From: Candidatus Desantisbacteria bacterium CG1_02_49_89
GTDB lineage: Bacteria > Desantisbacteria > UBA1551
Assembly (NCBI GenBank): GCA_001871075.1
Contig: MNUP01000044.1
Span: forward strand, 1-9,261
Direction: 5' to 3'
Length of the DNA: 9,261 bases
Both the position numbers and the translations under genes were made by a program. The notes under the pieces are model-generated. The model was not told the origin of the DNA. It did no database searches and worked only from the letters and a program-made list of their open reading frames with translations. Positions 1 through 9,261 of this stretch are shown in pieces; positions within the stretch are counted from its first letter, which is position 1; each line of letters begins with the position of its first letter.

Positions 1-70
1 ACCAAAGGGAGCGTGGCAATCTCGATTTTTAGGTCAAGATTGCTTCGTCGTTAACACTCCTCGCAATGAC
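1..70. repeat. Dispersed palindromic repeat, partial at window edge
   Basis: Read on the minus strand, this stretch begins GTCATTGCGAGGAG and continues through GACGAAGCAATCT to a second arm. The arms GCAATCT (16-22) and AGATTGC (37-43) are perfect inverted copies around a 14-base loop. Sequences of the type 'GTCATTGCGAGGAG...GAAGCAATCT' are, from my general knowledge, a recurrent intergenic palindromic repeat in several bacterial groups; whether this is a member is inference. It lies about 50 bases after the last permease gene. The left part may run beyond the window. There is no T-run after the stem, so it is not a classic terminator. Bases 71-122, between this repeat and the permease stop, show nothing recognisable. 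Confidence 0.6.
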
Positions 71-122
71 AGCCCAAATGTAAAGATCTGTTAGAGACAA
101 TGCACTAGGATCAGGACTTTGT

Positions 123-1325
123 TCACTCGTGTCTCAATGCCTCTATTGGGTCTAATTTCGCTGCTTTGCTTGCCGGATACACTCCGAAAAATATTCCGAT
201 GAACAGGGCAAATCCGAAAGCCAGGAGCACTGACCACGGCGTGACCGCGGTCGCCACCCATCTGCGAAGCGCGAGCGACCCGCTCCAGCCGATAAGTATC
301 CCTATGATGCCCCCCGTGGCGCTTATGAGGATGGATTCTATGAGGAACTGGGTGAGGATATCACTTTCTTTCGCCCCTATCGCCTTCCTTATGCCTATCT
401 CGCGCGTCCTTTCAGCCACAGTCACAAGCATTATGTTCATTATCCCGATCCCGCCCACAAGCAGGGATATACCGGCTATGCCGCCAAGCGCGACTGTCAG
501 TATCCCGGTGATCTTCTTCAGAGTTTCAAGCACGTCCTTCTGGTCCGTTATGTCAAAATCGTTTTCCGTAAGCCTGCGCAGCAGGATCCTGCGGACTATC
601 CTTTTCGATTCTTCTATCCTGTCCTCGCTGGGCGCCTTGCATACTATGAAATTGACCTTTGTGGTGCCCAGCAATGCCTGCGCGGCAGTGATAGGTATCA
701 CGATCTGGTCATCCTGGTTCTGGCCCATGGTCGCGCCCTTGCTTTCCAGTATGCCTATGATCTTGAATTTTCCGCCGCTTATGGCAATGTCCTTTCCTAT
801 GGGATCCTTGTTGGCAAAGAGCTCTTCCACTATTGTCTTGCCTATCACGCAGACCCTTCTGCGGTTGCTGACCATATTTTCGTTGAAGAACTTGCCGTCC
901 GTCACTTTCTGGCTCAGGGCTTCGGCGTATTTCTCCGTGGTCCCGAATATCGCTGTCATGTATGTTGTATTGCTATATTTCACCACCGCGGACGTGCGCA
1001 GGACCGGCACGACCTCAATGCCTATGCCGTTCTTCGTCTGAATAGCAATTACATCATTATAAGTCATCTTGTTTGACATCATGCCCGGCGGGGTGTGGCT
1101 TTTGCCTCCGCCCATGTTCGGCGAAATAAAGAAAAGGTTCGCGCCAAGGCCCTTTATCTCGTCCGAAACCTGCTCCTTGACCCCCTGGCCTATGGAGACC
1201 AGCATTATTATCGACATGACGCCTATGAGCACGCCCAGCACGGTGAGCGCAGTCCGGACCTTATTAGCTCTCAGCGCCTCAAACGCGTTGCCCATCCCTA
1301 AAAATAGTTTCGCAAAAAAATCCAA
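123..1325 (-). CDS. MacB-like ABC transporter permease, second copy (no ATPase domain)
   Basis: 400-residue inner-membrane permease of the MacB/FtsX type. It has one N-terminal membrane helix (about residues 24-46), a periplasmic MacB core domain (about 50-265) and three C-terminal helices (about 272-300, 324-350 and 365-388). The family signature VGGIGIMNIMLV is followed by ERTREIGIRKAIGAK, and the protein ends in the typical DPIEALRHE. Full MacB carries its own N-terminal ATPase; this protein does not, so it must rely on the separate ATPase at 7303-7992. It resembles the permease at 3156-4370 throughout and may pair with it as a heterodimer (inference). The start is TTG, chosen because AGGAG lies five bases upstream and the N-terminus then aligns with that of the first permease. 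An internal ATG at codon 11 lacks a well-spaced ribosome binding site. A gap of 79 AT-rich bases separates it from the methyltransferase gene upstream. The transported substrate is unknown. Confidence 0.9.
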   Translation of the reverse strand: MDFFAKLFLGMGNAFEALRANKVRTALTVLGVLIGVMSIIMLVSIGQGVKEQVSDEIKGLGANLFFISPNMGGGKSHTPPGMMSNKMTYNDVIAIQTKNGIGIEVVPVLRTSAVVKYSNTTYMTAIFGTTEKYAEALSQKVTDGKFFNENMVSNRRRVCVIGKTIVEELFANKDPIGKDIAISGGKFKIIGILESKGATMGQNQDDQIVIPITAAQALLGTTKVNFIVCKAPSEDRIEESKRIVRRILLRRLTENDFDITDQKDVLETLKKITGILTVALGGIAGISLLVGGIGIMNIMLVTVAERTREIGIRKAIGAKESDILTQFLIESILISATGGIIGILIGWSGSLALRRWVATAVTPWSVLLAFGFALFIGIFFGVYPASKAAKLDPIEALRHE

Positions 1326-1330
1326 GTAAG

Positions 1331-1336
1331 CTCCTG
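1331..1336 (-). promoter_or_regulatory. Ribosome binding site fixing a TTG start
   Basis: The minus strand reads CAGGAG, then CTTAC, then TTG. The five-base spacing to TTG at 1325-1323 supports this non-ATG codon as the start of the second permease. Confidence 0.65.
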
Positions 1337-1353
1337 AGATTAAATTTTATTGA

Positions 1354-1387
1354 TTAATTAGAACCTAATTAGTTTAAATCTAATTAG
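1354..1387. repeat. Iterated TAATTAG palindromes in AT-rich gap
   Basis: The 79-base gap between the methyltransferase gene and the last permease holds CTAATTAG twice (1365-1372 and 1380-1387). A close copy, TTAATTAG, lies at 1354-1361. CTAATTAG is a perfect 8-base palindrome. Start-to-start distances are 11 and 15 bases, which is not exact helical phasing. The copies could be operator half-sites for a local promoter driving the last gene, or simple AT-rich drift at an insertion junction. I could not match a convincing -35/-10 pair. Confidence 0.35.
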
Positions 1388-1404
1388 CAAGCTATCCTAT
1401 AGAA

Positions 1405-2685
1405 TTAGATGGCAGGCGTAGGAACATCCTTCCATGCTGTGGATTTCTCAACTTCCTTCATGCTTACGATCTCGCCTGTTTCTACGTTTATATCAATAAA
1501 CCCGACTGGTTCCCTTGTGGTATTAAAAGAAAGCAGCCCTTTTCCTGAAATATGCTTTCCACGATTGTTGTCTACCTGCACAAATATAACCCGTCTATAC
1601 GAACAAACTTTGCAATCCAAATTTTCTTTGTTAATCCCTATAGGACAATGGTGTCTTCTTGCAAAAACAGGGTCAACATTATGCATTTTGGCCATATGCA
1701 GAGCCGGGGATGCTCTTAAATGGCCAAAAGGATGTAACACCCATTCAGTAATCATGGATAACGTATGGCTTTGTTTGAAAAGATGGAAATCAGAGCCTGT
1801 ATTGGCGATCATGCCCTGCATTACATAGTCAGCCGGCATCAAATAACACAGGTAGTCTTTTTTGCTGTTAAGGAAACCTATCCCTTCCTTGTCCTCACTG
1901 ATAGAGATATCGTTAAGTACTTTCACGGCATGGCTGTTGTCTTCAGGAAGGATGGATATAAGAGTGACATTGTTTCTGTTCTCAAAAGGAATCTGATGCA
2001 AGGTCACTGTCCTGAGGATAAAACCGGTTCCGAGGGTCAAAAATATAAAGACCAGCGGAATTAAAAAATACTTTATATCCGTTGCGGGCATTGTCTTTCC
2101 AAGAAATTTTTCGATAGAACCCGGGAAAAACATACCCGTTTTATTCATATATTCAGCATACGTTTCTCCGTATTGGCCCAACATCCTTCTTTCCTCGTTC
2201 TTTGCAAGAAAATAATAAAGTATAAACATCAGGGATAATGACGCAAGAACAAAGAACCTTGGCCACAATATGGCCATACCTATTCCCCATATCCCTAAAG
2301 CCACATATTGTGGATGGCGGATATATGTGTATAATCCTCTGACAACTGCCCCGCGCTTGAATATCTTGTTAAAATATACCTGGAAAGCGCAGAAAAAGAA
2401 AGTAACGGCGCCTATTATAAAAAACACAGAGCCTAATATACGGATAGTCCTTAAGAATAGGGTTGGGGGTAAAATCATATGGGGCAGGAAGAACGTTGTA
2501 AGCCATCCTGTTATCGCGTATTGATTCAACCATTTGAATACCGGGTTAAAAACAGAATAAAAGAAAAATGCAAAAGGACTTATCATTATCATAACCTCTA
2601 ATGCTATGATGACAAAAAATGCTATGCCTCCATATGCTGAAACGCTCTTCAACCATTCAGTTACTTTTGTTTTATTCGTGCTCAT
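1405..2685 (-). CDS. ICMT/PEMT-family membrane methyltransferase with extra C-terminal domain
   Basis: 426-residue protein in two parts. Residues 1-225 are a multi-helix membrane region (helices near 20-44, 81-105, 126-162 and 205-225). It holds the isoprenylcysteine/phospholipid methyltransferase signature: RGLYTYIRHPQY (116-127), then EER (164-166) and YGETYAEYM (172-180), the expected SAM-binding region. Residues 226-426 are soluble and I do not recognise them; they contain HHC (345-347), C358 and C361 (CKVC), plus H322, H330 and H335, a plausible metal site. The family includes CzcN/NccN of metal-resistance operons, so a metal link is possible; the methyl acceptor is unknown. A longer reading frame opens at a TTG at 2721, but ATG at 2685 has AAGGAGG five bases upstream and is the better start. 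Base composition is clearly lower in GC than the permeases on both sides, suggesting separate origin together with the YHS gene 62 bases upstream. Confidence 0.8.
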   Translation of the reverse strand: MSTNKTKVTEWLKSVSAYGGIAFFVIIALEVMIMISPFAFFFYSVFNPVFKWLNQYAITGWLTTFFLPHMILPPTLFLRTIRILGSVFFIIGAVTFFFCAFQVYFNKIFKRGAVVRGLYTYIRHPQYVALGIWGIGMAILWPRFFVLASLSLMFILYYFLAKNEERRMLGQYGETYAEYMNKTGMFFPGSIEKFLGKTMPATDIKYFLIPLVFIFLTLGTGFILRTVTLHQIPFENRNNVTLISILPEDNSHAVKVLNDISISEDKEGIGFLNSKKDYLCYLMPADYVMQGMIANTGSDFHLFKQSHTLSMITEWVLHPFGHLRASPALHMAKMHNVDPVFARRHHCPIGINKENLDCKVCSYRRVIFVQVDNNRGKHISGKGLLSFNTTREPVGFIDINVETGEIVSMKEVEKSTAWKDVPTPAI

Positions 2686-2690
2686 AAGCT

Positions 2691-2697
2691 CCTCCTT
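2691..2697 (-). promoter_or_regulatory. Strong ribosome binding site setting the methyltransferase start
   Basis: The minus strand reads AAGGAGG, AGCTT, ATG. This near-perfect site selects ATG at 2685-2683 over the in-frame TTG twelve codons upstream, whose preceding bases show no comparable site. Confidence 0.8.
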
Positions 2698-2747
2698 AAA
2701 ACTTTTTTTATCAGATGCCAAACGTACTTTGATCTTTACAAAGCTCC

Positions 2748-3128
2748 TTAATTACTTTTCCCCGGCATGGTTGTGTTCTTTTTTTTCTTTTCCTGCTCTG
2801 CTATTATTTTAATGTATTTCTCCGGGTTCTTTTTGAATTGTTCAACACAATGAGAACAGCAGAAATTATATATTTTGCCCTTGTACGTATATTTAGTTCC
2901 TTTTCCTTTCTCTAATTTCATCCCCATAACCGGGCAATAATCATTCCCAACCTTAACCAATTTCTGAGTTTTTTCCTTTAATGACATACTATCGGTTTTT
3001 GTCCCGGTATTAGTTTCATTATATGAATTTTTCTTCTGCATACTCCAGCAGTGTGCTCTGCCAATAGTTAGCAGTGCCCCAAACATGAATATCAAAACTA
3101 ACAAAATAAATAAAATTTTCTTGCGCAT
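2748..3128 (-). CDS. YHS-domain protein with N-terminal signal or anchor
   Basis: 126-residue protein. Residues 4-23 form a hydrophobic segment preceded by RKK, either a signal peptide or a membrane anchor, so the rest should be outside the cytoplasm. Residues 58-108 form a YHS domain: C65-P-V-M-G, then [15 protein letters not shown] with C90, C91 and C94, then [12 protein letters not shown] domains occur in copper and other heavy-metal handling proteins, so a role as periplasmic metal chaperone or scavenger for the adjacent pump is reasonable but inferred. The C-terminus is lysine-rich. The ATG has GGAGGT four bases upstream. The gene starts 27 bases after the first permease ends. Its low GC content resembles the next gene, not the pump genes. 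Confidence 0.82.
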
Positions 3129-3155
3129 TTTAACCTCCAGGCAAAAGCGGGTTTG

Positions 3156-4370
3156 TCACTCGTAGCGCAACGCTTCGATCGGGTCCATGTCGGCCGCCCT
3201 GCGCGCCGGGTAATACCCGAAGAACACGCCGATCGCTATCGCGAAGCCGAAAGACAGGAAGATCGAGCCGGGGGAAACAAATATCGCCCATTTTGCCAGC
3301 GTTGCTATAAGGATGGACACGATAACACCCACGCATATGCCGATTATCCCGCCGAACAGGCTCAGCATCAATGCTTCTATTATGAACTGGAGCAGGACGT
3401 CGAACCTTTTCGCGCCCACAGCCATCCTTATGCCGATCTCCCTCGTGCGCTCTGTGACCGACACGAGCATTATGTTCATTATGCCTATGCCGCCCACAAG
3501 AAGCGAAACAGAAGCAACGCTTCCCAGGAGCATTGTCATAGTGGTTGCCATTGATGTCGCCGCGGCCATTATGTCGGCCATGTTCATTATCTGGAAATCG
3601 TCGTCCTTACCAGCGCCTATGCGGTGGCGCTGCCTCAGCAGCTCTGTGACCTGCTGCTGGACCAGTGCGATAGCATCGCTGCTTACAGCGGATACCTGTA
3701 TGTTGTTTAGGAAGGTAACTCCCGTAAGTCTTTTCATCACGGTGGTGTACGGCGCGAGTATGGTATCGTCCTGGTCCCCGCCGAAACCCGACCCCTTCTT
3801 CTCGAGCACGCCGACGATCTTGAACTGCATTTTATTGACGCGGACGTTTTTGCCGATGGGGTCGGCGCTTCCGAACAGGTTTTCGGCTACCGTTTTGCCG
3901 ATAATGCATACTTTCGCGGCATCGCGGACCTCCTGCTCGTTGAACGGCACCCCGCTTTCGACTTTCCAGTCCCTTATCTCAAGGAAATCGATATTGGAGC
4001 CCTGGATCCTGGTGTTCCAGTTCTGGTTCCCGTAGATAACCTGGCTCTGGGTGCTTACCATGGGGGCAACATAAGCTGCGGAAGTTATCTCCTTTTTTAT
4101 CGCAAGCGCGTCTACTTCTTTGAGCGAGGTCCTTGAGCCCCAGCCGCCGTGCACGCCGCGTTCATTGGCGCTGCCGGGAAAGATCTGTAGTATGTTATTG
4201 CCCAGGCTTGACATCCGGTCCATTATTGCCTTTTTCGCCCCGGTGCCGACGCTAAGCATGGCTATAACCGCGCCGACGCCTATGATTATGCCCAGCATTG
4301 TAAGGATGGAGCGCATTTTGTTCTGGACCAGGACTTTGTATGACATTTCAATGGTGCTTATCAGATCCAT
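3156..4370 (-). CDS. MacB-like ABC transporter permease, first copy (no ATPase domain)
   Basis: 404-residue inner-membrane permease with MacB topology: a membrane helix at about 21-43, a large periplasmic core (about 45-270) and three helices (about 279-303, 327-357 and 364-388). The FtsX-type signature VGGIGIMNIMLV (292-303) is followed by ERTREIGIRMAVGAK, and the end is DPIEALRYE. The periplasmic core contains the usual CIIGKTVAENLFG and DPIGK motifs, shared with the second permease. The normal MacB ATPase domain is absent, so the protein depends on a separate ATPase, most likely the one encoded at 7303-7992. In MacAB-TolC systems this subunit transmits ATP-driven movement to the periplasm and pushes substrate into the adaptor and channel. 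The start is ATG with AGAGG seven bases upstream. The 185-base gap before it is unusually long for this operon and full of repeats. Confidence 0.92.
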   Translation of the reverse strand: MDLISTIEMSYKVLVQNKMRSILTMLGIIIGVGAVIAMLSVGTGAKKAIMDRMSSLGNNILQIFPGSANERGVHGGWGSRTSLKEVDALAIKKEITSAAYVAPMVSTQSQVIYGNQNWNTRIQGSNIDFLEIRDWKVESGVPFNEQEVRDAAKVCIIGKTVAENLFGSADPIGKNVRVNKMQFKIVGVLEKKGSGFGGDQDDTILAPYTTVMKRLTGVTFLNNIQVSAVSSDAIALVQQQVTELLRQRHRIGAGKDDDFQIMNMADIMAAATSMATTMTMLLGSVASVSLLVGGIGIMNIMLVSVTERTREIGIRMAVGAKRFDVLLQFIIEALMLSLFGGIIGICVGVIVSILIATLAKWAIFVSPGSIFLSFGFAIAIGVFFGYYPARRAADMDPIEALRYE

Positions 4371-4388
4371 TGCTTTTCCTCTGAGAAT

Positions 4389-4452
4389 GATTACGGTGTC
4401 GCCCCTACGGCGACCCGCCGAAGTGGCGGGATTTTTAACCGCGATTACGGTG
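4389..4452. repeat. Two adjacent hairpins flanked by a 10-base direct repeat
   Basis: Hairpin A has stems GTCGCC (4398-4403) and GGCGAC (4409-4414) with a 5-base loop. Hairpin B has stems CCCGCC (4414-4419) and GGCGGG (4425-4430) with a 5-base loop. The 10-mer GATTACGGTG occurs on both sides, at 4389-4398 and 4443-4452. On the minus strand both hairpins fall in the leader just before the first permease gene, with about 27 bases between hairpin A and the start codon. They could tune translation, stabilise mRNA or simply be a mobile palindromic repeat. On the plus strand hairpin B is followed by ATTTTT like a terminator, but no plus-strand gene feeds into it. Confidence 0.6.
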
Positions 4453-4483
4453 ATTATTTAAAAGAGGAATCTTGGCTTTTACA

Positions 4484-4552
4484 AATGACTAATGACTGCT
4501 TTTTTTAGTTATAGCTGTTGACTACTCACTACCCACTATTCACTAATCACTG
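4484..4552. repeat. Degenerate 7-base tandem repeats
   Basis: From 4521 to 4552 the plus strand shows four copies of ACTANNC plus a partial one: ACTACTC, ACTACCC, ACTATTC, ACTAATC, then ACTG. A separate pair of the heptamer AATGACT lies at 4484-4490 and 4491-4497. The exact 7-base period with variable internal bases is clear by eye. The array begins only three bases past the adaptor gene's stop codon. No function is evident; it may be slippage-derived filler or part of a composite intergenic repeat with the neighbouring hairpins. Confidence 0.65.
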
Positions 4553-4555
4553 TAT

Positions 4556-5875
4556 TTACCGCCTGACCCGCATTCCGGGCCCGCCCATGCCGAAAGGCGC
4601 CGCTGTTCCGGTGCCTGAGCCTTTGCCGTTAGCGTTGATCCCAATTACTGCCTGTGTGCCTTCCGCGATTTCCTGCGATTCCACTTCGGTTGACACCCCG
4701 TCTGTTATGCCGGTTTTTACCCTGACAGACCTTATCGTTTTTCCGTCAAAGACCCATAAGGTGCCGAAATTTCCCGCGGGTTTTTTCTGTTCCTGCCGGC
4801 TCGCTCCCCGCTGTCCTTCGGGACCCGCAAGTGCTCGCTGTTTTTCTCCGCCTGCCATCTTCGACGTTCTTTCCCTGCCTGCCGCCTTCGGTTTTTCCGT
4901 TACGGTATCTACGACGGGTTTTTCTCTGTTATTGTTTTTTTGCGCGATCTGCTGCAGCACGTCCGCGGACGGCTTGAACCGCAGGGCTGTGTTGGCAACT
5001 TTAAAGATATCGTTCCTGCGGTCAGTTACTATGCTGATGTTCGCGGTCATTCCCGGCTTTAAAAGCAATTCGTCGTTGCTCACGCCTATTACGACCGTGT
5101 AGGTCACGACCCTTTGCACTATTTCAGGCGCGATGCGGACCTGGCTTACTCTTCCGCTGAAATTTTCCTCTGGGAAGGCGTCCACCGTGAAAACAGCTTC
5201 CTGCCCTTTCTTTATCCGGCCAATGTCCCCTTCGTCTATGTTCGCCTCTATCTGCATTTCGCTGAGGTCCTGGGCTATCGTGAAAAGGGTCGGCGCTGAA
5301 AAGGAAGCCGCTACTGTCTGGCCGGGATTCATATTCCTGTTCACCACTATGCCGCTGATCGGCGAGGTTATGGTGGTATTTTTAAGGTCTGTCATCGCCA
5401 GATCGTATGACGCCTGCGCCTGCTTCATCTGCGCGAGCGCGTTCTGGTATGTTGTTTCAGCCGCGTCCTTGTCGCTGCGGGCAATAAGGTTCTTGGCGAA
5501 CAACTCAGTGTTCCTGTCAAGCGTGCGCTTGGAGTCGTCAACCGCTATCCTCGCCTTCGTAAGGTTCGCGTCCGCCTGGTCAAGCTTTGCCTTGAACGGC
5601 GCGGGGTCTATCTGGGCTATGAGCTGCCCTTTCTTGACCTCGGAATTGAAATCCACGAGAATGTCCTGTATTATTCCCGAGACCTGGCTTCCCACGTCAA
5701 CGGATGTCACCGCGTTCACGGTGCCCGTAGCCGAGATCATGGAAGTAATGCTGCCGCGCTCCACTTTTACTGTTTTGTAGGACAGGCCCGCGGGTTTTCT
5801 TGTAAAAATAATCAGCGCAACAACAACCGCTGCCGCGGCCGCGAACCACCATATTTTTACCTTTATTTTTCTCAC
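4556..5875 (-). CDS. MacA-like periplasmic adaptor (HlyD/membrane fusion protein family)
   Basis: 439-residue inner-membrane-anchored adaptor that would bridge the permease and the TolC channel. In order: a membrane helix (8-24); the first half of the lipoyl-like barrel-sandwich with TGTV and VGSQVSGII (50-69); a coiled-coil hairpin (about 95-165); the second half with TITSPISGIVV (168-178); a beta-barrel (about 205-290) including LLKPGMTANI; and a membrane-proximal domain (about 370-412). Between the last two sits a charged, low-complexity insert (about 310-368) rich in K, E, Q, R and G. The tail is glycine-rich and ends GMRVRR. The start is GTG: GGAGAT stands five bases before it, and an in-frame TAA just upstream rules out a longer protein. 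It follows the TolC gene and precedes the permease, the usual partnership. MacA adaptors stimulate MacB ATPase activity. Confidence 0.92.
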   Translation of the reverse strand: MRKIKVKIWWFAAAAAVVVALIIFTRKPAGLSYKTVKVERGSITSMISATGTVNAVTSVDVGSQVSGIIQDILVDFNSEVKKGQLIAQIDPAPFKAKLDQADANLTKARIAVDDSKRTLDRNTELFAKNLIARSDKDAAETTYQNALAQMKQAQASYDLAMTDLKNTTITSPISGIVVNRNMNPGQTVAASFSAPTLFTIAQDLSEMQIEANIDEGDIGRIKKGQEAVFTVDAFPEENFSGRVSQVRIAPEIVQRVVTYTVVIGVSNDELLLKPGMTANISIVTDRRNDIFKVANTALRFKPSADVLQQIAQKNNNREKPVVDTVTEKPKAAGRERTSKMAGGEKQRALAGPEGQRGASRQEQKKPAGNFGTLWVFDGKTIRSVRVKTGITDGVSTEVESQEIAEGTQAVIGINANGKGSGTGTAAPFGMGGPGMRVRR

Positions 5876-5880
5876 TTTTT

Positions 5881-5886
5881 ATCTCC
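5881..5886 (-). promoter_or_regulatory. Ribosome binding site supporting a GTG start
   Basis: The minus strand reads GGAGAT, AAAAA, GTG. An in-frame TAA at 5881-5879 overlaps this site, so GTG at 5875-5873 is the most upstream possible start for the adaptor. Confidence 0.7.
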
Positions 5887-5907
5887 ATTATATTTTATTT
5901 ATTCCTT

Positions 5908-5950
5908 ATTTTTCCTCTCCCTTGGACGGGAGAGGATTGAGGTGAGGGTT
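5908..5950. repeat. Hairpin-bearing intergenic repeat (REP-like)
   Basis: In the gap between the channel and adaptor genes, CCTCTCCC (5914-5921) and GGGAGAGG (5928-5935) form a perfect 8-base stem with a 6-base loop. On the minus strand the flank before it reads AACCCTCACCTCAAT. This 'CCCTCACCTCAATCCTCTCCC' style matches, from general knowledge, a widespread class of dispersed intergenic palindromes. On the transcribed strand the stem is followed by A residues rather than T residues, so it is unlikely to terminate; it may stabilise upstream mRNA. Confidence 0.6.
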
Positions 5951-5954
5951 ATTT

Positions 5955-7283
5955 CTACGGTATATAAAAGGCGTCCAGCAATCCTGCTGATTTCCTGAGG
6001 CTTGCCACGCTTTCCGCGTAATCGTAAAGCGAGTTGATATGGTTTGTTTTCGCGCCTGTCAGCGTTGTCTGCGCGTCAGCCAGCTCTATCATCGAGCCGA
6101 TGCCCGACAGGTACCTGCCCTGCGCGAGTGAGAAATTCTCTTCCGCGTTCCTCAGGCCTTCAGCTGCCGCATCTATGCTTTCCTTTTTTTCCTGCATTGT
6201 CAGGTAAGCCTGCTCAACTTCCAGCCGCACGGAAAGCTCAAGGCTCTTTTTTCTTTCCAGCGCTATACTCAGGTTCTCGCGCGCGGTGTTAAGCCCTGAA
6301 ATGTTTGAAAAACCCGTGAAAAGCGGGATGGATATCCCAACTCCCGCGTTCCAGGACGAGCCTTCCGGGTGAAAATCATACTCCGCTTTTGCCTGGATGC
6401 CTGACCCGTCTTCCAGGAACATCCTTCTCACTGAGGATGACAGGTTGATCCTGGCTGATCTTATCGAAGATTCCATTTCAAGCACATCAGGCCTGGATCT
6501 GAACGCGCGCTCAAGGCAGTATTCCAGGCCTATGTCAAAAGCAGTCGTGTCGACCGTGTTTTCAACCTCGAAATCAGCCTGTTTCATCCCTATCGCGTTA
6601 CCGAGTTTGAGTTTCGCGATCTTGAGCTTGTTCACGGCGCTGATAAGCGAGAGCCTGTCATTCGCCTTCTGGACCTCCGCCTTCGTGACGTCGATCCTGG
6701 ACTTAATACCTGCCTGGTAAAAATCCTTTGCCTGCGAAAGATGCTCTTCTGACTGCCGCAAAGATTCGGAATCCATTTCTGCCAGGCGTTTTGTTTTTAA
6801 GTATTCGTAATACTGCTGCGTAACGCTGAGTATGATCTCCCGTATTTTATCCTGCAGAAACAGGTCGCCGGAGTTCCTGTCCTCAACATCCAGGCGTAAC
6901 GAGTCGATCGTTTTACCGAAATCCCAGATGTTCTGGGTTAATGAAATTTTCGCCGAATAATCATCCGCCGCCGAAGCAGACAGGTTGTCCTGCCAGACGC
7001 TGTATGAAGCTGAGGCTTTTGCCTGCGGGAAAAGGGAAGAAATGGTCTTTGTCAGGCTGTTCCTTGAGATATTAAGGTTTGATCTCGCTATTTTAAGGTC
7101 AGGCTGGGATTCCAGCGCCATGCTGATGCATCTGCCAAGGCTGAAAACGCCGGTTTCCGCCTGCGCGTCCGCCGCAGGTGCTGCCGCGAATGCGAAGCAC
7201 GGCACCAAGAATGCCGCTATAACCGCTAATGCAGCAAATATTTTCAATGCCCCCAATATTTTTAATGCAGTTAATGTTTTCAA
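5955..7283 (-). CDS. TolC-family outer-membrane efflux protein
   Basis: 442-residue outer-membrane channel subunit; TolC-type proteins trimerise to form a tunnel across outer membrane and periplasm. A signal peptide covers about residues 1-34, with likely cleavage after AFA. Two structural repeats follow: the first starts [20 protein letters not shown] (47-66), and the second, in the back half, starts near [20 protein letters not shown]. Both are the expected alpha-barrel repeat openings, and a strand near [12 protein letters not shown] matches the beta-barrel region. Long amphipathic helices rich in A, E, K and S fill the rest. Length is normal for the family. The start is ATG with AAGGA about ten bases upstream, 19 bases after the ATPase stop. 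An internal oddity is a repeated hexapeptide in the signal peptide ([18 protein letters not shown]). The channel is expected to serve the pump encoded around it. Confidence 0.92.
7215..7268 (-). repeat. 18-base tandem repeat inside the signal-peptide coding region
   Basis: Codons 6-11, 12-17 and 18-23 of the channel gene encode [12 protein letters not shown] and ALAVIA. The first two are close at DNA level (GCATTAAAAATATT against GCATTGAAAATATT); the third shares mainly GCATTA. This looks like an in-frame duplication that lengthened the hydrophobic core of the signal peptide. Confidence 0.6.
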
Positions 7284-7302
7284 TGTCTTTGATATCCTTA
7301 TT

Positions 7303-7992
7303 TTATTTCTTCCCTGAAAGGTCCACTTCCTCCGTAACTTCTCCGTCTTTTAATATTATTATCCTGCGCGCGTTCTCGCCCACGTTCCTGTCGTGCGTGA
7401 CCATTATAACGGTGTGGCCTTCCTCGTTGAGCTTTCTGAGGATCCCTATTATTTCCACGCCTGACTTGCTGTCAAGGTTGCCTGTGGGTTCGTCAGCGAG
7501 TATAATAGCCGGGCTGTTTATGAGCGCCCTTGCTATCGCGACCCTCTGCTGCTGGCCTCCGGAAAGCTCGCTGGGCTTGTGGTTCATCCGGTCTTCCAGG
7601 TTTACCATTTTCATCGCGTTTATCGCTTTTTCCCGCCTTTTTTCCTTCGGGATGTTCGCGTAAAGTAAAGGCAGTTCAACGTTGCCCAGCGCGTTCATCC
7701 TCGGAAGAAGGTTGAAGCTTTGAAACACAAAGCCTATCTTTTTGTTCCTCAGTTCCGCGAGCTCGTCTTTTTCCATATGGCTGGTCTCAATGCCGTCTAT
7801 GGTGATAGTGCCGGATGAAGGCCTGTCAAGGCACCCTATAAGGTGCATCAGCGTGGATTTGCCTGAGCCTGAAGCGCCCATTATGGCAACGAACTCACCT
7901 TTTTCTATGTTTATGTTTATTCCCTTGAGCGCGGGAACTTCTATCTTGCCCAGGTGGTATATTTTTGCTAAATCTTTAGTGCTTATGATCAT
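7303..7992 (-). CDS. MacB/LolD-type ABC transporter ATPase
   Basis: 229-residue cytoplasmic ATPase, the normal length for a stand-alone subunit of the MacB/LolD/FtsE group. All catalytic motifs are intact: Walker A GASGSGKS (39-46), Q-loop Q91 within [12 protein letters not shown], signature LSGGQQQR (143-150), Walker B IILADEPT (163-170) with D167 and E168, D-loop GNLDS (171-175) and H-loop H200 in MVTHD. It should power one or both of the ATPase-less MacB-like permeases encoded downstream. It is the first gene of the transport module, 48 bases after the periplasmic sensor gene, and has AGAGGGG just upstream of its ATG. The leader carries a 9-base tandem repeat. Assignment to the family is secure; LolD and MacB ATPases are hard to tell apart by sequence, and the adaptor and TolC neighbours favour the MacB role. 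Confidence 0.95.
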
Positions 7993-8003
7993 CTTTACCC
8001 CTC

Positions 8004-8038
8004 TTTTACCATTTAACCTTTTTAACCTTTTTAACTTG
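8004..8038. repeat. 9-base tandem repeat in the ATPase gene leader
   Basis: On the plus strand TTTAACCTT occurs at 8012-8020 and 8021-8029, followed by a variant TTTAACTTG at 8030-8038; TTTTACCAT at 8004-8012 looks like a decayed copy. On the mRNA this gives repeated AAAAAGGTT blocks, each containing a weak ribosome-binding-like AAGG, upstream of the true AGAGGGG site. The array fills most of the 48-base gap between the sensor and ATPase genes. Confidence 0.65.
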
Positions 8039-8040
8039 TT

Positions 8041-8574
8041 TTATCGGCTGCGCGGCGGCGGGGGTCCTGGTTTGTGCGGATGCGGCCCTGTGTCCGAGAA
8101 AAAAGGCATTGCTGCAAGCCCCATCTCCATCCTGTTAAATATCCTGTTGAACCTTTTAGCCTGTTCGGGTTTCAGGCAGCTTCTTGTTTTTATGATGCTG
8201 TCAACCGAGGCGTTCTCGATCTGCGCCTGCAGACCCGATATTTCAAGGATGATCTTCTGTTTTTTTGCCTCATCCACCTTGCCTTCCTTTATCATTCTGA
8301 ACAGCTCTTTCCTGAGTTCGTGGGATCTCCCGGCAAGCGGCGCGATCGTTTTTTGGGATTCTTCGTGGATGCGCAGTATTTCCTTTTTCTGTTCCCCTGA
8401 GATCCCCATTTTCCTGCATAGCATGTCCAAAGGTGCCCTCTTCATGGCGAATCCCGGGCCGCCCGCGCGGAACATTTTCCTTACCGCCGCGTGCCTGAAT
8501 ATCACCGCGGAAGCTACCCCGATGTTCAGGGCAAGCGAAATTATCAATACTGCGGTCATGATCCTGGATCTCAT
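8041..8574 (-). CDS. Membrane-anchored Spy/CnrX-like periplasmic sensor or chaperone
   Basis: 177-residue protein with one N-terminal helix (about 6-26, probably an uncleaved anchor) and an all-helical, charged periplasmic part. It fits the CpxP/Spy/ZraP/CnrX 'periplasmic heavy-metal sensor' fold: helix-start motifs MGISGEQKKEIL (56-67) and LKPEQAKRFNRIF (134-146), the latter being an LTxxQ-like box. Possible metal ligands are H28, C53, H70, H85 and C133, plus a His/Pro tail PHPHKPGPPPP near the C-terminus. I cannot confirm the exact CnrX ligand set. Its ATG follows the anti-sigma stop codon with no spacer (TAAATG), and GGAGGT lies six bases upstream, indicating translational coupling. By analogy with CnrX next to CnrY and CnrH, it probably modulates the anti-sigma factor in response to a periplasmic signal; a chaperone-only role like Spy is the alternative. 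Confidence 0.75.
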   Translation of the reverse strand: MRSRIMTAVLIISLALNIGVASAVIFRHAAVRKMFRAGGPGFAMKRAPLDMLCRKMGISGEQKKEILRIHEESQKTIAPLAGRSHELRKELFRMIKEGKVDEAKKQKIILEISGLQAQIENASVDSIIKTRSCLKPEQAKRFNRIFNRMEMGLAAMPFFSDTGPHPHKPGPPPPRSR

Positions 8575-9045
8575 TTAAGCACCTCCGAGATATTCGCTGT
8601 AAAGACTGCCGAAAGAGTTTTCAGGCAGCGCTTCCAGCGTTTGCAGGTTCAGGGTTGATTCGGTTTCCTTTGAAAAAGCTGATTCGTCGTTCGCCTGGGT
8701 CCAGTAGGTGTTGCCCAGCAGAACTCCGGCCAGCAGGGAAAAGCCTATTATAAGGAAAGAAAATGCCGCGCCTGCGAAAGCTGTCCTGAAACCAAGCCTG
8801 AAGATGCCGGGAACGGTTTCGGCGCCTTCGGCAGAGATCTTTGCTTTTATTTTATTGAAAAAATAAGGCGGGGTTTCGAGAACTTCAGGAACTGCTAGTT
8901 CCTTCAGTATAGCGGATGTGAATTCAATTTCTTCCCTGCATTCCGGGCATGAGTCAAGATGCGCGTTCAGCTCTTCCAGACGGTCAGCGCCCAGCTCGTT
9001 ATCCGCTTTCAAAGAAATGAGTTTTTTCGCGCTCTTGCAGTCCAT
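8575..9045 (-). CDS. Zinc-finger anti-sigma factor, single membrane helix
   Basis: 156-residue membrane protein. The cytoplasmic N-terminus is a zf-HC2/ZAS anti-sigma domain with C3 and the diagnostic H29-x3-C33-x2-C36 (HLDSCPEC), which binds zinc and clamps the ECF sigma factor. One membrane helix spans about 89-111 (FAGAAFSFLIIGFSLLAGVLLG with its flanks), leaving about 45 residues in the periplasm ending EYLGGA. It follows the sigma gene by 53 bases, the usual order for cognate pairs, and has AGGAGG eight bases before ATG. The periplasmic tail is the likely contact point for the Spy/CnrX-like protein encoded immediately after it (inference). Release could occur by conformational change or regulated proteolysis; nothing here decides which. 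Confidence 0.88.
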   Translation of the reverse strand: MDCKSAKKLISLKADNELGADRLEELNAHLDSCPECREEIEFTSAILKELAVPEVLETPPYFFNKIKAKISAEGAETVPGIFRLGFRTAFAGAAFSFLIIGFSLLAGVLLGNTYWTQANDESAFSKETESTLNLQTLEALPENSFGSLYSEYLGGA

Positions 9046-9098
9046 CTTCGATGCCTCCTGATATATTAGACAGGCGTAAAGCTTAAAAACTTGCTGCC

Positions 9099-9261
9099 TT
9101 AGAGCATGCCTTTTTCTCTGTAAGGAAGCAGCACTGTCCTCAGCTTGCGCTTCGCCTTGAAAAGCAGGGATTCAACGGCCGGGATCGAAACCTTCATTAT
9201 ACCGGATATTTCTGAGTAGGAACGGCCCTCATACCTGGAAAGGATTAAGGCCGTTTTCTGG
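9099..9261 (-). CDS. ECF RNA polymerase sigma factor, C-terminal part (cut by window edge)
   Basis: Only the last 53 residues lie in the window; the 5' part is beyond base 9261. They form sigma region 4, a helix-turn-helix that reads -35 promoter elements: ALILSRYEGRSYSEISGIM, then VSIPAVESLLFKAKRKLR, ending YREKGML. The order 'YSEISGIM..S.PAVESLLFKAKRKL' is typical of extracytoplasmic-function sigma factors. The first complete codon inside the window is at 9260-9258, and the stop TAA is at 9101-9099. With the anti-sigma and sensor genes directly following, it is the likely master regulator of this operon and perhaps autoregulates it. Its promoter is outside the window, so this cannot be tested here. 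Confidence 0.88.
   Translation of the reverse strand, partial: QKTALILSRYEGRSYSEISGIMKVSIPAVESLLFKAKRKLRTVLLPYREKGML

Follow-up and report, generated by a model that had tools for sequence, protein, structure and literature searches.

Gene content of the locus

The window, by which we mean the whole stretch of DNA analysed here, is one complete contig of 9,261 bp from the 2.48-Mb MAG of a Desantisbacteria bacterium, and all of its genes are encoded on the minus strand (Table 1). Genes for the end of an ECF-type sigma factor, a zf-HC2 anti-sigma-like protein and a Metal_resist protein are accompanied by the components of a MacAB-TolC-like efflux pump, including two MacB-type permeases, here called MacB1 and MacB2. 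Between the permease genes lie the genes of a YHS-domain protein and of an ICMT/PEMT-type membrane methyltransferase. The YHS protein carries the Cys-bearing stretches DYCPVMG and FCCSHC. Neither permease is fused to an ATPase, and with 245.6 and 301.5 bits the two do not reach the cut-off of 966 bits of the NCBIfam model for the MacB macrolide exporter (NF007826).

Table 1. Features of the window; percentages for single genes are identities to the same-order genome G001.
Feature	Coordinates	Strand	Evidence and remarks
ECF-type sigma factor, 3' end, cut by contig end	9102..9261	-	Sigma70_r4_2 42.6 bits vs cut-off 25.7
zf-HC2 anti-sigma-like protein	8575..9045	-	PF13490 37.1 bits vs 22.2
Metal_resist protein (CpxP/CnrX-type), periplasmic	8041..8574	-	PF13801 35.4 bits vs 29.2
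ABC ATPase (MacB/LolD type)	7303..7992	-	PF00005; 69% to G001 orthologue
TolC-like outer-membrane channel	5955..7283	-	PF02321
MacA-like adaptor	4556..5875	-	PF16576/PF13437; 59% to G001 MacA
MacB1 permease; G001 orthologue is the last operon gene	3156..4370	-	MacB_PCD + FtsX; 75% to G001:C81
YHS-domain protein, N-terminal hydrophobic segment (secreted or membrane-anchored)	2748..3128	-	PF04945 45.3 bits vs 30.3; GC 0.339
ICMT/PEMT-type membrane methyltransferase with C-terminal His/Cys-rich domain	1405..2685	-	PF04140 30.9 bits vs 24, PF04191 29.5 vs 25; GC 0.397
MacB2 permease; orthologue in a different G001 operon	123..1325	-	MacB_PCD + FtsX; 65% to G001:C59; separate clade
AT-rich segment, best-fitting limits	1300..3132	.	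likelihood segmentation, 37.5% G+C

The longest open reading frame of the methyltransferase begins with TTG at position 2721. Since the sequence AAGGAGG precedes the ATG at position 2685, the latter is the likelier start, and the TTG of the ORF list is probably wrong. Between the methyltransferase and MacB2 genes (positions 1349-1410) an AT-rich intergenic stretch with repeated CTAATTAG-like palindromes was observed. Promoter and terminator scans gave counts not clearly above those of shuffled sequences, and for this reason no internal promoter is claimed.

Composition and origin of the YHS-methyltransferase segment

The initial annotation had described the YHS and methyltransferase genes as AT-rich from hand counts of single 60-base lines. 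All five counts were exact (22, 25 and 21 of 60 G+C inside the pair; 33 and 33 of 60 in the flanks), and the difference was confirmed by likelihood segmentation, which sets the segment against 51% G+C in the remainder of the window. The limits of the segment nearly coincide with the start codons of YHS and MacB2; the gain in log-likelihood was 57.6 (53.9 in a coarser scan), and none of 200 block shuffles exceeded 15.5. The genomic background was a 507-kb sample, about 20% of the genome, which makes all percentiles approximate: by GC content the pair (38.3%) ranks within the bottom 2.45% of the 1724-bp stretches in this sample; the genome's median gene has 50.8% GC. The methyltransferase gene falls into the 7th percentile for GC and the 6th for fourfold-site GC (0.407), the YHS gene into the 3rd percentile for GC. 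Both are low in synonymous composition, and their codon scores lie between the 4th and 6th percentile, so that the pair differs from the genome average also in the codon-use comparison that the initial annotation had proposed as a check. The other seven complete genes of the window, with GC contents of 0.49-0.54, are not low.

The 18 methyltransferase homologues, including that of the window, range from 38 to 64% GC and mostly lie near the GC content of their flanking genes; in GC-rich genomes the gene is itself GC-rich, for example 0.61 within flanks of 0.61. The low GC content is therefore not intrinsic to the family. In a few loci, among them L036, L129 and L152, the methyltransferase gene has a clearly lower GC content than the genes beside it, and the agreement with the neighbourhood, though strong, is thus not without exceptions.

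In keeping with acquisition, further AT-rich stretches of the genome contain accessory genes, among them a DNA-methyltransferase cluster and the gene of a PIN-like protein. On L174 (G000:C135, positions 359-4153) three adjoining genes with 32% GC look like a DNA-methyltransferase cluster of the restriction-modification type. On L089 (G000:C57, positions 6698-11578), a run of genes with below-average GC appears to encode ArsD/ArsA and, next in the row, an adaptor-like protein, an FtsX-like permease and an ABC ATPase; it is possibly another acquired metal(loid) locus of the same genome. About 5 kb of L072 (G000:C1, positions 2708-7702) reads as N, being masked or withheld.

The operon was compared with one genome of the same order, G001, which has an orthologous operon of ECF sigma factor, zf-HC2, Metal_resist, ABC, TolC, MacA and MacB1 genes (G001:C81). 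This operon stops at MacB1; no YHS or methyltransferase gene follows, and the next genes are unrelated and located on the other strand. The G001 orthologue of MacB2 (65% identity) is part of a separate TolC-MacA-MacB2 operon on another contig (G001:C59). In a MacB tree of 15 sequences each permease of the window pairs with its own G001 orthologue (support 100/100 and 100/99), and a long distance separates the two pairs; a recent tandem duplication was rejected on this ground. The nearest relatives with available context are found in single-permease settings, both for MacB1 (G098:C50, G045:C86) and for MacB2 (G098:C12, G057, G021).

The initial annotation had stated that the two paralogous permeases would otherwise be adjacent, with the pair inserted between them. 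As a description of gene positions in this genome the first part holds; as an ancestral state it has the G001 arrangement and the tree against it, and the insertion between adjacent paralogues is not borne out. That MacB1 and MacB2 once stood side by side in one pump operon would agree with the gene positions in the window, with the occurrence of tandem MacB-type genes in other genomes (e.g., G137:C3) and with the start signal which MacB2 retains directly beside the AT-rich segment. We nevertheless regard it as unlikely, as the G001 operon ends at MacB1 with MacB2 in another operon, the permeases group separately in the tree, and their respective closest relatives with available context stand in single-permease settings. 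One relative is thin evidence, and an ancestral permease pair may instead have been split on the G001 side. Joint transfer of MacB2 with its own adaptor was discarded: a further MacA like that of G001:C59, which would indicate such a move, was not found in this genome.

From composition and gene order, we consider it most likely that the pair has a foreign origin and was attached to the end of an efflux-pump operon presumably controlled by metal stress; acquisition is our best reading, held with moderate confidence, and on this reading it would have been recent. The AT-rich segment, with the YHS gene followed by that of the two-domain ICMT-type methyltransferase, would have been gained horizontally and added downstream of MacB1, at the former 3' end of the conserved operon. 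MacB2 would derive from another operon and would have joined the locus separately, with no order of the two events implied. Of the two-gene cassette that the initial annotation saw acquired into the pump operon, the gain itself is supported by the foreign composition and by the operon without the pair in G001. The notion of a fixed cassette is weak, because most relatives of the methyltransferase have no YHS gene beside them; the combination recurs once, in G032.

Against acquisition stands the phylogenetic position of the methyltransferase, whose closest relative belongs to the same order (G001, 70% identity; sisters with support 97/100). This identity resembles that of vertically inherited operon genes (65-75% for MacB1, MacB2 and the ABC ATPase versus G001), so that the lineage may long have possessed the gene and only its location may have changed. 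It would then be an old vertical Desantisbacteria gene which was moved to its present place together with the YHS gene and kept, or drifted to, a low GC content. G001 itself has about 39-40% GC and its methyltransferase gene the same composition, which is in line with such a history. A long-resident gene in a genome of 50% GC should, however, match its surroundings, as do the other complete genes of the window and the homologues in GC-rich genomes; transfer from a low-GC relative within the Desantisbacteria fits both tree and composition, and the YHS gene is without a relative in G001. We consider relocation of an old gene rather unlikely. The G001 methyltransferase (L033:1-231, on the same contig as L094, G001:C37) is without the first ~50 residues, with no matching frame upstream, and the gene may be truncated or damaged.

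On the contig, which at 9.3 kb is short, no mobility gene or recombinase, target duplication, terminal repeat or clear border repeat was found; repeat pairs at the segment edges were short and at chance level. One family-profile scan of the viral contigs (viral_contigs) yielded no relative. Among 157 matching plasmid records none covers 80% of the methyltransferase query, and the best of them cover only its catalytic half. Viral carriage, and plasmid carriage of the full protein, were accordingly rejected. As a single short MAG contig makes up the entire window, a chimeric assembly or binning artefact joining pieces of different organisms was considered as well. It appears very improbable, given that G001, of the same order, supplies the best match for the methyltransferase and for the genes on both sides, and that neither reading frames nor ribosome-binding sites are disrupted at the joins.

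The two-domain methyltransferase and its genomic context

The acquisition itself would be mostly an ordinary bacterial gene gain; the part worth following is the two-domain methyltransferase family. The window protein exceeds the cut-offs of both Pfam families (Table 1), and in an alignment of five sequences (A1) the motifs RHPQY and EE(R/K)RM, corresponding to the RHPxY and glutamate SAM-binding motif region, are invariant or nearly so. With 56.2 bits it misses the equivalog cut-off of 160 bits for protein-S-isoprenylcysteine O-methyltransferase (NF040696) and is thus not to be called by this name. Full-length relatives occur in Desantisbacteria and in Thermodesulfobacteriota, the latter with about 56-62% identity; more distant ones are near 41-43%.

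The C-terminal ~200 residues (~240-437) start with one predicted membrane helix; the domain behind it contains a conserved stretch rich in His and Cys (HMAKMHxVDPxxARRHHCPxxI..C..CxYRR), which the three most distant family members have lost. The domain has no Pfam match. The structure model of the full-length protein was poor (pLDDT 51.6) and reached 70.6 for the C-terminal domain alone; comparison of the domain model with the PDB gave no match with E <= 0.001 (best Z 4.2) and no clear fold, which does not make the fold a new one.

In G226 and G225 the methyltransferase gene is located downstream of ECF sigma factor, zf-HC2 and Metal_resist genes, in G589 downstream of zf-HC2 and Metal_resist genes, and in G145 it is separated by about 1-2 kb from a Metal_resist gene of the opposite strand. 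The genomes carry one to eight Metal_resist genes each. After near-identical genomes were collapsed, a Metal_resist gene was present within 6 kb of the methyltransferase gene in four independent lineages versus 0.2 expected (P 3.5e-5). As the 6-kb limit was set after inspection of the window, the count without the window is fairer, with three lineages versus 0.19 expected (P 8e-4). In PDB searches, the G226 Metal_resist protein showed similarity to the Ni/Co sensor CnrX (entered there as CnrR; E 0.0025); for the window's protein, of the same Pfam family, no CnrX was found.

Several features of these neighbourhoods were recorded besides. In G225 a DDE transposase gene (L130:4789-6345) is situated between a 99-aa zf-HC2 gene and the Metal_resist gene, and the zf-HC2 gene of G226 (L131) has 171 aa and no transposase, which suggests that an IS insertion shortened the anti-sigma factor in G225. 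Both loci encode a ~294-aa membrane protein without Pfam match between the Metal_resist and methyltransferase genes (L131:7228-8109 and L130:2961-3848). Genes that by inspection of the sequence look like ChrA (chromate transporter) occur near the methyltransferase in several Thermodesulfobacteriota (L155:6042-7220, L154:3815-4342, L131:4133-5287).

Two further contexts concern the YHS protein. In G032 the YHS and methyltransferase genes follow a metal-type P-type ATPase; the contig end truncates this methyltransferase, which shows only 45% identity over its N-terminal part. In G086 the gene of the nearest YHS relative (35-38%) directly adjoins ABC ATPase and FtsX-type permease genes.

As a tentative and rather doubtful proposal, the family, which combines an ICMT-type membrane methyltransferase with a conserved exposed domain and is distributed over Desantisbacteria and Thermodesulfobacteriota, could be an undescribed one whose members act as effectors of CnrYXH-like ECF regulons and handle a metal or metalloid, perhaps by methylating, at the membrane, either the metal or a ligand bound to it. 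The C-terminal domain is conserved in two phyla, and its genes recur in association with metal-responsive ECF modules; it may matter and offers a concrete handle on the question why ICMT-type methyltransferases recur in metal-resistance clusters. To our knowledge, no substrate has been established for the methyltransferases of such clusters.

Proposed function and comparison with known systems

The link to Metal_resist genes, the contexts in G032 and G086 and the published loci with ICMT, CzcN and NccN genes together favour a role in metal or envelope stress. The pair may serve as an accessory to the response to copper-like metal stress in the envelope. We infer a regulation in which metal or envelope stress would act on the Metal_resist/zf-HC2 pair and free the sigma factor, which would then transcribe the operon, presumably as one unit. 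The MacA-MacB-TolC-type pump would export its substrate from the periplasm, and the YHS protein could bind a thiophilic metal outside the membrane, copper being our leading guess. The methyltransferase would methylate a substrate that is embedded in the membrane or linked to metal, and its exposed His/Cys-rich tail could contact the metal or the substrate.

The closest known arrangements are the mobile merR-copA-cupredoxin-DUF2933-ICMT copper islands of Alteromonas and others, for which ICMT genes have been reported (PMC8478169) and were seen in the sequences here as well. As in the present case, a small ICMT-type membrane methyltransferase stands at the end of the metal-resistance cluster, and the two enzymes share 34% identity over the catalytic part. 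The window protein differs by its additional C-terminal domain of ~200 residues; moreover, the YHS gene takes the place of the cupredoxin and DUF2933 genes, and the pump is MacAB-TolC-like instead of CopA. Membrane-bound ICMT-type methyltransferases, CzcN and NccN, are likewise found in efflux-pump metal-resistance loci of Cupriavidus; CzcN, reported with about 216 aa, is too short for the C-terminal domain and is set apart by this description (PMC7563307).

With CnrYXH-type modules the window shares an ECF sigma factor, an anti-sigma factor and a Metal_resist protein encoded upstream of an efflux pump, but the pump is of the ABC/MacB type and not RND, and the anti-sigma factor is a zf-HC2 protein. 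The MacAB-TolC pump is matched by the adaptor, the TolC channel, the ABC ATPase and the MacB_PCD/FtsX permeases; in the window, however, ATPase and permease are encoded by separate genes, and both permeases stay below the NCBIfam threshold for MacB.
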